A DNA stretch of 47,927 nucleotides. It comes from a virus. The number at the start of each line of letters is the position of its first letter. Within the stretch, counting starts at the first letter, position 1. The notes beneath the pieces were generated by a model. It saw nothing but the letters and a program-made list of their open reading frames with translations. It was not told where the DNA came from and ran no database searches. The translations under genes were made by a program, and so were the position numbers. This document shows positions 1 to 47,927 of the stretch, piece after piece. The stretch is taken from the IMG/VR virus record IMGVR_UViG_3300027720_000010, positions 1 through 47,927 of that record; one strand, 5' to 3'.

Positions 1-105
1 GAGGAACATAAAGGTAAAAGGATATTTATTATGGGTGAGTCATTTAATTCTGGACCAAATCCTTTTTTCGTGAGAACTAAAACTATTAGAGCAATAGTGG
101 TTTAA
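1..105 (+). CDS. C-terminal end of a truncated CDS
   Basis: The window opens inside a reading frame that runs from base 1 to a TAA at 103-105. The 34 visible residues end in TIRAIVV. There is too little to assign a family. It is followed by about 160 bp of AT-rich non-coding sequence with T- and C-runs (CCCCCTACCCCC then T6), which may hold a weak terminator. Confidence 0.5.
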   Translation, partial: EEHKGKRIFIMGESFNSGPNPFFVRTKTIRAIVV

Positions 106-250
106 TCCCCCTACCCCCTTTTTTATAATTTAGTGCATTAAAATACACCATTTATTACAATTATATTAAAAAACCAATTCTTGAAAGATATAGTGTAGTT
201 TATTGCCCTTTTTGTTTCAAATACCTCCTACCCCTTTTTTATTCTTAGTG

Positions 251-258
251 TATTTATT
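251..258 (+). promoter_or_regulatory. TATTTATT promoter-like motif
   Basis: TATTTATT ends 5 nt before the ATG at 264. It is one of about 25 such motifs placed just upstream of start codons in this window. Confidence 0.5.
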
Positions 259-263
259 GGTAT

Positions 264-539
264 ATGGAAAAGGTAATTAGAAAAATCGTCAAGTTTATTT
301 TGGATAAAAAATTTTCAAGGTTTGAGGATGTTGATGTAACAAGCGAGCGAGCCTATTTGGGAGTTAAGAGTGGGGACAATTTGGTTTATAATGTTTTTTT
401 AACTATTGATTATAAAATATATGAAATTGAATATATTAATAATTGGGATAAGATTAAAGATTTGATTCGGGAGTCAATCAAGACTTCAGGAATTAAAAAT
501 AAAATTAATATTTATCTCGATTATTCTGACGAACGTTAA
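264..539 (+). CDS. Small hypothetical protein
   Basis: The product has 91 aa and matches no family I recognise. It begins with a basic amphipathic helix (MEKVIRKIVKFILDKKF), followed by a beta-rich middle (YNVFLTIDYKIYEIEY) and a C-terminal helix. The same layout, a short basic helix, then strands carrying an acidic residue after V/L-x-V/L, then a helix, recurs in the small genes at 8175, 16332, 16588 and 16973, so it may belong to a diverged paralogous group. The start at 264 lies 5 nt after a TATTTATT motif, with no Shine-Dalgarno. Confidence 0.75.
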   Translation: MEKVIRKIVKFILDKKFSRFEDVDVTSERAYLGVKSGDNLVYNVFLTIDYKIYEIEYINNWDKIKDLIRESIKTSGIKNKINIYLDYSDER

Positions 540-600
540 ATTCTCCTTTTTTTTCTTTTGTTTATATACTTATTGGTATAAACCTTGTTATAATTTAATT

Positions 601-780
601 ATGAAAAAAATACTTATATCTTTTCTTATGATTGGTTTGTTTGGATGCGCTAGCGTTAATGGGCTCACTTCTTGTGACTCAAAGACCGAATGTGTAAAAC
701 AAACTGAGTGTTGTGGTATGGACCACTGCGATAAAACAAAATGTGAAGGACAATGTTGTGACAAATCTTGTTGCGGTTAA
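601..780 (+). CDS. Cysteine-rich lipoprotein
   Basis: This is a short 59-aa gene. Residues 1-16 form a lipoprotein signal peptide: a KK n-region, a hydrophobic stretch and the lipobox LFGC with lipidated Cys16. The mature part is tiny and has 10 further cysteines, including CC pairs at 37-38, 52-53 and 57-58 and spaced C-x4-C and C-x3-CC patterns, plus acidic and basic residues. This looks like a metal-binding or disulfide-knotted surface peptide. No known family is recognised. A rho-independent terminator follows at 803-833. It is probably expressed as a single gene. Confidence 0.75.
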   Translation: MKKILISFLMIGLFGCASVNGLTSCDSKTECVKQTECCGMDHCDKTKCEGQCCDKSCCG

Positions 781-802
781 TTGTTTTTTGTAAACTAATT
801 AA

Positions 803-833
803 AACCCCATCTCTAATAAAGGTGGGGTTTTTT
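803..833 (+). terminator. Rho-independent terminator
   Basis: Stem AACCCC/GGGGTT followed by a run of Ts, directly downstream of the Cys-rich lipoprotein gene. Confidence 0.8.
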
Positions 834-843
834 ATTTTTAGTA

Positions 844-850
844 TATTTAT
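844..850 (+). promoter_or_regulatory. TATTTAT promoter-like motif
   Basis: TATTTAT ends 5 nt before the ATG at 856. Confidence 0.5.
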
Positions 851-855
851 CATAT

Positions 856-1548
856 ATGAAAAAGATTGAACAATATCGTGAAAGATTCTATATGTTAATG
901 GAATCTGAAATTGGCGATGTTAAACCTTTGATTAATGAACAACAATGTACGTTGTCTAATTCGGATATTAACTATATTACAAACGAAGTTATTAAATATT
1001 TTTCTCCTGAGGTTTTGAATGATGATATAGATATGATGACTAGTGGGTTTAAAGAAAAAATTACCTCTGACTTGGTTATCGGAATATGGGATAATAAAAT
1101 AAATGAAATAAAAACATCATTAAAAGCCCCATTTGAAAAATATATTTCTGACTTGGTTAGTGGAACCTTTAGGGGTGGGTTATTTGATATTAATGGGTAT
1201 CTATATGACATGTTAAATAAAATATTTGTACCATTGATTTCTGAATACGATTCTTCTTGGACATACAAGGGGGCCGCAAAAATAGCGGTGAGTAGTAACA
1301 ATATTGGTGAAATACAATCAAAAACAAAAAATGTTTTTTTGGAAATAATCGATAGATTTCTTGTTTGGTTTAAACTGACAATTTTCAAAGTCCCGCTTAG
1401 AGCAATTAAAATTGCAAAAGATTTTAAAAAATGTGACGTTAAGTCTAATCCAAAACCATTTGTGAATATTCCAGATGTTGAGAATTTTAAATCAGGAAAT
1501 GGGTGGATGATATCATCGCTTAATGATAGAATTGAAGACGCAGCGTAG
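856..1548 (+). CDS. Leader-bearing putative virion protein
   Basis: The product has 230 aa. Its N-terminus is a short amphipathic helix (KKIEQYRERFYMLMES) ending at PLINE-Q. This matches the pattern seen in many genes here: a leader of 10-30 residues closing with a hydrophobic residue, any residue, then Glu. In T4, the prohead protease cuts after such I/L-x-E motifs, so the leader may target this protein into the capsid. The remainder (helices around 60-100, W/F-rich centre, basic segment 'RFLVWFKLTIFKVPLRAIKIAKDFKK' region at about 165-195) has no recognised domain. The start is 5 nt after a TATTTAT motif. Confidence 0.8.
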   Translation: MKKIEQYRERFYMLMESEIGDVKPLINEQQCTLSNSDINYITNEVIKYFSPEVLNDDIDMMTSGFKEKITSDLVIGIWDNKINEIKTSLKAPFEKYISDLVSGTFRGGLFDINGYLYDMLNKIFVPLISEYDSSWTYKGAAKIAVSSNNIGEIQSKTKNVFLEIIDRFLVWFKLTIFKVPLRAIKIAKDFKKCDVKSNPKPFVNIPDVENFKSGNGWMISSLNDRIEDAA

Positions 1549-1589
1549 ATTTATTCTTAACTACTTTTTTTTCTGAAAATTATTTCTTA

Positions 1590-1597
1590 TATTTATT
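1590..1597 (+). promoter_or_regulatory. TATTTATT promoter-like motif
   Basis: Ends 3 nt before the ATG at 1601. Confidence 0.45.
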
Positions 1598-1600
1598 TTT

Positions 1601-2035
1601 ATGGAAGAAGAAAATAATATTGGTTTAACTGCGTGGGATAATTTAACCACAACAACTAATGGTGATTACTTAATTGCGGGAGGTAATATTTTATATAATT
1701 CATACGCCACATATAGTTCTCCATATGATATGGATTTTAAACTACCTGATATTTTTTTAAAGGTTATTAAATTAATGATTCCTGAAATTAAGAATGTCAT
1801 TGTACGTAACTCTTCTTTGAATATAGATTCATTGAATCAAATTGGAGAATTAACAATTAACTTGTTTATTGTTTTGGATGAAACATCTTCTGGTGATAAG
1901 AACTACGAAGAAAGAATTCGTGATTTGTTTAAATTGACACTTCCAAACATTAACTATGTTACGTTAAATGTTAAACAATTTGATTCTAATAGTAATAAAA
2001 AATTTGATGAAATCCTTAAACTTTTTGGTAAATAA
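1601..2035 (+). CDS. Hypothetical protein
   Basis: The 144-aa product has an N-terminal T/N-rich segment, then alternating predicted strands and helices: ELTINLFIVLD (strand), RIRDLFKLTL (helix) and YVTLNVKQF (strand). This resembles the strand-helix layout of the other small genes of this phage (16332, 16973). No catalytic motif or membrane segment is visible. It is the first gene of a tight run 1601-2599. Confidence 0.75.
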   Translation: MEEENNIGLTAWDNLTTTTNGDYLIAGGNILYNSYATYSSPYDMDFKLPDIFLKVIKLMIPEIKNVIVRNSSLNIDSLNQIGELTINLFIVLDETSSGDKNYEERIRDLFKLTLPNINYVTLNVKQFDSNSNKKFDEILKLFGK

Positions 2036-2043
2036 TTTTTAAT

Positions 2044-2250
2044 ATGAATATAGAATTTGAAACCCCCCACCTTGTATTATGTATCAGAAATTATTATGGA
2101 ACAATGGAAGATGGTCGTGAATTTACCATCATATCTCATAGTAACTATGGTAGTGTATGGATTGAAGACATTGAAACTGATGATGAATTAACCGAAGAAG
2201 AACTTGAAGAAATTAGAACAAGTTTCTATCAAAATGTGGATATTGGATAA
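2044..2250 (+). CDS. Small acidic hypothetical protein
   Basis: The product has 68 aa and starts 8 nt after the preceding stop. It has a beta-rich N-terminal half (GREFTIISHSNYGSVWIEDI) and an acidic helical tail rich in Glu and Asp. No family is recognised. The spacing suggests co-transcription with 1601 and 2261. Confidence 0.7.
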   Translation: MNIEFETPHLVLCIRNYYGTMEDGREFTIISHSNYGSVWIEDIETDDELTEEELEEIRTSFYQNVDIG

Positions 2251-2260
2251 AAAAAATAAT

Positions 2261-2599
2261 ATGAAAAAAGAAAAATCAAAAATGTCAGCACCAAAGAAAG
2301 AAAAAAAGAAAAAGGTAACTGAAGAAGTTGCGGTTGAAACACCAAAGACAATTTCAGTTAAAATGGTTGAGTATTACAACACTATGGTTGTGCGAGAACC
2401 AGTTCAAATTAATGTTGCGGATTATCCTGAACTAAACGGGATGTCAGAAGAAGAAATGAAAGACTATATTAAAGATAATTGGTCTGACATGAAATCAACA
2501 AATGAAGAGTGGTACGACTCCCTTTATGACGAATGTATGCAATCGGATGTAATGAGAGAAAAGATTACAGGTGAAGAACAAGAATGTTATTTTGATTAA
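2261..2599 (+). CDS. Lys/Glu-rich hypothetical protein
   Basis: I chose the ATG at 2261, after the stop of the previous gene, giving 112 aa; an in-frame upstream start at 2204 would overlap the previous gene by 47 bp. Residues 1-25 are strongly basic (MSAPKKEKKKK), and the rest is acidic, with a helical segment MSEEEMKDYIKDNW and two Cys near the C-terminus. The basic tail could bind nucleic acid, but no family is recognised. A terminator follows at 2604-2629. Confidence 0.7.
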   Translation: MKKEKSKMSAPKKEKKKKVTEEVAVETPKTISVKMVEYYNTMVVREPVQINVADYPELNGMSEEEMKDYIKDNWSDMKSTNEEWYDSLYDECMQSDVMREKITGEEQECYFD

Positions 2600-2603
2600 A
2601 TTT

Positions 2604-2629
2604 AAAACCCCTCGAAATGAGGGTTTTTT
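2604..2629 (+). terminator. Rho-independent terminator
   Basis: AAAACCCCTCGAAATGAGGG followed by TTTTTT. The T-run merges with the TTTG box of the next promoter. Confidence 0.85.
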
Positions 2630-2657
2630 GTTTCTATGAAAATGTTGCGTATATTTG
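2627..2657 (+). promoter_or_regulatory. Bacteroidota-type promoter TTTG-N19-TATATTTG
   Basis: TTTG at 2627-2630 and TATATTTG at 2650-2657 are 19 bp apart, an exact match to the Bacteroidota housekeeping consensus (-33 TTTG, -7 TAnnTTTG). It lies just before the ATG at 2663, so the transcript would have almost no leader. Confidence 0.8.
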
Positions 2658-2662
2658 TGATA

Positions 2663-3126
2663 TGAAATTATCACCCGAACAACTTGTTAGAGTCGAAGAA
2701 ACATTGAAGGACTTTATATGTCTTATTCCAAGGTACCTTGAGGTTAAAGGTAACGATAAGCTTTATGATATGTTTCTATCGAGAAACCGTAACCCACTTT
2801 TTGATATGACAAATACAAAGTTTTGGGAGACGGGGTTACTATCCAATGGGGCGAAGTATGGTGGTGGTAAAAAAGTTAAAGACCACTACATTCCCCGTAA
2901 AATTGCTATGGGTTTTATCATGGACACTCTTGTTTTAAATCCAAACATGTCTGTTGATGATTTTATTGTTTTGTGTAAAAAATATGCATCCACTGTTACA
3001 CTAACTGAAGAGGAACACAACCTTGTTACAGTCAGAGCTAAGAACACAGGAAGACCTAACTATGAATTTTATTCTTCTTGTGGAATATTTATTGAAGGTA
3101 TTGATGGTTTAATTATTAATATTTGA
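2663..3126 (+). CDS. Hypothetical protein (host-type promoter)
   Basis: The start is placed at ATG 2663 (MKLSPEQLVRV) because a perfect host-type promoter sits at 2627-2657. An in-frame start at 2617 would lie inside the terminator and promoter. The product has 153 aa, with an N-terminal helix, a central WETGLLSNGAKYGGGKKVKD stretch and DHYIPRK, then a helical region. DHY followed by a basic patch is vaguely nuclease-like, but no complete catalytic set can be seen. Function unknown. Confidence 0.75.
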
Positions 3127-3130
3127 CACT

Positions 3131-3856
3131 ATGAAAAATTTGAAAGAATCTATTAAAAACATTGTAAGAGAATTTGCGATTCAAAAATCAACTTCTTTTA
3201 AAATTACTGAAATTAAATATTTTTCGCCTAATGGAAGAAAAAATGTTCCAAATGGACATATTATGCAAAAAGGTGGGTTTATAAAAGAGTGTATTGATAA
3301 CAGTAAGAAATTCAAAACTGAAAATTATCAGTTTTTGATAAACGAAGATTTGGAGATTGTTGAAGCAATTCACGACCAACAGTACGGACTATCTGATTAC
3401 AGAGGTGGAATTATAACCTTCTCTACTGAGATTAATAGTCTTGACATTAGTGATATAAAAATTCTTAATTGGTTTAAGAAAAAATATAAAAGTATTATCA
3501 ATAAGTTTTTCTCAAAATCAAAACTTAATTCAGTAATTGGTAAATTTAATTCTACCGAAGATAAAAAATTGGGCTCTGAAACAGTTGACGATTATATTGG
3601 GGCATTTTCAATTGGTAATTTTTTCTCTGGAAGATATATTGGTGACAATGGAAAGGTTTTCGATGAGAGTTCTTTGACTATTGAAATTAATGGTATCTCA
3701 TCTAAGGGTTTAATTTATTTGGCTGAAGAAATTGCAAGGGAGTTTAATCAAGAAACTGTTTTGGTTAAAGATTTAAATAAAAATAAAATATTTTTGGTTA
3801 GTCAACTTAAGGGTGAATATTACGATTTAACAGATATAAATAAAAAATCAATTTAA
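3131..3856 (+). CDS. Hypothetical protein with leader-like N-terminus
   Basis: The product has 241 aa. The N-terminus MKNLKESIKNIVREF is an amphipathic helix ending in I-V-R-E, a weaker match to the leader plus [LIV]-x-E pattern of other genes here. The middle has a basic helical segment (FKKKYKSIINKFFSKSK), and the C-terminal third is beta/alpha (LTIEINGISSKGLIYLAEEIA, ETVLVKDLNKNKIFLV). No known domain is recognised. It begins 4 nt after the 2663 gene. Confidence 0.75.
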   Translation: MKNLKESIKNIVREFAIQKSTSFKITEIKYFSPNGRKNVPNGHIMQKGGFIKECIDNSKKFKTENYQFLINEDLEIVEAIHDQQYGLSDYRGGIITFSTEINSLDISDIKILNWFKKKYKSIINKFFSKSKLNSVIGKFNSTEDKKLGSETVDDYIGAFSIGNFFSGRYIGDNGKVFDESSLTIEINGISSKGLIYLAEEIAREFNQETVLVKDLNKNKIFLVSQLKGEYYDLTDINKKSI

Positions 3857-3873
3857 TTTTTAGTTTTTATATA

Positions 3874-3881
3874 TATTTATA
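3874..3881 (+). promoter_or_regulatory. TATTTATA promoter-like motif
   Basis: TATTTATA 14 nt before the ATG at 3896. Confidence 0.5.
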
Positions 3882-3895
3882 TATAAAATATTATT

Positions 3896-4216
3896 ATGAA
3901 AAAAGTTGTAAGGTTAACAGAAGCTGATTTGGTAAGACTTGTAAAGAAAACAATACAGGAATCAAAAAGAAAAAATATTAACGAACTTGAATATGTTTAC
4001 AATCCTGAAGCATTAGAAACTGGTTCGGCTATTGTCACTATGGTGGTTACCGTTTTATCTTTATTGGGAGTTGCTGGCTCACACTATATTAAAGCCATGA
4101 TTGATAGATTAAGAAAAGAAGGTAGAGAAGATGAAGCACTTGAGGTTGAGTCCGCTTTGGAGCAAGCTCAAGGAAAAGAAATGGAAGGTATGGATGATGA
4201 AGATTTTGAATATTAA
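3896..4216 (+). CDS. Leader-bearing membrane protein
   Basis: The product has 106 aa. Its leader is the best-conserved kind in the window: VVRLTEADLVRLVKKTIQE then S. The 30994 gene starts almost identically (KKIVRLTESDLSRIVKR). After the leader comes a transmembrane segment at about residues 45-65 (SAIVTMVVTVLSLLGVAGSH) and an acidic helical tail (GREDEALEVESALEQAQGKE). If the Glu of TIQE is a prohead-protease cut site as in T4, the mature product would be a small capsid-internal membrane-active protein. That role is inference. A terminator follows. Confidence 0.85.
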   Translation: MKKVVRLTEADLVRLVKKTIQESKRKNINELEYVYNPEALETGSAIVTMVVTVLSLLGVAGSHYIKAMIDRLRKEGREDEALEVESALEQAQGKEMEGMDDEDFEY

Positions 4217-4237
4217 AAATTAAAAAAATAATTATAG

Positions 4238-4265
4238 AACCCTGAATTTTTTCAGGGTTTTTTTG
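4238..4265 (+). terminator. Rho-independent terminator
   Basis: AACCCTGAA / TTCAGGGTT stem followed by T7. Confidence 0.85.
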
Positions 4266-4286
4266 CGCAAAAATGAAATGTTATCG

Positions 4287-4294
4287 TATATTTG
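4287..4294 (+). promoter_or_regulatory. Host-type -7 element TATATTTG
   Basis: TATATTTG upstream of ATG 4311, with TTTG at 4262-4265 (21-bp spacer) inside the preceding T-run. Confidence 0.6.
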
Positions 4295-4310
4295 TAAAAA
4301 AATTACAACA

Positions 4311-4469
4311 ATGAACATCAAACACCGACTGACAGTTACCATGTGGGCACTCCCTTTCACTTTTATCATGATTGTTTTTGGAAAGACTCTTCCAGTTATT
4401 GGAGCAGGAGTTGTATTAATGGGTCTACAAATGATTTTGTGGCATAAACTGTTGTCGGAAATTAAATAA
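4311..4469 (+). CDS. Small two-TM membrane protein
   Basis: ATG 4311 is preferred because the host-type promoter box at 4287-4294 lies within the longer in-frame extension. The product has 52 aa with two hydrophobic helices (about 10-24 and 27-44) separated by a short KTLP turn and a KLLSEIK tail. It is small enough to be a holin- or pinholin-like or inner-membrane modulator, but nothing specific is recognised. Confidence 0.65.
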   Translation: MNIKHRLTVTMWALPFTFIMIVFGKTLPVIGAGVVLMGLQMILWHKLLSEIK

Positions 4470-4474
4470 TCAAT

Positions 4475-4705
4475 TTAGTCTTTTGTTAATTCGAAACTCA
4501 TTCCCCCTGAAAGTTCAGAAGGTGGGGATGAGTTTTTTGAATTGCTACAAGTTTTACATTTCTTTAATCTGTTAATTGGTAAATTAGAAGAACTTATCAA
4601 TTTTTTAATTTTGTTTGGGCCTACCCTGTAGATTTTTGCAATCTCACTTATGTTTTTGTTATCCTCAAAAATCAACCTTCTTAAATCCTCAATAGATATA
4701 TTCAT
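4475..4705 (-). CDS. Small helix-turn-helix protein
   Basis: The product has 76 aa. Residues 5-45 read as a helix-turn-helix: SIEDLRRLIFEDNKNISEIA, a turn, then VGPNKIKKLISSSNLP as recognition helix. This HTH type is common at the C-termini of HNH endonucleases and in resolvases. A C-x2-C (CKTC) follows, then a Ser-rich tail. It could be a small regulator or the detached DNA-binding end of a former nuclease. It is convergent with the 4311 gene. Confidence 0.6.
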   Translation of the reverse strand: MNISIEDLRRLIFEDNKNISEIAKIYRVGPNKIKKLISSSNLPINRLKKCKTCSNSKNSSPPSELSGGMSFELTKD

Positions 4706-4726
4706 ATTAATTAAATATTAATCTAT

Positions 4727-4840
4727 ATGAAATACCGGATTACCAAACCACAATTTAACGCTGAGAAATTTTGCAGATATTTGGATTATGGGTTGGAGCA
4801 AAACAATTCCAATTCATAAATGAGATGGAAGACGATTAAG
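4727..4840 (+). pseudogene. Short ORF, possibly frameshifted
   Basis: An ATG at 4727 opens a 30-aa frame (MKYRITKPQFNAEKFCRYLDY...) ending at 4819. An overlapping frame over 4775-4840 reads IFGLWVGAKQFQFINEMEDD and then stops. The second has the composition of a real C-terminus, so this may be a single small gene of about 37 aa interrupted by a frameshift, or a decayed gene. A terminator follows. Evidence is weak. Confidence 0.3.
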
Positions 4841-4863
4841 ATACAAGTCTCACTTTAAATCTT

Positions 4864-4892
4864 AAAACCCAATTTTTATGATGGGGTTTTTT
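4864..4892 (+). terminator. Rho-independent terminator
   Basis: AAAACCC...GGGGTTTTTT hairpin with an imperfect AT loop. Confidence 0.6.
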
Positions 4893-4903
4893 ATTTTGTA
4901 ATG

Positions 4904-4911
4904 TATTTATT
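4904..4911 (+). promoter_or_regulatory. TATTTATT promoter-like motif
   Basis: Ends 3 nt before the ATG at 4915. Confidence 0.5.
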
Positions 4912-4914
4912 ATT

Positions 4915-5337
4915 ATGAATTATGTAGTTAATAAAGAACAATATGATAAAGTTGTATTTAAATTATTATACAGTCTTTTTGGTAAGTTAACTTATTCTAA
5001 AACTGAAGAAAGAGGTTATATAGAAATTTTTGATAAATACGGAAATAACTTCTCTGATATTTGGCTTGACGATGATGGTAGTGCCATCACCAAGGGATGT
5101 AAAAATGAATTGAGTTTGCGTTATAACGAATCCTATGATATTTTTAGGTTCTTTCCTGTTGTTAAAAAGAAAAGATTTGCAAAACTATTGGCTCTTTATG
5201 TTGAAAAAAATACGGGAATAAAAATTGATTGTGTTAATTATGCAACTGATTTTATAAAAACTAAAGACGATTACGGTGATGATATATTAAACCATTCATC
5301 AATTATTTACAGCACCAAGAAAAAGAAATTTAAATAA
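4915..5337 (+). CDS. Hypothetical protein
   Basis: 140 aa, no recognised family. Aromatic- and Lys-rich, with an alternating strand pattern (YIEIFDKYGNNFSDIWLDDDG) and a helical basic segment (FPVVKKKRFAKLLALYVEK). The C-terminal tail is KKKKFK. It starts 3 nt after a TATTTATT motif and has no ribosome-binding site. Confidence 0.75.
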   Translation: MNYVVNKEQYDKVVFKLLYSLFGKLTYSKTEERGYIEIFDKYGNNFSDIWLDDDGSAITKGCKNELSLRYNESYDIFRFFPVVKKKRFAKLLALYVEKNTGIKIDCVNYATDFIKTKDDYGDDILNHSSIIYSTKKKKFK

Positions 5338-5345
5338 TATTTATT
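5338..5345 (+). promoter_or_regulatory. TATTTATT promoter-like motif
   Basis: Ends 5 nt before the ATG at 5351; it overlaps the end of the previous gene's 3' region. Confidence 0.5.
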
Positions 5346-5350
5346 ATAAT

Positions 5351-5833
5351 ATGGAACGTTCCCAACTTGAAGAATTGCCGGATAAGGCTTTATTTCTTTT
5401 TATAAAAAAAATCGAAAATGAAACTGAAATTGATTTGGAGGAAAATCTTTTTGCCAAAACTTGCAACTCAATAGGAAAATTATTTAATATAAGGAATTTA
5501 GAATATATTGATTTTAATTACATTGCCGCAACCTACAATTTAAATGTTCCGTCATTTTGGGCAAGTGAAAGATTAACTGGAGAACTAAATAGACCTCAGG
5601 TTAAACTTTACGCATTTCAATTCTATGAAAGAAGAATAGAAACAGTTGAAACAACTTATGAATTATATCAAGAAAGTTATAGTGATAAGTTGGTTGAGGA
5701 TACTATAAAAATACGAGAATATGATGGAAATCTTGAATGGTGGGATGGAAAAGAGGTTGACCGAGATTACTTTGATGGAGAAACCACCGATACTGGATTT
5801 GTTAATAACTCAATAAGAGAAGTAAAAAAATAA
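5351..5833 (+). CDS. Hypothetical protein
   Basis: The product has 160 aa. The N-terminal half is helical and acidic; the centre carries NVPSFWASERLTGELN, and the C-terminal half has beta-rich aromatic segments (AFQFYERRIETVETTYELYQ) and an acidic W-rich tail (GNLEWWDGKEVDRDYFDGE). No motif pointing to catalysis is seen. The gene has its own TATTTATT motif. Confidence 0.75.
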   Translation: MERSQLEELPDKALFLFIKKIENETEIDLEENLFAKTCNSIGKLFNIRNLEYIDFNYIAATYNLNVPSFWASERLTGELNRPQVKLYAFQFYERRIETVETTYELYQESYSDKLVEDTIKIREYDGNLEWWDGKEVDRDYFDGETTDTGFVNNSIREVKK

Positions 5834-5861
5834 TGTATTTATAAAACTTTACTCTATATGA

Positions 5862-5869
5862 TATTTATT
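5862..5869 (+). promoter_or_regulatory. TATTTATT promoter-like motif
   Basis: Ends 4 nt before the ATG at 5874; a second copy (TATTTATA) lies at 5836-5843. Confidence 0.5.
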
Positions 5870-5873
5870 AATT

Positions 5874-6758
5874 ATGAGGGATTTAATATTTAAAGTTCTT
5901 AGAGAAGAGGCTGAGATGGCCGAAATGGGCATTAAGGTTAGCCGTTTAAAATCCCTGCAACCAAAACAGTATCTTGTTAAAACAACAAAGAAAGAAGAAA
6001 GGGCGGCCGAAGAGAAAAAAAGACTAAAGACAATAACTGAAAAAGTTAATACACTATTTTCCCAAATTTCAGACGACCTTAAAAATTTAAACTGGGAGGA
6101 TATATATCTCCACCCAAAAGGCGAGTTCTTTTATGTTATTCTTCCATCAAAAATTAAAACAAAAATGAAAAGACTTGTTGACCTGTATGGTGAGCTCGTT
6201 GAGAATGATTATCCAATAAATTTGGTTTCACCAAGGGAAAAGATTGAACAGTTATATTATGATTATTTTGACTTTTTGGAGAATGATTTTATATATGTAT
6301 ATGTTGACAAGCCAAGAAATAGAACTCACTTCCCAAAGGGACTTCCAAATAGTTTATTAGGATATAACATTGGTATTAAGATTTATAAACAAATGCTTAA
6401 TACATTAAATTTTATTCAGTCTGAGCCAAACGCCACTAAAGAAGTTCAGGCAATTTATAGAAAATTAATTGAATCTCCTGATGTGAATTGTGTTATTTAT
6501 AAAGACCTTGTTTTATTAATTAAAAAGAGTATTACAAAGGACGAAAAGATTAAGATTGTTGGGGAAAGTATATATGAAAGATATCAAACAAGACCAACAA
6601 GCAAGAAACTCGTAATTAATCAATCTATTGTTCTTGATTCAAGTCTGATGAGAGAGATTGGTGAGAATAGATTACAGTCAATGATTGATGACATTTATTA
6701 TTATTCAAAAGATAATTTTAGAGTCCCTTTTGAGGACACGGACTATGATTATTTTTAA
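5874..6758 (+). CDS. Leader-bearing putative virion protein
   Basis: The product has 294 aa. The leader RDLIFKVLRE ends in L-R-E and is followed by EAEMAEMGIKVSRL, so it fits the capsid-leader pattern with a possible cut after Glu11. A Lys/Glu-rich helical segment follows (about 40-65), then an alpha/beta body with YDYFDFLENDFIYVYVDKP and RTHFPKGLPNSLLGYNIG. Family unknown. This last motif (a conserved-looking FPKGLP loop) may help homology searches. It is followed after 11 nt by another leader-bearing gene. Confidence 0.8.
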   Translation: MRDLIFKVLREEAEMAEMGIKVSRLKSLQPKQYLVKTTKKEERAAEEKKRLKTITEKVNTLFSQISDDLKNLNWEDIYLHPKGEFFYVILPSKIKTKMKRLVDLYGELVENDYPINLVSPREKIEQLYYDYFDFLENDFIYVYVDKPRNRTHFPKGLPNSLLGYNIGIKIYKQMLNTLNFIQSEPNATKEVQAIYRKLIESPDVNCVIYKDLVLLIKKSITKDEKIKIVGESIYERYQTRPTSKKLVINQSIVLDSSLMREIGENRLQSMIDDIYYYSKDNFRVPFEDTDYDYF

Positions 6759-6769
6759 AAAAAAATGAC

Positions 6770-7141
6770 ATGAAAAAAGTTATATTATCAGAAGAAGAAA
6801 AAAAAGAAATTTTACAATTACACTCATTTAAAAGAAAAATAAATGAGTCTGTATTTTTTGATAATTTTGAGGCATGGGCAAATAACGGTAATATAAGATT
6901 TAAAAAAGATGGATGGCAGGAGTTTGAATACAAATTATTATATGGCTGGCTTGGTATTAAGGTAACTGATGTTAAAAAAATAGATGGTAAATTTGCAATA
7001 TCTTGGGAAACGGTTGGCGGTTCAGGAACAAGTCCTTTAAAGGATGAAAACTTGAAATTGATTCTTAAAAAAATGCCATACACAAACGAAATAGAATTTA
7101 CTTCGTCCGATGGGAAAGAATTAACTTTAGAAAAAGTATAA
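6770..7141 (+). CDS. Leader-bearing hypothetical protein
   Basis: The product has 123 aa. Its leader (KKVILSEEEKKEILQLHSF, then KRKINE-S) ends at I-N-E, the hydrophobic-x-Glu pattern. The body is compact and beta-rich with several Trp (WQEFEYKLLYGWLGIKV, FAISWETVGGSG). A single small domain of about 95 aa would remain after cleavage. It may be a capsid-internal protein; no enzyme motif is seen. Confidence 0.8.
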   Translation: MKKVILSEEEKKEILQLHSFKRKINESVFFDNFEAWANNGNIRFKKDGWQEFEYKLLYGWLGIKVTDVKKIDGKFAISWETVGGSGTSPLKDENLKLILKKMPYTNEIEFTSSDGKELTLEKV

Positions 7142-7155
7142 TAAATTTCAATAAT

Positions 7156-7488
7156 ATGAGGACATTACTTTTTATATTGTTTTTTATTCCATCAATTTGT
7201 TTTTCCCAAACAGAGTTCAGGGTCAATTACAATAAAATCGTAGACTTTGACGGTAAAGTAAGGAAAGAGGTTAAAGCAAAGGGAACTTGGTATCTTATTC
7301 AAGATTCGGTACTGGTACAAAAATACGATATAGATTCATTAATTTACAACGTAATAGGCGTTAAAGGTAGGCATGTTTATTATAGAAATGATTTTAATGA
7401 GACTATTGAAGTTGTATTTATGAATGATATGGTTACAGTTAGAAGTAATTTAAGGCCGAAACAATATATAATTTTTAGAAAAAAATAA
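7156..7488 (+). CDS. Secreted small protein
   Basis: The product has 110 aa. Residues 1-17 are a signal peptide with a hydrophobic core LLFILFFIPS and a likely cut at CFS|QTE, leaving Gln at the new N-terminus, a habit of Bacteroidota secreted proteins. The mature part is beta-rich (TWYLIQDSVLVQKYDIDSL, HVYYRNDFNETIEVVFMND) and resembles periplasmic or secreted beta proteins. Its likely place is the host periplasm. It is similar in form to the 32161 gene. Confidence 0.8.
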   Translation: MRTLLFILFFIPSICFSQTEFRVNYNKIVDFDGKVRKEVKAKGTWYLIQDSVLVQKYDIDSLIYNVIGVKGRHVYYRNDFNETIEVVFMNDMVTVRSNLRPKQYIIFRKK

Positions 7489-7489
7489 T

Positions 7490-7792
7490 ATGAAACAGAA
7501 AATTAAAAAGAAACAACCTTCATTCTTGGTTAAAATGTTTATGGACGAGAATGATATTAATGAAAAATCAATTGTTGGTTTTGGTGCATTTATTATGATG
7601 GTAGTTTGTCTCGGAATTGACATTTACACAGGATTCTTCGGAATGAAATTTCCAATTAATGAATTTGTATTTGATGGATTCCTTTATATAACTCTTGGGG
7701 CCTTTGGTATTGCATCAATTGACAAATATGTAACGGCAAAGAAGAAAATAAATGAGGTTACTGAAGACGAAGAAGAAATAACTGAAGGATGA
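7490..7792 (+). CDS. Holin-like two-TM membrane protein
   Basis: The product has 100 aa, a basic N-terminus and two TM segments (about 28-47 and 58-77). The second is FVFDGFLYITLGAFGIASID, followed by a charged tail KYVTAKKKINEVTEDEEE. The 18599 gene has the same plan and closely similar second helix (EFMFDGLALISGGGMGLTA) and tail. The two are probably paralogues of a holin-like family. It lies among leader-bearing genes rather than lysis genes, so it may act in DNA entry instead. Confidence 0.75.
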   Translation: MKQKIKKKQPSFLVKMFMDENDINEKSIVGFGAFIMMVVCLGIDIYTGFFGMKFPINEFVFDGFLYITLGAFGIASIDKYVTAKKKINEVTEDEEEITEG

Positions 7793-8178
7793 AAATCGTA
7801 ATAACTGAATCACAACTTAAAAAAATTATAGCCGAACAAAAAGTTTTGAGCTTTCAGAATTATTTTGATAAGTTGATGAATGAAAAGGTTAAGTTCGAAA
7901 TGGATGTTAATATACCTGAAATTAATCTAGGTGAAGGAATTATTCCAGTTGGTGATTTTATGTTAAAAATAAAAAATTCACCGTTCAAAATAACTTCGTT
8001 CTATGTTAATAGTGAAGGATATAATTTTCCAGTTGTTCCGGCTTCTTTTACTTTGGAGGGTGAAGGTAAATCAATAACTTTGAGCACAGAGCCATTTAAT
8101 AATGTTAATGGGGTTACTATGTTAAAATTAACAAAATCTTTAGGCGGAAAAGAAAAACAAACACCAAAAGAGATATGA
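7789..8178 (+). CDS. Leader-bearing hypothetical protein
   Basis: The product has 129 aa. Its 16-residue leader is MKIVITESQLKKIIAE followed by Q. The ending I-A-E is the same tripeptide that closes the capsid-targeting leader of T4 internal proteins. A second candidate, KLMNE, follows at about residue 31. The body is beta-rich (DVNIPEINLGEGIIPVGDFM, ...ITSFYVNSEG). It overlaps the previous gene by 4 bp (ATGA), so translation is likely coupled. Confidence 0.85.
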   Translation: MKIVITESQLKKIIAEQKVLSFQNYFDKLMNEKVKFEMDVNIPEINLGEGIIPVGDFMLKIKNSPFKITSFYVNSEGYNFPVVPASFTLEGEGKSITLSTEPFNNVNGVTMLKLTKSLGGKEKQTPKEI

Positions 8179-8525
8179 TGGAATTTGAAAGTGAAGACAT
8201 AAAACAAGAATTTAATAGAGTTGAATCCTCAATTAAAAGGTTTATGAAAAAACAATATTGGTGGATTGAGGACCTTAGTATTGATAAAGATTCATTTGAA
8301 AAAAGTAAAAAATCACATAGTAAAATAAAAAAATATAAATTAAATCTTGTCATTGATATAAAAAATGTAGAATGGTTAAAAGAAAATGAAGGGGATTTAG
8401 ATAGAGCCGAAGAACAATTACAATTATTGTTTAATAATGTTTTAGAATCTCTATCTAGTTTTGACATTACGAAACCATCCTTTGCTATGTTAGATTTGAC
8501 ACCAGTAATACAAGGTTCAATGTAG
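8175..8525 (+). CDS. Small hypothetical protein
   Basis: 116 aa, overlapping the previous stop by 4 bp. It contains the strand-then-helix pattern YKLNLVIDIKNVEWLK and a helical part DLDRAEEQLQLLFNNVLES. This matches in outline the small genes at 16332 (CSVTLYVEDV...ALEQLVMDSF) and 16973 (SFDVYVEWNV...), suggesting a shared small alpha/beta fold. Function unknown. Confidence 0.75.
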   Translation: MMEFESEDIKQEFNRVESSIKRFMKKQYWWIEDLSIDKDSFEKSKKSHSKIKKYKLNLVIDIKNVEWLKENEGDLDRAEEQLQLLFNNVLESLSSFDITKPSFAMLDLTPVIQGSM

Positions 8526-8526
8526 A

Positions 8527-9072
8527 ATGATAGAAAAAGAGAAAAAAATAGCAGTTCAAAAATATATTGATACAATGTCTAAAAAGACAGGTATTGAATA
8601 TATGCACACTCAAGAAGATGGCTCCGATTGGGTTGGAATAGTAATTGATGTTTCAAGATACGACAAGAATTCAAAAAAATATGATGAAGAATATTTTAAT
8701 AAAATATATTCTGAACCAAAAGGATTTTTTCAATCAAGAACTTGGAAGCTCGGTGAATTTATTAACACAATGAAACGACTATTATCAATTGATGAAAATA
8801 ATAATGTTAAAAGATGGTTTGACTTTAAAAATTACAATCATTTAGATAAAGTATCAGACGATATTAAAGATGTAATTAAAAAAACCAAATTCCCACAAAC
8901 ACAATTTAGATTTGAGACTGAATTTGATGAACCAATTATAAAAATGAGATTTGGTAATCTTCCAGCTGGGGATAGAAATACATTTTCAGAATTTATTGAC
9001 GAATTAAAACAACTAGTTGATTATGATTTAGACGTTTATCGTTGGGTTTATAGTACCGGACCAATAAGATAA
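8527..9072 (+). CDS. Hypothetical protein
   Basis: The product has 181 aa and starts 2 nt after the preceding stop, so it is in the same operon. It is rich in Lys, Asp and aromatics, with motifs SRTWKLGEFINTMKRLLSI and PQTQFRFETEFDEPIIKMRF. No leader, signal peptide or membrane segment is visible, and no family is recognised. Confidence 0.75.
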   Translation: MIEKEKKIAVQKYIDTMSKKTGIEYMHTQEDGSDWVGIVIDVSRYDKNSKKYDEEYFNKIYSEPKGFFQSRTWKLGEFINTMKRLLSIDENNNVKRWFDFKNYNHLDKVSDDIKDVIKKTKFPQTQFRFETEFDEPIIKMRFGNLPAGDRNTFSEFIDELKQLVDYDLDVYRWVYSTGPIR

Positions 9073-9138
9073 GATTAGTTTAGTTAATCTATTTATTTTA
9101 AATAAAGTTAATTTAAAATTTATTTTAAAACAAGTATT

Positions 9139-9324
9139 ATGACACAAGAAGAAAAATCAAAAGTATATTCATCATTATTGTTCCAACATGATAAATTAAG
9201 CAATCAAATTAATAACATCAAATCAGAGTCTTTGGACATGGATGAATCCCAAATGAGAAGAATAAGAGATTTACAAGTAAAACAAGGACAACTTGTTGAA
9301 CAAATGCAAAGGTTAATGTATTAA
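9139..9324 (+). CDS. Short coiled-coil protein
   Basis: 61 aa, nearly all helical, with heptad-like spacing (LSNQINNIKSESLDMDESQM, IRDLQVKQGQLVEQMQRLM). Probably a small coiled-coil oligomer. It is preceded by a very AT-rich gap and has no visible Shine-Dalgarno. Confidence 0.65.
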   Translation: MTQEEKSKVYSSLLFQHDKLSNQINNIKSESLDMDESQMRRIRDLQVKQGQLVEQMQRLMY

Positions 9325-9342
9325 TTTTTTTACTTTTCATAA

Positions 9343-9350
9343 TATTTATA
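9343..9350 (+). promoter_or_regulatory. TATTTATA promoter-like motif
   Basis: 9 nt before the ATG at 9360. Confidence 0.5.
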
Positions 9351-9359
9351 AAATAAAAA

Positions 9360-9848
9360 ATGTCAAAAAGATTTATTGTAACCGAATCAGAAAAAAGTAA
9401 TATACGTAAAATGTATCTTAATGAGTCATTTAATCCTAAATGGGTTGCCGAACACTTGGATAAATTAAAAAATCAAATTATATTGGTTTTTTTTGGTGAA
9501 GAAAAGCCCGATGAATATGATGTCCAAGATAGAACGGCTTACCAAATAATGAATGCGGACTATGTTGAGAATAAACAACATTTTTTAATATCCTGTAGAA
9601 AATATAAGGAATCAAAGGGCAAAGTTGGGGCATCAAATTGGTTCTCAAGTCCCCAATTTATTTTTCAATGTAGTAACACAGGGTTACAAAAAGCGGAAAA
9701 TGGAAATTTAGTTCAGAATGAAGCATCTAGACAGTACTTCGCCGAATTTGAGGACGGAATTGGTCCTGATATTACGTACAGTTTAAAAACAGAAAATTTT
9801 GATGACATCATAAGTTATTTACAATTTATATGTGAAAAAAGCAAATAA
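9360..9848 (+). CDS. Leader-bearing hypothetical protein
   Basis: The product has 162 aa. The leader RFIVTESEKSNIRKMYLNE is followed by S; it carries the TES core seen in several genes here and ends at L-N-E. The body begins FNPKWVAEHLDKLKNQ and contains a strand region (QIILVFFGEEKPDEYDV), a WFSSPQFIFQCSNTG segment and two further Cys. Family unknown. Likely a capsid-internal protein by its leader. A bidirectional terminator separates it from the minus-strand FKBP gene. Confidence 0.8.
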   Translation: MSKRFIVTESEKSNIRKMYLNESFNPKWVAEHLDKLKNQIILVFFGEEKPDEYDVQDRTAYQIMNADYVENKQHFLISCRKYKESKGKVGASNWFSSPQFIFQCSNTGLQKAENGNLVQNEASRQYFAEFEDGIGPDITYSLKTENFDDIISYLQFICEKSK

Positions 9849-9849
9849 A

Positions 9850-9876
9850 AAAAACCCCTCTTTGAGGGGTTTTTTG
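9850..9876. terminator. Bidirectional terminator
   Basis: A-run, AACCCCTC TTT GAGGGGTT, T-run. It serves the + gene ending at 9848 and the - gene ending at 9893. Confidence 0.9.
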
Positions 9877-9892
9877 TTGTTAACTATTCTAT

Positions 9893-10318
9893 TTAGTTTA
9901 CTGAAACAACTTCCAAATCAAAAATCAATTTTTTACCTGCCAATGGATGATTCACATCCAATACAACGGTAGATTCTTTAACTTCTTTTACAGTTACTTG
10001 AATTGGCCCGTACTGATTTTGACCCTGAAGCATGTCACCCTCTTTAATACCCTCAGGTACTTGTGTTAGAGCAACTTCTTGAACCATCTGTTCATTAACT
10101 TCACCATAGGCATCCTTCGGTTCAATTTCGATTGTCTTTTTTTCACCAACTGACATTCCCATAAGTCCATTTTCAAAACCTGGAATTAACTGACCCTGAC
10201 CTAAAATTGCTGTAAGAGGGTTACGTCCTTCTTGAAGTGATGTGTCGAAGATTGTGCCGTCTTCTAATCGGCCAGTGTAATTAACGGAAACACTTGCTCC
10301 TTCTTTGATTTGTTCCAT
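9893..10318 (-). CDS. FKBP-type peptidyl-prolyl isomerase (SlyD-like)
   Basis: The 141-aa product begins with a classic FKBP start: a VSVNYTGRLEDGTIFDTS strand and turn, then LIPGFENGLMGMSVGEKKTI. An inserted flap follows at about 70-120 (KDAYGEVNEQMVQEVALTQ), then the closing HPLAGKKLIFDLEVVSV. This order, the FKBP core split by an insert-in-flap chaperone domain, is that of the SlyD/SlpA type. It catalyses cis-trans isomerisation of X-Pro bonds and helps folding in the cytosol. The usual His-rich metal tail of SlyD is absent. Probably acquired from a host; it may assist folding of phage proteins. Confidence 0.92.
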   Translation of the reverse strand: MEQIKEGASVSVNYTGRLEDGTIFDTSLQEGRNPLTAILGQGQLIPGFENGLMGMSVGEKKTIEIEPKDAYGEVNEQMVQEVALTQVPEGIKEGDMLQGQNQYGPIQVTVKEVKESTVVLDVNHPLAGKKLIFDLEVVSVN

Positions 10319-10341
10319 TTTTATAATTTTTATTAATGATA

Positions 10342-10830
10342 CTAAACTTTTTCTAATATATCAACAATCCATTCAGGTTTATAACCATTTTTCCAAACTG
10401 CAAATCCCATCTTTGCTCCACGATAATAATTTCTGTATGACTCAACTACGTCACTTACTTTATATTCATCAGGCATTGCCTTTGGTGGTTCAGTAAACCC
10501 TATGTCTTTAATTTTTGGTTTACTTATTAAACACCATTCAATAACATCTTGTGATTTATGACGTTTTTCGTATCTATAAGTGTATTCTTTACAAAGGGCG
10601 AGTCCTAACTCACAAAGATAAAGATAGTTGGATAATGAGGTTCTGGTCCATATAGAACATGGGTGATTCTTATGGGATAACTTGTACGGTACTTGGGGGG
10701 TGACTTGGGGGGTCATATGATGTACACCACACAATAATTGAGCAGTCTCAAGAATCATTTTAACCACATGTTTATCACAATGGTCTTTTGCACATTTATT
10801 TACATCCCAATCAAGAAAAAATATGTTCAT
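10342..10830 (-). CDS. Conserved phage protein of unknown function
   Basis: The start is set at ATG 10830 because a host-type TATATTTG box lies at 10837-10844; the TTG upstream lies inside this box. The 162-aa product has NIFFLDWDVNKCAKDHCDKH, ETAQLLCGVHH, NHPCSIWTRTSLSNYLYLCE and WKNGYKPEW, patterns I recall from many phage proteins annotated only as hypothetical. Conserved Asp, His and Cys residues suggest metal binding. A 15-bp near-duplication encodes the repeat PQVTPQV in the middle. Confidence 0.8.
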   Translation of the reverse strand: MNIFFLDWDVNKCAKDHCDKHVVKMILETAQLLCGVHHMTPQVTPQVPYKLSHKNHPCSIWTRTSLSNYLYLCELGLALCKEYTYRYEKRHKSQDVIEWCLISKPKIKDIGFTEPPKAMPDEYKVSDVVESYRNYYRGAKMGFAVWKNGYKPEWIVDILEKV

Positions 10831-10836
10831 AGGGTA

Positions 10837-10844
10837 CAAATATA
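10837..10844 (-). promoter_or_regulatory. Host-type -7 element TATATTTG
   Basis: On the minus strand the sequence reads TATATTTG, 6 nt before ATG 10830. No clear TTTG box is seen 19 bp upstream. Confidence 0.55.
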
Positions 10845-10857
10845 CTAAATAAGAAGA

Positions 10858-10865
10858 TATTTATA
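10858..10865 (+). promoter_or_regulatory. TATTTATA promoter-like motif
   Basis: 12 nt before ATG 10878, facing away from the divergent 10342 gene. Confidence 0.5.
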
Positions 10866-10877
10866 AAAAAAGTTTTA

Positions 10878-11921
10878 ATGAAACATTTATTAAAAGAAGA
10901 ACTTAATCAAATGAAATACCTTTTTGGGTATGAAAGAGGTAAAGTTATTTCAGAACAAAATTTATTAACAGAAGATTCTAAAACACTTGATTTATTTGAG
11001 AGTACTTTGCCTGAATTTTGGGGTGATGATTTTATATACGGAACTACTTTTTCTGAAGAATCAATAGGCGGAATGGTCTATTATATTGCAACAGAACCCG
11101 ACGGAACAAAGTATTATTTTTATTATTACTCTAGTGGTAATCCTGATAATACATACTTTAAATTTGTGCAATATCAACACAATGAGGATATTTTAACTGC
11201 AGATAACCAACCACAAATACAGTCACAGGGTCAAGAACAGGGTGGGGGAAAGTTAACAACTGACAAAGCTCAGGAAATGAAAAAGAAGGCTTCAAAGATA
11301 CTTCAGGAACTTATAGATAATGCGGGAGATAGTCCGGCAATAGGTTTTGACTTTGGAATAGCAAAGGGTCAAAAGAAAACAAAGTGGGAAGAAAGTAAGA
11401 AAGAGCTTGATGCGACTCCAGATGATGATTTATGTTCATCAGATAACCAAGCTAAAGTTAAATCGAATCTTATAAGTGCTGAGAAAGATATGGGTAAAAA
11501 CGGTAAACACCTAACAGATAATGAAAAGGAACTGTGTCAAGAATTGATAGACATGTTAAAAGAATTCCCACAATATTGTAAAACAACAGGAGGAGAAAGT
11601 AATCCAATTCAAGGGTCAACACAATCTGATTTGGGTAACGCCCCTAAGGATATAATTAGTCAAATAAAAGAAGTTGAAGATGATATCTTAAATTCAGTAA
11701 CTAAAAAAGATGTTAAAGATGAACTAACTAAGGAATTAAATACTGATAGAGATAATAAATCTATTGGAAAAAGTACAAATCAAACTATTGCATATAATAA
11801 AGCTCAAGATAATTTGTTCAAGAAAAAAAACAAAAAAGAAATCGAATTTAAAGGTTTTATTAATTTAATGACGAGGTTAGATAATGGGACTTACTATACG
11901 ATATATGGACCTATATCATAA
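10878..11921 (+). CDS. Leader-bearing large putative virion protein
   Basis: The product has 347 aa. It has the second leader style of this phage: LLKEELNQMKYLFGYERGK then VISE-Q, with an LL-x-E...M/L-x-G core and ending at I-S-E. The PPK2 gene (12988), the 26804 gene and the amidase gene (34053) share this layout. A W/Y-rich section follows (about 45-95), then a Gln-rich linker, a Lys-rich helical section and a region with several Cys. No enzyme motif is recognised. A bidirectional terminator follows. Confidence 0.85.
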   Translation: MKHLLKEELNQMKYLFGYERGKVISEQNLLTEDSKTLDLFESTLPEFWGDDFIYGTTFSEESIGGMVYYIATEPDGTKYYFYYYSSGNPDNTYFKFVQYQHNEDILTADNQPQIQSQGQEQGGGKLTTDKAQEMKKKASKILQELIDNAGDSPAIGFDFGIAKGQKKTKWEESKKELDATPDDDLCSSDNQAKVKSNLISAEKDMGKNGKHLTDNEKELCQELIDMLKEFPQYCKTTGGESNPIQGSTQSDLGNAPKDIISQIKEVEDDILNSVTKKDVKDELTKELNTDRDNKSIGKSTNQTIAYNKAQDNLFKKKNKKEIEFKGFINLMTRLDNGTYYTIYGPIS

Positions 11922-11947
11922 AAAACCCCTCTTTTGAGGGGTTTTTA
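11921..11947. terminator. Bidirectional terminator
   Basis: AAAAACCCCTC TTTT GAGGGGTTTTT between the convergent genes 10878 (+) and 11954 (-). Confidence 0.9.
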
Positions 11948-11953
11948 ATTTAA

Positions 11954-12784
11954 TTATATTTCTTGTAATTGTTCTTGTTTCATTAACTCATATGCTCTTG
12001 CAAGACGAGTCATTCCAATTCCTCCACCAAAACGAGGGAAGAAATCAAATGATAAAAACTCCTCAAGTTCTTTTTCAACTCTTTCTTTTCCAAATAATTC
12101 AAAAAGTTTATTGGCATATCCACCATTTTCAATTGTGTAGAACATTTCTTTCATTTTTTCCACATCACAACTTCTTTCGGCTGAACCAATTGTTTCTTGA
12201 CCGTACATAATCACATCAACTTTATTGAAGATTCCATTTGTTCCGTGTTGCATGTTCCAAAATGGGTTGGTTCTTAGTGGGAAATGTTGGAGAGATACTA
12301 CCGAACCTTTCTCTTTCCACATTCTCTGTTCGTGCTCATCTTCCAAAATAGATACTCCACCATATTCAGCACATACTCCTTCATATGTTTTATTAATAGG
12401 TTCATCAAAACCAAGATACTCAAGTAGTTCTTCTTCTAACTTTAACAAATCTTTCATTGTTCCCTTTGATTCAAATTCAAACATTGGGAAGATTAATTCG
12501 TGACGACCAGGAATTGGATTTTTTTCTTGACGATAAGAAGTTGATATACAATAAACTCCTTCCCACTCAGGATTTTTCAATAATTCATATTCTAGCCACA
12601 TTTGTCCTGTTTGTGGTAATGGCCAAATTTCACCCTTATACTCAAATGTTGTGATTGAGTGTGGATTTTCACATGCGGCAAGAATTGATAATCTTGATTG
12701 TGTTGGAACTTCTTTAAATCCTTTTGATTGGAAGAATGTTCTCATTTTTTGAACTAACTCGTTGTAAACTTCTGTGTTTTTCAT
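11954..12784 (-). CDS. Class II aminoacyl-tRNA synthetase-like catalytic core (AspRS/AsnRS-type)
   Basis: The product has 276 aa. Class II motif 2 is seen as TSYRQEKNPIPGRHEL...PMFEFE (about 82-106), with Arg84 and Glu87, and motif 3 as GGGIGMTRLARA (253-264). Between them lies GQETIGSAERSCD, typical of the Asp/Asn/Lys subgroup. The N-terminal OB-fold that reads the anticodon is missing, and the protein is half the size of AsnRS or AspRS. It therefore resembles stand-alone paralogues such as asparagine synthetase A or other aminoacyl-adenylate-forming relatives. The substrate cannot be told. It may activate Asp/Asn-like amino acids for something other than normal tRNA charging. Motif 3 has TR in place of the usual DR or ER. 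Confidence 0.85.
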   Translation of the reverse strand: MKNTEVYNELVQKMRTFFQSKGFKEVPTQSRLSILAACENPHSITTFEYKGEIWPLPQTGQMWLEYELLKNPEWEGVYCISTSYRQEKNPIPGRHELIFPMFEFESKGTMKDLLKLEEELLEYLGFDEPINKTYEGVCAEYGGVSILEDEHEQRMWKEKGSVVSLQHFPLRTNPFWNMQHGTNGIFNKVDVIMYGQETIGSAERSCDVEKMKEMFYTIENGGYANKLFELFGKERVEKELEEFLSFDFFPRFGGGIGMTRLARAYELMKQEQLQEI

Positions 12785-12827
12785 TTTTTTTTATTTAATT
12801 TATTTATGGTTTATTTATGAACAGGGC

Positions 12828-12855
12828 AAAAAAAATCCTGACAAATGTCAGGATT
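12828..12855 (-). terminator. Terminator-like hairpin in the leader of the synthetase-like gene
   Basis: On the minus strand: AATCCTGAC-loop-GTCAGGATT followed by TTTTTT, upstream of the ATG at 12784. No minus-strand gene lies before it, so it could act as an attenuator. Confidence 0.6.
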
Positions 12856-12858
12856 ACA

Positions 12859-12975
12859 ATGAAAATGAAATATTATAATTTATTCGCAATTTTCTTTTTT
12901 CTTTTCTCACTTTCATTAATTTTAAATATATCTATTTTTAAAAAAGTAATCAATACTTACATAATATTTATATAA
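12859..12975 (+). CDS. Very small membrane peptide (tentative)
   Basis: An ATG at 12859 opens a 38-aa frame with a single hydrophobic helix (LFAIFFFLFSLSLILNISIF) flanked by Lys residues, ending IIFI. It overlaps the promoter motif of the PPK2 gene. Composition is membrane-like, but the AT-rich sequence could produce this by chance. Confidence 0.3.
   Translation: MKMKYYNLFAIFFFLFSLSLILNISIFKKVINTYIIFI
12965..12972 (+). promoter_or_regulatory. TATTTATA promoter-like motif
   Basis: 15 nt before ATG 12988 of the PPK2 gene. Confidence 0.5.
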
Positions 12976-12987
12976 AAAAGTTTTTAT

Positions 12988-14100
12988 ATGAGAAGCCTGT
13001 TAACAGAGGTAGAAAGAATTAGACAAATGATTGGTCAACCATTAAATGAAATGGCAAAACCATCTGAGCAGTACATTAAATCTATACAGACAATTTTAAG
13101 CTCCAATGGTCTTTTAAAAAAAGAGGCCGAATCACTTCTTAATCAAATTATTGAACTTGCCGATGACCAAATTATAAATTTTGATTTGTTAGAACACGGA
13201 GTTAGAAACACATTACTTAAAAAAGGTGATAAGTATAAATCTATTGTTAAGTATTTTGAAAAAGTTCTTAGTTCTTTACAGAATAGAGAAGCAGACTCAT
13301 ATGAAATTGAGCCCGAACAAGATGATTATAGCTTTGAACCTGAGGAACCATCAATTTTAAAGAAAAAAGTATTCAGAAAAGAATTATATTATTTACAAGT
13401 GGAACTTCTTAAACTCCAAGAATGGTTAATGGAGACAGGAAAAACGGTTATAATTGTTTTTGAAGGAAGAGATTCGGCAGGTAAGGGCTCAACTATTAAA
13501 AAATTCACTGAAAATCTTAATCCAAGATATTTTAACATAATTGCTCTTGGTATTCCATCTCCTGAGGAAAGACAAGATTGGTTTGGAAGATATAAAAAAT
13601 ACATAAAACCTGGTATGATTAACTTCTTTGATAGAAGTTGGTATAACAGAGGTCTTGTTGAGCCTGTTATGGGATATGGAACAGAAGAAGAGTATGAACA
13701 TTTTATGGAGAACGTTGAAAATTTTGAAAATGAGTTAGTTGAGAAAGGAGATTATCTATTTAAACTATGGTTTTCAATTGATAAGGAGACTCAGGCAAGA
13801 AGATTTGAGATGAGACAAAAATCTCCACTAAAATATTGGAAATATTCCCCAAATGACGCTAAAATGCAAGATATGTGGGAAAGGTTCACAGAATTTAAAC
13901 AAAGATTATTTGATAAGACATCTACAATAAACCACCCTTGGATTGTATTGGATGCGAATGATAAAAAAGTATCGGGATTAAATGCAATTAGATATGTGTT
14001 ACAAAACATCCCTTACGAAAATAAAAATGAAGAGTTATTGGATAAGGAATTCCCTGAAGCAATGACCGTTTTAAAACCTGAATCAAATGAAGATAATTGA
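12988..14100 (+). CDS. ppk2: Polyphosphate kinase 2 (PPK2) with capsid-leader N-terminus
   Basis: The product has 370 aa. Residues about 125-355 form a complete PPK2 domain: Walker A GRDSAGKGS (160-168), the FFDRSWYNRGLVEPV segment (213-227) with Asp-Arg, and the lid region RRFEMRQKSPLKYWKYSPND (271-290). PPK2 uses polyphosphate to phosphorylate nucleoside mono- or diphosphates, feeding (d)NTP pools without ATP. The first 21 residues, RSLLTEVERIRQM then IGQPLNE-M, match the capsid-leader pattern of this phage, and a helical 100-aa extension follows that ordinary PPK2 lacks. I infer that the enzyme may be packaged in the head and delivered with DNA. It overlaps the next gene by 14 bp. Confidence 0.93.
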   Translation: MRSLLTEVERIRQMIGQPLNEMAKPSEQYIKSIQTILSSNGLLKKEAESLLNQIIELADDQIINFDLLEHGVRNTLLKKGDKYKSIVKYFEKVLSSLQNREADSYEIEPEQDDYSFEPEEPSILKKKVFRKELYYLQVELLKLQEWLMETGKTVIIVFEGRDSAGKGSTIKKFTENLNPRYFNIIALGIPSPEERQDWFGRYKKYIKPGMINFFDRSWYNRGLVEPVMGYGTEEEYEHFMENVENFENELVEKGDYLFKLWFSIDKETQARRFEMRQKSPLKYWKYSPNDAKMQDMWERFTEFKQRLFDKTSTINHPWIVLDANDKKVSGLNAIRYVLQNIPYENKNEELLDKEFPEAMTVLKPESNEDN

Positions 14101-14986
14101 TATTTTACAAAAATTAGTTATCGAACAGGGCGGTGAAGGCTCCGACCCAAAAAATCCTGATGTTTATCCTGACCAAGATGAATGGGGAATGGACGATGCT
14201 TGGACTTGGGATGAATGGAAAATTTATTATGATGCTCTTGTTAAAAAATATGGAGAAACTTTTGCTAAAAAAAGGTTTTTAAATTATTGGGAGGTAGTTC
14301 AAGAAGGGAATGGAGTTGTAGGTGATGATGGGATGGACCCTAATTGGTTTAAACAAAAAGGTATGTGGAATAATTCTGCTAATAGACCTTACTATGCAAT
14401 AGAATTTACAAAAACTATAGAAAATCAACCTAAAGTGGTTAATAAAGCAAGTTCAAATGTAAATAAACAAAATTTGAGTTCAAATGTAAATAAAAACGAT
14501 TTGGAATCTGTTATTGCTTGTTCAGGATACGGAGCAGGGACTCCTGAATTCAATTTGGCTATAATTATGGCCACACAAGAAGGTTGGATAAAAGATTCAA
14601 ATCAAGGTAAAGGTAGTAGAAGTTATAGAAATAATAACCCAGGTAATTTAGATTATTACGATGGATTAAAGTTAATTGATTCCGGAGTCAAGAAAGGAAC
14701 TAAATTGGATGGCTCAGTTGATAGATTTGCAGAATTTAGTTCTCCGTGTTTAGGTGCTAAGGCATTAATAGAAGAAAAAATATTGAAGTGGTCTAGAGGA
14801 AATATGCCAGTTTACGGTTCGGCACCAGGTTATAAAGCTGGTAAGATACCTACATTAAAACAATTTGTATATACTTTTGCGCCTCCTATAGAAAATGATA
14901 GTGACATGTATATAGACTTTATTAAAAATTCTTTAGGAGATTGGATTACTCCTGATACATCTATGGCAGAAATTTTGCAAACTTAA
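14087..14986 (+). CDS. Leader-bearing peptidoglycan hydrolase-like protein (muramidase type)
   Basis: The product has 299 aa. The leader IIDILQKLVIE-Q matches the capsid-leader pattern (V-I-E). Residues about 25-110 are W- and D-rich. From residue about 140 the sequence reads like a virion lysozyme: LAIIMATQEGW (catalytic-helix-like Glu), then SYRNNNPGNLDY, a signature of phage muramidase-like domains, RFAEFSSPCLGAKALIEEKI and FVYTFAPPIENDSDMYIDFI. Such domains cut the glycan backbone to let DNA through the cell wall. The catalytic Glu is inferred. It overlaps the PPK2 gene by 14 bp, so the two are coupled. Confidence 0.8.
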   Translation: MKIIDILQKLVIEQGGEGSDPKNPDVYPDQDEWGMDDAWTWDEWKIYYDALVKKYGETFAKKRFLNYWEVVQEGNGVVGDDGMDPNWFKQKGMWNNSANRPYYAIEFTKTIENQPKVVNKASSNVNKQNLSSNVNKNDLESVIACSGYGAGTPEFNLAIIMATQEGWIKDSNQGKGSRSYRNNNPGNLDYYDGLKLIDSGVKKGTKLDGSVDRFAEFSSPCLGAKALIEEKILKWSRGNMPVYGSAPGYKAGKIPTLKQFVYTFAPPIENDSDMYIDFIKNSLGDWITPDTSMAEILQT

Positions 14987-14988
14987 TA

Positions 14989-14996
14989 TATTTATA
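14989..14996 (+). promoter_or_regulatory. TATTTATA promoter-like motif
   Basis: Ends 4 nt before ATG 15001. Confidence 0.5.
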
Positions 14997-15000
14997 CAAT

Positions 15001-15321
15001 ATGGGAAAGCAAATTAAATTAACAGAAAGTCAATTAGATAAGATAGTTAATCGTCTAATGAACGAAAATGCAAGATATGTAATGTCTTTTGATGAATTTA
15101 TGAGACATAAGAATAAAGACCAGCAATATACTTGCGGATATGAAAATAAATGTTTTCTAGTTCACGATGGAAACTACCAACTTGATTTAGATGACAAATT
15201 TCAAGAAAAACACAAAATCCCAAATGGAGTAGGTGGAACTATCTATCACGATGGAAATAACGTTTATTTCTGTCCTAATTTTGGTGATGACAGACCACAA
15301 AGAACAATTCAGGTTTTCTAA
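15001..15321 (+). CDS. Leader-bearing small protein
   Basis: 106 aa. The leader KQIKLTESQLDKIVNRLMNE-N has the LTESQL core shared with the 7789 and 30994 genes. The rest (FDEFMRHKNKDQQY, CGYENKCFLVHDGNYQLDLD, GVGGTIYHDGNNVYFCPNFG) is beta-rich with three Cys, perhaps metal- or disulfide-stabilised. Its 3' end overlaps the convergent 15318 gene by 4 bp. Confidence 0.8.
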   Translation: MGKQIKLTESQLDKIVNRLMNENARYVMSFDEFMRHKNKDQQYTCGYENKCFLVHDGNYQLDLDDKFQEKHKIPNGVGGTIYHDGNNVYFCPNFGDDRPQRTIQVF

Positions 15322-15983
15322 ATTTTAATTTCTAAAATACTAAAACTGCGAGGTTCTTCGGTATTCCATTGGTGGTCAATTGAATATTCTTTACTTTTTA
15401 AGTTAAATCTTATACTCCCTTGAGAGCCCTCGTTAATTTCCCAACCACTAAAGTCCTCAAGAACTGAATAACAATAATCCTCAATCCCTGATGGTGTTGG
15501 AACTGTATCACCACCAAGTTCCATATCACTTTCAACATATCCACTATCCCCACCACCAGTATATGCGCATACTATTTCAGTTACAGAATATTCTTTAAAG
15601 ATTTTATCAAAAACTTCTTCAGGAATTTCTCCACTACTTCCAGTTTCATCATGTCCAGTAACTGTAAAATTACAATTAACATCAATTGTTTGATTAAGAC
15701 ATTCAAAATCAAAATCTATTGAAAAATATTCAACATCATTATTTATAAAATCTTCATCATTAAATTCATCTGTGTTAATATTATCTAATATTCTTTCCAT
15801 TAGTAACTCAACTGGTTTGAATTTTTCAATTATTCTTCCATCAACATAAACATCACCTCCATAATTAAAACTGCCATATTCAAAATAACAAGTTGCATAT
15901 GCGTTGGTTGACCCGAAACTTCTAATATAAATAAAATATCGTGATAAGGATTTTTTTTCCTCAGGTGTTAATTGTATTTCCAT
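15318..15983 (-). CDS. Hypothetical protein with GGGDSG motif
   Basis: The start is ATG 15983 (MEIQLTPEEKK), because a TATTTATA motif lies 3 nt upstream and the longer frame runs into the preceding gene. The 221-aa product has a YTGGGDSGYVESD motif at about residue 145 that I recall from small bacterial proteins of unknown function. The first half has strands with many acidic residues. Function unknown. Confidence 0.75.
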   Translation of the reverse strand: MEIQLTPEEKKSLSRYFIYIRSFGSTNAYATCYFEYGSFNYGGDVYVDGRIIEKFKPVELLMERILDNINTDEFNDEDFINNDVEYFSIDFDFECLNQTIDVNCNFTVTGHDETGSSGEIPEEVFDKIFKEYSVTEIVCAYTGGGDSGYVESDMELGGDTVPTPSGIEDYCYSVLEDFSGWEINEGSQGSIRFNLKSKEYSIDHQWNTEEPRSFSILEIKI

Positions 15984-15986
15984 ATC

Positions 15987-15994
15987 TATAAATA
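15987..15994 (-). promoter_or_regulatory. TATTTATA promoter-like motif (minus)
   Basis: The minus strand reads TATTTATA, 3 nt before ATG 15983. Confidence 0.45.
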
Positions 15995-16348
15995 TTATTT
16001 GTCTTTGTTTATTTTTATTGTTTTCATCATCCATTTGGGTCTTTCTTTATTTTCCAAAGACTCTATCCATTCTTTCGCGGTTGGAACATATCCATCACAA
16101 TCTTCCCTGACGTGCATTTCCCCAACGTATCTTGTGTAAACTACTTTACCATCAGAATTAATAAATGACTGGCCAAATATCTTTTCCATTTCAAATATTC
16201 CTTCAGCATGATGACGGAACATTCTATGAATTGAGTGACAAATCCACCCCTTTGTCTCATCAAGCCAATTATGCATGGGCAAATAATCTTCAACTTTTCC
16301 ACCCCAAATTTTAACTGAGGATTCTGCATGTTCAACTGGATGAGCCAT
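15995..16348 (-). CDS. DUF6915-like conserved phage protein
   Basis: The product has 117 aa. The start MAHPVEHAESSVKIWGGKVE, followed by DYLPMHNWLDETKG, FRHHAEGIFEMEKIFGQ, GEMHVREDCDGYVPTAKEW and a WMMKT end, fits a small conserved family I recall as DUF6915, found in phages and bacteria. Several conserved His residues suggest metal binding, but the role is unknown. It overlaps the next minus gene by 17 bp. Confidence 0.8.
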   Translation of the reverse strand: MAHPVEHAESSVKIWGGKVEDYLPMHNWLDETKGWICHSIHRMFRHHAEGIFEMEKIFGQSFINSDGKVVYTRYVGEMHVREDCDGYVPTAKEWIESLENKERPKWMMKTIKINKDK

Positions 16349-16619
16349 TTTCTATTTGTTTTATTGATGATGTTATTTGTAATTCTTTACCTAACGCAAA
16401 TAATCTAAAAGAATCCATTACAAGTTGCTCAAGAGCAAAAGGAAATAAATCAAGATGCTTATCAACATCTTCAACATAAAGTGTAACGGAACAAGAGAAG
16501 AATTTCCCGTTTGTTGAATATGTAAAATCTTCAACAATAACTTTTGACTCTTTCCCAAATAACTCATTTAGTTCTCTTTTATGGACTTTATTTATAGTTG
16601 TTTGAATATGTTTTTTCAA
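16332..16619 (-). CDS. Small hypothetical protein (TTG start)
   Basis: The product is 95 aa if it begins at TTG 16619; no in-frame ATG is available in the first 25 codons. Content: a basic helix, then KFFSCSVTLYVEDVDKH strands and a helix with FALEQLVMDSFRLFALG. It resembles the 8175 and 16973 genes in outline. It overlaps the 16588 gene by 32 bp, suggesting coupled translation from an operon 16965-15318. Confidence 0.65.
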   Translation of the reverse strand: MKKHIQTTINKVHKRELNELFGKESKVIVEDFTYSTNGKFFSCSVTLYVEDVDKHLDLFPFALEQLVMDSFRLFALGKELQITSSIKQIENGSSS

Positions 16620-16965
16620 GTTTCAAATCCATTTTAAATAAATTAATTCTTTTATTAACTACAATTTTTATATAGTGTTTAATGTCTTTTTTAATTTTGT
16701 CAAAATTTATTTCGGTATTCTCTTTGAATATTGGAGCCTGTAAAAAGGTTTGAGGTATTCTATAATCCAAAACAAAAAGTTCCCGCAATGTTTCAGTTAA
16801 TTTAAATTTTGTATTAAATTCTTGTGAATCTACAATGATTAATGTATCAACATCTATACGGTCCTCAATATATTTTAATGATGTGACATCAATCCTATCT
16901 ACTAGATTATATTGAGATGCCACATATTTATTTAAATAATACTCAAGTAATATTCTTCTATCCAT
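16588..16965 (-). CDS. Small hypothetical protein
   Basis: The product has 125 aa, with a first helix RRILLEYYLNKYVASQYN, then IDVTSLKYIEDRIDVDTLII with a strand-like pattern, and a basic C-terminal half ending SNNYK. No known family. It is divergent from 16973 with only 7 bp between start codons, so promoters must lie inside coding sequence or be shared. Confidence 0.7.
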   Translation of the reverse strand: MDRRILLEYYLNKYVASQYNLVDRIDVTSLKYIEDRIDVDTLIIVDSQEFNTKFKLTETLRELFVLDYRIPQTFLQAPIFKENTEINFDKIKKDIKHYIKIVVNKRINLFKMDLKLEKTYSNNYK

Positions 16966-16972
16966 CTTTGTA

Positions 16973-17263
16973 ATGAAATATAGTGCAGAAAAAGAACAAT
17001 TTCAAAAAGTTTTTGGAGGTATCCTAAAAAGAAAATATAAGTGTATCAAATCGGTAAATGTTGATGATGAAGAATTTGAAGAGTCTTTTGGTTCAGAAGG
17101 GTGGGCTCCATCATTTGATGTTTATGTAGAATGGAATGTTAGGGAGGCTTTAGAATATGATGAAAGTTTTGATAATTTATCATTACTTGGCTCTGAAATA
17201 CTTTATAATATGTTTAAAAAAAGAGCCGTCCCTTGGATTAAACTTAAATCAGAATTAAATTAA
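16973..17263 (+). CDS. Small hypothetical protein
   Basis: The product has 96 aa: a basic helix (EKEQFQKVFGGILKRKYKCI) followed by WAPSFDVYVEWNVREALEYD and a C-terminal helix. The layout resembles other small genes of this phage. It is followed 3 nt later by 17266. Confidence 0.7.
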   Translation: MKYSAEKEQFQKVFGGILKRKYKCIKSVNVDDEEFEESFGSEGWAPSFDVYVEWNVREALEYDESFDNLSLLGSEILYNMFKKRAVPWIKLKSELN

Positions 17264-17265
17264 TT

Positions 17266-17598
17266 ATGAAAATTAATATTAAGAATAATAGTACAGAAAA
17301 TGATACTAAGACAACTTGGATATCTGAGTTTTTAAAGTTCTGCCAATTAAATTATCCATTAAAAAATCAAATTAATTTTGTTTTGGTGGATAATTCAAAT
17401 ACCGATTTCTTCGCAGATAAACACATTATACAATTAAAAAATAAAAATTTAAACGATTTATTTGTTGAAATATCTAACAGATGGATTGATTTATTCTCTG
17501 AAGAAAAAAAAATAAAATGTGTTAACGGGGAAAGAGAGTTATGTGTTAAATTTTTTGTTAAAAAGTTTCCCCAAGTCCAAAATAATTTATATATTTAG
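17266..17598 (+). CDS. Hypothetical protein
   Basis: 110 aa: an Asn/Lys-rich start, a QINFVLVDNSNTDFFAD strand, a helix LNDLFVEISNRWIDLFSEEK and a basic end with two Cys. No family recognised. It is the second gene of a three-gene set (16973, 17266, 17603). Confidence 0.65.
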   Translation: MKINIKNNSTENDTKTTWISEFLKFCQLNYPLKNQINFVLVDNSNTDFFADKHIIQLKNKNLNDLFVEISNRWIDLFSEEKKIKCVNGERELCVKFFVKKFPQVQNNLYI

Positions 17599-17602
17599 TC
17601 AT

Positions 17603-17800
17603 ATGAATGACCATTATATTAAGATAAACAAGTGTATTGAATCTTCAAAAACAAAATCTCATTTTGATTCTTGTGAAAAACTAATTTCTAATTTTGAAAA
17701 TTTATTTTGTTCTAAGAAATCTAAAAATAAAAAATACACTAAAGGTCTTATAAAAAATTTAATTCACCATTTGTCTTTGGTTAAAAATAAATTTTATTAA
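17603..17800 (+). CDS. Small basic hypothetical protein
   Basis: ATG 17603 is preferred to a longer frame that overlaps the previous gene by about 80 bp. The product has 65 aa, rich in Lys, Ser and Asn with two Cys (DSCEKLIS, LFCSKKSKNKKYTKG). It runs tail to tail into the lysis cassette, overlapping it by 4 bp. Confidence 0.55.
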   Translation: MNDHYIKINKCIESSKTKSHFDSCEKLISNFENLFCSKKSKNKKYTKGLIKNLIHHLSLVKNKFY

Positions 17801-18354
17801 GGTTTAAATAACAAATTTTTAGCACTTATTTTTGGAGCCTGTTTATTTAAAATAATTGCCATTTCGGTAACTACAACTACAGCGGCAACTGGAATCCACG
17901 CTCCTGTTACAACTCCTGTGATAGCACCGACGATTAATATTCCCTCACCGATTGCAATTCTTTTCCAAACCACTCTTTTATTTTTTTCTTGTTCGGCTTT
18001 TCCAACTGCTAATTTCTTTTCAAATTTTGCTTGAGCCAAAGTATCTTCTAGAATATGAGCCTCATCTTCCAATTTATTATAATTGTCGTATAGACCAAAG
18101 AATGCCTCACGAGACAATAAAAGTGCCTCGGTGCAGTTATCTGCGAACTTGAACATTGAATCAAGGTTTGTCTTGTAATACTCCTTGTACGCCAAGTTCT
18201 TTAATACTTCTGCCTCCTGTCTTTTTGTTAAGAATATCCCAGTATCCCCTTGGTATACTATCCTCTTGGGCATAAGGTGTTGTTGCCCATAGGCTGTCAC
18301 GCTGCTTATCACTATGGCGAGGTATATTAACAATTTTTGTAATAATTTTTTCAT
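17797..18354 (-). CDS. Second spanin-like lysis protein (Bacteroidota phage type)
   Basis: The product has 185 aa, with a signal peptide at residues 1-24 (LLIYLAIVISSVTAYG|QQH, Gln at +1), then MPKRIVYQGDTGIFLTKRQEA, a sequence type I recall from lysis regions of Bacteroidota phages. A coiled coil lies at about 75-125 and a hydrophobic region near the C-terminus (IAIGEGILIVGAITGVVTG...). Its 5' third overlaps the upstream gene (18161-18595) by 194 bp in another frame, as in Rz/Rz1-type nested pairs. It probably acts in the envelope in the last lysis step; unlike Rz1, it is not a short lipoprotein. Confidence 0.7.
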   Translation of the reverse strand: MKKLLQKLLIYLAIVISSVTAYGQQHLMPKRIVYQGDTGIFLTKRQEAEVLKNLAYKEYYKTNLDSMFKFADNCTEALLLSREAFFGLYDNYNKLEDEAHILEDTLAQAKFEKKLAVGKAEQEKNKRVVWKRIAIGEGILIVGAITGVVTGAWIPVAAVVVVTEMAIILNKQAPKISAKNLLFKP

Positions 18355-18595
18355 TTTCTGTTGTTATGTTTTGAATTAATAATGTTTGTTGCTCGTCGTA
18401 CTTTGATTGGACTTTTATATTTTTATCCACCAAAAGATTAACTGAGTCTCTCAGGTCCTTAATTACTTGAGACCTTTCAACCTCAATGGTTTCAATTAGT
18501 CGGTAACGATTCTTGAAATTATACCAAAGTAAAAATACAAGAAGTAGAATTACCAAAATGTACCAGTGTTTTTTTAATATCTGTATCATTTTCAT
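18161..18595 (-). CDS. i-spanin-like protein (Rz-like)
   Basis: The product has 144 aa. It has an N-terminal TM anchor (HWYILVILLLVFLLWYNF), then a long coiled coil (VERSQVIKDLRDSVNLLVDK, QSKYDEQQTLLIQNITTENE) and a proline-containing end. A single N-terminal TM plus periplasmic coiled coil is the plan of an i-spanin. It sits between a holin-like gene (18599) and the overlapping 17797 gene, which supports a lysis role. Confidence 0.75.
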   Translation of the reverse strand: MKMIQILKKHWYILVILLLVFLLWYNFKNRYRLIETIEVERSQVIKDLRDSVNLLVDKNIKVQSKYDEQQTLLIQNITTENEKIITKIVNIPRHSDKQRDSLWATTPYAQEDSIPRGYWDILNKKTGGRSIKELGVQGVLQDKP

Positions 18596-18598
18596 AAA

Positions 18599-18865
18599 TT
18601 ATTCAGTTGGAGGTATGTCATCTTCATTTTTATTTTTTCTTTTACTAAATATGTTTTCCATAGCTGTTAGACCCATACCACCTCCCGAGATAAGGGCTAA
18701 TCCATCAAACATAAACTCAGGTATAGTTTTGCCTAAGAATGTAGCAATATAACAAAAAATTATGATATTGACAATAGCAATTACCGCAACTACTCGTTTT
18801 GAGGATACACCACTACTACTAGAAAACATTTTAGAAAAGAACCCTTTAATAGAATCTTTACTCAT
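18599..18865 (-). CDS. Holin-like two-TM protein
   Basis: 88 aa with two TM helices (VVAVIAIVNIIIFCYIATFL and FMFDGLALISGGGMGLTA) and a charged tail (FSKRKNKNEDD). It is the first gene of the lysis cassette and is 3 nt from the spanin-like gene. The size, plan and neighbours fit a holin. The 7490 gene appears to be a paralogue. Confidence 0.75.
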   Translation of the reverse strand: MSKDSIKGFFSKMFSSSSGVSSKRVVAVIAIVNIIIFCYIATFLGKTIPEFMFDGLALISGGGMGLTAMENIFSKRKNKNEDDIPPTE

Positions 18866-18883
18866 AACTTTTGAATTTTATTT

Positions 18884-19024
18884 TTATCTACCTTGACCTC
18901 TATAAGGTTTTTTGTAATTCTTTGATGTTTTATTTGATGTAAATTTTTTAGAAGAGTGACCTGCCTTTTTACTACCAAAAGTAACTTTTCCTGCCCCACT
19001 TGTTTTTGATGTTTTTGTTGACAT
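18884..19024 (-). CDS. Small basic Ser/Lys-rich protein
   Basis: The product is only 46 aa: MSTKTSKTSGAGKVTFGSKK, then AGHSSKKFTSNKTSKNYKKP and YRGQGR. It is very basic, without acidic residues or clear hydrophobic core, so it is probably disordered and nucleic-acid-binding. It has its own TATTTATA motif 17 nt upstream and lies upstream of the lysis cassette. Confidence 0.6.
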   Translation of the reverse strand: MSTKTSKTSGAGKVTFGSKKAGHSSKKFTSNKTSKNYKKPYRGQGR

Positions 19025-19041
19025 AATATTGTTGTTTATCT

Positions 19042-19049
19042 TATAAATA
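19042..19049 (-). promoter_or_regulatory. TATTTATA promoter-like motif (minus)
   Basis: The minus strand reads TATTTATA 17 nt before ATG 19024; it may also drive the lysis cassette. Confidence 0.45.
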
Positions 19050-19120
19050 TTCAAGTATTTATTATTGATAATTGGCTTTAAATTAATTAAGCATAAACGT
19101 TAAATTTAACTCAATGAATA

Positions 19121-19327
19121 ATGATAACTTGGAGAAAGACGCTACGCAAGAATCTGGCGACGATGTTCCTCATAGTGGCAACATTTTTCAACCCACTTGG
19201 ATTCGATGTATTATTCAAAATGGTAATGGACTTAACAGGTTCCTATTGGACTACTACTTTCATTTTTTATTGCGTCTCAGCATTCTTCTTTGGGTTATAT
19301 TTTTTATTCAAAAAAGCATCTAAATGA
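19121..19327 (+). CDS. Conserved small membrane protein
   Basis: 68 aa: MITWRKTLRKNLATMF, then two TM segments (FLIVATFFNPLGFDVLF and TFIFYCVSAFFFGLYFLF) and a KKASK end. I recall similar short proteins from marine T4-like phages. The overlapping frame from 19114 is hydrophilic then hydrophobic and looks like a shadow. The stop overlaps the next ATG by 4 bp (ATGA). Confidence 0.75.
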   Translation: MITWRKTLRKNLATMFLIVATFFNPLGFDVLFKMVMDLTGSYWTTTFIFYCVSAFFFGLYFLFKKASK

Positions 19328-19950
19328 ATATTAATTTATTAGTAAAACAAATTTTACAAGAGGCAGCAAAAGTAAGAGAATCTATGGTTATAACTGAAAA
19401 TGTTGATGTAACCGATAATTTAAAATACCATATTGAAAATCAAATTCCACTTTCTGAAAATGTATTCAGAAGTCATTCTGATTCATTCTTTAATTTAATT
19501 AATGAAGTTAGATACCTTTATGAAAATGGTATGATTGAATTAAGTGAAAAAGATGTTGAGATAGTTGAAAGTGATTTGGGTAAAAAGGCAAAATTGTCTA
19601 ATGGTCAAGAAGTTTATTTGGATATTCCTGTTATTGAAGAAGATTTAAATGAGGCCGAATATAAAGGTAGAAAAGTTCAGGTTGGAAGACCGATGAGAAA
19701 TACTGGTGGTGGAAAAAAATATGTTGTCTATGTTAAAAATCCATCTACAGGAAAAATAAAAAAGATTTCATTTGGTGATGTAAGTGGAGGATTAACTGCA
19801 AAAGTATCAAATGCGAAGGCGAGAAAGTCATTTGCCTCACGTCACCAATGTGAGAAAAAGAAAGACAGAATGACTGCTGGTTATTGGGCTTGCAGAATTA
19901 ACAGATACGGTCACCTATGGGGTGGTAAAACATATCCAGGTTTTTGGTAA
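19324..19950 (+). CDS. Leader-bearing protein with C-terminal DUF5872-like domain
   Basis: 208 aa. The leader NINLLVKQILQE-A ends at L-Q-E. The C-terminal 95 residues, with GKKYVVYVKNPSTGKIKKIS, FGDV, then KARKSFASRHQCEKKKDRMT and AGYWACRI, match a small domain widespread in large marine phages that I recall as DUF5872 (spaced Cys, RHxC and YW-C). The role in phages is unknown, but the leader suggests a head protein. It is coupled to the 19121 gene. Confidence 0.82.
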   Translation: MNINLLVKQILQEAAKVRESMVITENVDVTDNLKYHIENQIPLSENVFRSHSDSFFNLINEVRYLYENGMIELSEKDVEIVESDLGKKAKLSNGQEVYLDIPVIEEDLNEAEYKGRKVQVGRPMRNTGGGKKYVVYVKNPSTGKIKKISFGDVSGGLTAKVSNAKARKSFASRHQCEKKKDRMTAGYWACRINRYGHLWGGKTYPGFW

Positions 19951-19951
19951 T

Positions 19952-20227
19952 ATGAATCTTCCATTTCGGCAAAATGATTTAACAGAAAATGTAAAAATTA
20001 GGACATTTAGTTCTGATACAGATTCTGGTGAATATACTTGGCATAGAGACAGAGAAGACAGAGTTGTTGAACTTATTGAAGGTGATAACTGGTACATCCA
20101 ACTTGACAATGAATTACCAAAAAAATTAGTTAAAGAAAATAAAGTATTTATTCCAAAAGGTGTTTATCATAGAGTAATAAAAGGGGAAGGAGACCTTAAA
20201 GTAAAAATAGAATTTGTAAATGTATAA
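19952..20227 (+). CDS. Cupin-like small protein
   Basis: ATG 19952 gives 91 aa; the earlier in-frame start lies within the previous gene. Motifs WHRDREDRVVELIEGDNWYI and FIPKGVYHRVIKGEGDLKVK have the GxWxxQ/IPxxxxHR layout of single-domain cupins (double-stranded beta-helix), with His that could bind metal. Small cupins of this kind are common in marine phages and usually have no known role. It overlaps the next gene by 8 bp. Confidence 0.8.
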   Translation: MNLPFRQNDLTENVKIRTFSSDTDSGEYTWHRDREDRVVELIEGDNWYIQLDNELPKKLVKENKVFIPKGVYHRVIKGEGDLKVKIEFVNV

Positions 20228-21218
20228 CGAATCACAACTAAAAGTTGCTAACCTTATTTTAAAAAACAAAGTCTTTAAATATGAAAAGACTAAAGGAACC
20301 TTTGAAGGATTTACATTTTATTTTACTGCGAAAGTTACAGGACAAAGAATTATGTATTCTATGGGAGAGCCGTTCCCAACCATTCAAGTTGATGTTAAAA
20401 TAGTTAAAATTGAGGGATTAGGGGCTAATGTATTTAAAGCCGCCAACCACCTTAGAAAAACATTTAATAGAGTAGAAATGTTAGGTACATACAGTTTTAA
20501 CAATGGTATGGACTATATTATGGGGTATATTGGAAGTGAACTAAGTCAAACATTTAAAGTGTTTGATAATAATGTTTCGGTTCAAGTTGAAAATATGACA
20601 ATACCTGACGATGTTGAGATTCTTGATGGTTTTGATTTATATAAGAAAAAAATTACAGAATCAAGAATTCCAAGAACTATGGTTAGAGGAATAGTTCAGA
20701 AAATTGTTAATATTCTTAAAAAGAAAGAACAAGGAGAATACAACATACCTTTTATGGTTGGTGGAGAAGAATACAATGTAATTGTTGATGTTAGGTTTAA
20801 TAATCAAATTGAATCCGCAAGAGACTTTGATTTACAACCATATTATAACCAAGATACTGGTGATGTTGAAATTCTAATACAAATTGACCCTGAAAGACTT
20901 GAGAAAAATTTATTTGCAATTATAGGTGAGTTAAATGATGATATGACTCACGAAATGCAACACTCAAGGCAATCTGAAGAAGGTAGATTAAGTGACGATG
21001 AATTTGATGGAAGTAATTTTGAATACTTTATGCAACCTGATGAAATCGAAGCTCAATATTTTGGATTAAAACAAAAGTCAAAATCTATGGGATTACCATT
21101 TGAAGATGTAATCGATGATTGGTTTATTTTCAGACAAGATAAATTTGGTTTGACTGATAACGATGTTGCAAAAATTAAGAACGCGATTCTTCGCTTTCGC
21201 CCGTCCCAACTTTCTTAA
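20220..21218 (+). CDS. HExxH zinc metalloprotease-like protein
   Basis: The product has 332 aa. HEMQH at 244-248, inside LNDDMTHEMQHSRQSEEG, is a classic HExxH zinc motif, and a possible third ligand Glu lies downstream in MQPDEIEAQYFG (276-278). A potential prohead-protease site KKKITE-S occurs at 142-148, dividing a 147-aa N-terminal part from the protease domain. It may be a phage protease activated or released in the capsid, or a structural domain. Its substrate is unknown. The 3' end overlaps the convergent 21175 gene by 44 bp. Confidence 0.78.
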   Translation: MYNESQLKVANLILKNKVFKYEKTKGTFEGFTFYFTAKVTGQRIMYSMGEPFPTIQVDVKIVKIEGLGANVFKAANHLRKTFNRVEMLGTYSFNNGMDYIMGYIGSELSQTFKVFDNNVSVQVENMTIPDDVEILDGFDLYKKKITESRIPRTMVRGIVQKIVNILKKKEQGEYNIPFMVGGEEYNVIVDVRFNNQIESARDFDLQPYYNQDTGDVEILIQIDPERLEKNLFAIIGELNDDMTHEMQHSRQSEEGRLSDDEFDGSNFEYFMQPDEIEAQYFGLKQKSKSMGLPFEDVIDDWFIFRQDKFGLTDNDVAKIKNAILRFRPSQLS

Positions 21219-21822
21219 AAAACTTTTTTAAAAAGTTTCTTATTGTAGTAGCACTTAAAGCGGTAACACCAGACATAGCAATTCTTTCGGCAATTTCTTG
21301 AATATTTTCTGAGTTAATCTCACCACTTGTTGCATAACCATTTAAAATACCTATAATTGGAATTAGGAATGTAAAACTCGCAATTGCAAGTAGATTACCA
21401 AACGTTAATCCTACTGACTCCAAAAATCTAACAAGAGCATTTTTTAATTCGCTCCCCTTATCAAGAGCTGATTCAAATACCGGAATTAAACCTTTTTCTT
21501 TAATTTTAGAAACTAATTCAGCAATTAAATTTTCATTATTATAAAATAAAGTCGCACATACTCCAACAGCAATTAGATTTATATTATCATCAGTTATTTC
21601 AACATTTTGGTCTTGAATATATTGAGTTAGCGGGCCCATAAAACCACCAATTGTCACACTCCAAGTAAGAAGAAATTTCAAATCAAATTTCATCATTCTT
21701 TGAGTGTCTTTTAGATTTTCTTTCCCGATTTGAGAAATATTTGACAATGCTTTTGACAAATCACCCATAAGTGATTCAGTTATAAGTTTCCTTTGAATGT
21801 CCTCAGAAATTGTAATTTCCAT
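21175..21822 (-). CDS. Leader-bearing multi-TM protein
   Basis: The product has 215 aa. The leader MEITISEDIQRKLITE is followed by S and ends at I-T-E. After an amphipathic helix come hydrophobic segments at about 50-66 (FLLTWSVTIGGFMGPLT), 82-95 and 140-160 (NLLAIASFTFLIPIIGILNG). It ends in a Lys-rich helix. Small membrane proteins with capsid leaders could be ejected and form a pore for DNA. No family recognised. Confidence 0.8.
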   Translation of the reverse strand: MEITISEDIQRKLITESLMGDLSKALSNISQIGKENLKDTQRMMKFDLKFLLTWSVTIGGFMGPLTQYIQDQNVEITDDNINLIAVGVCATLFYNNENLIAELVSKIKEKGLIPVFESALDKGSELKNALVRFLESVGLTFGNLLAIASFTFLIPIIGILNGYATSGEINSENIQEIAERIAMSGVTALSATTIRNFLKKFFKKVGTGESEESRS

Positions 21823-21824
21823 AA

Positions 21825-21836
21825 TATTTATAAATA
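21825..21836. promoter_or_regulatory. Bidirectional TATTTATAAATA palindrome between divergent starts
   Basis: TATTTATA on + (21825-21832) overlaps TATTTATA on - (21829-21836). The ATGs at 21838 (+) and 21822 (-) lie only 5 and 6 nt away, leaving a 15-bp intergenic region. If this is a promoter, both transcripts would start almost at the ATG. Confidence 0.6.
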
Positions 21837-21837
21837 T

Positions 21838-22482
21838 ATGAAAGATAAGATTAATCCAAGATTAGAAGAAGGTGATAGAATAGTCATTATTATGATGCCA
21901 GGTGAAACTGACATATCTTATGGTGATAGAGGAACCGTTAGTAAAGTTAACCACGCAAGTTCATTTATACAATATTTTGTAGATTGGGATAAAGGTAGTA
22001 GATTAGCACTCATCGAAGATTTAGGTGATGAGTCAATCACTGGTGATAGGTGGATGAAGGAGGATGTTTTTGACATTTTAATGAAATTAAAACAAAGAAA
22101 GAACTTGGGAGAATCTGAAGAAGAAAAAATGAAAAAATTTATGTCAAATATTGAAGTTTTTAGAACATTCGATAGGGCCTTTTTATTTTCATTTTTAGGA
22201 AAACTAAGAGAATCAGGTATTACAAATATGCTTGGAGCGGCTCCATATCTTTATCTGGGTTCAGATAGAATTGCCAGCGTACACAAGTATGATGAAAATA
22301 AGGATGAAGAAGCCTTTGATGAGCTTGTAGAAATGGCAGATGAAGCTAAAGACAAAATGATTCAGGGGGCAGTTAAAGTCCTTGAAAAAGAAGGGAAGGA
22401 AATTACCGTTGAAAGTGTTTCTCGGGTAATTAAAAGATATTCATCTAAAGTATTAGATATGTGGATGACCACTTATCACTAA
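21838..22482 (+). CDS. Hypothetical protein with DUF4314-like N-terminal domain
   Basis: ATG 21838 is chosen by the promoter motif; 214 aa. The first 70 residues (GDRIVIIMMPGETDISYGDR, GTVSKVN, then FVDWDKGSRLALIEDLGD) form a small SH3/KOW-like barrel of the DUF4314 kind. The rest is helical, with VFRTFDRAFLFSFLGKLRES and a KDKMIQGAVKVLEKEGKE section. It could bind nucleic acid or protein, but no role is known. Confidence 0.75.
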   Translation: MKDKINPRLEEGDRIVIIMMPGETDISYGDRGTVSKVNHASSFIQYFVDWDKGSRLALIEDLGDESITGDRWMKEDVFDILMKLKQRKNLGESEEEKMKKFMSNIEVFRTFDRAFLFSFLGKLRESGITNMLGAAPYLYLGSDRIASVHKYDENKDEEAFDELVEMADEAKDKMIQGAVKVLEKEGKEITVESVSRVIKRYSSKVLDMWMTTYH

Positions 22483-22710
22483 AAATATCGGGTTTAGCTC
22501 ACCGAAATATCCGCCCAATATATTGTAATCGTAATACTCTAAAGCCTCTTCTTCAGACATTTCCTCAGATAATTTTTTAATTATCATATCTTTAGAATAT
22601 ACGATTTTATTACCTTCTCCAAACTGCTCAGAGATTCCAACAATACAATCATCAAAATTATCAAGGATTATTGCTCCTTCAGCGTATTCATCCAACATAC
22701 TTCTTTCCAT
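22453..22710 (-). CDS. Conserved small phage protein
   Basis: 85 aa from ATG 22710 (an alternative ATG is at 22698). The pattern GAIILDNFDDCIVGISEQFG, then KIVYSKDMIIKKLSEEMSEE and YYDYNILGGYFGE, is one I recall from many phage and some plasmid proteins without known function. It overlaps the RmlC-like gene by 23 bp and converges on 21838. Confidence 0.8.
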   Translation of the reverse strand: MERSMLDEYAEGAIILDNFDDCIVGISEQFGEGNKIVYSKDMIIKKLSEEMSEEEALEYYDYNILGGYFGELNPIFLVISGHPHI

Positions 22711-23203
22711 ATTCTTCAAGTGTTATACCTTCTTCGTCTTTACTACTTATAACCAATTGTATATCCCAACCTGATAGGTATTTTGTAATTGTTTCTTTAA
22801 CATCAGGGACTGAATCCCACTTAATACAAACTTCACTTTCTTTATTGTAGTCATTATCAACAAGATAATTTACAATAGTTCCTGACTTTAATGTTAAAAA
22901 TCCGTGAGCGCAATGATTGGGAACAAAAACAGCCTGACCTGGTTCTAACATAAACTGATAAACGTCTCCAAATGTTTCAGGTCTTAAATCGACCACAAAA
23001 TCGATAATCGCTCCTCTAATTACTGAGAGTTTTTTAGTTTGTTTGTGTCTACCACTTTGTAGGTGTAATCCTCTAAAAGTGAATATATTATCATTAATAC
23101 TAATGTTAGACTGCATCCAATCGCCAAAAAGTTTAACTGGTGCAAAACACCCCCGATGGTCCTCAAATACGGGAGCGTCAATTTGAAAAGGTTCTAAACT
23201 CAT
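22688..23203 (-). CDS. rfbC: dTDP-4-dehydrorhamnose 3,5-epimerase-like (RmlC)
   Basis: 171 aa from ATG 23203, close to the usual 180. The cupin-type epimerase layout is clear: FEDHRGCFAPV, FTFRGLHLQSGRHKQTKK with the active-site-type His and Lys, VVDLRPETFGDVYQFMLEPG, FVPNHCAHGFLTLKSG and an aromatic end. RmlC epimerises dTDP-4-keto-6-deoxyglucose at C3 and C5 in dTDP-rhamnose synthesis. No other rhamnose genes are in the window, so it probably works with host enzymes or modifies another sugar, possibly for virion or cell-surface glycans. Confidence 0.85.
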   Translation of the reverse strand: MSLEPFQIDAPVFEDHRGCFAPVKLFGDWMQSNISINDNIFTFRGLHLQSGRHKQTKKLSVIRGAIIDFVVDLRPETFGDVYQFMLEPGQAVFVPNHCAHGFLTLKSGTIVNYLVDNDYNKESEVCIKWDSVPDVKETITKYLSGWDIQLVISSKDEEGITLEEYGKKYVG

Positions 23204-23245
23204 AAACAATTATAAATCAATTTTTGTAAAATGAAAATACCAACA

Positions 23246-23253
23246 TATTTATT
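23246..23253 (+). promoter_or_regulatory. TATTTATT promoter-like motif
   Basis: 15 nt before ATG 23269. Confidence 0.45.
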
Positions 23254-23268
23254 GCAAAACATTTTATA

Positions 23269-23751
23269 ATGAGAGCATACTTTTTAAACATATCTGAAGA
23301 AGAAAGAAAATCAATCCAAGAAAAGCAAAGAAGCGCTTATGATGGATATAAAACATTACAACCTGAAGGTAATATGACACCTCTTAACGTGGAAAATTTG
23401 GCTATGGACGAGGCGGGTGTTACTGTTAACAATAAAAACGAAGTAACTGAATACAAGAATACAGGTATTAACAATCCGATAAAAAAAGTTTGTAAAAATT
23501 GTGGAACTGAAATGAAAGAAGGTGAAATGTGTGAGATTTGTGAGATGAAGAGTGTAATGAATGAAGGTAAAACTTGTGAAAAATGTGGAAAAGAACTTGC
23601 TGAAGGAAAGATGTGTGAATGCGCTGAAGGTATGAAATATTCTATGGAAGAAATAGAAGAAAGTATAAAAATAAAATCTAAAAAAGGTCAAGTATATAAC
23701 CAAATCAACGAATCGCTCGATTGGTTTAGAAAGTTCAACAAATATTTATGA
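23269..23751 (+). CDS. Double zinc-ribbon protein, conserved in marine phages
   Basis: 160 aa. The start MRAYFLNISEEERKSIQEK and TPLNVENLAMDEAGVTVNNK is one I recall from marine T4-like phage proteins. Two CxxC knuckle pairs follow: CKNCGTEMKEGEMCEIC and CEKCGKELAEGKMCEC, likely two zinc ribbons. Near the end lies QINE-SLDWFRKFNKYL, an I-N-E|S motif like the leader cut sites, here C-terminal. It overlaps the next gene by 4 bp. Confidence 0.8.
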   Translation: MRAYFLNISEEERKSIQEKQRSAYDGYKTLQPEGNMTPLNVENLAMDEAGVTVNNKNEVTEYKNTGINNPIKKVCKNCGTEMKEGEMCEICEMKSVMNEGKTCEKCGKELAEGKMCECAEGMKYSMEEIEESIKIKSKKGQVYNQINESLDWFRKFNKYL

Positions 23752-24080
23752 AAGTGAAAGAGATTATAGATTACTACTATTGTCCCGTGGCAGAGACCAT
23801 AGAAGTAAGCTTTAGGATGAAGGGAGACCCCGAGACTCAAATGAGAGAAGCTGAGTTTGATTTATCAACAACAAAAGATTACGGTTATTTTATTTTAGAC
23901 TCAGATTATCCTGAGTCAAAAGAATTTCTTTATGAATATGAAGAAGATACAGATGAATTAGTTTTAGGTGATGAACCTAATTTTAATGAAATAAGAGTTG
24001 ATACGGTAGAACTCCGAAATTTTCTTAATGAGTTCTATGGTGAAGACGAAACAAATCTTCCTGATTTGGTACCTTTTTAA
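23748..24080 (+). CDS. Acidic hypothetical protein
   Basis: 110 aa, strongly acidic, coupled to 23269 by ATGA. It starts with a beta-hairpin pattern (CPVAETIEVSFRMKGDPETQ) and has many Asp/Glu and Tyr (YFILDSDYPESKEFLYEYEE). No family is recognised; it may be a small binding partner of the ribbon protein. Confidence 0.72.
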   Translation: MKVKEIIDYYYCPVAETIEVSFRMKGDPETQMREAEFDLSTTKDYGYFILDSDYPESKEFLYEYEEDTDELVLGDEPNFNEIRVDTVELRNFLNEFYGEDETNLPDLVPF

Positions 24081-24115
24081 TTTTTTACAATTATTTAAAT
24101 TTTGATTTTTTTGAG

Positions 24116-24123
24116 TATTTATT
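24116..24123 (+). promoter_or_regulatory. TATTTATT promoter-like motif
   Basis: 20 nt before ATG 24144; probably the start of the operon leading into the large virion genes. Confidence 0.45.
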
Positions 24124-24143
24124 GGATAATCCCATGCTCAAAA

Positions 24144-24389
24144 ATGAAATTTGACATCGACTTATATATTGATATCTTAAACTCTTTTTCTAGCAATGAA
24201 AATAAGATGGAGCTTGGTGAAGATGAGCCAGCTGCTGGCGGAGGTGGTGGTACATCTAATACAAATAAACGAGGCTCTAATTGGAATGAACTTTACACTT
24301 TAAAAAGAGGAAAGGCAAATATGCTTGGACTTAAAGGTGAGAAATGGTCAAGTGCTCTTACAAGAGGAATTGCAAATCAAATTTGGTAA
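24144..24389 (+). CDS. Small hypothetical protein
   Basis: ATG 24144 (MKFDIDLYIDILNSF) is preferred because the promoter motif lies inside the longer in-frame extension; 81 aa. It has a Gly-rich linker (AAGGGGGTSN) and a basic, W-containing C-terminus (NWNELYTLKRGKANMLGLKG). It ends directly against the ATG of the 791-aa gene, so it is probably co-translated. Confidence 0.7.
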   Translation: MKFDIDLYIDILNSFSSNENKMELGEDEPAAGGGGGTSNTNKRGSNWNELYTLKRGKANMLGLKGEKWSSALTRGIANQIW

Positions 24390-26765
24390 ATGACAAGAGA
24401 GCAAGAAAAAATATTACTTAGAAGTCTTTTATTAATGAAATATAGTAATAAAAAGACATTTAGTGAAAATTTCCAAGAAGTTGCAGGTGACTTATTATTA
24501 GAGTTGAATAAACCACAAAACAACTCAATTAAACAAAATGCTTGGGATTTTATACAATCTGAGATAAAATACCCTGCTGCTGATTTAGGAGTAACCTCAC
24601 AAGTTGCTAGTGAGTTACTGCGAGTTGGGTGGACTGATGCTCAAGAAGATGAGATAAAAAAAGATAAAGACACATTAGTTGATATTCTTGATGCTAAAGT
24701 AACTGTAACAACTCAGGAATCAAAGATAGTTGAGGATATTTTAAAAAAATACTCCAAAAAATATATAATGTTTGACACTAAAGAAACTGATAGACAAAAT
24801 CGTGAAATTTATGTGGCATACCCTGCGATGGAATACCTAAGAGCAATTTATGCTGAAGATGAATATGGTGATAATTTAAGAGCCGACTTATGGGCAGCAC
24901 CCGGATTTATTAACGACATATGGAAAAAAAGAGTTACTGAAATATTTCAAAATTCTTTTATTGATTGGATTGAAGAAACAAATCGTATAAAAAATAGTAT
25001 CATTTATAGTAAGGGTATAACTGTAACTGCATGTAAAGATAAAAACAAACAATATTATGAAGATGGTGAGGGTAGAGGAAGGTGTGTTGTTAGTGAAAAA
25101 AGATACTACGAAATAACCCCTGGGTCAAAATTTGGAAATTCTGAATATGATTTTCCTTGGGTTCCTGTTAATAATGAATCAGATGTTTACTCATTATACG
25201 CCCTTTGGTTTTTTTGGTCGGTAAATGATTTTACTTGGAAAGGATGGCAATATAGTCCTAAAGGTAAATGTTTTAAAGCGACTAAAAATATAGGTACACC
25301 TTATAGTGAAGAAAGTGTAAATGAACCGACCGCATTCACTTGTAATGCGTTTAAAAATGACGGTAAATTATTCCTACAAAATTTAATGACATCCGAAAAC
25401 CCATGTGTTTGTTATAACGACACTATGGCATCACAAACTCCTTGGCAAAATCTAAATTTAAAAGATATAAATTCAACCGCAGGAAGGTTAGATAAATCAT
25501 CCTTATATAGATATAATGGTTTTATTCCATCATATGCTGAGATTTTAAAAACTTTTGGCACGACAGACCTGTCATATATTATAAAATATTTGGATGAAAC
25601 AAAACGTCTTTGGGTTAATAAAACTGGTAGTAAAGAACAATATAAGGAAAACACACCAAATACCGGTGATTTAAATTTTGATGTACATGATTGGTTAATG
25701 CTTGCTCAGATTGCGACTTTTTTTATACCTGTTGCAGGTCCTTGGATTTCTTTAGGTTTAAATGTATTAGATGCTGGAATATACGCTAATGAGGGTGACT
25801 ATCAAACTGCGGCTTTAGTATTCGGTTTGGGATTAGCGTTTGATATTCCAGGTATTGGGGATACTCTGAAACAGTTTGGTAAGGGAGGAATAAAGGCACT
25901 AACTGTTGACGAGTTAGAAAATGTTGCAAAATCTGTAATTAATGGTGACATTGATAATCTTTCCCCAAAACAACTTGAGTTTATTAGAGAATACATGAAA
26001 TTAGATAGGGCTGGTAAACTTAAACCAGGTCTTGAGGATTTAGCCGCAAAATATTCGGACGATGCGTTAGAGTCTAATACAAAAAACCCTACACTCAAAA
26101 CTAATGAAAAAGAGGCTTTAGAACAATATAGTAAAAAACAATCAAAGATTGGTGTTGCGACTAACCCTGTAACTAAAGGAGGGCCTATTACTTCTGTTGG
26201 GACGGCTATAAGTGTTATTGGAGCGGTCGGAATGGGATATGATATATACAAACAAGCTTCAGACCCTTTTAGATATAATATTGAAAATTTACCTCAAGTA
26301 ATTAACAAATGGTTTAAAGGTGAATATAAAAAGTCAACTTGCGGTGAAAACTGCTATAAACCAATATTTGATTATTTTGGAGTTACTGAACCATATAAAA
26401 CAGAAATAAAACAAGATGTTAATTACGGATTAGACTTTAAAGGATTCGAATATACTTTACCATATGTCAATTTATCAAAACTTTGGACCGAGGGATGGAG
26501 ACCTATTAATAAAAGAACTGGTAAACCCAACTCAGTTCCTGAGGAATATCAAACAGAAGTTTACAAAAAAAGAGTGGAGGAGGAAACTATAAAAATTTTG
26601 GAGGACCTTGAAAAACAAACAGGAGAAGCTGTTGAGCAGGAACTACAAAAAAGTGAAGGTTATAAAAAGGCGAGAGAAAAATCAAAAAAAGAATCAGAAA
26701 AATTAAATAAACAAACGATAGAAAGAACTGATTACGGATTTAAATTTGACCCAAATGAAGACTAA
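24390..26765 (+). CDS. Giant putative virion/ejection protein with hydrophobic core
   Basis: 791 aa, no gap from the previous stop. The N-terminus has a leader-like helix, and LLLE-LNK (about 38) could be a cleavage motif. A Cys- and Trp-rich section lies at about 210-350 (WFFWSVNDFTWKGWQYSPKG, then FKATKNIG). At about 435-490 there is a long hydrophobic stretch (MLAQIATFFIPVAGPWISLG, ALVFGLGLAFDIPGIGDTL) like the membrane-entry regions of phage ejection proteins and pre-toxin segments, and another at about 605-620. The C-terminus is a charged helix. It heads a set of three large genes and may be ejected with DNA. Confidence 0.78.
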   Translation: MTREQEKILLRSLLLMKYSNKKTFSENFQEVAGDLLLELNKPQNNSIKQNAWDFIQSEIKYPAADLGVTSQVASELLRVGWTDAQEDEIKKDKDTLVDILDAKVTVTTQESKIVEDILKKYSKKYIMFDTKETDRQNREIYVAYPAMEYLRAIYAEDEYGDNLRADLWAAPGFINDIWKKRVTEIFQNSFIDWIEETNRIKNSIIYSKGITVTACKDKNKQYYEDGEGRGRCVVSEKRYYEITPGSKFGNSEYDFPWVPVNNESDVYSLYALWFFWSVNDFTWKGWQYSPKGKCFKATKNIGTPYSEESVNEPTAFTCNAFKNDGKLFLQNLMTSENPCVCYNDTMASQTPWQNLNLKDINSTAGRLDKSSLYRYNGFIPSYAEILKTFGTTDLSYIIKYLDETKRLWVNKTGSKEQYKENTPNTGDLNFDVHDWLMLAQIATFFIPVAGPWISLGLNVLDAGIYANEGDYQTAALVFGLGLAFDIPGIGDTLKQFGKGGIKALTVDELENVAKSVINGDIDNLSPKQLEFIREYMKLDRAGKLKPGLEDLAAKYSDDALESNTKNPTLKTNEKEALEQYSKKQSKIGVATNPVTKGGPITSVGTAISVIGAVGMGYDIYKQASDPFRYNIENLPQVINKWFKGEYKKSTCGENCYKPIFDYFGVTEPYKTEIKQDVNYGLDFKGFEYTLPYVNLSKLWTEGWRPINKRTGKPNSVPEEYQTEVYKKRVEEETIKILEDLEKQTGEAVEQELQKSEGYKKAREKSKKESEKLNKQTIERTDYGFKFDPNED

Positions 26766-26781
26766 TTAGTGTTTTTAATGA

Positions 26782-26789
26782 TATTTATA
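26782..26789 (+). promoter_or_regulatory. TATTTATA promoter-like motif
   Basis: 14 nt before ATG 26804. Confidence 0.5.
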
Positions 26790-26803
26790 AAAAAAATAAA
26801 AAA

Positions 26804-28474
26804 ATGAAAAAAATTATTTTAGAAGAAATTAACAGAGCTAGAGAAATAATGGGATTAAACCCCAAAGTAATAACCGAAGGTACTGTCACGGATGATTTAT
26901 TTAGAGCAATAGTAAATAAAGCATATAGAGAAGGTGCCGCGTCGCAGATTGATTTTTATATTAATTCCCAAGCAAAAAAATTACTCCCAACAGAACCTGG
27001 GTATAATATTGATGGACTTGTAGATTTATTAGACGATGTATCCGCAACAGGAAAAAAAGTAAATGAATTAATACCAGGAATAACAGATGACCTTTTCGAG
27101 TATCTGTTGACTAATCCAAATACAGGAATTCAAGGAGTCTTCAAGAAAGTTGTAAAAGAACATGTTTTTCCTGAAGAAATAATTGGGACTGTAGACCTTG
27201 CCACCAATAAAAAAATTCCAGGTTTATATGATAAATGGAACAAGGGCCAATTAACTGATGATGAGGCGGAAATGTTAAAATCTAATATACTTAATTTATA
27301 TAAAAATGTAAATAATGATGCAATGAAAATTGCATTAGATGATATGAATATAGTCAAAAGGGCTAAAGGAGAAATGAAACCTGCCTTTGCCGATGCAAAA
27401 CCTTCGGATTTTGATGACCCTCAACTTTTGAAATTTCACTCAGAGATTAAAGATAAAGTTTTAAGAGATAAAGAATATTTGTTAACTCAAGGTGATTCAA
27501 AAATGTTAGATTTAGCGCTTACCAAATCACTAATTAAACAATCAGATATTCAAAAATTAATTGACGCTAAGTATCCAGGGTTTAATAAAATGTTTGATTT
27601 ATTGGATGAATATAATAGGTTATATAAACTTCCGGTCGATAAAGGGGGTATAGGAAAAATTTCTTTTGAGGATTGGCTGGAACAAACTTTGAAAGCCAGA
27701 ATCCCAAATAAGGCTAGTGAACTTGCAATAAGAACTTTAAGATATTTTGCAAATCCAGTTAGAGCTTTAGCCGGAAAGGGCAATATGAATATATGGCGTG
27801 CAATATTATCAATTTTAGGAGTTACATCTGGATTTTATATTGGAGCAAATGCTTTGGCTCAAATTATAAGTGGTATGGTTAATAAAGGGTCTAATGTACT
27901 TGAGAAAGTAGATTATAAAGTTAACGTTGAAGAAAGGTGGAAAGATTATTGGAGCCCTGATAATTCTCCGAAAGTACAAATAGGTGACTCCACACGTTCA
28001 ATATACCTGGCTCCTGACGATAGTAATGAAACATACAAAGGAGATGCTCCAGCAATCGAAGTTATGGATGCTGATAATCAAGTAATTAGGATTATGTCAC
28101 CAAATACAATATCAATAAATGGTAAAAAATATGACCAAATTTATTTTGAACTAGCAGATACTGCTTTGGGTATTGGTGAAAGTACTGTTAACCCTGATTT
28201 AATAAAACCATACGAAGGTGGGGATAGTGAAAATGATGCTAATAAAACTAATGAAACTCCTAAAGAGGCTGTTGTTTTAGTATCCGGAGAATATAATACC
28301 GTAGACGCCACTGAGGATGAGAAGACTGCCGTTATTAATAAAATTGAATCTACTAAATCTGACTGGGAAATGGTTGATGAAGACAGGAACTACATAAAAA
28401 AAGTTGACGACGGTACAAATAAAAAATTTGAGTATGAAGGTCTTAAGAACAAATATTTCGTAACAATAGATTAA
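26804..28474 (+). CDS. Large leader-bearing putative ejection protein
   Basis: 556 aa. The leader IILEEINRAREIMGLNPK then VITE-G follows the second leader style (LxEE...R..IMGL...I-T-E) and ends at I-T-E. The body to about residue 320 is helical; a hydrophobic segment (AILSILGVTSGFYIGANALA) at about 333-352 is a likely TM helix. The C-terminal 190 residues are acidic and beta-like. No enzyme domain is recognised. With its neighbours it may form a set of head proteins delivered to the cell. Confidence 0.82.
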   Translation: MKKIILEEINRAREIMGLNPKVITEGTVTDDLFRAIVNKAYREGAASQIDFYINSQAKKLLPTEPGYNIDGLVDLLDDVSATGKKVNELIPGITDDLFEYLLTNPNTGIQGVFKKVVKEHVFPEEIIGTVDLATNKKIPGLYDKWNKGQLTDDEAEMLKSNILNLYKNVNNDAMKIALDDMNIVKRAKGEMKPAFADAKPSDFDDPQLLKFHSEIKDKVLRDKEYLLTQGDSKMLDLALTKSLIKQSDIQKLIDAKYPGFNKMFDLLDEYNRLYKLPVDKGGIGKISFEDWLEQTLKARIPNKASELAIRTLRYFANPVRALAGKGNMNIWRAILSILGVTSGFYIGANALAQIISGMVNKGSNVLEKVDYKVNVEERWKDYWSPDNSPKVQIGDSTRSIYLAPDDSNETYKGDAPAIEVMDADNQVIRIMSPNTISINGKKYDQIYFELADTALGIGESTVNPDLIKPYEGGDSENDANKTNETPKEAVVLVSGEYNTVDATEDEKTAVINKIESTKSDWEMVDEDRNYIKKVDDGTNKKFEYEGLKNKYFVTID

Positions 28475-28479
28475 AAAAT

Positions 28480-30438
28480 ATGAAAGCCATAAACAAAAAC
28501 ACATTTGAGGACGAAAGATTCATTAACTCATTAAGTGAGCTTATATCCGAGGGGCCCCCTGAAGGTAGAGGAGGTGAGGGTGGAGAAGGAAGAGGAAGTC
28601 AAGGTGGTGAAGGAAGAGGAAGTCAAGGTGGTGAAGGAAGAGGAAGTCAAGGTGGAGAAGGAAGAGGAAATAAAAAGAAAGCCGACGACCCAAAAGACAG
28701 ACAAAAAAAGAAACAAGATGAGGATAAACCAGACAAACCTGAAGACAAACCTGAAGACAAACCTGAAGACAAACCTGAAGACAAACCCAAAGATAACCGC
28801 GAAGACCAAAAACAAGAAACTCCAACAAAGGCAAATCCTTGTATTCCTTGGATAGCTGCGAATGTTTTTGATAGTGATGGCCAATCTCCAGAAGAAGCTG
28901 AAGAAAACGCCAAAAACTTCGCAAAATTTGTTTCAGAGAAGTTTAAGGATGAATATTTAAGAATTGTTAGAAACTTTGAAAGTAAGTGTAGTGGTCAAAA
29001 TGTTGTTTTTTTAAATAATGACACCGAAGAAACATTATTTTACCAAAGTCCTTTAGTTTGGAGATTGGTGACTTCAAGTCATTATAAACCAATTAGTGAT
29101 AAATATTATACTTTTTATGAGTTATGGAAAAATCCTAATTTAGTACCTGCAACTCAAACTCAAGGACAAACACAAACTCAAGGTCAGACACAAACACAAA
29201 CTCAAGGTCAGACACAAACACAAACTCAAGGAAAAATTTATAAAAATATAAGTTCCACACAATTTTTCTCAGAATTAAAAAGTAGTGGAGGATTGATTAG
29301 AAAAGGGTATGTAAATGGTACTGATTTTGCAACATTTGAAAGTTTATTTTATACATCAAGGGGAGTAATAGACAAAAGAAATGTTGCTGAAGATTTTTTA
29401 AAAAATTATATTGATTTAAAAAACAAACAATTTGATAAAAGTTTTGGAAATCCTGAGGATACTTCCGATGAGTACTATAAAGATAAAAAACAATATTGGT
29501 ATTCATTTTTAATAACTCTAAAACAAATTAAAATTGGTGTAAAAAATGCTTACAATTTTCTTGTAACTGAGAAAAGAGTAGACATGAAAAATTATTTGAA
29601 TGACATACAAAAACAAACAAATGGTAACGATTTGTGGGTTGTGCAACCGACCTTAGGACAAAACAATAAAGCAAATTCCTTAAGTGACTTTATTTCAAAA
29701 GCTCAAGGTCAATTAATTGAATCACTAATTAGAAAAAAATTAATAGAATACAAACAAATGAAAACTTTAAGTGAGTCAGTTAGAAAAAAAATACTTCTAA
29801 CAAAAGAAAATAAAGATAAAAAAATTAACAAAATCTCAGAAAATCTATATAAGATTGCCGGTGATTTCTATAATGAAAGATATGATGTATTCTTTAAAAA
29901 ATATGTAAGACTTTCAGAAGCTTACAAGAAATCAACATTATTCTTGATGGAAGATTCATCAGACAATTTTTCAAACGCAATCAAAAGAGTATTTGGTGGT
30001 GATGAAGAAATACTTGTAAAAGAGGCTATTCCTTGGTTCCTATCAAAATTGGGTCTTGAAGGCGCAGTTAAAGACCAAGTTGAGAGTAGATTGAGAAGCA
30101 AATACACTGCGTCGAATGTAACAGATTTATTTAATGATGATTGGGCAAATGAAGTTGTTGATGCGGTCATCGATAATGCTCAATCAAATGTTGTGGAACC
30201 ATCAAATGTTATGCAAGCAGTTGAGAAATCCTTAATGTCTAACATGGGGGCAGATTTTGAAAGGACCTTACGTAACTCAATTAAAAAACTTATAAATCCA
30301 GCCCAAGAAGAAAAGAAAACTAAAATCTTGGATTTGGACGCGAAAATAAAAGACGCCATTATCGCATCAAATAGTGAAGGTGGTAAAGGTAAAGATGAAG
30401 AAGATATTATAGACGATATTCTTTCTTCAGAAACCTGA
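28480..30438 (+). CDS. Large putative virion protein with Gly/Glu, KPED and QT repeats
   Basis: 652 aa. The leader NKNTFEDERFINSLSELISE-G ends at I-S-E. Immediately after come GGEGRGSQ repeats, a basic linker, four KPED units, and later a QT-rich linker (residues about 224-250). Thus flexible segments separate the leader, a Cys-containing domain (about 120-220) and a helical C-terminal body. No catalytic domain is recognised. The last 12 bp overlap the minus-strand HNH gene. Interpreted as a cargo or scaffold-associated virion protein. Confidence 0.8.
   Translation: MKAINKNTFEDERFINSLSELISEGPPEGRGGEGGEGRGSQGGEGRGSQGGEGRGSQGGEGRGNKKKADDPKDRQKKKQDEDKPDKPEDKPEDKPEDKPEDKPKDNREDQKQETPTKANPCIPWIAANVFDSDGQSPEEAEENAKNFAKFVSEKFKDEYLRIVRNFESKCSGQNVVFLNNDTEETLFYQSPLVWRLVTSSHYKPISDKYYTFYELWKNPNLVPATQTQGQTQTQGQTQTQTQGQTQTQTQGKIYKNISSTQFFSELKSSGGLIRKGYVNGTDFATFESLFYTSRGVIDKRNVAEDFLKNYIDLKNKQFDKSFGNPEDTSDEYYKDKKQYWYSFLITLKQIKIGVKNAYNFLVTEKRVDMKNYLNDIQKQTNGNDLWVVQPTLGQNNKANSLSDFISKAQGQLIESLIRKKLIEYKQMKTLSESVRKKILLTKENKDKKINKISENLYKIAGDFYNERYDVFFKKYVRLSEAYKKSTLFLMEDSSDNFSNAIKRVFGGDEEILVKEAIPWFLSKLGLEGAVKDQVESRLRSKYTASNVTDLFNDDWANEVVDAVIDNAQSNVVEPSNVMQAVEKSLMSNMGADFERTLRNSIKKLINPAQEEKKTKILDLDAKIKDAIIASNSEGGKGKDEEDIIDDILSSET
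28579..28674 (+). repeat. Tandem 24-bp repeat (GGEGRGSQ)
   Basis: Four copies, the last diverged, of a 24-bp unit encoding GGEGRGSQ within the 28480 gene. Confidence 0.9.
28735..28782 (+). repeat. Tandem 12-bp repeat (KPED)
   Basis: Four identical copies of AAACCTGAAGAC encoding KPED, followed by a diverged unit. Confidence 0.9.
29149..29233 (+). repeat. Gln-Thr low-complexity tract
   Basis: CAAACT/CAAGGACAAACA-type units encode a QT/QG-rich linker within the 28480 gene. Confidence 0.8.
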
Positions 30439-30915
30439 TTTAAAATTTTCCCAAGACTGAAGGAGCTCACTACTAATTACATCTTGAAATAGTGTGGGCT
30501 CCTTTGGGTAAACGGACTTTAGTCCGGCTTCTTCAGGGGTTCTATCTCCTTTTTTACAATTACATTTTGAACAACACGTTACCATATTGGACCAAGTATT
30601 TTGTCCACCTTTTGATTTTGGAATAACGTGGTCAATAGTTAGATGTTTCTGACTTCCACAATAAACACATCTGAACTTGTCCCTTTTCATAATTCTATTC
30701 TTGGAGACACTTATTTTTTTGGGTCTGTAATGAATATAATCAAGTAATCTAATAATGATTGGTCTTAGAAACTCACCAAGATAAGTTGTTATTGGTTCAC
30801 CTGTTGATTGCACGACTTCAGCCTTACCCTTAAACACAAGGTTAAATCCCCTTTTAAAGCTTGTGACATTAATGGGCGAATAATCTGAATTTAAAACTAA
30901 AACTCCTACGTTCAT
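30427..30915 (-). CDS. HNH endonuclease
   Basis: 162 aa. The C-terminal half is an HNH nuclease of the zinc-stabilised type: RDKFRCVYCGSQ, HLTIDHVIPKSKGG with the catalytic His, then NTWSNMVTCCSKCNCKKGDR. Two CxxC pairs hold zinc. The N-terminal part (VLVLNSDYSPINVTSFKRGF, NLVFKGKAEVV) matches the host-type HNH proteins often found in Bacteroidota and Cyanobacteria. It may be a homing-type or packaging-related nuclease. It overlaps the 28480 gene tail to tail. Confidence 0.9.
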   Translation of the reverse strand: MNVGVLVLNSDYSPINVTSFKRGFNLVFKGKAEVVQSTGEPITTYLGEFLRPIIIRLLDYIHYRPKKISVSKNRIMKRDKFRCVYCGSQKHLTIDHVIPKSKGGQNTWSNMVTCCSKCNCKKGDRTPEEAGLKSVYPKEPTLFQDVISSELLQSWENFKSGF

Positions 30916-30973
30916 TTATATAAATGTAAAAAAAGTAATTATGAAATTCAAATTTTTTTTTAATGTAACAGAA

Positions 30974-30981
30974 TATTTATA
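30974..30981 (+). promoter_or_regulatory. TATTTATA promoter-like motif
   Basis: 12 nt before ATG 30994. Confidence 0.5.
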
Positions 30982-30993
30982 AATAAAAATAAT

Positions 30994-31236
30994 ATGAAAA
31001 AAATAGTTAGACTAACAGAATCGGATTTATCAAGAATTGTTAAAAGAGCAATTTTGGAAATGGAAGTTGAGAGAGACCCAATTGAAGATGTGAAAAGTGC
31101 AATTGAATCATATATGCAATCAATTGCAAACAAAGACCCACAATATCAAAGAGAAAAAATTATGGAACTAATTACTGTTGACCTTAAACCATATCTTGCA
31201 AGTTTGGAGGGTATGAGAAAAGTAGGAGGAATGTAA
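30994..31236 (+). CDS. Small leader-bearing protein
   Basis: 80 aa. The leader KKIVRLTESDLSRIVKRAI then LE-M is nearly the same as that of the 3896 gene and ends at I-L-E. The remaining 57 residues form charged helices (DPIEDVKSAIESYMQSIANK). It may be one of the minimal cargo proteins. A terminator follows. Confidence 0.82.
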   Translation: MKKIVRLTESDLSRIVKRAILEMEVERDPIEDVKSAIESYMQSIANKDPQYQREKIMELITVDLKPYLASLEGMRKVGGM

Positions 31237-31257
31237 TAATTTAAATAAGATATAAAT

Positions 31258-31288
31258 AAACCCCATTTTCAAAAGAGATGGGGTTTTT
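31258..31288 (+). terminator. Rho-independent terminator
   Basis: AAACCCCAT / ATGGGGTTT stem followed by T6, after the 30994 gene. Confidence 0.8.
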
Positions 31289-31290
31289 TA

Positions 31291-31321
31291 TTTGATATAT
31301 GGTTTTTTTGTCCTATATTTG
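31291..31321 (+). promoter_or_regulatory. Bacteroidota-type promoter TTTG-N19-TATATTTG
   Basis: TTTG 31291-31294 and TATATTTG 31314-31321, exactly 19 bp apart; the ATG follows at 31330, only 8 nt later. Confidence 0.8.
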
Positions 31322-31329
31322 TACTTGTG

Positions 31330-31539
31330 ATGGAGGAAATTAAAGATAAAATAAAGAAAGCAAACTACCACAAACTTACAGGTAGTATACCTGAAGGATT
31401 TGTTATGGTTCACGAAAAAGTCATCGAGGACCTCAAAGATTTTGACAATTGGAAAGAATTCAAGTATGATTCAAATTACATCGAAGAAAAAAACATTGAA
31501 AAAGTTTTGTCAAAAGATTTTGAAGATGGAAAAATCTGA
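31330..31539 (+). CDS. Small hypothetical protein
   Basis: 69 aa from ATG 31330 (a GTG in frame is at 31327). Charged, with IPEGFVMVHEKVIEDLKDFD and no membrane segment. It is driven by a consensus host-type promoter and lies before the tRNA block, so it is probably expressed early. Family unknown. Confidence 0.7.
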   Translation: MEEIKDKIKKANYHKLTGSIPEGFVMVHEKVIEDLKDFDNWKEFKYDSNYIEEKNIEKVLSKDFEDGKI

Positions 31540-31549
31540 AGTATATTTG
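31519..31549 (+). promoter_or_regulatory. Bacteroidota-type promoter of the tRNA block
   Basis: TTTG 31519-31522 and TATATTTG 31542-31549 with a 19-bp spacer, the TTTG lying inside the end of the 31330 gene. The tRNA-like gene begins 17 nt downstream. Confidence 0.8.
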
Positions 31550-31565
31550 TAAAAGAATTAAATAT

Positions 31566-31642
31566 GCACTCTTATCTGCTCTCGCTCATAACGAGTTGAA
31601 ACAGTAATAGGTTACATACAGGTTCGATTCCTGTAGGGTGCA
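31566..31642 (+). tRNA. Atypical tRNA-like gene (possible Met, CAU)
   Basis: A 7-bp acceptor stem (GCACTCT / AGGGTGC) and a perfect T-arm (ACAGG-TTCGATT-CCTGT) are clear, and overall length is 77 nt with discriminator A. The middle is odd. The sequence CTCG-CTCATAA-CGAG is a canonical Met (CAU) anticodon loop, but it lies about 10 nt too close to the 5' end, leaving no room for a normal D-arm, and 22 nt follow before the T-arm. An alternative fold (D-arm GCTC...GAGT) gives an 8-nt anticodon loop. It may be a degenerate or structurally unusual tRNA. No CCA is encoded. Confidence 0.55.
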
Positions 31643-31643
31643 C

Positions 31644-31658
31644 TAGAACAGGCGTTCT
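31644..31658 (+). repeat. Left inverted repeat around the 31685 gene
   Basis: TAGAACAGGCGTTCT; its reverse complement occurs exactly at 32051-32065. Each arm is also a hairpin (AGAAC-AGGC-GTTCT). The loops of the two arms (AGGC and GCCT) are complementary. Confidence 0.85.
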
Positions 31659-31684
31659 TTGACATAAATAAAGGAGATAATAAA

Positions 31685-32038
31685 ATGGAAACTATGTATT
31701 TCGTTTTAGGGATGCTCTCGATAGTTGCGGCGGCTTTTGTTGCCATAGTTATTTGGGGTTTGCTTAAGATTAAAAACCAACAAAGAAGTATTGAGATACT
31801 TCAACAAAAATTAGATGAAATGCCACGAGAATTTTATTCAAGTTCAAGAGATATGACACAACATATTGATAAACGATTTGATGATGTTTGGGGTAATTTC
31901 AGTAATGTGGAAAGAGCTTTTCACGAATGCGATAAAAGTATTTTGGAAATTTCAAAATCTTACACCGACTCAAGAATAGATAAATTAATAGACACTTACT
32001 TTGATATGGTAGGCGCTAAAAAACAAATCATAAAATAA
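31685..32038 (+). CDS. Single-TM coiled-coil membrane protein
   Basis: 117 aa. An N-terminal TM helix (FVLGMLSIVAAAFVAIVIWG) is followed by a cytoplasmic helix (NQQRSIEILQQKLDEMPREF) and acidic helical sections. It is unusual in three ways: it has a real Shine-Dalgarno (AAAGGAG, 9 nt before the ATG), whereas most genes here have none; it sits between two tRNA genes; and it is bounded by a perfect 15-bp inverted repeat. No family recognised. Confidence 0.8.
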   Translation: METMYFVLGMLSIVAAAFVAIVIWGLLKIKNQQRSIEILQQKLDEMPREFYSSSRDMTQHIDKRFDDVWGNFSNVERAFHECDKSILEISKSYTDSRIDKLIDTYFDMVGAKKQIIK

Positions 32039-32050
32039 ATATATAAACAT

Positions 32051-32065
32051 AGAACGCCTGTTCTA
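32051..32065 (-). repeat. Right inverted repeat around the 31685 gene
   Basis: Exact reverse complement of 31644-31658. Confidence 0.85.
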
Positions 32066-32071
32066 AAATAT

Positions 32072-32146
32072 GCTCCCATAGCTCAACTGGATAGTAGCAA
32101 CGTTTTTCTAAAGCGTAGGTTGAAGGTTCGAATCCTTCTGGGAGTA
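32072..32146 (+). tRNA. tRNA-Arg (UCU)
   Basis: The cloverleaf is complete: acceptor GCTCCCA/TGGGAGT, anticodon stem ACGTT/AGCGT with loop TTTCTAA (anticodon TCT), T-arm GAAGG-TTCGAAT-CCTTC, discriminator A, no encoded CCA. The D-stem pairs only three bases. It reads AGA/AGG, and AGA is the commonest Arg codon in the phage genes here, which fits a codon-supply role. Confidence 0.9.
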
Positions 32147-32160
32147 CTTTTTAAATTAAA

Positions 32161-32544
32161 ATGAAAAAAACAATCCTCACGCTAATTCTAGCGTTACTAA
32201 CAACAATTTCTTTCTCACAAGTTTGGTCAGACGCCACAAGTCTTGCTATAGGGTATAGAGACAACGCTGGTGAAAAATTTACTTGGGGTGAAACAAAACG
32301 ATTAGATGCGGATATTCCAGTTAAAATTGATAATAATGAAATTACCATCTTCACCGAAAATATTCAGTATTACCAAACTTTAAAACCTGAGTATACAACT
32401 GAGGATGGAAATGGGTTTTATTGGTATGCCGTTGACGGTAATAGAAAACGATGTAAATTTTATATGTATGGTGGAGAAGATTCAAATGTCATTATGATTG
32501 AGTATGATGATGTATGTATAATTTACGGAGTAATTTACAGATAG
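32161..32544 (+). CDS. Secreted small protein
   Basis: 127 aa. A signal peptide (KKTILTLILALLTTISFS|QVW) with Gln at +1 precedes a beta-rich mature domain with two Cys (DGNGFYWYAVDGNRKRCKF, ...DDVCIIYGVIYR). It probably acts in the periplasm or outside the cell. It starts 14 nt after the tRNA-Arg gene and is followed by a terminator, so it belongs to the tRNA operon. Confidence 0.8.
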   Translation: MKKTILTLILALLTTISFSQVWSDATSLAIGYRDNAGEKFTWGETKRLDADIPVKIDNNEITIFTENIQYYQTLKPEYTTEDGNGFYWYAVDGNRKRCKFYMYGGEDSNVIMIEYDDVCIIYGVIYR

Positions 32545-32571
32545 TTGGCACGTAGATATTAAATTAAAGTA

Positions 32572-32592
32572 AAGGGGCAATTGCCCTTTTTT
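32572..32592 (+). terminator. Rho-independent terminator
   Basis: AAGGGGCAATTGCCCTTTTTTTT ends the tRNA operon. Confidence 0.8.
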
Positions 32593-32607
32593 TTATGATT
32601 TTTATAA

Positions 32608-32615
32608 TATTTATT
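32608..32615 (+). promoter_or_regulatory. TATTTATT promoter-like motif
   Basis: 35 nt before ATG 32651. Confidence 0.35.
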
Positions 32616-32650
32616 ACAGTAATAACTTAAACTTTAAAGGCTGAATAAAT

Positions 32651-33274
32651 ATGGTGTTAGGAGATATTTTGGAAACGATAATTACGTCTGTTACGTCTAT
32701 TACAGTTGCATTAATCGCAGCAGGTTTTTTTAAAAAGTTTTCTGACAGAAATAAAGAAAATAGTTCTAAGAAGAAACTAGTTAAACAGATTGAGAAAGAT
32801 GAACTTGTTCATTTCACATTAAAAGAAATTAGAAGAAAATATCACGCAGATAGAATCTATATAATTCAGTTCCATAACGGAGGAATATTCTATACAAATT
32901 CTCCAATGCAAAAAGCGTCCGTTACATTTGAAAGATGTTCAGATGGACTTGAAAGAGTATCAGACCACTTAAACAATATTTTTGTTAGTCACTATACTTG
33001 GCTTATAAAACACTCTTTAAGTAATACAATGTATTATACTGATTGTGAAAATATTGAGGATGTTGCAACAAAGGCTCTACTTAGAAAGTTTGGAACACAA
33101 GGGACGGCAGCTGTTCCGATTTTTGATATACAAGAACAACTTGTATCAATTATGGTTTTGGACTGGGTGTTTAGTGAAATACCTTCAGACTTTATTAAAG
33201 ATGAGGAATTTACAGGAGAATTTAAAGACGAGTTAGTAACAGACGGCGAATCAGTTGGAAATTTGATTATTTAA
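32651..33274 (+). CDS. Membrane-anchored GAF-like protein
   Basis: 207 aa. An N-terminal hydrophobic helix (TIITSVTSITVALIAAGFF) and a basic linker are followed by about 140 residues with a GAF-like pattern: ADRIYIIQFHNGGIFYTNSP, ALLRKFGTQGTAAVPIFDI and QLVSIMVLDWVF. GAF domains bind small ligands or regulate partners; no effector domain is attached. A sensor at the membrane is conceivable, but the ligand is unknown. Confidence 0.65.
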   Translation: MVLGDILETIITSVTSITVALIAAGFFKKFSDRNKENSSKKKLVKQIEKDELVHFTLKEIRRKYHADRIYIIQFHNGGIFYTNSPMQKASVTFERCSDGLERVSDHLNNIFVSHYTWLIKHSLSNTMYYTDCENIEDVATKALLRKFGTQGTAAVPIFDIQEQLVSIMVLDWVFSEIPSDFIKDEEFTGEFKDELVTDGESVGNLII

Positions 33275-34026
33275 ACCCAGTGTTTTAATTCAGGGTCATT
33301 TATATTTCCGGCAAAATATCCTTTTTCTAACTCAATACTTGTATTGACCTCAGCAAATACAGTTTCACCCATAATATCTGAAAAATCATCATCACTTATA
33401 TTACCACTAGTAGAATATATCATAATAACATATGAACCATATTTTGACTCATCAATCGGTTCAAGTTCACCTAACACTTCAAGGTAGTTTAAAAGTGATT
33501 TATTAATTGATACGTAATTTTTTTGCTCAATGGAATATTCACTCCAACTTTCTTGAGTTCCTTCTCCACTGCAATCATCACAAGTTTCATATCCATCTCC
33601 GTCACATATCGGACAGTCTACATATCCATCTCCGTCACATCTATCACACGTATCACCTTCACCATCTTCACCACTACCATCACATTCATCACATTCAACT
33701 CTTTTCTCACCATCACATTCGTGACAAGCTATTGTACCATCACCAGAGCAGTTATCACAACTTTCGTCAGGATGAGATGAATCAACGTCAATTGTTGAAA
33801 AACTAAAAAGGTCTTTCTCACATCTTTCAACGACATCCTGTAAATCTCTTCCTTCTTTATATCCTTGAATTAAAAAACTTAAATATACTATTTCTTTGGC
33901 ATTCAAAGCCTTTTCAATAGGTTTTAAAAATTTATCATTTTTAATATAATAATATACTCCAGTTGCAGACGTTGATGTCTTTATGGTCGGGGCAATTCTT
34001 CTTGCTAAATTTAAAAGTTTTTGCAT
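33271..34026 (-). CDS. DnaJ-type zinc-finger (CxxCxGxG) protein without J domain
   Basis: 251 aa. At about 92-155 lie repeated CxxCxGxG-like motifs: CDNCSGDG, CHECDGE, CDECDGSG, CDRCDGDG, CPICDGDG and CDDCSGEG, the zinc-binding cysteine-rich domain of DnaJ/Hsp40. No HPD-containing J domain is present. The N-terminal part (NLARRIAPTIKTS) and C-terminal beta-rich part are of unknown kind. It could be a substrate-holding chaperone or a metal-site protein. The start lies in a bidirectional TATTTATAAATA palindrome with 34053. Confidence 0.85.
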   Translation of the reverse strand: MQKLLNLARRIAPTIKTSTSATGVYYYIKNDKFLKPIEKALNAKEIVYLSFLIQGYKEGRDLQDVVERCEKDLFSFSTIDVDSSHPDESCDNCSGDGTIACHECDGEKRVECDECDGSGEDGEGDTCDRCDGDGYVDCPICDGDGYETCDDCSGEGTQESWSEYSIEQKNYVSINKSLLNYLEVLGELEPIDESKYGSYVIMIYSTSGNISDDDFSDIMGETVFAEVNTSIELEKGYFAGNINDPELKHWV

Positions 34027-34027
34027 A

Positions 34028-34039
34028 TATTTATAAATA
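34028..34039. promoter_or_regulatory. Bidirectional TATTTATAAATA palindrome
   Basis: TATTTATA on + (34028-34035) and on - (34032-34039). The minus ATG (34026) is 5 nt away and the plus ATG (34053) 17 nt away. Confidence 0.6.
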
Positions 34040-34052
34040 TATATTTTTTCAA

Positions 34053-34964
34053 ATGAAAAGTAAAAAATTATTAAATGAAATTACCTATACAAAGTCATTG
34101 ATGGGTATAGAAGAAAATTTAATAAAGGAATCATTTGACTCTGAAGATATTTCTTCTTTGTCAAAACTAAAATCAGGCCCAATGAAATCTGATAAAAACT
34201 TTGTTATTCACCATACCGCTGGTAGAGGAAGTGCCGAACATGTTGTTGGTGTTTTAAATAACAGAACAATTGACGGTAAAAAAGTTGTTTTAGGGGTACA
34301 ATGGGTAATAGATAGAGATGGAAAAATATTCCAAACTTTACCAAAAGGACATATTGGTGCTCACATATTAAATTCAGATAATTTTTCTAGCGCTCCGAGA
34401 GGTATTAATAATACAAATAGTCAAGGAGTTGAGATTGTTGCCAAAAATGATGAAGATATTTTACCAATTCAGTGTTTGGCAACCCTTAAATTAATTAAAG
34501 GTTTGGGTTATTCTAAGGGAAACATTTATGGACATGGAGAATTAAATCCTGGTCATAGACCCAAATCTGAAGGACAAACTTGTAAATCATTTGTTTTAAA
34601 ACATTGGAATGATGATGTAGATGAACTTGAAGAAAAAATGAAAGAATCAGATTTTATGAAAGATGTTGATTCTAGTTCTGCTAAAGAGGACAAAGTTGAA
34701 AAATTATTAAACAAAATTGGACTTAAAAAACTTGCAGATATGGACTTAGATAAAGACGGTAAAAAATTCTCAAAGGAAGTATCGGATTTATTTGGTGGAA
34801 AAAAGGACAAAGATGATGAAAAAGAAGAAGATGATGATGATGATGAAGGAATTTTTAAAGATGTGTTTGGAATTTCTCTTGGTGACTTGGTAAAAAAAGC
34901 AAAAAAACTTTTTGAGCAACAATTAAAAGAAGATATACAAAGAATGAAAAAACCCCTTAAATAA
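34053..34964 (+). CDS. Leader-bearing N-acetylmuramoyl-L-alanine amidase (amidase_2)
   Basis: 303 aa from ATG 34053. The leader KSKKLLNEITYTKSLMGIEE then NLIKE-S matches the second leader style and ends at I-K-E. Residues about 48-180 form a type-2 amidase/PGRP domain: VIHHTAGRGS (His53/54), VQWVIDRDGKIFQTL, SQGVEIVAKND, and YGHGELNPGHRPKSEGQTC with zinc ligands His168 and Cys177. This enzyme cuts the amide bond between MurNAc and L-Ala. The C-terminal 120 residues are acidic and helical. A leader on a cell-wall enzyme suggests delivery from the virion. Confidence 0.9.
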   Translation: MKSKKLLNEITYTKSLMGIEENLIKESFDSEDISSLSKLKSGPMKSDKNFVIHHTAGRGSAEHVVGVLNNRTIDGKKVVLGVQWVIDRDGKIFQTLPKGHIGAHILNSDNFSSAPRGINNTNSQGVEIVAKNDEDILPIQCLATLKLIKGLGYSKGNIYGHGELNPGHRPKSEGQTCKSFVLKHWNDDVDELEEKMKESDFMKDVDSSSAKEDKVEKLLNKIGLKKLADMDLDKDGKKFSKEVSDLFGGKKDKDDEKEEDDDDDEGIFKDVFGISLGDLVKKAKKLFEQQLKEDIQRMKKPLK

Positions 34965-34975
34965 GGGGTTTTTTT
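34948..34975. terminator. Bidirectional terminator
   Basis: AAAAACCCCTTAAATAAGGGGTTTTTTT, after the amidase (+) and just beyond the tmRNA 3' end (-). Confidence 0.85.
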
Positions 34976-34978
34976 AAT

Positions 34979-35366
34979 TGGTGGAGGTGCGGGGAGTCGA
35001 ACCCCGGTCTTGCTCATACGGATTAATAAGGACTACACGCTTAGGTTAATGATGGTTCTCACCATTCCAAAATATTCCGTTTAGATTACCCTTCCATAAC
35101 GGACAAACAAGGGTTTGTTTCTTTTTGGGTAGAAACCACACCACTACTACGACTTCTGTTCCAAGGTTAGTGTCTGCCGACCCGTTTTGTAGGCTAATCC
35201 TAGATTAGGCTACTGATACTTCTTCAGTGCGGATGAAACCGAGTGTCTGAAGTTTTGCAATTGTATTGCCATTTAACTTTTGTGACCATAGATTAAAGTG
35301 ATAGGAAACATTTCACTGCGTGCCCCGATTAACAAGTTATGCCAATCAATTCCAAAGAACACCCCC
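34979..35366 (-). ncRNA. ssrA: tmRNA (ssrA)
   Basis: The tRNA-like ends are complete. The 5' acceptor GGGGGTG (35366-35360) pairs with the 3' CACCTCC near 34982-34988, followed by A-CCA, and the T-arm is CGGGG-TTCGACT-CCCCG. About 388 nt separate the ends, typical for tmRNA. A tag frame starting at a GCA resume codon (35258-35256) reads AKLQTLGFIRTEEVSVA then TAA (35207-35205), if read in this frame. The tag ends -SVA, not the usual -LAA or -VAA. Its upstream TATCTTTG box is a host-type -7 element. tmRNA rescues stalled ribosomes and tags their products for destruction. Confidence 0.85.
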
Positions 35367-35386
35367 ATATTTCAAATAACGTGATA

Positions 35387-35417
35387 CAAAGATATAAATA
35401 GTTTATTGCTATTCCAA
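35387..35417 (-). promoter_or_regulatory. Host-type promoter of the tmRNA gene
   Basis: On the minus strand: TTGG at 35417-35414, a 19-bp spacer, then TATCTTTG at 35394-35387. The mature tmRNA begins about 20 nt downstream, which leaves a short precursor leader. Confidence 0.6.
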
Positions 35418-35418
35418 G

Positions 35419-35426
35419 TATTTATT
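35419..35426 (+). promoter_or_regulatory. TATTTATT promoter-like motif
   Basis: 14 nt before ATG 35441. Confidence 0.45.
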
Positions 35427-35440
35427 TAAAAAAGTTTTTA

Positions 35441-36514
35441 ATGTCTTTATACAAAGCACTCATAGATTTTAGGGATAATGATAATGACCCAATGTGGATT
35501 AAACAAGAAGACACAGATGACATTGTCAGAGTTAGAAGTATAAATAAAACTAAAAGAGGTAAGTCATTACTTTATTTGGATTTTGATAATGAGACCTATG
35601 TCAAAATGTTTACCGATGCAGATGGTAGAGAAAATAACAATTCTTTCTTAATTAATGTTGCACTTGGAAGAGGTTATTATGGTGATTCCGTTTTTATTGA
35701 CACTTATTATTTTGGTGATGAAGAAATGAAAGAGGGAATGATTTTTAGATATTTTTCAAATGAGAATATCCAACTTTTAAAGAAGATTTTAAGAATTGCC
35801 GCTCCAAGTCTATTAACCAAAATGGAAGATAAGTATGATGAGATTGGAAGATGGTTAATGTCAAATTTTGAAAGTAATGCAAACGAAATTGCTTCAGTTT
35901 ATGGGTATGAATATGACTTGGCACTTATTCAAGGATTAAGACAATACATAAATCAAAAATTTTGTAATGTATTTACACCATACGGTATAATTGAAAAAAC
36001 TTGTGCTTCAGAATATTATACAACAGTTGATAATTTGATTAGATTTTGGGATGATTCAGGTGCTGATAAAGAATTATCTATTACTGAAATGTTTAAATTT
36101 TTTATATTAAAAGAAGGACTTGAGTTAGATGAAGATTTATATGATGACTATTATGCCTATTATGACAATGCAAACTTTGACCAAATGAATTTTGATAGAA
36201 CAGTAGATAGAGAATTAGAATCTATACTTGAAAAACTTGAGGAGCAGCAAGAAGAAGGAACACTTGCTCTAAATCTTGAAATATATGAATTTTTGAGTAA
36301 ACAACAATATCAATTTGATGAGTGGTATCCACAAAAATCTGAAAAAACGTTTGGTAAAGTTGAAAAAAACATGGGTGAAATCAATTACTTTAAATTTAAA
36401 GATTTGTCTGACGGAGAAGTTATTGTTTTATTTCAAACACCTTCAGGAGTCAAAAAAAGTAGTATGGATTTGGAAAAATTAAAATTATTTCTTTACCATC
36501 CTGAGCTTTTTTAA
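35441..36514 (+). CDS. Hypothetical protein
   Basis: 357 aa, divergent from the tmRNA. It is highly acidic and rich in Tyr and Phe, with no hydrophobic segment. The first 130 residues look beta-rich (SLLYLDFDNETYVKMFTDAD, VFIDTYYFGDE), the middle is helical and the C-terminus (DGEVIVLFQTPSGVKKSS) is a small beta domain. No family recognised. Its position between a tmRNA gene and a peptidase gene is noted. Confidence 0.8.
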   Translation: MSLYKALIDFRDNDNDPMWIKQEDTDDIVRVRSINKTKRGKSLLYLDFDNETYVKMFTDADGRENNNSFLINVALGRGYYGDSVFIDTYYFGDEEMKEGMIFRYFSNENIQLLKKILRIAAPSLLTKMEDKYDEIGRWLMSNFESNANEIASVYGYEYDLALIQGLRQYINQKFCNVFTPYGIIEKTCASEYYTTVDNLIRFWDDSGADKELSITEMFKFFILKEGLELDEDLYDDYYAYYDNANFDQMNFDRTVDRELESILEKLEEQQEEGTLALNLEIYEFLSKQQYQFDEWYPQKSEKTFGKVEKNMGEINYFKFKDLSDGEVIVLFQTPSGVKKSSMDLEKLKLFLYHPELF

Positions 36515-36525
36515 GAAAGTCTTTG

Positions 36526-36533
36526 TATATTTG
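36526..36533 (+). promoter_or_regulatory. Host-type -7 element TATATTTG
   Basis: TATATTTG, 18 nt before ATG 36552; the TTTG box 19 bp upstream is not clear. Confidence 0.55.
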
Positions 36534-36551
36534 TCAACAATTAAATAACAA

Positions 36552-37364
36552 ATGAAAAATCTTGATTTTTTTAAGAAACTGCTTTCAGTTCCAACCTACA
36601 CTTACCACGAAGACAAAATGATTGCATTTCTTGAGAGTCATTTGGAGTCCAAGGGATATGAACATTATACCGATGAATACGGAAATGTTTATGTAACCAA
36701 AGGTACCCTATCTGAAGGTGAGAATTACCCTTGTGTTGTTGCCCACACTGATACGGTTCACAAACTTGACACAATTAATGTTTTTGAGGAAACCCTTCCG
36801 AATTCAAAAGGAGAAGATTCGCTATGTCTTAAAGCATATAATGATTTTGATGAACCAACAGGAATTGGTGGTGATGATAAATGTGGTGTTTTTGCTTGTC
36901 TTGAGCTTCTTGATAAGTTTGATGTGATTAAAGCGGCATTCTTTGTATCAGAAGAAATTGGTTGTATTGGTTCAAAAAACGCTGATGACAGATTCTTTGA
37001 TAATGTTGGATATGTTATTGAGTTTGACGCACCAGGTGACTACATGGTTACCCATTATTGTTTCGGGGTTAAGTTATATGACCAAGATTCAGAGTTTTTT
37101 GAAAAAACTAATAAAGTATTAACAGAACATATGCTTGGAACACCTCAATACATGGTTCACCCTTATACCGATGTATACGCTCTGAAAAAGAAGTATGATT
37201 TTGCTTGTATCAACTTCTCAATTGGTTATCACAACTATCACACAAAAAATGAATATGTGTGTGTTGAAGAAGTTGAGGCGGGAATCAAATCAGGTGAAGA
37301 ACTCATTAAGTCTTTGGGTAAGGTCAAGCACCATTTTGACCACCCATCAAAAGTTAATATATAA
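36552..37364 (+). CDS. M20-type metallopeptidase (PepT/aminopeptidase-like)
   Basis: 270 aa. Metal-binding motifs occur in the right order: VVAHTDTVH (His65), GIGGDDKCGV (Asp108/109), FVSEEIGCIGS (Glu134-135), EFDAPG (Asp159) and GYHNYHTKNEYV (His227). This is the di-zinc exopeptidase plan of M20/M28 enzymes such as PepT. The length is well below the usual 370-410 aa because the lid/dimerisation domain is missing. It would trim short peptides in the cytosol. It has a host-type promoter and stands next to the ClpC-like gene, facing it. Confidence 0.85.
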   Translation: MKNLDFFKKLLSVPTYTYHEDKMIAFLESHLESKGYEHYTDEYGNVYVTKGTLSEGENYPCVVAHTDTVHKLDTINVFEETLPNSKGEDSLCLKAYNDFDEPTGIGGDDKCGVFACLELLDKFDVIKAAFFVSEEIGCIGSKNADDRFFDNVGYVIEFDAPGDYMVTHYCFGVKLYDQDSEFFEKTNKVLTEHMLGTPQYMVHPYTDVYALKKKYDFACINFSIGYHNYHTKNEYVCVEEVEAGIKSGEELIKSLGKVKHHFDHPSKVNI

Positions 37365-37389
37365 AAAAAGGGGATTACTCCCCTTTTTT
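37363..37389. terminator. Bidirectional terminator
   Basis: AAAAAAAGGGG ATTA CTCCCCTTTTTT between the convergent genes 36552 (+) and 37375 (-). Confidence 0.85.
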
Positions 37390-39423
37390 CTTTCTACTCT
37401 TAGTTTTTTTCTCTGTTAGTTGTTCTTCACAAATAACATTCTCCTCCTCCATTCTGATTGTGTACGGTTTTTCTTCTTTGATGTTTCCTTTGAGCACTTC
37501 ATCAGAAATATAGTCTTCTAATTTTTCTTGAATTGCTCTTTTAAGTGGTCTTGCTCCGTATACTTCGTCAAATCCAACTTTGGAAACAAAATCAATTACA
37601 GATTGGTCAAATGTAATGTTAAGTTTAATACCGGAAAGTCTATTAGATAATTTGTTAATTTCAACCATAACAATCTTTTTAACATCCTCATTCCCCAATG
37701 TGTTAAACACAATAATTTCATCGAGTCGGTTGATAAACTCAGGTGCAAAATAGTTTTTGAGTTCCTTATTTAACATTTGTTTTTTGAGTTCTTGGTCGGC
37801 ATAAACATTACTTGATTTACCAAAACCAATACCTGCACCAAAATCTTGCATTTTTTTAACCCCAATGTTAGATGTCATAATGATAAGACAATTTTTGAAG
37901 TTGATTTTTCTTCCAAAACTATCTGTCATGTAACCTTCATCCAAAAGTTGCAAAAGTGATGAGAAGATGTCTTTGTGAGCCTTTTCAACCTCGTCAAATA
38001 ACACCACCGAATAAGGTTTTGTCTTAACCTGTTCGGTTAGTTGACCCCCTTCCTCATATCCAATATAACCAGGAGGAGCTCCAATAAGTCTTGAAACTGA
38101 GTGTTTCTCTTGAAACTCACTCATATCAACACGAATCAGATTTTCTTCGCTACCAAATATTTGTTTTGCAAGTTCCTTAGCAAGTAATGTCTTACCAACA
38201 CCTGTTGACCCAAGGAATATAAATGAACCGATTGGTTTGTTTGGGTCTTTGATACCAAGTCTATTCCTACGTATAGATTTTGCAATTGTTTTGATTGCCT
38301 CAGGTTGACCAATTACCGACTTCTCTAAACTTTCTTCCAAATTTATCAAATTCTTTGTATCATCCAAAGAAAGTTTGTTTACAGGAATTTTGGTCATAAT
38401 CGACACTACATCGTAAACTAGTTCGATTGGGATATCCTTTCTTTTTGTTTGGAGGTCTTGCTCAAATTTATTTCTTTCAATATCCAACTGAGACAATACT
38501 TTCTTTTCTCTATCTCTAAGTTGAGCCGCCATTTCATAGTTTTGTTTTTTAACAACGAGAAGTTTTTCTTCACGAATTTTTTGAGATTCTTTTTTAAGTT
38601 CCTCAATAATCTCAGGATTCTTAACATCCACTTGAGCTCTTGCCCCTACCTCATCCAAAATGTCAAAAGCCTTATCAGGGAATTCTCTGTCTGTAATATA
38701 ACGGTCGGCAAGTTCAACACAAGTTTGAAGAATTTCATCTGTATAATTTACTTTGTGGTGAGCCTCATACTTATCCTTCACATTGTTCAAGATTTGTAAA
38801 GTTTCCTCCTTGGTTGAAGGTGAAACAATTACCTTTTGGAATCTTCTGTCCAATGCCCCGTCCTTTTCAATGTTCTTTTTAAACTCATCCAAAGTGGTTG
38901 CTCCGATACATTGAATCTCTCCGCGAGAAAGTGCTGGCTTTAAAATGTTAGATGCGTCAAGTGAACCTGAGGCGTTACCTGCCCCAACGATTGTATGAAT
39001 CTCATCAATAAAAAGAACCACATTTGGATTATTTTGAATTTCTTCAATAATAACTTTTAATCTCTCTTCAAATTGACCCCTATATTTTGTGCCAGCAACA
39101 ATTGAATTTAAGTCCAAAGACAAGATTCTTTTTTCTAAAAGGTTTCTTGGGCAATCCCCTTGGAATATCTTCATTGCAAGTCCCTCAACAATTGCGGTTT
39201 TACCACAACCTGGTTCACCAATAATAATTGGATTATTTTTCTTTCTACGAGAAAGAATTTGAGCGATACGAATAATTTCTTGTTCTCGACCAACAACAGG
39301 GTCAAGTTTATTTTCTTCAGCTAATTTAATTAGGTCTCTTGAAAAGTTATCCAAAACAGGAGTCTGACTATCGGTAGATTGTCTTGGTTTATTTTTCTTT
39401 CCGTCATCCATTGAATCTGTCAT
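37375..39423 (-). CDS. clpC: ClpC/ClpA-type AAA+ unfoldase without N-domain
   Basis: 682 aa with two AAA+ domains: Walker A1 GEPGCGKT (69-76), Walker B1 VVLFIDE, Walker A2 GSTGVGKT (405-412), and a second Walker B VVLFDEVE. A short M-domain with a UVR-like motif (NYEMAAQLRDREKKV) lies between, as in ClpC. A GIGFG loop at 531-535 carries the IGF tripeptide that docks on ClpP. The usual N-terminal adaptor domain of about 145 residues is missing; the protein begins with a short charged tail. It would unfold proteins and feed them to host ClpP with altered substrate choice. A Lys-rich tail follows. Confidence 0.93.
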   Translation of the reverse strand: MTDSMDDGKKNKPRQSTDSQTPVLDNFSRDLIKLAEENKLDPVVGREQEIIRIAQILSRRKKNNPIIIGEPGCGKTAIVEGLAMKIFQGDCPRNLLEKRILSLDLNSIVAGTKYRGQFEERLKVIIEEIQNNPNVVLFIDEIHTIVGAGNASGSLDASNILKPALSRGEIQCIGATTLDEFKKNIEKDGALDRRFQKVIVSPSTKEETLQILNNVKDKYEAHHKVNYTDEILQTCVELADRYITDREFPDKAFDILDEVGARAQVDVKNPEIIEELKKESQKIREEKLLVVKKQNYEMAAQLRDREKKVLSQLDIERNKFEQDLQTKRKDIPIELVYDVVSIMTKIPVNKLSLDDTKNLINLEESLEKSVIGQPEAIKTIAKSIRRNRLGIKDPNKPIGSFIFLGSTGVGKTLLAKELAKQIFGSEENLIRVDMSEFQEKHSVSRLIGAPPGYIGYEEGGQLTEQVKTKPYSVVLFDEVEKAHKDIFSSLLQLLDEGYMTDSFGRKINFKNCLIIMTSNIGVKKMQDFGAGIGFGKSSNVYADQELKKQMLNKELKNYFAPEFINRLDEIIVFNTLGNEDVKKIVMVEINKLSNRLSGIKLNITFDQSVIDFVSKVGFDEVYGARPLKRAIQEKLEDYISDEVLKGNIKEEKPYTIRMEEENVICEEQLTEKKTKSRKKKGE

Positions 39424-39505
39424 AATAATAATTTTTTAAAAATTTAATCTAATTATTCCTATTTTTCAATAGATAAATTTATTGACTGAGATAAGTTTTA
39501 TTTTA

Positions 39506-39512
39506 TATTTAT
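39506..39512 (+). promoter_or_regulatory. TATTTAT promoter-like motif
   Basis: Ends 3 nt before ATG 39516. Confidence 0.4.
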
Positions 39513-39515
39513 GAT

Positions 39516-39758
39516 ATGGGAATTATTAAAGAAGAAATAAAAGGAACAAAAATTATTAACCAAATTGAATCAAGTAATTTGGTTGAAACCGAATACGACA
39601 CTGCAACTAAAAAACTTGTTGTTGAATTTAAGAATGGGGCAAAGTATGAATATGAAGATGTTCCCCACCAACTATATACAAGTTTCCGTTTATCTGAGTC
39701 TCAGGGTAAATTTTTTACTTCAGAAATATCAAAAAAGTTTAAATACAAAAAGTTATAA
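39516..39758 (+). CDS. KTSC domain protein
   Basis: 80 aa. The sequence SSNLVETEYDTATKKLVVEF then KNGAKYEYEDVPHQLY and ESQGKFFTSEISKKFKYKKL matches the small KTSC domain family (lysyl-tRNA synthetase C-terminal-associated). Its role in phages is unknown, though nucleic acid binding is often supposed. It is a complete single domain with a short N-terminal extension. Confidence 0.85.
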   Translation: MGIIKEEIKGTKIINQIESSNLVETEYDTATKKLVVEFKNGAKYEYEDVPHQLYTSFRLSESQGKFFTSEISKKFKYKKL

Positions 39759-39767
39759 TTTATTAGA

Positions 39768-39775
39768 TATTTATA
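39768..39775 (+). promoter_or_regulatory. TATTTATA promoter-like motif
   Basis: Ends 4 nt before the GTG at 39780, which supports the GTG start. Confidence 0.45.
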
Positions 39776-39779
39776 ACTT

Positions 39780-40499
39780 GTGAAGAACGACGAAATCATT
39801 AATAGTTTTGGAACAAGAGATGAGTTAAACCCAAAGATTTGGGATAATAACGATACGCTTAATAAAGAAGTTAGGGAAAAACTTCTTGCAGTTGCGACAG
39901 AGTTTATAGATTTTTTAGGTGTCCCGATTTTAGTTGGGGATATTATTTTTACAGGCTCTCTTGCAAATTATAACTGGTCAAAATATTCTGATGTTGACCT
40001 ACACGTTGTTGCCGACTTCAATCAATTTAGTGATGATTTATTACCACTTTATCAAGAGTTGTTTAAAGTTAAAAAAACATTATTCAATACAGACCATGAT
40101 ATAAAAATATTTGGTTATGATGTTGAGTTGTATGTCCAAGATTCAAACGAAGCTCATTTTAGTAGTGGGGTATATTCAGTTTTAAATGATGAATGGGACA
40201 ACAAACCAAAAAAAGAAAATGTTAAGATTGACAAAAATCTGATTCGTCAAAAATCAAATCAATGGATGGAAATAATTGACACCGCTTTAGATGCGGCTTC
40301 AGATGTTACGGCGGACGATGCAAGGGAAATACTTAAAAAGTGTAAAAATAAGTTAAAAAAATACAGAACTTGCGGTCTTGAAAAAGAAGGGGAATATTCG
40401 GACGAAAATTTAGTTTTTAAAGTTTTAAGAAGAAATGGTTATATTGAAAAACTCATGAATTTTGAAAATGATGTTGTAGATAAAGAACTATCTCTATAA
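39780..40499 (+). CDS. Nucleotidyltransferase-fold protein (GTG start)
   Basis: 239 aa. The motif IIFTGSLANYNWSKYSDVDLHVV contains GS-x...-D-x-D, the core of the nucleotidyltransferase fold (pol beta superfamily). A later Asp/Glu for the third metal ligand may lie in DVELYVQD. The C-terminal half is helical (EIIDTALDAASDVTADDARE). Proteins of this type in marine phages have no known substrate; it may add nucleotides to a protein or RNA. The GTG start sits 4 nt after a promoter motif. Confidence 0.8.
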   Translation: MKNDEIINSFGTRDELNPKIWDNNDTLNKEVREKLLAVATEFIDFLGVPILVGDIIFTGSLANYNWSKYSDVDLHVVADFNQFSDDLLPLYQELFKVKKTLFNTDHDIKIFGYDVELYVQDSNEAHFSSGVYSVLNDEWDNKPKKENVKIDKNLIRQKSNQWMEIIDTALDAASDVTADDAREILKKCKNKLKKYRTCGLEKEGEYSDENLVFKVLRRNGYIEKLMNFENDVVDKELSL

Positions 40500-40537
40500 G
40501 TTTTTTCCCTATATTAAAAAAAACGTAACATTTAATA

Positions 40538-40545
40538 TATTTATA
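40538..40545 (+). promoter_or_regulatory. TATTTATA promoter-like motif
   Basis: 16 nt before ATG 40562; likely start of the structural operon. Confidence 0.5.
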
Positions 40546-40561
40546 GAGAAAAAACTACGCT

Positions 40562-40747
40562 ATGGCAGTATTATCAGCAGGAACTTATACTTATGTGTTA
40601 TTTAATTACACAGGTGCAACAAATTGTGCGGCTTGTACGTCCTCAATCCAACCTCACCCATCTTATGGAAGTATGACAAATTCGGCAGATACTATTGTTC
40701 AGCTACAAGCAATAACATTAGGTGGTTTTAATGGATTAAACAACTAA
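40562..40747 (+). CDS. Small putative structural protein
   Basis: 61 aa, Ala/Thr/Ser-rich with a CAAC pair (GATNCAACTSSIQPHPS). Composition and position (first gene before the head-like genes) fit a small decoration or fibre-associated protein. No family recognised; note that the giant repeat protein at 46198 also has Thr-rich and Cys-containing modules. Confidence 0.65.
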   Translation: MAVLSAGTYTYVLFNYTGATNCAACTSSIQPHPSYGSMTNSADTIVQLQAITLGGFNGLNN

Positions 40748-40759
40748 AAAATATTCGAA

Positions 40760-42022
40760 ATGAGTAAACTCAAACCAATAGGTAGTGAAAAATTAAAAGG
40801 TCAAGAACAAATAAATAGAATTCTTGAAATTGCAAAATACAAAGAGAATTTACCAAATTCAATTAATGAAAGTTCAAGAACTGACTACAGTACAAAGTTA
40901 GTAGATGGTAATGTCTATTATATTGTTAAAGAAAAATTGGGTTATATCATTAAAAAAGGGTTGAACGAATCAACTTTGGATTACATGGACCCTATGAAAA
41001 ATAGAGTATATTATTCTTCATATTCTGATGCTCTTAAAAAACTTAACTTGGTTGCAAAAGAACTTAATAGAGTTCACAATATTAATGAAGGCATTTCTTT
41101 ATTTACCGAAGATAAAAAATATTTTTTAAAGAACCCAAACCCAGCTCCTCAAGAAGAGGAAACTCCTCCACCTGCACCAATGCCTGAACCATCGGCCGAA
41201 CCAACCCCAACTCCTCCACCCGCAGAACCTGAAGGTGATATGGGTATGGATTCAGGTGAAGATATGCCTGAGGCACCATCAGATGAAATGCCTGAAGCGG
41301 GGCCAGACGATGTAGAGGGTGACGTATCTTTTAAAATGATACAAAAACTTACAGGAAAACTTGCTCAAAAAATAAGAGACCTTCAAGATAAAGATGAAGA
41401 AATTACATCAAAAGATGCAAAATATGTTGTTAATTCAATTTTGTCGGCACTTACTGATAATTTAGAAGACGATGATAAAGATGATATTATTGCAAAATTA
41501 GAAGGTGAAGAAGACGAAGATATGGGTATGGAGGACGAATCAATGCCTGAGGAAGGTGATGATATGGGTATGGAGGACGAATCAATGCCTGAGGAAGGTG
41601 ATGGTGAGGAAGAAACTCCTAATAGTGAAGTGACTGAAAACTTACCTCCAGATGGTAGGGGACTTCAAAAATTACCTGAAGGTGAAATGACTGAAAAGTA
41701 CGTTGAAGCGGCTCTTAAAAACATTTTTAAAGAATCAAAAGTAGATAACGTTTTGTCAAAATATTTTGTTATAAATGAAAATGAAAAAAAGTTTCACCAA
41801 ACAAAAAAACAAAACAAAAAAATATTAATAGAACAAAAGAAAAAATCAGACAAAAATCAAATTGCAAGACTTTCTGAAACAGTTAAACAAAAAAAAGTTG
41901 CAACAGATGTTATTAATAGTTTTCCTGATATGAAATTTGTCGGTAAAACAAATAAAGGAAATTTGGTTTTTGAACATAATAATAAACAACTTAAAGTTTC
42001 ACCAAAAGGTGAGCTATTATGA
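40760..42022 (+). CDS. Putative head/core protein with several internal cleavage motifs
   Basis: 420 aa. Four motifs of the type I/L-x-E occur with the same context as the leader ends of other genes: NSINE-S, KGLNE-S, HNINE-G and FVINE-N. Between them lie a proline-rich linker (about 135-160) and a highly acidic region with an exact 14-aa duplication (DMGMEDESMPEEGD, twice). The ends are basic. This is a plausible prohead core or scaffolding protein that the prohead protease would cut into pieces, as T4 core proteins are. That is inference; there is no direct family match. Confidence 0.7.
   Translation: MSKLKPIGSEKLKGQEQINRILEIAKYKENLPNSINESSRTDYSTKLVDGNVYYIVKEKLGYIIKKGLNESTLDYMDPMKNRVYYSSYSDALKKLNLVAKELNRVHNINEGISLFTEDKKYFLKNPNPAPQEEETPPPAPMPEPSAEPTPTPPPAEPEGDMGMDSGEDMPEAPSDEMPEAGPDDVEGDVSFKMIQKLTGKLAQKIRDLQDKDEEITSKDAKYVVNSILSALTDNLEDDDKDDIIAKLEGEEDEDMGMEDESMPEEGDDMGMEDESMPEEGDGEEETPNSEVTENLPPDGRGLQKLPEGEMTEKYVEAALKNIFKESKVDNVLSKYFVINENEKKFHQTKKQNKKILIEQKKKSDKNQIARLSETVKQKKVATDVINSFPDMKFVGKTNKGNLVFEHNNKQLKVSPKGELL
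41519..41602 (+). repeat. Tandem 42-bp duplication
   Basis: Two identical 42-bp copies encoding DMGMEDESMPEEGD inside the 40760 gene. Confidence 0.9.
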
Positions 42023-42438
42023 GTTATTTAGTTTTTATAAACGGACTTGGACCTAACTATAAAGGAAATAATATTTATGAATTTGTTTTCTCAAATAGTT
42101 TAGAAGTGTGGGGAGATGATTGGGACACAGAACCAGCAAACGGAAACCCAACATCACCCGAAGCCGAGTATATTAAAAAGGTAGGAGTTTTGAATAGGGA
42201 GGGGATTGACCTCGAACTTATCCAAAACTCCGATTTTTTTTCAATGAAGGACGGAGTTGACAAAGTTGTTGCTCTTGGATGGGAAAGAGATAAAGATATA
42301 GATAATAGACTTGTTTTTCACTTCGGGGACACTGAAGAAGTTGTCAAAAACAAATTGTACGAGAAAGACATAATTTTAGAATTTTATAAAGAATTTGAAA
42401 ATGGACAAAAAGAAAAAAAATCTGCAAGAAATGTATAA
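42019..42438 (+). CDS. Conserved marine-phage hypothetical protein
   Basis: 139 aa, overlapping the previous stop by 4 bp. YLVFINGLGPNYKGNNIYEF, then DDWDTEPANGNPTSPEAEYI and ALGWERDKD...FHFGDTEE form a pattern I recall from proteins in T4-like marine phages, located in head regions. The function is unknown. Its last 38 bp overlap the next gene. Confidence 0.82.
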   Translation: MSYLVFINGLGPNYKGNNIYEFVFSNSLEVWGDDWDTEPANGNPTSPEAEYIKKVGVLNREGIDLELIQNSDFFSMKDGVDKVVALGWERDKDIDNRLVFHFGDTEEVVKNKLYEKDIILEFYKEFENGQKEKKSARNV

Positions 42439-43147
42439 GCTTGGTTTTACTAATAAAACCTTATCTTTGCTTAACGAATCTCAAATCGAAATGATTTTGG
42501 AAAAGATTAAAAAGAAGGAAACCAAAGAAATTGAACAAAAGACGACAACATCTTTTATTGCCAATAAAAACGAAGTAAACTCAGGAGTTGAAATTCCAGC
42601 AGGAACTACTAAATTTAAAATGAATCCAGATGGTTCTGCTGAATTTACTGAAGGTAAAAAGAAAAAAAAGAAATACAATCCTTGGGCTGTTTGTACGGCA
42701 TCAGTCGGCAGAAAAAACAAAAAGAAATATGAAGATTGTGTGATGGGGGTTAAAAAGAAACTCAAGGAAGGCAGAAGTCCATATGAGTATCTAATAGAAT
42801 CTAAGATGGAAGAAATTGTTGAAAATAATTTGTCTCCAAAGATGAGTAAAGGTGAATTATTACGTATCATTGCAGAAAAGAAAATGATGATGAAAAAACC
42901 TATTGGTAAAATGATATCAATGAAAGGAGAGGCTATGGAAGGAGATACCAAAACAGCCCCTGCCCCAACAAGAACGACTCCAAAAACTGAACCTGGTACA
43001 AGACCTTCACACCCTGGTAGAAGAAGTAAGGAACAACCAAACCCAAAACCAAAGGCAAAGAAAAGTCATAGTGATTCTGAAATGGAATCAAAAAAAAGTG
43101 AAATAATTACAGCAATTTCTAACTTAATAGACAAAGCATTAAAATGA
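42401..43147 (+). CDS. Basic putative head/core protein with leader
   Basis: 248 aa from ATG 42401 (an in-frame TTG is at 42395). The N-terminus KKKNLQEMYKLGFTNKTLSL then LNE-S is another leader-like start ending at L-N-E. The middle contains YNPWAVCTASVGRKNKKKYE then DCVMGVKKKLKEG, a short motif with two conserved Cys that recurs in phage proteins. The C-terminal half is basic and proline-rich. It could be a DNA-binding internal head protein. It overlaps both neighbours. Confidence 0.75.
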   Translation: MDKKKKNLQEMYKLGFTNKTLSLLNESQIEMILEKIKKKETKEIEQKTTTSFIANKNEVNSGVEIPAGTTKFKMNPDGSAEFTEGKKKKKKYNPWAVCTASVGRKNKKKYEDCVMGVKKKLKEGRSPYEYLIESKMEEIVENNLSPKMSKGELLRIIAEKKMMMKKPIGKMISMKGEAMEGDTKTAPAPTRTTPKTEPGTRPSHPGRRSKEQPNPKPKAKKSHSDSEMESKKSEIITAISNLIDKALK

Positions 43148-44376
43148 AAAAATATAAATTATACGAAGCCCCTGTAGATTATGGGGATTATCCCGAGAGA
43201 ATGGACCCAAATTTGGAAAGAAAACTTGGTAGTCCTGAAAGTTTATATGCAAAAAATCCAGCATTCAGAAAAGGTTCCGGTGATGTCGAAAGACTCGCTG
43301 GTACAAGATTTAAGGAAGTTGTAGATAGAGTTAGGGATGCGTTTGACCAACCAAATTTGTCATCAAATCAGGTTAAACAACAAATCATGCAACAGATGAT
43401 GATGACTACTCAAAGAATCATGTCAATTGAGAGTCAACATAATGAAGAATTGGTTGACTTGGCTCTTGAACTTGCATTAGAAGAAACTGGAACCGATAGA
43501 GATTGGTATCAATATGAATTGACTTTAGGAGGAACACCACCAAGTGCTGGTGGATTCCAAATGAAACAAAAAGAAAAACCAAAATTTGAATTACCTAAAT
43601 CTTTTGATATTGATGTTGAGACTGATGAAGAGCAATTCCAGTCTGAAGTAGATAAAAGAAATATTATCAATTTGATTATTCAGGGTGAGGCTAAGAAAGG
43701 TCACTATTCATTTATGAAACCATCTTATATGAATAGAATTGCCGAGATTGACCCACAACTTCCAACTCTTTATAGACAAGTAATGGCGGCAAATGATTTG
43801 CTTTATTTTACAATGGAACAAATGATTGAAATGATGAGTCAAACTGGCTCGGGAGTTGCAGGTAAAATGGAATTACAAGATGCCGATGATGAAGATGAGG
43901 GCGGAGAAGGACCTGATACAAAAATTGTTGCGGGAGGTTTAATTCTTCCAATTCTTCTTCACGAGATTATTAAAGCTTTAGAAGAGGCACCTGCAAGAGA
44001 ACAATTTGCAGATATGGACCCAGAAAGGGCTTCAAATATAATGGGACAAACTGATATTTTACCAAATGAACCAATGCAGTTAAGACTTGGTCCAGCTGTT
44101 GTTGAGTTAATCAAATATGTTCTACCCGATGAAATGTTTGACCCTGAAAATGCTGGATTAAATCCTTGGTTTAAGAGAGAACTTTATAAAATTGCGGCAA
44201 AAGAATTCTTAGACTTAATTGGTGATGCAATTTCTGAAAACAAAACTGAGAAGGACAGAGCAAGAAAAAGATTTACTGAAGTTATGAAAGCAGCTCAAGC
44301 CGCCAAGAAAGAATACGATGATTATAATACTGGAAAAGACCAAGAAGATATGGATGATTTTCTAGCGAGTTTATAA
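43144..44376 (+). CDS. Putative structural protein upstream of terminase
   Basis: 410 aa, overlapping the previous stop by 4 bp. The sequence is helical and Met/Gln-rich (NQVKQQIMQQMMMTTQRIMS), with IAEIDPQLPTLYRQVMAAND and a later TKIVAGGLILPILLHEIIKA. The C-terminus is acidic. It could be a portal-vertex, head-completion or core protein, since it lies directly before TerL in the structural operon, but no domain is recognised. Confidence 0.75.
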   Translation: MKKYKLYEAPVDYGDYPERMDPNLERKLGSPESLYAKNPAFRKGSGDVERLAGTRFKEVVDRVRDAFDQPNLSSNQVKQQIMQQMMMTTQRIMSIESQHNEELVDLALELALEETGTDRDWYQYELTLGGTPPSAGGFQMKQKEKPKFELPKSFDIDVETDEEQFQSEVDKRNIINLIIQGEAKKGHYSFMKPSYMNRIAEIDPQLPTLYRQVMAANDLLYFTMEQMIEMMSQTGSGVAGKMELQDADDEDEGGEGPDTKIVAGGLILPILLHEIIKALEEAPAREQFADMDPERASNIMGQTDILPNEPMQLRLGPAVVELIKYVLPDEMFDPENAGLNPWFKRELYKIAAKEFLDLIGDAISENKTEKDRARKRFTEVMKAAQAAKKEYDDYNTGKDQEDMDDFLASL

Positions 44377-44395
44377 TGTAAATAGATTAAAATTT

Positions 44396-44427
44396 AAACC
44401 CCCTCTAATAAAAGGGGGTTTTTTTGT
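44396..44427 (+). terminator. Rho-independent terminator
   Basis: AACCCCC...GGGGGTT stem followed by T7, separating the head gene set from TerL. Confidence 0.85.
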
Positions 44428-44434
44428 ATTTATA
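44427..44434 (+). promoter_or_regulatory. TATTTATA promoter-like motif
   Basis: 12 nt before ATG 44447, directly after the terminator T-run. Confidence 0.5.
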
Positions 44435-44446
44435 AAAAAAAGTCAA

Positions 44447-46198
44447 ATGTCTTTAACAAGAGAACAGGTTTTATTGGAATATGGGAAGTGTATGAAGAGT
44501 ACACCTTATGCATTGAAAACTTATTTACAAACTTACGATAATACCGTATCAAAATATGTTCCTCTTGAATTATTTCCAGACCAACAAACTTTGATTGAGG
44601 ACTATGAAAATTTTAATGAAAACATTGCTTTAAAATATCGTCAAGCTGGAGTATCAACCGTAACGGCCGCTTGGGCATCGAAAAAACTAGCATTTGCAAA
44701 GAAAACAAAACCTGAAAAGATTTTGATTATTGCAAACAAACTTGACACTGCCGTTGAAATGGCGAACAAAGTTAGAGGATTTACTGAACAATGGCCATCT
44801 TGGACAGGTATTGGGTTTTCCGCTGAAAAGAATTCACAAAGACACTTTAAATTAAATAATGGATGTGAAGTTAAGGCAGTTGCAACATCAAAGGATGCTC
44901 TCAGAGGTTATACTCCAACCATATTAATATTTGACGAAGCCGCATATATCGAAGCTGATTCTGACTTTTGGGCCGCTTGTATGGCATCACTTTCAACAGG
45001 AGGTAAGGTAATTGTTATATCTACACCAAACGGATTTGACCCAATATATTATGAAATCTATGACCAAGCTCTTCGTAACATGAATGAGTTTAAGGTTTCG
45101 GAGATGGTATGGTTTAAAGACCCAAGATATGCGAAAGATTTATCTCTTATAAAAGTTAATGATGTTATCCACTTTTATTTGAATAGAGATGAATATCCTG
45201 ATGTGGAATCAATTGATTATTCTACAATACCATTTAAAGAAAGAAATTTTGAGGATGTAAAATCACTCATTAATCAAGGGTATAAACCTACTTCTTCTTG
45301 GTATGAGTCGATGGTTAAAAAATTAAAGTACGACAGAAGAAAGGTTAACCAAGAATTGGAGTGTAAATTCCTTGGGTCTGGTGACAATGTATTTGATGCT
45401 GAAATGCTCCAGAACTATAGAGAGAATATGATAAAGGAACCAACCAATAAAATGATGGGAGGTTCAATTTGGATTTGGAAGGAGCCAGTTATTGGTCACA
45501 AATATATAATGGGAGTTGACGTTAGTCGTGGAGACTCTGAAGACTTTTCATCTATACAGATTATTGATTTTAATGAAAGGGAACAAGTGTTTGAATACGT
45601 TGGTAAAATTCCTCCTGATACACTTGCTGAGGTCGGTTATAAGTGGGCAAATATGTATTCAGCTTTTATTGTTATCGATATAACGGGTGGAATGGGAGTT
45701 ACAACGGCAAGAAAACTACAAGAATTAGGATATAAAGATTTATATGTTGATGGAGTTGACCATTTTAATAAATGGAAATATGACCCAAAAACTGCGGATA
45801 AAATACCAGGAATAAATTTCAACAACAAAAGAGTTCAAATTATTGCGTCTTTTGAGGAACATTTGAGACATGGGTTTAAAATTTATTCATCAAGACTTTT
45901 AAATGAAATGGGGACCTTTATATATATTAATGGAAGGCCTGACCACCAAAAAGGTCATCACGACGATTTAATTATGTCTTTATCAATGTGTACATATATT
46001 GCAGAGTCTTCATTTTCTTCAGTATCAAAGGTAACACAACACGCAAAGGCAATGCTTGAGTCATGGCAAGTTTCATCAAATACTAAAAGACATTCGGATT
46101 ATTTTAATCCAATTATTACAGATAATAAACAAGTTAATAATCAGCCTACAAAAAATGATTATATGAACTATAATTGGTTGTTTGGAGGGCTAAGATAA
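44447..46198 (+). CDS. Terminase large subunit (TerL, T4 gp17-like)
   Basis: 583 aa, normal length. The ATPase domain has a Walker A variant KYRQAGVST (64-71), like the SRQ-type loops of T4 gp17, and Walker B ILIFDEAAY with Asp163-Glu164, then a coupling motif VIVISTPNG. The nuclease domain has acidic residues in MGVDVSRGDSEDF (Asp358), FIVIDITGG (Asp411) and GHHDDLIMS (Asp506-507), which form an RNase H-like metal site. It pumps DNA into the prohead and cuts it. The T4-like TerL points to headful packaging. Its stop overlaps the next ATG by 1 bp. Confidence 0.97.
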   Translation: MSLTREQVLLEYGKCMKSTPYALKTYLQTYDNTVSKYVPLELFPDQQTLIEDYENFNENIALKYRQAGVSTVTAAWASKKLAFAKKTKPEKILIIANKLDTAVEMANKVRGFTEQWPSWTGIGFSAEKNSQRHFKLNNGCEVKAVATSKDALRGYTPTILIFDEAAYIEADSDFWAACMASLSTGGKVIVISTPNGFDPIYYEIYDQALRNMNEFKVSEMVWFKDPRYAKDLSLIKVNDVIHFYLNRDEYPDVESIDYSTIPFKERNFEDVKSLINQGYKPTSSWYESMVKKLKYDRRKVNQELECKFLGSGDNVFDAEMLQNYRENMIKEPTNKMMGGSIWIWKEPVIGHKYIMGVDVSRGDSEDFSSIQIIDFNEREQVFEYVGKIPPDTLAEVGYKWANMYSAFIVIDITGGMGVTTARKLQELGYKDLYVDGVDHFNKWKYDPKTADKIPGINFNNKRVQIIASFEEHLRHGFKIYSSRLLNEMGTFIYINGRPDHQKGHHDDLIMSLSMCTYIAESSFSSVSKVTQHAKAMLESWQVSSNTKRHSDYFNPIITDNKQVNNQPTKNDYMNYNWLFGGLR

Positions 46199-47927
46199 TG
46201 GGTTTAAATAGAAGACCAAAAACAGGTAGAAATTTTGACGGTTCAAAATTGTTAATTAATAACAATGGTATTAAGACCGTGCAACCAAAAATTTATGATA
46301 CAAATAAATCGGTAAATAATGTACCAGGAATAGTTGCAACACCGCCACCTACTCCAAGCATAACACCAACAAATACTATTACACCATCAATAACACCAAG
46401 TAATACTCCTACGCCATCAATAACACCAAGTAATACTCCTACGCCATCAATAACACCAACTAACACTCCAACAACCTCAATAACCCCCTCAATTACACCA
46501 ACGAATACACCAACCGCTTCTGTAACAAAGACACCTACAAATACACCTACCCAAACTCAAACCCCCACTGTTACTCCAAGTATTACACCAACAAATACTC
46601 CAACACCATCTGTAACTAAAACAGCAACACAAACTCCAACTGCCACTCAAACCCCTACCGTAACCCCAAGTATTACGCCAACAAATACTCCGACACCATC
46701 TGTAACAAAAACTCAAACTCCGACACCATCTGTAACAAAAACTCAAACTCCGACATTGACTCCCACCCCCTCAGTTACAAAGACAATAACTCCAACAGTT
46801 ACTCCCACCGTAACAAGAACACAAACACCAACCGTAACAAGAACACAAACACCAACAAATAGCGTAACTCCAACAAGTAGTATAACTCCAACTGTAACTC
46901 CAACAACCTCAATAACTCCTACAGTAACTCCAACAACCTCAATAACTCCTACAGTAACTAAAACTAAAACTCCAACTCCCACAGTTACAAAAACTCCTCC
47001 ACCTTGTGATTGTTACGTGGTTAATAACCCTTCATTTATTGAAAAACCAACAGTTTTCTTTGTAAGATGTAACGGGTCTAACAGTAGTTTTAATGCTGAA
47101 AATGGAGACAATTATTTCTGTTCTAGAACCTATCCTGTAGTTGGTGGTCCTGTAACTATAACATATTCTGGAGTCTGCTCGTCATTATGTGCCCCTCCTA
47201 CACCATCGGCTACTAAAACCCCAACCCCAACTTTGACTCCAACTAAAACTCCAACTAAAACTCCGACCCAAACTCCAACACCTTCAATAACTCCAACAAC
47301 AACACCGACAACAACACCAACACCTTCGGTAACTGAAACTAAAACTCCGACCCCAACAACAACAAAAACCCCAACAACGACACCAACTGCAACAGTAACA
47401 ACAAGTTGTTCTAAACCAGGTGGACTCACAACAATAGTAATTGGTTCATCTTGGTCAACCGCAGGGGGGGGATTTACTCAAGATATTTATGACTTACCAG
47501 ACGATGCAACCGCTTGCACCGCTTATAGTAATTATCAGTCTAATGCGGGGGCAACTTCTGCCGGACTATTTATTACAACGGCTTCTTTTGCATCTGGAGA
47601 AAGAGTGTACGATGATGGGACAACCTCATGTTTTTGCACAACACAAAATGGTAGATATTGGGTTAATTTAGTGAATCCGTCTATATTACCAAACCAATCA
47701 GATGGTGTTTATGTTGTTTTAATCACGGATTGTGTTATCCAAACAATATCAACTTGTGCTCCTACTACTCAAACAGCAACTGCGACTCCAACATCTACAC
47801 CAACACCAACATTAACTCCTTCTATAACCTCGACAAATACACCTACAGTTACTCGAACCCAAACTCAAACGCCAACAGTGACTCAAACGCCAACTCAAAC
47901 TCAAACGCCAACAGTCACAAGAACTCA
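46198..47927 (+). CDS. Giant Thr/Pro-repeat protein, 3' end outside window
   Basis: A stop-free frame runs from ATG 46198 (overlapping the TerL stop by 1 bp) to the window edge: 576 residues and still open. After about 50 ordinary residues there are two long mucin-like blocks (about 50-270 and 325-400) of short units such as SITPTNTPTPSVTKTQTPT, with nearly every residue Thr, Pro, Ser, Ile, Val or Gln. They alternate with folded modules rich in Cys and aromatics: one at about 270-325 (CDCYVV...CSSLCA) and one at about 402-520 (CSKPGG...CFCTTQNGRYWVNL...). A third repeat block is beginning at the end. This plan suits a long fibre or adhesin with stiff, perhaps glycosylated, stalks. Confidence 0.9.
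   Translation, partial: MGLNRRPKTGRNFDGSKLLINNNGIKTVQPKIYDTNKSVNNVPGIVATPPPTPSITPTNTITPSITPSNTPTPSITPSNTPTPSITPTNTPTTSITPSITPTNTPTASVTKTPTNTPTQTQTPTVTPSITPTNTPTPSVTKTATQTPTATQTPTVTPSITPTNTPTPSVTKTQTPTPSVTKTQTPTLTPTPSVTKTITPTVTPTVTRTQTPTVTRTQTPTNSVTPTSSITPTVTPTTSITPTVTPTTSITPTVTKTKTPTPTVTKTPPPCDCYVVNNPSFIEKPTVFFVRCNGSNSSFNAENGDNYFCSRTYPVVGGPVTITYSGVCSSLCAPPTPSATKTPTPTLTPTKTPTKTPTQTPTPSITPTTTPTTTPTPSVTETKTPTPTTTKTPTTTPTATVTTSCSKPGGLTTIVIGSSWSTAGGGFTQDIYDLPDDATACTAYSNYQSNAGATSAGLFITTASFASGERVYDDGTTSCFCTTQNGRYWVNLVNPSILPNQSDGVYVVLITDCVIQTISTCAPTTQTATATPTSTPTPTLTPSITSTNTPTVTRTQTQTPTVTQTPTQTQTPTVTRT
46345..46995 (+). repeat. Degenerate ACT/CCA low-complexity repeats (TPT stalk 1)
   Basis: Degenerate 12-36 bp repeats (for example encoding PSITPTNTPT, PSVTKTQTPT and PTVTPTTSIT) within the 46198 gene. 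Confidence 0.9.
47197..47400 (+). repeat. Degenerate repeats (TPT stalk 2)
   Basis: A second T/P-rich block after the first folded module; a third starts near 47760. Confidence 0.85.

Follow-up and report, generated by a model that had tools for sequence, protein, structure and literature searches.

Large freshwater T4-like phages probably pack a polyphosphate kinase, PPK2, in the phage head and deliver it with their DNA, a conclusion inferred from sequence alone. We consider packaging in the particle probable because this complete enzyme begins with a short tag like those that send proteins to the head. We analyzed a window of 47,927 bases, which is an entire viral record and a genome fragment (Table 1). 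PPK2 bears a real leader, more than chance would produce; that residues 1-21 serve as a capsid-targeting leader of the T4 type is likely, and is inferred. Elsewhere in the window, two repetitive coding stretches (28480-30438 and 46489-47429) show GGEGRGSQ repeats and low-complexity ORFs on the minus strand.

The kinase of the window phage is intact and conserved. Its Pfam match (PF03976, aa 124-348) scores 244.3 bits against a family cut-off of 22.3, and the Walker A motif GRDSAGKGS (aa 160-168), DRSWYNR (aa 215-221) and the lid are all intact. Across 36 aligned PPK2 sequences, Walker A, the Walker B aspartate and the lid residues are invariant or nearly so; D215, invariant in this set, aligns with D117 of F. 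tularensis PPK2, the residue mutated in structure 5LLF. The nearest PDB structure, by sequence and by fold, is that of the F. tularensis enzyme (5LL0/5LLF), and the class I PPK2 of S. meliloti is also among the nearest solved structures. The equivalog model TIGR03707 (P. aeruginosa-type PPK2) gave 271.9 bits, below its cut-off of 301.8, so that the equivalog threshold was not met, and was nonetheless the top-scoring NCBIfam model. Over six close relatives, pN/pS was 0.065 for the kinase, 0.20 for the helical domain and 0.31 for the leader; selection on the enzyme is therefore strong, and the leader is also selected, though less tightly than the kinase. Polyphosphate-dependent nucleotide phosphorylation by this enzyme is inferred.

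A preliminary description of this gene had given the coordinates and frame of the ORF and its GRDSAGKGS, DRSWYNR and lid motifs, all of which held, and had put the extra residues ahead of the kinase at about 100, which we correct to 123: the leader (1-21), a helical stretch (~25-98) and a disordered acidic linker (~102-124). The extra residues as such do not set the phage enzyme apart. In 79 cellular PPK2 homologues (start codons uncurated), from 2 to several hundred residues precede the domain, with a median of 91, and we dropped the long extension itself as a mark of the phage enzymes. Because cellular PPK2s often have long N-terminal extensions too, what distinguishes the phage enzyme is the leader alone. 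Extensions of the same kind in cellular enzymes had been named as a refutation; length is shared, but neither the window-type leader nor the huge-phage type described below was found in any of the 79 cellular homologues. This sample is skewed toward proteins near the F. tularensis enzyme and was collected with a kinase-only alignment. The cellular class I enzymes (F. tularensis 5LL0; S. meliloti SMc02148, 3CZQ/6DZG) have the same fold, Walker A, DRSWYNR and lid, and that of F. tularensis is 45-46% identical to the window PPK2 over the kinase domain; they differ in lacking the leader and in having an N-terminal region unlike that of the phage enzyme. In a tree, a long branch set all phage PPK2s apart, a weak result because branches are long and cellular sampling is biased.

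Table 1. Features of the window. Arrows mark proposed cleavage positions.
Feature	Coordinates	Strand	Details
Leader-bearing gene, MKHLLKEELNQMKYLFGYERGKVISE↓Q	10878..11921	+	Census
TATTTAT promoter-like box	12965..12971	+	23 nt upstream of ppk2 start codon
ppk2 gene	12988..14100	+	370 aa; PF03976, E 1.6e-72
Leader, aa 1-21, MRSLLTEVERIRQMIGQPLNE, then M22	12988..13050	+	Helix predicted at 2-14, followed by a low-confidence stretch
Predicted prohead-protease site L-N-E↓M, aa 19-22	13042..13053	+	T4 rule L/I-x-E
Helical domain, aa 22-101, no assigned function	13051..13290	+	AF2 helices ~25-98, high confidence
Acidic disordered linker, aa 102-124	13291..13359	+	AF2 pLDDT below 50
PPK2 kinase domain, aa 124-348	13357..14031	+	Pfam PF03976
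Putative cell-wall hydrolase, own leader MKIIDILQKLVIE↓Q	14087..14986	+	Gene after ppk2; PHROG endolysin / tail injection transglycosylase match
Leader-bearing gene, MGKQIKLTESQLDKIVNRLMNE↓N	15001..15321	+	Census; in G004 and G009, PPK2 is followed by a relative
Leader-bearing gene, MKKIILEEINRAREIMGLNPKVITE↓G	26804..28474	+	PPK2-leader matrix score 22.9
Amidase, leader MKSKKLLNEITYTKSLMGIEENLIKE↓S	34053..34964	+	PF01510; leader read from ORF
T4-type terminase large subunit	44447..46198	+	PF03237 Terminase_6N; places the phage among T4-like relatives

PPK2 was matched in 296 viral contigs, and leader counts were taken from the best 80, representing 53 distinct proteins. An N-terminal leader of the M..LLxEIxRIKxxMG type is present in all 53. 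In the window PPK2, PLNE at aa 18-21 fits a leader of ~10-20 residues ending in L/I-x-E, and AF2 pLDDT is below 50 around the proposed cleavage site. [LIVM]xE occurs at aa 16-25 in 50 of the 53 proteins, more often than after shuffling (mean 30, maximum 40). L/I-x-E is in itself a weak motif. Counts of [LIV]xE by bins are suggestive without being specific. Except at its end, the window-type leader is unlike the T4 capsid-targeting sequence (CTS). An alternative is that the true start is Met22 (MAKPS...) and that the 21 preceding codons are a chance reading frame. In its favor, the proposed site is immediately followed by Met22 in the window and in its nearest relatives. Against it, relatives at 63-81% identity lack a Met there and still carry the leader in frame, the leader codons show purifying selection (pN/pS 0.31), and the promoter-like box is spaced 23 nt ahead of Met1. 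We rejected this start on these grounds and consider it highly unlikely.

The window fragment itself contains no prohead protease or capsid gene of its own. An 80-kb contig (G004) that carries a 91%-identical PPK2 also encodes a gp21-type protease (PF03420, Peptidase_S77, E 2.4e-26), a gp23-type capsid protein and a T4-type portal, and a T4-type prohead protease is present in 11 of 12 further long contigs. The relatives' major capsid proteins contain ...ENQASFLINE↓A directly ahead of the mature Gp23 domain, a likely maturation site at which cleavage is inferred. Across both clades of phages considered here, putative capsid propeptides end in LINE↓A/S or HQINE↓N, the huge-phage capsid proteins having EYAEFHQINE↓N. 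Separately, the portal gene of G004 contains an intein (L023:1821-4715, plus strand, corresponding to G004 61821-64718; PF14890, E 6.4e-14) with a LAGLIDADG endonuclease part. Another contig, G017 (the L131 record, 268,739 bases), has a pair of gp21-type proteases together with a pair of capsid-protein genes that differ in type, which might reflect two phages joined or a true duplication.

Leaders of this kind also occur on unrelated genes. A matrix built from the PPK2 leaders alone matched ~14 non-PPK2 N-termini in five contigs, compared with ~0.15 expected from the shuffled rate, and these matches also far exceeded internal-Met controls. A broader census, which adds the LTESDLxRIVKRVIxE form and was controlled by running identical patterns on internal Met sites, found leader-like N-termini on 8 of 71 genes in the window (0 of 213 internal sites, p 1e-5), 10 of 105 in G004 (2 of 327), 16 of 361 in G009 (3 of 1073) and 29 of 386 in G014, a 321-kb relative (1 of 1282, p 4e-18). 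Per-contig p-values for leaders on unrelated genes ranged from 2e-5 to 4e-18; those of the census are somewhat favorable because the patterns were drawn up after the genomes were seen. Leader genes form a plus-strand run around ppk2 (10878, 12988, 14087 and 15001). The majority of leader-bearing proteins have no Pfam match. Those that do include amidase, M23, VanY, peptidoglycan-binding, C39 peptidase, RNA ligase 1, Acb1-like 2H phosphoesterase and DHH proteins, and this range, predicted from sequence, suits proteins that work during entry or early in infection.

At three loci (L074:10001, L077:3428 and L080:6248), PPK2 and the downstream cell-wall hydrolase form a single in-frame ORF of 649-660 aa. 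The fusion junction reads HLNE↓TEGADPKNPD or NINE↓TEGADPKNPD, where the leader of a separate hydrolase would end ([LI]NE). We count the three fusions as two cases because two of them are near-identical. An intein was considered for these long PPK2s and rejected, the extra length being fusion to the next gene.

A second clade carries a different leader on the same enzyme. Three complete huge phages (642, 635 and 735 kb) encode PPK2s that are 43-50% identical to the window PPK2 over aa 56-363 and whose N-termini read MINNFIKFINE↓E, MPVYNFHKFINE↓E (when the ORF is read from an internal Met) and MISNYDNFMNE↓S. This form, Y/F..F[IV]NE, appears to resemble the T4 CTS. In the 642-kb genome it is found at 28 of 908 N-termini versus 13 of 2662 internal sites. 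A further scan yielded 43 distinct PPK2s, and most stand-alone ones open with a T4-CTS-like leader (e.g., MLFRFNKFINE↓E and MKLKPFNTFLNE↓E), which is present on PPK2 in ~20 contigs beyond the three huge phages. The pattern for counting leaders in this second set was permissive, and we rely instead on the N-termini themselves. In the same set, ~10 PPK2s lie within longer proteins (500-1620 aa), and a few short ones show no clear leader. Embedded PPK2s are found in L311, L312, L333, L336, L340, L341, L343, L352 and L354; some of their N-terminal parts resemble the protein encoded at 21838-22482 of the window, and in L343, PINE↓S lies just ahead of the PPK2 helical part. PPK2 carries whichever leader its lineage uses, and no other observation argues as strongly that the leader is an address and does not belong to the enzyme.

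Several other leader-bearing proteins were seen along the way. In LR756502, an Acb1-like / 2H phosphoesterase (L058:3776-4312, minus strand, ~473.8 kb; PF23474, E 1.6e-6; PF13563, E 2e-11) begins MIKKYLEFMKE↓S, the same leader form, and may conceivably be an injected anti-CBASS protein. The same record encodes a T4 RNA ligase 1-like protein (L059:1690-2958, plus strand; PF09511, E 1.7e-20) with leader MKKLHRYNSFIKE↓S, which could suit tRNA repair early in infection. Long DHH-domain proteins with leaders are present in both clades (L163:15159-17312 and L038:11811-14084, both minus strand; MKNLITE↓T and MLRKYGQFINE↓E, respectively).

The preliminary description had claimed that the first 21 residues match a capsid leader pattern and had proposed comparing other phage ppk2 genes. 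The match held, in 53 of 53 distinct relatives, on unrelated genes and against shuffled and internal-Met controls, with the other leader form in the second clade; the capsid-leader reading is supported by the T4-type protease and capsid sites in relatives, the lineage-specific leader in huge phages and the fusion junctions. A rival explanation is that the leader is real and has another job in the infected cell, such as compartment or membrane sorting or serving as a shared interaction module, with PPK2 an ordinary auxiliary enzyme. In its favor, ppk2 has been described as an auxiliary gene of phages (PMC13188868), the function of many leader genes is not known, and the window-type leader helix is longer than the T4 CTS. 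Against this, the leader ends like capsid-protein sites in both clades, a T4-type protease is present in relatives, cell-wall hydrolases carry the leader, and metabolic genes nearby, NAD-salvage genes of the 642-kb phage for example, begin without one. We regard this explanation as unlikely.

We favor instead the reading that PPK2 is head cargo, processed by the prohead protease and delivered at infection. This is likely, with packaging, cleavage, ejection, activity and timing all inferred. The PPK2 precursor would be expressed late, and its leader helix would draw it into the prohead core, where the phage's T4 gp21-type protease would cut after L-N-E21. The mature enzyme, comprising the helical domain and PPK2, would remain in the filled head and pass into the host along with the DNA. 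Acting there as a class I-like PPK2, it would draw on host polyphosphate to convert nucleoside diphosphates to NTPs before phage genes are expressed. The earlier proposal of a packaged PPK2 active at the start of infection thus remains the best reading, as an inference.

TATTTAT precedes 39 of 45 distinct PPK2 genes. In G014, it stands before 17 of 18 leader genes. It is also found ahead of 18 of 37 genes in structural blocks, scaffold and protease among them; elsewhere in that genome it precedes 46 of 126 other genes (37%) and 1 of 9 genes of the replication block, with gene blocks assigned by eye. The box may be a late promoter. Weighing against packaging, some phage PPK2s have no N-terminal leader, TATTTAT also precedes that 37% of other genes, and there is no proteomics. 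PPK2 could also be targeted to the prohead core for assembly, through local NTP supply or scaffolding by the helical domain, and be inactive in the next host. T4 core proteins are targeted likewise and some have assembly roles (PMC9026906). However, the kinase active site is strongly conserved, and T4 internal proteins and Alt, which bear such leaders, are ejected into the host, and we consider a role in assembly alone unlikely.

A bolder reading, which could as readily fail as hold, is that two clades of T4-like phages, large and huge, each use their own leader code to load tens of cargo proteins, so that the leader would predict the injected proteome. On the same balance, this cargo would include cell-wall hydrolases, PPK2, a tRNA-repair-type RNA ligase, an Acb1-like anti-CBASS phosphoesterase and DHH proteins, with PPK2, acting on host polyphosphate, a conserved item among them. 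If PPK2 is delivered as proposed, the phage would import its own energy enzyme, powered by a host reserve ahead of all phage gene expression, and such early polyphosphate use may suit starved hosts. There would also be a sequence rule for predicting which unknown huge-phage proteins are injected, probable anti-defense proteins among them.

Phage-encoded ppk2 has already been reported as an auxiliary metabolic gene (PMC13188868). Those reports likewise place PPK2 on viral contigs, and the sections bearing on them propose neither packaging nor a leader. The preliminary description had held a virion-delivered PPK2 to be undescribed, and we found no packaged PPK2 in the open-access literature searched, which excludes most subscription journals; the huge-phage papers within it do not mention polyphosphate. 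Giant phages such as phiKZ and SPN3US also deliver head proteins with their DNA (vRNAP and inner-body proteins), several of them processed by a prohead protease, but their propeptides are longer and follow other sequence rules (A-x-E in SPN3US), and no PPK2 is described among their packaged head proteins in the literature searched. The closest parallel is T4, whose internal proteins carry CTSs, 10-20 aa long, that are cut off by gp21 behind L/I-x-E; just the first 10 residues are enough, and foreign enzymes have been packaged by this route (PMC9026906, PMC5694885). Like the phage PPK2s, T4 IPI-III and Alt have a short N-terminal leader ending in L/I-x-E, and in T4 as in these phages, unrelated proteins bear such leaders and a T4-type prohead protease and capsid protein are present; Alt is enzyme cargo, as PPK2 would be. 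The window-type leader differs from the short T4 leader in being an LLxEIxRIKxxMG helix of ~21 aa, and there are many more leader genes per genome than in T4. What would be new here, by inference, is a metabolic enzyme carried as head cargo of the T4 type, a kinase in the place that IPI-III and Alt occupy in T4.

Follow-up and report, generated by a model that had tools for sequence, protein, structure and literature searches.

Why phages carry tmRNA genes has been a question since the first cases were described. The locus analysed here poses it in a specific form, since a tmRNA gene, a lidless M20-type peptidase gene and a gene for a ClpC-like unfoldase lie within 4.5 kb of one another, and the original prediction proposed that they act together in tagging and degrading proteins. 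This interpretation is partly supported by the analysis below. The window analysed is a complete IMG/VR virus record (IMGVR_UViG_3300027720_000010) of 47,927 bases, which is probably a piece of a larger genome, so that genes missing from view may lie elsewhere. The host of the virus family is probably a member of the Bacteroidota, because the best 80 bacterial relatives of the window Clp are all Bacteroidota ClpC proteins (54–58% identity) and the form of the tmRNA promoter points in the same direction.

Conservation of the neighbourhood

A set of 103 distinct peptidase/Clp pairs, the window counted in, was gathered from IMG/VR. The peptidase and Clp genes lie on opposite strands in 102 of the 103 pairs, with a median gap of 98 bases, and the tmRNA lies on the Clp strand in each of the 56 loci that extend at least 4.5 kb beyond the peptidase. 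Across the conserved loci, Clp identity spans about 64–95%, and several genes are inserted between the peptidase and Clp in some relatives, with the gene order kept. The predicted co-localisation in related phages was thus found in 56/56 loci of sufficient length, and no case of scattered genes was encountered among them. Recurring in about 100 relatives, the three genes are not together by chance. The flanking block up to terL is as syntenic as the trio, and the genes from terL to ktsc equally so; therefore, synteny alone is no proof of a functional unit. The three genes are transcribed separately, the tmRNA having its own promoter and terminator and the peptidase lying on the other strand. 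A single-operon model is ruled out by this strand layout and by the terminator of the tmRNA.

The tmRNA and its tag

The tmRNA gene (ssrA) was confirmed at positions 34979–35366 on the minus strand, as predicted. It is a one-piece gene of 388 nt with an encoded CCA and, in the window copy, no intron. The gene scores 79.4 bits against Rfam RF00023 (gathering score 47), and the tmRNAs of the relatives score 66–134 bits; ARAGORN missed the window copy at default settings and detected it at a relaxed threshold. The RF00023 covariance model aligns with the gene from end to end, and pseudoknots PK1–PK4 are putative. Across 20 aligned relatives, compensatory changes occur at 31 of the 54 consensus pairs, both sides being altered and the pair kept. 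The alanine identity pair G3-U70 is conserved in the same alignment, and the TpsiC stem of the tRNA-like end is present both there and in the window sequence. Upstream of the gene lies the promoter TTG-N20-TATCTTTG (35387–35417, minus strand), which has the Bacteroidota consensus form. The intrinsic terminator AACCCCTTATTTAAGGGGTTTTTT (34946–34971, minus strand) can be read directly 3' of the CCA. A similar promoter motif precedes, and terminator-like hairpins follow, the tmRNAs of most relatives. At the DNA level, a search of annotated phages yielded no real relative of the tmRNA region.

The tag reading frame (35205–35270, minus strand) begins at the resume codon GGC after UUAAAU and encodes GNTIAKLQTLGFIRTEEVSVA, 21 residues ending in VSVA, followed by a stop. 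The -SVA ending noted in the original prediction is therefore correct. ARAGORN places the tag start at AKLQ; we adopted the reading given here because the relatives and Bacteroidota resume at GGC or GGA after a UAAAN-like stretch. Alignment of the tags of about 85 relatives showed that those of the clade comprise 21–22 residues and all end in VA (for example, GNVINKLSAVGLIRTEENVSVA), with VxVA or a similar sequence as the tag end. Among 50 distinct tags, pN/pS is 0.47 in the tag frame, and the two alternative frames give 0.89 and 1.82; residues K6 and G11 and the terminal VA do not vary, and R14 is nearly invariant. Judged by these substitution patterns, the tag is under selection at the protein level. 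A dead or chance tmRNA gene is ruled out by the Rfam score, the compensatory changes and the frame-specific selection. These results show a conserved structured RNA with a tag selected as protein, and the functioning of the tmRNA half of the mechanism considered below is well supported by sequence evidence.

From 25 Bacteroidota genomes, 24 tags could be called, all of 9–10 residues and ending in LAA or MAA. The phage tag is unlike these sampled tags, which supports its being phage-specific. In a recent database paper, the most frequent tag length is 10 residues (PMC11915505). A copy of the tag in a host was also considered, and a search of 84,980 genomes for the IRTEEVxVA codon pattern, counting exact pattern matches only, returned none. 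An amphipathic-helix reading of the long tags was rejected, as their hydrophobic moments were not above those of shuffles.

The Clp unfoldase and the peptidase

The unfoldase gene occupies positions 37375–39423 on the minus strand and encodes a ClpC-type two-ring AAA+ protein; its position, its IGF loop and its missing N-domain agree with the original prediction. Two AAA domains are detected by Pfam, and in the PDB S. aureus ClpC ranks first (736 bits), aligning from ClpC residue 149 onwards and through the ClpC-type middle domain. The N-domain is considered missing because the alignment begins at residue 149, and the absence of this N-terminal adaptor-binding domain led us to file the protein as ClpC-like (phrog_4871). 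Compared with S. aureus ClpC (6em8) and the Bacteroidota ClpC proteins, the phage Clp shares D1, the middle domain, D2, the pore loops and the ClpP loop but lacks the N-domain and carries a short K-rich tail. The window protein contains the loop AGIGF, and the ClpP-docking loop [IVLM]GF is found in 85/85 distinct phage Clp proteins. Across the same set, in which one row is an intein-bearing piece, the two pore loops and the Walker motifs are near-invariant. At the sequence level, these comparisons show that the motor and docking motifs of Clp are preserved. Loss of the N-domain does not stop E. coli ClpA from degrading ssrA-tagged proteins. For Leptospira ClpA, a study reports that removal of the N-domain preserves nucleotide-induced oligomerisation and raises the ATPase activity (PMC12493166).

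The peptidase gene (36552–37364, plus strand) encodes a PepT-like M20/MH-clan metallopeptidase consisting of the catalytic domain only, and sequence, fold and length all bear out the predicted M20-type enzyme without a lid domain. The Pfam M20/M28/M42 match is near the cut-off, the best PDB sequence matches are peptidase T, and the AF2 model superimposes on the PepT structure 3gb0 with a TM of 0.75. His65, Asp67, Asp108, Glu134, Glu135, Asp159 and His230, the metal-binding and catalytic residues, are invariant in 28 relatives, showing in sequence terms that the catalytic residues are kept. The protein comprises 270 residues, versus 373–417 for peptidase T, and only 71 residues separate Asp159 from His230, leaving no room for a lid/dimerisation domain. 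Thus, relative to peptidase T (M20B tripeptidase; 3gb0, 1fno), the catalytic fold and metal ligands are shared and the lid/dimerisation domain is absent, at about 14–15% structural-alignment identity. By sequence and fold, peptidase T is the nearest known enzyme. The phage family of this peptidase, phrog_4191, is common in phages without tmRNA or Clp.

Mobile elements interrupt both the tmRNA and Clp genes in relatives. A group I intron (RF00028) is present in the tmRNA T-loop of five close relatives (L002, L003, L008, L012 and L014), a site known for such introns in bacterial tmRNAs (PMC11915505). Intein-like pieces interrupt the L165 Clp gene at each of its two Walker A motifs, and endonuclease-like frames lie in between. 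Since inteins and introns favour conserved sites, these insertions fit constraint on the two genes.

SmpB, ClpP and the genes in other phages

SmpB and ClpP were both sought in the 48-kb window record, and neither was found. In eight contigs of one subclade, SmpB lies 0.45–2.2 kb from the tmRNA. SmpB also occurs in G011, G012 and G067, and ClpP in G006, G067 and G069; the 261-kb G067 and the 308-kb G069 encode both proteins. Judged by eye, the relatives' ClpP sequences retain the motifs of the catalytic Ser, His and Asp. Neither partner was found in the 294-kb relative G003, in which host proteins would have to serve, and both are missing from most records examined, which are often fragments. 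Host SmpB may serve the phage tmRNA where a phage copy is missing.

Searching with the peptidase led to the cultured Cellulophaga phages phi38:1 and Calle_1, which are unrelated to the clade. Their tmRNAs score 86–88 bits and lie about 1.3 kb upstream of the homologous peptidase on the same strand. With GGA as the resume codon, their tag has 30 residues and reads GNNTNAVNAQIEANMEAVNAILNLEVAVGV; the ARAGORN start is located later. ClpP or an AAA_2 unfoldase was looked for in both phages, and none was found. The phi38:1 tmRNA lacks annotation. A long tag, DNVNSFEQSILNELFAPVEMAVAA, was read in the huge phage LR756504 as well, whose peptidase is about 131 kb from the tmRNA. Several phage groups therefore have long tags, whether or not they carry Clp, while the proximity of tmRNA and peptidase recurs once outside the clade. 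A general peptidase–tmRNA coupling in phages was rejected, as tmRNA is absent from the other peptidase-bearing phages checked, namely Bacillus PJN02, Enterococcus VRE9_2 and Klebsiella phiKpS2. In the huge phages LR745206 and LR756502, Clp homologues were found without a recognisable tmRNA alongside.

A possible route of tagging and degradation

These comparisons suggest that the phages may possess their own tag-and-destroy route, in which the phage tmRNA and ClpC-type unfoldase would handle stalled or truncated proteins during host takeover. The host alanyl-tRNA synthetase would charge the phage tmRNA, which keeps G3-U70, and the SmpB of the host, or that of the phage in some relatives, would carry it to ribosomes. 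There, the tmRNA would free stalled ribosomes and append the 21-residue phage-specific tag, whose VSVA end would act as a small hydrophobic C-terminal degron. The N-domain-less phage Clp would grip the tags directly by its two pore loops and dock through the IGF loop on host ClpP, or on phage ClpP where encoded, for degradation of the tagged protein. Finally, the peptides set free in this way would be cut down to amino acids by the PepT-like peptidase. We infer the recognition of the tag by the phage Clp, the pairing with ClpP and the role of the peptidase, the tag–Clp pairing on the grounds of conservation, docking loop and location. For the sequence as a whole, in which the tmRNA tags stalled proteins, the phage Clp with ClpP degrades them and the peptidase trims the products, we consider the chances evenly balanced, which makes it the likeliest of the explanations weighed here. 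Counting in its favour are the 56/56 neighbourhood, the selected VA-ended tag, the compensatory pairs, the xGF loop in 85/85 Clp proteins, SmpB near the tmRNA, SmpB together with ClpP in G067 and G069, the tmRNA–peptidase pairs of phi38:1 and Calle_1, the inteins at the Clp Walker A motifs, the tmRNA introns and the behaviour of N-domain-deleted ClpA from Leptospira (PMC12493166) and from E. coli. Against it stand the lack of co-transcription, the synteny of the whole block, the frequent occurrence of the peptidase alone, the 131-kb gap in LR756504, the absence of Clp from phi38:1 and Calle_1, and the missing SmpB and ClpP in most, often fragmentary, records. A more specific version can be offered only tentatively: the pathway would be orthogonal, the long degron being taken preferentially by the N-domain-less phage ClpC rather than by host unfoldases, and protein turnover during infection would move to ClpP proteolysis under phage control and to the recycling of peptides.

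Alternatively, the genes may be independent helpers in a syntenic block, a possible but somewhat doubtful explanation. The tmRNA would rescue ribosomes, Clp would contribute to takeover or virion assembly as a chaperone or protease, the peptidase would recycle amino acids or serve lysis, and the tag would not feed the phage Clp. The equal synteny of the terL to ktsc genes and the separate transcription of the trio are consistent with this explanation, as are the homologues of the peptidase and Clp that stand alone in other phages and the proposal that jumbo-phage ClpA and ClpX are assembly aids (PMC7824862). However, the docking loop in 85/85 proteins speaks for a proteolytic role and against chaperoning alone, one subclade adds SmpB to the cluster, and an unrelated phage family again has a tmRNA near the peptidase.

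An unlikely alternative is that Lon, host ClpXP or another host protease acts on the long tag and that the phage merely over-supplies trans-translation. The tag of Mesoplasma florum has about 27 residues. With its Lon, it forms an endogenous pair outside ClpXP (used in PMC10873288 and PMC9097571), which lends this explanation some credence, and long tags exist in phi38:1 and Calle_1, which have no Clp of their own; however, the jumbo-type clade always has its own Clp beside the tmRNA, and the VxVA or similar -VA tag ends of the clade are unlike the sampled Bacteroidota tags. Finally, the tag does not end in ALAA or AMAA as the sampled Bacteroidota tags do, and could in principle divert rescued proteins from host degradation, freeing ribosomes while host ClpX refuses the products, but this is very improbable given that the tag end is invariant and still small and hydrophobic, that an unfoldase with a docking loop adjoins the tmRNA and that E. 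coli tags ending in LVA are still degradable.

Relation to known systems

The phage locus resembles bacterial trans-translation (tmRNA/SmpB with ClpXP/ClpAP) in its RF00023 tmRNA, G3-U70 pair, resume codon, tag frame with stop and small hydrophobic tag end, and in the SmpB of some relatives. It differs in being phage-encoded, in its tag of 21–22 residues with a -VA end and a conserved internal core, and in having an N-domain-less Clp and a peptidase as neighbours. The individual parts are already known. Complete phage-borne tmRNAs have been described in mycobacteriophages Bxz1 and Wildcat and in phage G (PMC4131195), as well as in the OM43 phage Melnitz and 402 phage genomes, with the tagging of host proteins already suggested for Melnitz (PMC9004378). 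In huge phages, tmRNA has been described together with SmpB (PMC7162821). Phage control of Clp proteolysis is exemplified by SPO1 Gp53, which acts on ClpCP (PMC6873191), and phage contribution to it by the ClpP, ClpS, ClpA and ClpX of jumbo phages (PMC7824862); those are single factors, whereas here a tagging RNA and an unfoldase are encoded together. In the literature searched, with many subscription papers beyond reach, we found no description of a conserved tmRNA–Clp–peptidase cluster or of a clade-wide, protein-selected long tag. The locus is thus a new, conserved and testable arrangement of known parts.

In this large sampled clade, a protein-selected tag unlike those of the likely hosts is encoded beside a motor that could read it. 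This turns speculation on phage tagging and degradation into a specific, testable tag–unfoldase pairing. Phage phi38:1 and its host Cellulophaga baltica provide a cultured system with the homologous peptidase, in which the long-tag tmRNA could be removed or its tags read by proteomics. Long phage tags may also offer new laboratory degrons.

Other genes at the locus

Between the tmRNA and the peptidase lies a gene for a conserved protein (35441–36514, plus strand), whose relatives at the same place are 22–87% identical. It has no match in Pfam or PHROG, and its AF2 model is confident (pLDDT of 89.5), yet the PDB gives no fold match. On the other side of the tmRNA, a DnaJ-type Cys-rich zinc-finger protein without a J-domain is encoded at 33271–34026 on the minus strand (PF00684, 1.5e-07, just below its cut-off). 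The gene recurs close to the tmRNA in many, though not all, relatives, and its product is a possible accessory part of the cluster.

Phage tmRNA genes and the TATTTATW motif

In five close relatives of the window phage, the tmRNA T-loop is split by a group I intron (L002:14416-14642, L003:4313-4539, L008:7175-7405, L012:8371-8601, and L014:14394-14624, in the coordinates of each locus); the window's own tmRNA copy contains no group I intron. The cultured Cellulophaga phage phi38:1 also carries a tmRNA (NC_021796.1 26803-27164, corresponding to L322:6321-6682), which lacks annotation in that record, encodes a 30-residue tag, and lies ~1.3 kb upstream of an M20-like peptidase. The tmRNA of the 636 kb metagenomic phage LR756504.1 (L333; 280507-280863) encodes the 24-residue tag DNVNSFEQSILNELFAPVEMAVAA.

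The tmRNA promoter in the window is overlapped by the motif TATTTATW, which occurs at 45 sites versus 21.8 expected, with both strands counted. The motif is placed 10-25 bases upstream of many plus-strand genes (example sites: 44427-44434, 26782-26789, 12965-12972, and 5862-5869), and may serve as a promoter or translation signal.

Genes in and around the cluster

A DnaJ-type Cys-rich zinc-finger protein without a J-domain (33271-34026) is encoded on the same strand as the tmRNA and the ClpC-type unfoldase (Clp), and is found again near the tmRNA in many relatives. Between the tmRNA and the peptidase lies a conserved protein family (35441-36514), whose confidently predicted fold found no match in the PDB. 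A single tRNA-Arg (TCT) gene is located near the cluster (32072-32147).

In the related locus L165, the Clp gene is in pieces (10825-16360, minus strand): intein-like pieces break it at each of its two Walker A motifs, and endonuclease-like frames lie in between, an arrangement that is a "fractured gene" layout.

Away from the cluster, the window encodes a 276-aa catalytic domain resembling that of class II aminoacyl-tRNA synthetases (PF00152; 11954-12784), apparently lacking the anticodon domain, and a Polyphosphate kinase 2 (PPK2; 12988-14100; match 1.6e-72).

Follow-up and report, generated by a model that had tools for sequence, protein, structure and literature searches.

The window, i.e. 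the whole stretch of DNA that was analysed, comprises 47,927 bases and is the entire virus record; a reading frame that runs off the window thus also leaves the record. Towards its end, the plus strand carries the gene of a T4 gp17-like terminase, TerL (44447–46198; PF03237, E 1.3e-13; phrog_5989 terminase, E 2.1e-22), followed on the same strand by the 5′ part of a candidate arm gene (46198–47927), which is incomplete at the record end. The stop codon of TerL (TAA, 46196–46198) and the start codon of the arm gene (ATG, 46198–46200) share one base in the motif TAATG (46196–46200), as had been noticed in a preliminary description of the sequence. The identical overlap was present in the loci L002 to L014, and a translational coupling of the arm gene to TerL is plausible from this junction. 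The same description had claimed a stop-free frame of more than 576 amino acids leaving the window: from the start at 46198, 576 codons are open (46198–47925) and the frame reads to the record end at 47927, so at least 576 codons were confirmed, and neither a frameshift nor a stop was detected within the window copy. Since the record ends inside the frame and the C-terminal part is missing, relatives were used for comparison. The four architecturally closest relatives are complete and have 1509–1673 amino acids, which makes the attribute 'giant' plausible for the window copy.

The encoded protein has a modular layout. It starts with a conserved anchor peptide (amino acids 1–29; 46198–46284, plus strand), recognised by a profile (E 5.8e-17), by alignment and by its position, which in all contigs that extend far enough is between TerL and portal gene, and continues with a short joint between anchor and stalk that varies in sequence among relatives (amino acids 30–44; 46285–46329). 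Three threonine/proline-rich stalks follow, all on the plus strand: stalk 1 (46330–47004) with Thr or Ser at every second residue and tandem repeats of 12 to 90 bp, stalk 2 (47191–47406) and stalk 3 (47761–47925), which ends with the record. Between them lie module 1 (amino acids 270–331; 47005–47190) with a CxC[YW] motif and module 2 (amino acids 404–521; 47407–47760) with a YWVN-type motif, again on the plus strand. The described alternation of T/P blocks with cysteine-rich modules was thus recovered, with module edges close to the 270–325 and 402–520 given before. As blocks of biased composition, the T/P stretches cover amino acids 45–272, 330–408 and 518–576, limits that reach a few residues into the modules (the first block ends at 272, module 1 begins at 270).

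Threonine and proline make up 46 % of the arm frame, compared with at most 16 % in each of the 74 other stop-free stretches of at least 100 amino acids in the record. Thr and Ser occupy alternate residues of the stalks (173 versus 13 by parity), and the Thr and Pro codons of the frame are mixed synonyms. Together with homologues of the same start and layout in other contigs, these features argue against a chance reading frame. The stalk DNA shows tandem arrays whose periods are 12, 18, 24, 30, 42 and 90 bases; slippage by multiples of six bases would preserve the Thr/Ser register. A fully extended chain measures about 0.31 nm per residue, and at this value stalk 1 alone would span about 70 nm. 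The term 'mucin-like' used for these stretches is adequate as a statement on the Thr/Pro-rich composition, and nothing beyond composition is meant by it here.

Both cysteine modules recur in relatives. A profile search retrieved 16 copies of module 1, and module 2 was present in 14 copies in six anchored proteins. Each module has six invariant cysteines, which suits disulfide formation and an oxidising, outside location. A structure prediction for the modules had been proposed, and module 2 folded confidently: the AlphaFold2 model based on 13 window and locus sequences of the 14 copies had a pLDDT of 94.1 and a pTM of 0.85 and presents six strands and one long helix (an earlier model from seq­uences of seven copies, pLDDT 61, was set aside for it). 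The comparison of this model with the PDB retrieved no entry at E 0.001 or better; the sole VIA-align row, 8vhx_F with Z 2.2, an rmsd of 4.0 and 69 aligned residues, carries little meaning. The best match in BFVD was an uncharacterised protein of Virus NIOZ-UU157 (E 0.009, TM 0.65 by query length). The predicted fold of module 2 has therefore no convincing known match, which leaves its newness unproven, and no binding activity can be read from it. For module 1, the PDB search gave nothing better than E 0.45.

The C-terminal parts of the relatives are diverse. The tip of L073 contained DUF285 (E 3e-178) with PKD, that of L007 LRR_4 (E 8e-5), that of L010 a DUF5122/Rax2 propeller and that of L045 a weak Laminin_G_3, all by Pfam; leucine-rich repeats were weakly present in L003 and L016, and no Pfam family was found in L002, L005, L009 and L020 at E 0.01. 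The closest architectural relatives of the window copy, L168, L169, L005 and L002, carry module 1, three copies of module 2 and then an end with PKD-like and LRR-like parts, both called by eye (Pfam was without match for L002, L005 and L168). Judged by the layout of these relatives, the window copy likely ends in a similar way; DUF285 and LRR themselves were found in the relatives L073 and L007, and the window copy stops before its C-terminal part. The earlier suggestion of stiff spacers for adhesion modules gained support from these architectures, as the stalks of relatives lead to LRR-like, BspA/DUF285, PKD and lectin-like domains and also separate the cysteine modules.

The TerL–portal slot was surveyed in the best 80 of 599 stretches related by TerL; more relatives exist. 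With the window, 70 of 81 loci had the anchor peptide after TerL (50 distinct proteins) and 11 had none. The slot held a short form of 39–64 amino acids in 35 loci and an extended form of 126–1673 amino acids in another 35, L006 counted among them, and was empty in 11. These counts do not represent independent events, because the loci contain near-duplicates from overlapping samples. Without L006, there were 29 distinct extended proteins (126–1673 amino acids, the window copy ending at 576), 23 of them with a T/P block and six without (L010–L014, L027). In L006, anchor codon 24 is an in-frame TGA (anchor at 11752–11823) where the window has Gly, and the frame after it stays open for more than 1,300 codons; this TGA may be a sequencing error, a natural truncation to the anchor-only form or a case of recoding.

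A tblastn search over 157 loci, including the window and leaving out its own copy L001 as well as the Immutovirus record L082, assigned the order TerL–anchor–portal to 136 loci and TerL–anchor to one, the window, the only anchor copy without a portal gene since its record ends. Among the 20 loci without a tblastn anchor, inspection of the frames revealed the peptide in nine, and 11 were empty. These numbers, too, refer to loci and should not be taken as independent phages. A second scan, seeded by the anchor instead of TerL, kept 80 of 113 relatives, and all 80 show the TerL–anchor–portal context. The genes after the slot were typed in L025 as portal (phrog_213, E 2.6e-63), maturation protease (E 3.1e-44) and major head protein (E 3.6e-66). 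Within the stretches covered, 17 of 20 records had a single copy of the anchor and three had none. A second anchored gene per genome was also sought in the 20 records and not found, one extra match with E 0.05 being taken as spurious.

Flavobacterium phage immuto_2-6A, whose TerL (27 % identity) ranks near the head of the listed phage matches, has gp20 directly after TerL with 29 bases between them. The anchor profile gave nothing convincing (one match with E 0.05) against this phage and six other TerL-related phage records. TerL itself reached at most 27.8 % identity among the 30 matches listed of 2,398 in phage records. A search of 50,697 phage records with one arm protein and two further T/P proteins gave no match, and the L007 tip obtained one weak LRR match there. 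The anchor profile found no PDB chain at E 10 or better, and 24 anchor members matched no Pfam family, both being searches of weak power with a short query.

The short forms are basic, with 6–11 Lys and Arg versus 1–4 Asp and Glu in 20 distinct proteins. Their pN/pS of 0.49, compared with 0.076 for TerL (17 pairs), comes from few sites near saturation and suggests moderate constraint only. As selection on them is modest, the case for an arm is weakest where it concerns the function of the anchor by itself. Being basic, the short forms could alternatively serve in DNA binding or in packaging. The anchor would then be a cofactor of packaging or portal assembly, its stalk-and-tip extensions being passengers with little display function. 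We judge this improbable. The basic short forms stand alone in 35 of 81 loci and the gene lies between TerL and portal, which speaks for such a cofactor, but the absence of the anchor from 11 of 81 loci indicates that it is not essential, and LRR, DUF285 and propeller tips as well as cysteine-rich modules are ill-suited to a purely internal role. The gene has accessory status, being absent from those 11 loci and from three of the 20 records.

Pairs of closely related phages show how the slot contents differ. The left flanks of L023 (659 amino acids) and L025 (39 amino acids) share 97.6 % DNA identity over 659 bases that end near anchor codon 17; the right flanks share 95.4 % identity over 2,480 bases, from 23 bases ahead of the portal gene onwards. 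The stretches between the flanks, of 1,965 and 82 bases, respectively, have no detectable similarity. The pairs L027/L037, L018/L037 and L022/L023 behave likewise: their left edges fall at about codons 23–43 and their right edges 28–37 bases before the portal gene. In L063, L074 and L073, near-identical anchors are followed by different stalks, and the lengths vary (343, 477 and 1023 amino acids). A simple deletion was considered as the source of the short form and rejected, as the 82 dissimilar bases in L025 represent a replacement and not a clean loss. On a TerL tree from a quick method with 64 different rows, the states absent, short and long required at least 14 changes, short and long 10, and present and absent four. 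Recombination would be the natural reading of these cassette differences. Reverse transcriptase PF00078, looked for as sign of a diversity-generating retroelement, was found in none of 15 records, most of them fragments.

T/P stalks are not specific to the TerL–portal slot, as the same phages have them on proteins without the anchor as well. T/P matches were present in 10 of 20 records, and in six of these (G001, G002, G004, G007, G012 and G015) some lay outside the anchored gene. The non-anchored T/P-stalked proteins had 334–1435 amino acids among the frames read out, one (L166) with module 1, and G002 carries stalks in other genes together with a short form as its own anchored gene. The T/P stalk is a type of spacer in wide use across the lineage. 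L166 encodes at 736–3573 a virion-like protein of 946 amino acids with a C-terminal papain-type peptidase (PF00112, E 4e-7; phrog_16701, E 2e-53), the N-terminal part of which resembles a T/P-stalked protein of 974 amino acids in L163. The resemblance of such other stalked proteins to virion proteins would agree with an arm protein that is a tail- or baseplate-attached fibre with an unusual gene location, and tip types like the ones observed are known in phage receptor-binding proteins. This attachment is unlikely in our view: the gene lies among those for terminase, portal, protease and major head protein, and no recognised tail gene adjoins the slot.

The composition of the stalks had led to the proposal that the host O-glycosylates them at D-S/T motifs. 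In Bacteroidota, O-glycosylation is periplasmic and follows a D-S/T-x consensus. The proposal was not supported: the 576 amino acids of the window frame contain no D-[ST]-[AILVMT], with DTN at amino acid 34 as their sole D-S/T dipeptide, and the N-termini lack an export signal, none of 49 distinct ones reaching a mean hydropathy of 1.6 over 19 residues in a rough test. The accessible part of PMC10450907 gives no motif for Bacteroidota O-glycosylation. The window has a GC content of 32 % and Shine-Dalgarno-like sites before 3 of 23 starts, versus 13 % at random positions. A Bacteroidota-type promoter pattern matched nine times versus 3.1 expected, with 1 of 100 shuffles as high. A Bacteroidota host thus fits the window phage; a host search in bacterial genome contigs gave 10 pattern matches with no relative among them. 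An export of the arm protein, followed by glycosylation by the host and activity on the host surface during infection, would agree with the Thr/Ser/Pro-rich composition, and the promoter matches and few Shine-Dalgarno sites point to the fitting type of host, but the missing motif and missing export signals make this very unlikely. Other features of the window genome were recorded in passing. The sequence ATATTTATA occurs at 15 sites versus 2.6 expected (e.g., 9342–9350, 10857–10865 and 26781–26789), several times about 13–24 bases upstream of an ATG on the same strand, and may be a phage promoter element with very short leaders in a genome poor in Shine-Dalgarno sites. Genes for a polyphosphate kinase 2 (12988–14100; PF03976, E 2e-72) and a short class II tRNA synthetase (11954–12784) were present, as was one for a ClpA/ClpB-like double AAA+ ATPase (37375–39423; phrog_4871 ATP-dependent protease, E 1e-236).

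Alternatively, glycosyltransferases of the phage itself could modify the stalks and yield a sugar-coated virion arm, an idea that would be compatible with the arm reading and appears doubtful. GT2 exceeded the cut-off in 12 of 15 lineage records (G001, G002, G004, G005, G007 and G010–G016) with two to five matches each, compared with two of seven control phages with two matches each. However, the GT2 count falls as the T/P matches rise (rank correlation −0.60 over 15 records, mostly fragments), GT2 occurs also in stalk-free records, and the substrates of these enzymes may be DNA or host sugars.

We consider it rather probable that the frame encodes the N-terminal part of a modular arm on the virion surface, in which an anchor docks, a stalk spaces and an exchangeable tip binds. 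The first residues, about 30, would be a peptide that docks on the head or at the neck/portal region, with the T/P-rich stalks as extended spacers and the cysteine-stabilised modules plus the C-terminal domain as the exposed binding part. The TerL–portal slot would be the site of exchange: it is bounded by conserved sequence, the 5′ end of the anchor and about 23–37 nt ahead of the portal gene, and recombination would swap the stretch between these edges, giving stalk-and-tip, anchor-only and empty forms. Virion presence, docking partner and binding function of the arm protein are deduced here from genes and their arrangement. A virion-displayed binding arm is favoured by the position among head genes, the missing export signal, in keeping with cytoplasmic assembly, the accessory nature, the cysteine-rich modules, the adhesion-type tips and the frequent replacement. 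The six of 29 distinct long forms without a T/P stalk and the anchor without Pfam or PDB match count against it, as do the basic and moderately constrained short forms, the T/P stalks in other genes of these phages and a module 2 that lacks a convincing structural match. A wider reading, to which we give somewhat less than even credence, regards the peptide of about 30 residues as a universal virion dock in an uncultured T4-like lineage, on which whole arms are exchanged as a plug-in display.

If the anchor docks on the virion, large phages could alter a surface arm and leave the particle as it is, and a fast-changing adhesin would be linked to a fixed slot among head genes. In the plug-in reading, near-identical phages would present different adhesins or none. 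The natural pairs L023/L025 and L027/L037, with and without an arm, make its role comparable in closely matched phages, and a minimal docking peptide could be of use in displaying proteins on phage heads.

A search of open-licence literature revealed no account of an arm cassette between TerL and portal, nor one of T/P stalks in phages of this kind, which is no proof of absence. Several known systems share parts of the design. Large phages and bacteria have BspA/DUF285 and LRR surface proteins, and the L073 tip is also a DUF285 domain; the Vibrio jumbo phage pir03 encodes ORFs of the DUF285 and BspA families (PMC7765460), in the available description of which neither a TerL-linked anchor nor a T/P stalk appears. 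Hoc of T4 and the fibres of phi29 are head appendages thought to aid attachment, those of phi29 being dispensable for infectivity (PMC7602432, as far as accessible). The proposed arm would resemble them as a head appendage. The phi29 fibres are coiled coils, and according to the part of PMC5292684 available, Hoc has Ig-like domains and is thought to bind via its C-terminal part; neither coiled coils nor Ig-like domains were seen in the proposed arm. Its conserved N-terminal peptide and variable remainder are clear, and in a head decoration protein they would correspond to a capsid-binding part and an exposed part. The same portion of PMC5292684 describes T5 pb10 with an N-terminal capsid-binding part, a proline-rich extended linker and an exposed C-terminal domain. 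In contrast to the arm, with its anchor of about 30 residues, a stalk block of up to about 230 residues and variable tips, pb10 has 164 amino acids, a folded helical N-terminal domain and a short linker, and no sequence relation between the two was found. By analogy of design, and as far as that source describes it, T5 pb10 is the closest known layout to the putative arm.
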